A stretch of DNA of 5,170 nucleotides, taken from assembly GCA_021202325.1 (NCBI GenBank), contig JAJQDF010000074.1:1-5170 (forward strand), read 5' to 3'. Numbering within the stretch: position 1 is the first letter of the stretch; each line of letters begins with the position of its first letter. This document shows, in pieces, positions 1-5,170 of the stretch. The DNA comes from Clostridiales bacterium. GTDB lineage: Bacteria; Bacillota; Clostridia; Lachnospirales; Anaerotignaceae. The notes beneath the pieces were generated by a model. It made no database searches, was not told the origin of the DNA, and saw nothing but the letters and a program-made list of their open reading frames with translations. Position numbers and translations under genes: made by a program.

Positions 1-455
1 GTTCCAGATACATCAATAACTTCCAAAGATAAATCGACATCTTTTGTAAAAGTATAATTCTCTATATCAAGTGAGAATTCTTCAGAAGCAGAGCCTCCAA
101 CATTACATGGAATAGTTATTGTTTCTGAAATATCCTTTTTCCCATTACTTATTCCATAAATGCCATAGTCACTATATGTTCCCATAATTTGTACTGTAAC
201 TTCAACATCATTGTAGTTAAAATTAGTCGATGCTCCTGAAATCTCCACTCGACAAGTGATTGCATCATAGAAATTAAAAGAGTAACCACTAAATGCTACT
301 GCATTGCCTCCAGCCTGATAACCTCCATCAACCACTAAATACTGTGTATAGTTATCAACATTCAGTTCAATAGAGTTATCAGAAGCACTTCCTTGACAGC
401 CAGTAAAAGTAAATAATACCACAATAATACAGCACAAAAAAGCCTTTAATTTCAT
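1..455 (-). CDS. Putative surface lipoprotein, 3' end outside window
   Basis: I do not recognise a named family. The 151 visible residues begin MKLKAF, followed by a hydrophobic stretch (about residues 6-17) and a lipobox-like FTGC with the lipidated cysteine at residue 20. This is a type II signal peptide, so the mature protein should be anchored to the outer face of the membrane. The mature part is Ser/Thr/Asn/Tyr-rich, with alternating polar and hydrophobic residues suggesting beta strands, and has Cys68 and Cys117, which could form a disulfide. A segment around residues 29-42 (SIELNVDNYTQYLVV) resembles a motif I associate with small Firmicute lipoproteins. The start ATG has AGAAGGG about 7 bases upstream, inside the end of the HTH gene, whose stop is 3 bases away, so translation is probably coupled. 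The frame is open to the left edge and the C-terminus is missing. It would be the surface output of the invertible promoter described at 732-837. No function is assigned. Confidence 0.8.
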   Translation of the reverse strand, partial: MKLKAFLCCIIVVLFTFTGCQGSASDNSIELNVDNYTQYLVVDGGYQAGGNAVAFSGYSFNFYDAITCRVEISGASTNFNYNDVEVTVQIMGTYSDYGIYGISNGKKDISETITIPCNVGGSASEEFSLDIENYTFTKDVDLSLEVIDVSG

Positions 456-458
456 ATT

Positions 459-635
459 TCAACCCTTCTTCGATATTTTTTCTAATACTTGATATACTTC
501 TTTTTCTGAAATATGCCAAGGTTTCCCTTTTCCATCTTGTGTTGCTGTTTTAAATATGCCCTCTCTGCACCATCTTCTAACAGTTTCCTGAGAACAATTC
601 AAGATTTCTGCCGCCCGGCTTGTTCCAATATCCAC
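459..635 (-). CDS. Small excisionase-like helix-turn-helix DNA-binding protein
   Basis: This 58-residue protein starts at GTG and ends with TGA. It reads VDIGTSRAAEILNCSQETVR, then RWCREG, a basic turn GKGKPWHIS, and a final helix EKEVYQVLEKISKKG. The order helix, turn, recognition helix (SQETVRRW, about residues 15-22), then a short wing (about 33-43) is the pattern of the excisionase/MerR-like HTH_17 domain, and the length is normal for a stand-alone domain. GTG is chosen because AAAGGA lies 7 bases upstream and an in-frame TGA precedes it closely; the nearby ATG is in another frame. It is 3 bases upstream of the lipoprotein gene and downstream of the inverted repeats. Such proteins act as recombination directionality factors or transcription regulators. 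Here it could bias the neighbouring recombinase or regulate its own operon; both roles are inference. Confidence 0.8.
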   Translation of the reverse strand: MDIGTSRAAEILNCSQETVRRWCREGIFKTATQDGKGKPWHISEKEVYQVLEKISKKG

Positions 636-642
636 AATATCA

Positions 643-648
643 TCCTTT
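643..648 (-). promoter_or_regulatory. Ribosome binding site deciding the GTG start of the HTH gene
   Basis: On the minus strand AAAGGA is followed by 7 bases and then GTG at 635-633. This spacing supports the GTG over any other in-frame codon, because a TGA stop lies just upstream in the same frame. Confidence 0.65.
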
Positions 649-701
649 CAAATAGAATATAGCATAATTTGCGTTTTACGACTTTTCTAGAATTGAATAC
701 T

Positions 702-731
702 ATTGTTATAATAGTGTACTTTTTTGTAAAT
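702..731 (-). repeat. Left recombination site (inverted copy), one half degenerate
   Basis: Bases 713-731 are the exact reverse complement of 838-856 (19 of 19). Extended to 30 bp and aligned to the right site, the inner half and the central dinucleotide (GT at 716-717, the complement of AC at 852-853) are identical, while the outer half (702-712) matches poorly. A conserved inner arm, a conserved centre and a divergent outer arm fit a crossover site whose inner arms are exchanged by inversion. Assignment to the adjacent serine recombinase is inference. Confidence 0.65.
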
Positions 732-837
732 GATAATATATCGTAAATAAGCCATTATTTTTGTAACTTTTCGCTTATTTCTTGTTGAAAAATATAGAGA
801 ATTGTGTTACTATTACTTTGTGTATAATAATTGGATT
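732..837. other. Candidate invertible promoter segment (106 bp)
   Basis: This A+T-rich segment between the two inverted sites contains no gene. It carries a convincing promoter on the plus strand (785-813) and only weak promoter-like matches on the minus strand. In the orientation given, the promoter points away from the HTH-lipoprotein genes. If the segment flipped, it would point leftward at the HTH start about 70-100 bases from the segment end. The layout matches invertible promoters known from gut bacteria: short segment, inverted repeats, outward promoter, recombinase gene next door. Switching is inferred, not seen. Confidence 0.6.
785..813 (+). promoter_or_regulatory. Sigma-A-type promoter inside the invertible segment
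   Basis: TTGAAA at 785-790 is a good -35 box. After 17 bases comes TACTAT at 808-813, preceded by TG plus one base at 805-807, giving an extended -10. Transcription would start near 820 and run rightward over the right site and antisense through the 3' end of the recombinase gene. A second possible -10, TATAAT at 823-828, has only a poorly spaced partner (TTGTGT at 802-807, 15-base spacer). Confidence 0.6.
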
Positions 838-867
838 ATTTACAAAAAAGTACACTTTATTGTAAAT
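838..867 (+). repeat. Right recombination site: 30-bp imperfect palindrome
   Basis: The 30 bases start ATTTACAA and end TTGTAAAT. Compared with its own reverse complement the element matches at 26 of 30 positions; the only mismatched pairs are positions 9/22 and the centre (15/16, AC at 852-853). Small serine recombinases bind as dimers to dyads of about this length and cut at a central dinucleotide, so a non-palindromic AC would give the site polarity. It begins 12 bases past the recombinase stop codon. Its left 19 bases are repeated, inverted, at 713-731. Confidence 0.7.
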
Positions 868-878
868 AGTACCACTCA

Positions 879-1537
<659 letters not shown>

Positions 1538-1554
1538 TCTGTTGGAGAGGCATA

Positions 1555-1596
1555 AAAAAGACAGAAGATCGTTACTGACCAATCTTCTGTCTTTTT
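1555..1596 (-). terminator. Intrinsic terminator closing the methionine operon, possibly bidirectional
   Basis: The arms 1555-1569 and 1582-1596 are perfectly complementary over 15 bp (AAAAAGACAGAAGAT and its reverse complement) with a 12-base loop. On the minus strand the stem ends in a run of T followed by ATG; on the plus strand it also ends in TTTTT. It lies 33 bases past the mmuM stop codon. It separates that operon from the recombinase module and implies that the recombinase has its own promoter. Confidence 0.88.
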
Positions 1597-1628
1597 GTAA
1601 AGGGTTCTTTATTTTGTTAGTTATTATT

Positions 1629-2555
1629 TTACAGCGTATCTCTAAATTCTTTTACCTGGGCAATATCTTCAGGATTTGTTCTGCAGCATCCGCCTATTAT
1701 TGCGGCACCGTCATTGTACCACTGCTTTGTCCATTCACCAAAGCTCTTGCCGTCCTTTGCTCCGAGCCATATCTTTTTAACGGCATCGTATTCTTCGCCT
1801 TTGTTGGGATATACGATTACCGGCTTTGAGCAGGCTTCTTTTATGTTTTTGATGAGGCCTGATATATAAATCGGATTGGTGCAGTTTACACCAATTGCCT
1901 TAACAATGTCCTCAGAATCCATTCTTTTTGCACATTCACTTATGGGCGTTCCATCGCATATATGTTTCTCATCCTTGCAGCTAAAACTGAACCAGCATGG
2001 AATATTCAACTTCTTGGTAATTTCAAGTATAATTTCAGCTTCCCAAAGGCAAGGAAGAGTCTCGCAGGCAAACATTTCCGCTCCGGACTCTGCAAGAAGG
2101 CACATTCTTTCATTATGAAAGTTGTAAATTGTCTCTTTGTCAGCCGCATAATCGCCTCTATACTCCGAACCGTCTGCTAAATATGCTCCGTAGGGACCTA
2201 TCGCAGCCGCAGCTATAAGGCAATCTCTTTCAGGATGATCCTGTTGGAATCTTCCTTTTGCTTTTAGCAGAATTTCAACGGCACTTTTTACAAGTCCTTC
2301 GCTTTCTTCTCTTGTATAGCCTTTTTTCATAAATCCGGCTACACTGGCTTGATAGCTTGCCGCAATACCTATATCTGCTCCGACTTCATAGTAATCATAA
2401 TGAACCTGTTCGATCATTTCCGGCTTTTCGGCAAGCATTTTTGCTGACCACAATTCATCGTTTATATCACAGCCTCTGGCCTCAAGCTCCGTTGCCATAG
2501 CTCCGTCAAGAATTGTAAGCTTATTTCTGTTTAAAAGTTCAGTAAATTTATCCAT
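1629..2555 (-). CDS. mmuM: Homocysteine S-methyltransferase (MmuM-like)
   Basis: The enzyme transfers a methyl group from S-methylmethionine (or S-adenosylmethionine) to homocysteine, giving methionine, in the cytoplasm. The 308 residues match the usual family length. The single barrel domain begins with LDGAMATELEARG (16-28). The three expected zinc/homocysteine-binding cysteines are present: Cys225 in GVNCTNP, and Cys290 and Cys291 in GGCCRTNPEDI near the C-terminus. CETLP (164-168) matches the conserved acidic loop of the family. The ATG has AGGAGGG six bases upstream, and the gap to the transporter stop is 13 bases, so both are on one message. No cobalamin or folate domain follows, which separates it from MetH. 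In Escherichia coli the partner mmuP imports S-methylmethionine; here an AGCS transporter takes that place. The methyl donor is inferred, and a betaine- or other thetin-type donor is possible. Confidence 0.9.
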   Translation of the reverse strand: MDKFTELLNRNKLTILDGAMATELEARGCDINDELWSAKMLAEKPEMIEQVHYDYYEVGADIGIAASYQASVAGFMKKGYTREESEGLVKSAVEILLKAKGRFQQDHPERDCLIAAAAIGPYGAYLADGSEYRGDYAADKETIYNFHNERMCLLAESGAEMFACETLPCLWEAEIILEITKKLNIPCWFSFSCKDEKHICDGTPISECAKRMDSEDIVKAIGVNCTNPIYISGLIKNIKEACSKPVIVYPNKGEEYDAVKKIWLGAKDGKSFGEWTKQWYNDGAAIIGGCCRTNPEDIAQVKEFRDTL

Positions 2556-2568
2556 GTTGCCCTCCTGT

Positions 2569-3993
2569 TTATTTTTCTATGGTCTCATAGGAAACTCTTT
2601 CAGGCTTTTCTCCTCTGTTAATAGCAGGAATAAATCTGTTCCAGAAGTCGTCATAGAGTCTGAATATTTCCTTTCTCTTAGTATAAATGAATACAAGAGT
2701 AATTACAACATACATTGCGCTTATAAGGTCAGTTGCAGCCCAAAGCAAGTCCGCCTCTATGTTATAGAAAAACAGACAAGGAAGCATGTAATAAACCATA
2801 TATATCGGTGTAGCAATTTTATTGAGCTTCGTGTCGCCAAAAGCATAGTCTATGGACTTTGTGCATGAATAGTACATACCGATTATGGTAGTCCATACAA
2901 AAATAGTTGTAGCAATGGCCATGAAATATCCTCCGAAATTTCCGTATGCAACTTTAAAGGCCACTGTTGTCAGCTGTGCGCTTGTAATGTCAGGATAGTC
3001 TATATAAACATTTGTTATTATAATTGATACAGCTGTTACAGTACATACAAGTATAGTATCGAGGAAAACTTCTCCCCAGCCCCATGAAGACTGGCGTACA
3101 GGATGGTCTGTCTTACCCGAAGCATGTGCTACTATACCATAGCCTGTTCCGGCGTCATTTGAATAGAGTCCTCTGGCTACACCATATCTTATAGCATCCT
3201 TTACAGTGGCACCGGCAAATCCTCCGATACCTGCCATAGGGGTAAACGCAGATTTGAATATGATTGCAAAAGCCGCCGGAACCTGGTCAATATACATAAC
3301 AAGTATTCCTATTCCTGCAATTATATAGGCAAACGCCATGAAAGGAACTGCCTTTTCCATAACCGATGCTATTCTTTTCAGTCCTCCGGCTATTGTTATA
3401 AAGCAGGTAATTCCCATAATGATTATTGAAATTATAGGCGCTATTCCAAATCCTTCATAAAGGGAACTTGTAAGTGATTCTGTCTGAACACAGCATGTCC
3501 AAGGGCCAAACACGAAACAGAATATAGCAAGTATAAATGCACCTGTTTTCCAGCCAAGGGCGTTTTTCATAACAAATGAACGGTCGCATAAATATTCGTC
3601 CTTTGACTTGTCAAATTTAACTCTATACCTCTGTCCAAGGATAATTTCACAAGCTTTTGTTGACATTCCGAGTAAGCCTGATATCCACATCCAAAATACA
3701 GCTCCCGGTCCGCCCATTGTTATGGCAGTTGCTACGCCTCCGATGTTTCCTACACCGATAGTATTTGCCATGGCAGTACATGCGGCGGCAAAACCGGATA
3801 CGGTTCCTTCACCTTCTCCGCCGCCCTTGAATATTTTTCCAATAGTGTTCTGGAAATGAAATTTAATTCTGGTTATGTATCTGCCCTTAAATTTTATAGT
3901 CAAATAAAGTCCTGTTCCCACAAGGGCAACTGTCATCGGAGTTCCCCACATGAAATCCGATATAGTTTGAATTATTGTAAGTAATAAGTCCAT
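2569..3993 (-). CDS. AGCS-family sodium:amino-acid symporter
   Basis: This 474-residue membrane protein has roughly ten to eleven hydrophobic segments. It is a sodium- (or proton-) coupled amino-acid importer of the alanine/glycine:cation symporter family. Family features are the helix-1 region TAMANTIGVGNIGGVATAIT (73-92) with GGPGAVFWMW just after it, the RGLYSNDAGTG segment (274-284) followed by HPVRQ (297-301), and a charged cytoplasmic C-terminus (438-474). Two places differ from the alanine carriers I recall: TAMANTIG where TALSxTIG is usual, and SNDAGTGYG where SNEAGMGSA is usual. Both map to the conserved core, so the substrate may not be alanine. The start ATG follows GGAGG with a 7-base spacer. 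The gene lies between a PLP sulfur lyase and a homocysteine methyltransferase, suggesting methionine, S-methylmethionine or a related amino acid as substrate. The family is certain; the substrate is a guess from context. Confidence 0.92.
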   Translation of the reverse strand: MDLLLTIIQTISDFMWGTPMTVALVGTGLYLTIKFKGRYITRIKFHFQNTIGKIFKGGGEGEGTVSGFAAACTAMANTIGVGNIGGVATAITMGGPGAVFWMWISGLLGMSTKACEIILGQRYRVKFDKSKDEYLCDRSFVMKNALGWKTGAFILAIFCFVFGPWTCCVQTESLTSSLYEGFGIAPIISIIIMGITCFITIAGGLKRIASVMEKAVPFMAFAYIIAGIGILVMYIDQVPAAFAIIFKSAFTPMAGIGGFAGATVKDAIRYGVARGLYSNDAGTGYGIVAHASGKTDHPVRQSSWGWGEVFLDTILVCTVTAVSIIITNVYIDYPDITSAQLTTVAFKVAYGNFGGYFMAIATTIFVWTTIIGMYYSCTKSIDYAFGDTKLNKIATPIYMVYYMLPCLFFYNIEADLLWAATDLISAMYVVITLVFIYTKRKEIFRLYDDFWNRFIPAINRGEKPERVSYETIEK

Positions 3994-4043
3994 CGCAATT
4001 CCTCCAATTTTATACTTTTCGTCATTCCTACACTAACTGAATA

Positions 4044-5170
4044 TTATTTTCCGAACACCTCCAAAGCATTTTTTATATCATTTATGATATCTTCACTGTC
4101 TTCAATTCCAACAGAAATGCGAATCAGCCCCTCTTCCATTCCCATTTCCTTAAGTTGTTCAGGTGTAAACTCCGTTCTGAAGGCTGTTGCCGGATGGGCA
4201 AGCGATGTTCTAAAGCCTCCCAAAGTTCCAAGGTATTTAATCATATCGAGTCTCCTTATAAACTCGTTTACCTTTTCCCTATCGTCCTCTACCCTGAAGC
4301 TCAGCATAGGACCAAAGCCATTTTTAAACAATCTCAGAGCAAGTTCATGCTGAGGGTGTGTTTTCAGCGAAGGATAATTTACATATTTTACTTTTGAATC
4401 GGCATCTAAGACATGTGCCAGTTTATCCGCATTAGCCATCTGTTTTTCGACTCTGAGCTGCATTGTTCTTATGCTTCTTAAAACCAACCAGGAAGTGTTG
4501 GCATCAAGACATCCTCCCAAAAGTAGATAGCTTGGATTTATTGTATCTATAATTTTTGCCGACGAAGTAATGCAGCCGCCTGTTATATCGCTGTGACCGC
4601 CGAAAAATTTCGTCATTGAATGTATAACTATATCTGCTCCATGCTCTAAAGGCCTAATAACAAACGGTGTTGTAAACGTACTATCAACAACAGTCAGTAA
4701 TCCATGTTCCTTGGCTACCTCAGTAACTGCATCAATATCGACAACATTTATAAGAGGATTACTTATTATCTCGGTATATATAATCTTTGTTTCAGGCTTG
4801 ACAGCAACTTTTACCGCATCAATATCGGTAAAGTCGGCATAGTCAGTGCAAATGCCAAACTTTATTAAGATATTATTCATAAACTCTATTGTCTCGCCAT
4901 ATACAGCGTTGCTGCAAAGCACTCTGTCTCCGGATTTTAAAAGCGAAATAAGCGTTGTCGATATAGCCGCCATTCCGGAAGATGTAATAATACTTTTTTC
5001 GCCGCTTTCCATATATGAAATTGTCTCGGCCAGCATATCTCTGTTTGGAGCCGCCGTTCTGTTGTAAAAATATTTTCCTCCGGCATTGGCAAAATCATAG
5101 TCGTCCATGTCCTCAACTTCACAAGCCGAAGAATAGTATATCGGCGGACAATCCGGGCTTAATATTTCCT
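4044..5170 (-). CDS. Trans-sulfuration family PLP enzyme (methionine gamma-lyase / cystathionine lyase-like), 5' end outside window
   Basis: This is a cytoplasmic fold-type I PLP enzyme of the Cys/Met metabolism family. The frame stays open from the ATG at 5108 to the right edge, adding 20 codons that read EILSPDCPPIYYSSACEVED. The PPIYYSSA part matches the conserved PPIYQTST region of the family, so the real start lies outside and the 5108 ATG is internal. Counting from the edge (374 visible residues), the cofactor sites are: Tyr35-Arg37 in YNR (phosphate of the partner subunit), SGMAAI at 64-69, the substrate-stacking Tyr90 in VYGE, Asp162 in VVDSTFTTPF (pyridine nitrogen), and the Schiff-base Lys187 in HSMTKFFGGH. 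Family activities include methionine gamma-lyase (methanethiol plus 2-oxobutyrate plus ammonia) and cystathionine beta- or gamma-lyase. Residue 92 is Glu where Pseudomonas putida methionine gamma-lyase has Cys116, so I do not choose between them. It is the first visible gene of the operon, 50 bases before the transporter. Confidence 0.9.
   Translation of the reverse strand, partial: EILSPDCPPIYYSSACEVEDMDDYDFANAGGKYFYNRTAAPNRDMLAETISYMESGEKSIITSSGMAAISTTLISLLKSGDRVLCSNAVYGETIEFMNNILIKFGICTDYADFTDIDAVKVAVKPETKIIYTEIISNPLINVVDIDAVTEVAKEHGLLTVVDSTFTTPFVIRPLEHGADIVIHSMTKFFGGHSDITGGCITSSAKIIDTINPSYLLLGGCLDANTSWLVLRSIRTMQLRVEKQMANADKLAHVLDADSKVKYVNYPSLKTHPQHELALRLFKNGFGPMLSFRVEDDREKVNEFIRRLDMIKYLGTLGGFRTSLAHPATAFRTEFTPEQLKEMGMEEGLIRISVGIEDSEDIINDIKNALEVFGK

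Follow-up and report, generated by a model that had tools for sequence, protein, structure and literature searches.

A predicted recombinase-flipped promoter switch with stepped site spacing in a Clostridiales bacterium and its relatives

The window, a stretch of 5,170 nucleotides from a Clostridiales bacterium (assembly GCA_021202325.1), is an entire contig (C110; JAJQDF010000074.1) of a fragmented genome of 1.86 Mb in 313 contigs that is 83% complete. Its minus strand codes, in this order, for a Cys/Met PLP enzyme, a sodium:alanine symporter, a homocysteine S-methyltransferase, a serine recombinase and, past an inverted repeat, an HTH_17 protein and a lipoprotein-like protein. No transposase was found among the six window genes scanned. 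The HTH_17 protein (459-635, minus strand) has 58 amino acids, a GTG start and a match to PF12728 (2.8e-10), as expected from the small HTH protein proposed in a previous sequence-only reading of this DNA. It shares 75% identity with two near homologues of 55 amino acids. The lipoprotein of that reading holds in part: the product of the frame at 3-455 (minus strand) has a lipobox-like N-terminus, called by a simple script rule, and the contig end truncates its C-terminus. Two weak homologues, each 162 amino acids long, end about 9-11 residues past the cut.

The recombinase (879-1484, minus strand) is a small serine recombinase of 201 amino acids and a predicted invertase. The frame is intact, in agreement with the complete enzyme claimed before, and matches PF00239 (4.5e-29) and the DNA invertase family phrog_125 (1.6e-53). 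R9, S11, R69 and R72 are among the residues invariant in an alignment of 29 sequences, and all are kept. The nearest solved sequence is Sin (2r0q, 4.7e-29). A structure model (mean pLDDT 81, pTM 0.56) has three C-terminal helices and gives its best fold match to the gamma-delta/Hin chimaera 2gm4; the match to 2gm4/1gdt spans 191 columns. In this model the C-terminal part is a helix-turn-helix DNA-binding domain; no Pfam HTH family matches it. Sequence and predicted fold thus group the enzyme with gamma-delta, Hin and Sin. Its score to NF009949 (master invertase Mpi) is 53.2 bits, to be read against a family cutoff of 272.

Matches to the recombinase at E <= 1e-3, many of them distant, are found in 43 of 60 genomes, including its own. 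The best 80 of at least 581 confirmed stretches in a genome scan were kept; their titles are mostly Lachnospiraceae, Oscillospiraceae or other Clostridia, with one Gastranaerophilales, and a scan of viral contigs gave 12 stretches. Among these best 80 the enzyme of Merdimonas faecis is 89% identical, while two genomes of the window's own genus have recombinases with 64-68% identity and a third gives no match. In three same-genus genomes the recombinase does not follow the S-methyltransferase, and two of them have a secreted-type protein in its place. GC3 is 0.505 in the recombinase gene against 0.34-0.38 in the three metabolic genes. The foreign-looking composition and the absence from this position in the same genus suggest that the recombinase was probably acquired. 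A contig end of the same genome (G000:C194:5-100, L034) holds a second, partial copy: a stretch of 34 residues with one stop that shares 88% identity with the recombinase. Before the recombinase start, TTGTAAC and GTTACAA are inverted at 1508-1514 and 1531-1537 around a TATA-rich stretch and could be an operator. Further on, a perfect hairpin of 15 bp (1555-1596), bordered by runs of A and T, may terminate transcription in both directions between the recombinase and the metabolic genes; it is absent from the output of a terminator scan of 400-1700.

Past the 3' end of the recombinase gene, AGTGTACTTTTTTGTAAAT is found at 713-731 (plus strand) and at 838-856 (minus strand), identical at 19/19 positions and separated by 106 bp (732-837). 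This confirms the perfect inverted repeat of the sequence-only reading, together with its central dinucleotides GT (716-717) and AC (852-853). Among 300 simulations of the window with a first-order Markov model, none produced a perfect inverted repeat of at least 15 bp with arms within 400 bp. The repeat extends imperfectly to 698-734 and 835-871 (37 nt, 81%), which we describe as two putative crossover sites. Site 1, proximal to the recombinase (835-871), is near-palindromic and has its GTGTAC core on the minus strand, 23 bp past the recombinase stop and in the place occupied by the family pairs described below. Site 2 (698-734, plus strand) is inverted relative to site 1, at a core-to-core distance of 136 bp, and its outer half is degenerate, as in relatives. 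Dyad scores are 9 for site 1 and 5 for site 2 out of 10, with a range of 3 to 10 for site 2 among relatives. A scan of the window for family sites with up to 4 mismatches returned the two sites and one further match that overlaps one of the two. Res sites in direct repeat with accessory subsites, characteristic of the Sin/Tn3 resolvases, are not found: the window sites are inverted. The rest of the genome gave no convincing further site, with 4 matches at up to 3 mismatches for the whole genome against 6 for the reversed control; of the 4, two are the known sites, a third overlaps a known site and the fourth lies at C14:555-572. A second place in this genome that came from the pattern scans described below, G000:C307 (119 bp), overlaps the start of an open frame that we take to be a thymidylate kinase and was read as chance.

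The segment between the arms carries TTGAAA and TACTAT at a spacing of 17 bp, the latter preceded by TG (785-813, plus strand). The extended -10 promoter claimed for the segment is thus present as a consensus match, and in the usual place of the family. The bare match is unremarkable: 400-1700 has 5 promoter-like sites against 4.3 +/- 2.4 in shuffles. The site scores 10.6 against 7.3 on the other strand, and its -10 lies at 0.66 of the segment. Among 65 distinct segments of the family the -10 falls at 0.60-0.69 in 46 and the spacer is 17 bp in 56; the median observed best promoter score is reached by 1.8% of shuffles. All these calls are consensus scores, and the shuffles keep single-base composition only. 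The window site faces the recombinase and has the HTH and lipoprotein genes at its back. As it aims at the recombinase 3' end, we predict that the orientation seen here is OFF. The best score points toward the recombinase (OFF) in 44 of the 65 segments and toward the distal gene (ON) in 12; 9 are ambiguous. A weak promoter-like TGCTATATT at 656-664 (minus strand) lies outside the segment and could act as a fixed promoter of the HTH gene.

The same layout is found at many homologous recombinases. An exact GTGTAC core past the recombinase with an inverted GTACAC partner is present at 49 of 81 loci (the best 80 of at least 581 stretches, plus the window). A wider rule was applied to 131 of 141 homologue matches, 10 being dropped for a 3' flank shorter than 180 bp, and gave an inverted core pair in the same place at 68. 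The cores are GTGTAC (62), GTACAC (3), GTATAC (2) and GCGTAC (1). Repeats lost where the genes are kept had been named beforehand as an argument against the switch; at these 68 of 131 homologues the inverted pair is present, its core being identical or related to that of the window. Because the rule searched an interval that began 15 bp ahead of the recombinase stop and ended 75 bp beyond it, the closeness of site 1 (10-53 bp) is partly by construction. The other 63 matches have no pair by the script rule; inspected by eye, some have variant cores (GTGTAG/CTACAC in L055, GTGTAC with GTACGC in L108) and others none visible. Homology to the recombinase does not, therefore, imply a switch. The rule also misses real pairs, since L141, L143 and L144 have one by pattern scan only. 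The locus set is redundant, with identical segments in L145/L050, L146/L080 and L058/L061 and 99% identity in L064/L071. The first two couples may be the same organisms; the last two bear different organism names. L058 and L061, titled Ruminococcus turbiniformis and Lactonifactor longoviformis, are 98.8% identical over 7.65 kb around the recombinase, and recent transfer of a larger element is possible. The GTATAC cores of L106 and L123 are fully palindromic and their central dinucleotide would lack orientation. L087 has three cores past its recombinase, of which two are direct and one is inverted; the distances to the last are 116 and 229 bp.

Comparison of related loci reveals segments in opposite orientations, the flipped form that the earlier reading had suggested looking for. 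The segments of L086 and L104, with cores 148 bp apart and immediate flanks 95% identical, match at 231/234 bases after flipping against 130/234 before. For L040 and L042 the values are 187/213 and 121, with flanks 81% and 90% identical, and the segments of L039 and L041 are also reversed relative to L042. A reversal over 99 bp is seen between L073 and L077, which share 93% identity on the side of the recombinase but have no match of the distal flank, so their cargo differs. L049 and L050 are reversed at 75% identity. The breakpoints of the reversed segments coincide with the GTGTAC core. Clustering of segments at 62% identity or less merged nearly everything and carried no information, hence pairs near 70% were not used as evidence of inversion. 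These comparisons argue that the recombinase family inverts its segments in nature; they concern the family, the window locus being represented by one copy in one orientation.

The core-to-core distances of 63 segment clusters are stepped: 113-116 bp (12 clusters), 125-128 (9), 134-139 (35) and 147-149 (4), with 156, 187 and 229 bp once each. No cluster has a distance of 117-124, 129-133 or 140-146 bp, and 60 of the 63 lie within 113-149 bp. L009 (187 bp) and L087 (229 bp) have alternative pairings at 220 and 116 bp. For the 61 clusters below 160 bp, with the two longer distances left out, the phase concentration R(10.5) is 0.77, a value reached in 0 of 5000 smooth-null draws at each of three bandwidths; the uniform-null test agrees. 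Thinning by recombinase identity leaves p of 7e-6 below 85% (24 members), 2e-4 below 80% (19) and 0.005 below 75% (11). The best-fitting period is 11.1 bp, not 10.5. Steps of this kind would result if a short loop had to close on whole helical turns, and we infer that they suggest a demand of this kind on loop closure. The stepped spacing is the new element here, not found described in the literature searched.

Three pattern scans of 391 genomes, not started from the recombinase and covering 83-175 bp, found the real pattern in 5, 12 and 2 places against 2, 3 and 9 for the reversed control. Only the 114-144 bp range is thus enriched, and a match that stands alone can be due to chance. Of the 19 places, 11, several of which repeat loci counted already, lie in loci with a recombinase homologue, and 10 of the 11 fall within the spacing bands. 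The exception (L142:1501-1637) is a pair at 131 bp, which falls outside the bands and lies 5' of its recombinase; this segment, upstream of the recombinase start, might control the recombinase itself. L151:1501-1644 (138 bp) and L140:1501-1652 (146 bp) have no recombinase in the fetched stretch and a family recombinase elsewhere in the genome. These two pairs are possible targets in trans, or chance. The other six places without a homologue (96, 96, 99, 107, 111 and 119 bp) are off the bands and may be chance.

The HTH protein had been proposed to be excisionase-like and part of the system. It is found in none of the other recombinase loci collected (tblastn, E <= 0.01), and among 60 genomes searched at E <= 1e-8 only in the window's own; a search of viral contigs for relatives of its homologue P0005 found none. 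A shared excisionase role was therefore rejected, the switch needing no such partner, and the HTH protein is better read as neighbouring switched cargo, like the lipoprotein-like protein. Cargo was sampled at other loci by scanning the gene downstream of the switch in 54 of 56 listed loci, two near-duplicates being left out; a script chose the genes and their starts, and some of these choices may be in error. Among the 25 families listed out of 46 found by Pfam in these 54 genes are MmeI methyltransferase domains (4), Eco57I (3), cytosine methylases (2), SNF2-type helicases (2), BrxA (1), the acyltransferases MBOAT (2) and Acyl_transf_3 (2), BspA-type leucine-rich repeats (2) and S-layer domains (1). 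By eye, Pfam and PADLOC, restriction-modification or defence-type genes follow site 2 in L039, L044, L064, L069, L073, L074, L077 and others; being downstream of a switch, they may be phase-variable. As the neighbouring genes differ between loci (restriction-modification, surface, lipoprotein), recombinase and segment behave like a portable unit; this varied cargo and the base composition of the recombinase suggest that the two move as a cassette.

We privilege the hypothesis, with high confidence, that the window holds a recombinase-flipped promoter switch for the HTH and lipoprotein genes. The recombinase would bind the two inverted GTGTAC-core sites, cross over at the central GT and flip the roughly 106-bp segment between them. 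In the ON orientation an active segment promoter would drive the HTH and lipoprotein genes; in the present, predicted OFF orientation it would face the 3' end of the recombinase's own gene. The bound sites would synapse directly across a short DNA loop near whole helical turns, as the stepped spacing suggests. The invertible promoter of the sequence-only reading is thus kept for its anatomy and for the reversal in relatives, and amended by the predicted OFF orientation and by the HTH protein as cargo. The window copy would still flip. Alternatively, it could have been a switch once and now be locked OFF, the outer half of site 2 being too degenerate to support synapsis; the lower dyad score of site 2 and the one orientation seen would fit, and yet similar site 2 scores are found where segments are reversed (L086 4, L104 7, L040 5, L042 7) and the recombinase frame is intact and conserved, which makes a locked copy rather unlikely.

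Two further readings dispense with promoter switching or make inversion secondary. That the recombinase resolves or excises a mobile element, the repeats being its binding subsites or the element ends, draws on a catalytic domain closest to Sin among solved structures and on a foreign-looking, probably acquired gene. We consider this very improbable: the sites are inverted and not direct, no transposase is among the window genes scanned, segments are reversed and not missing between the related loci compared, and the promoter-like site is similarly placed in most segments. The repeat could also be a transcription device, operator or hairpin, with inversion incidental or absent. Site 1 is near-palindromic and its minus strand folds at -9.1 kcal/mol (z -2.46, equalled by 5 of 200 shuffles); however, no U-run follows the hairpin by eye, the only terminator in the scan of 400-1700 is elsewhere than the repeat, and hairpins leave the reversed segments and stepped spacing unexplained. 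This reading is the least credible of all. The recombinase-flipped promoter accounts for the locus as one of a known kind, an invertible promoter, in a compact serine-recombinase layout with stepped spacing.

Invertible promoters of gut bacteria, reportedly described as invertons by Jiang et al. in 2019, as cited in PMC11868660, share with the window inverted repeats around an intergenic promoter or, in the window, a promoter-like site, a recombinase nearby and surface-type genes downstream. The Sin and gamma-delta/Tn3 resolvases (2r0q, 1gdt), closest to the window recombinase in solved sequences and folds, resolve direct repeats with accessory sites, whereas the window has two simple inverted sites. 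Mpi of Bacteroides, which carries out promoter inversion, is likewise a serine-type recombinase of the invertase kind; unlike Mpi, the window recombinase adjoins its own site pair. Hin and Gin share the small serine recombinase fold, inverted sites and inversion of the DNA between them. Control of Hin depends on an enhancer bound by Fis, which lies about 100 bp from hixL (PMC3798978); in the window family the entire core-to-core distance is 113-149 bp in nearly all clusters. The Clostridia group that PMC11892184 links most strongly to an invertase, group 139, goes with a tyrosine-type recombinase, and the main text of that paper has no word beginning with "serine"; the window differs from these invertons by its serine-type recombinase and stepped spacing. 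No serine-recombinase cassette with such a site or spacing was found in the literature searched, where subscription coverage is thin, and its absence from print is not claimed.

A broader picture is tentative and, taken whole, rather doubtful: a portable, enhancer-free promoter switch would have spread through Clostridia, acting by direct synapsis over a loop of 11-14 whole helical turns. In OFF the same promoter would fire antisense through the recombinase gene and lower the enzyme, making OFF self-stabilising, and the surface or phage-defence genes plugged in would become phase-variable. If the stepped spacing does reflect direct synapsis, the family would offer a natural series of spacer lengths for testing how serine recombinases join sites across loops that do not exceed about the DNA persistence length. 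With one gene and about 170 bp, the layout is compact and could be used as a genetic switch in commensal Clostridia. Judging from the cargo of the relatives, promoter flipping may phase-vary restriction-modification and other defence-type genes.
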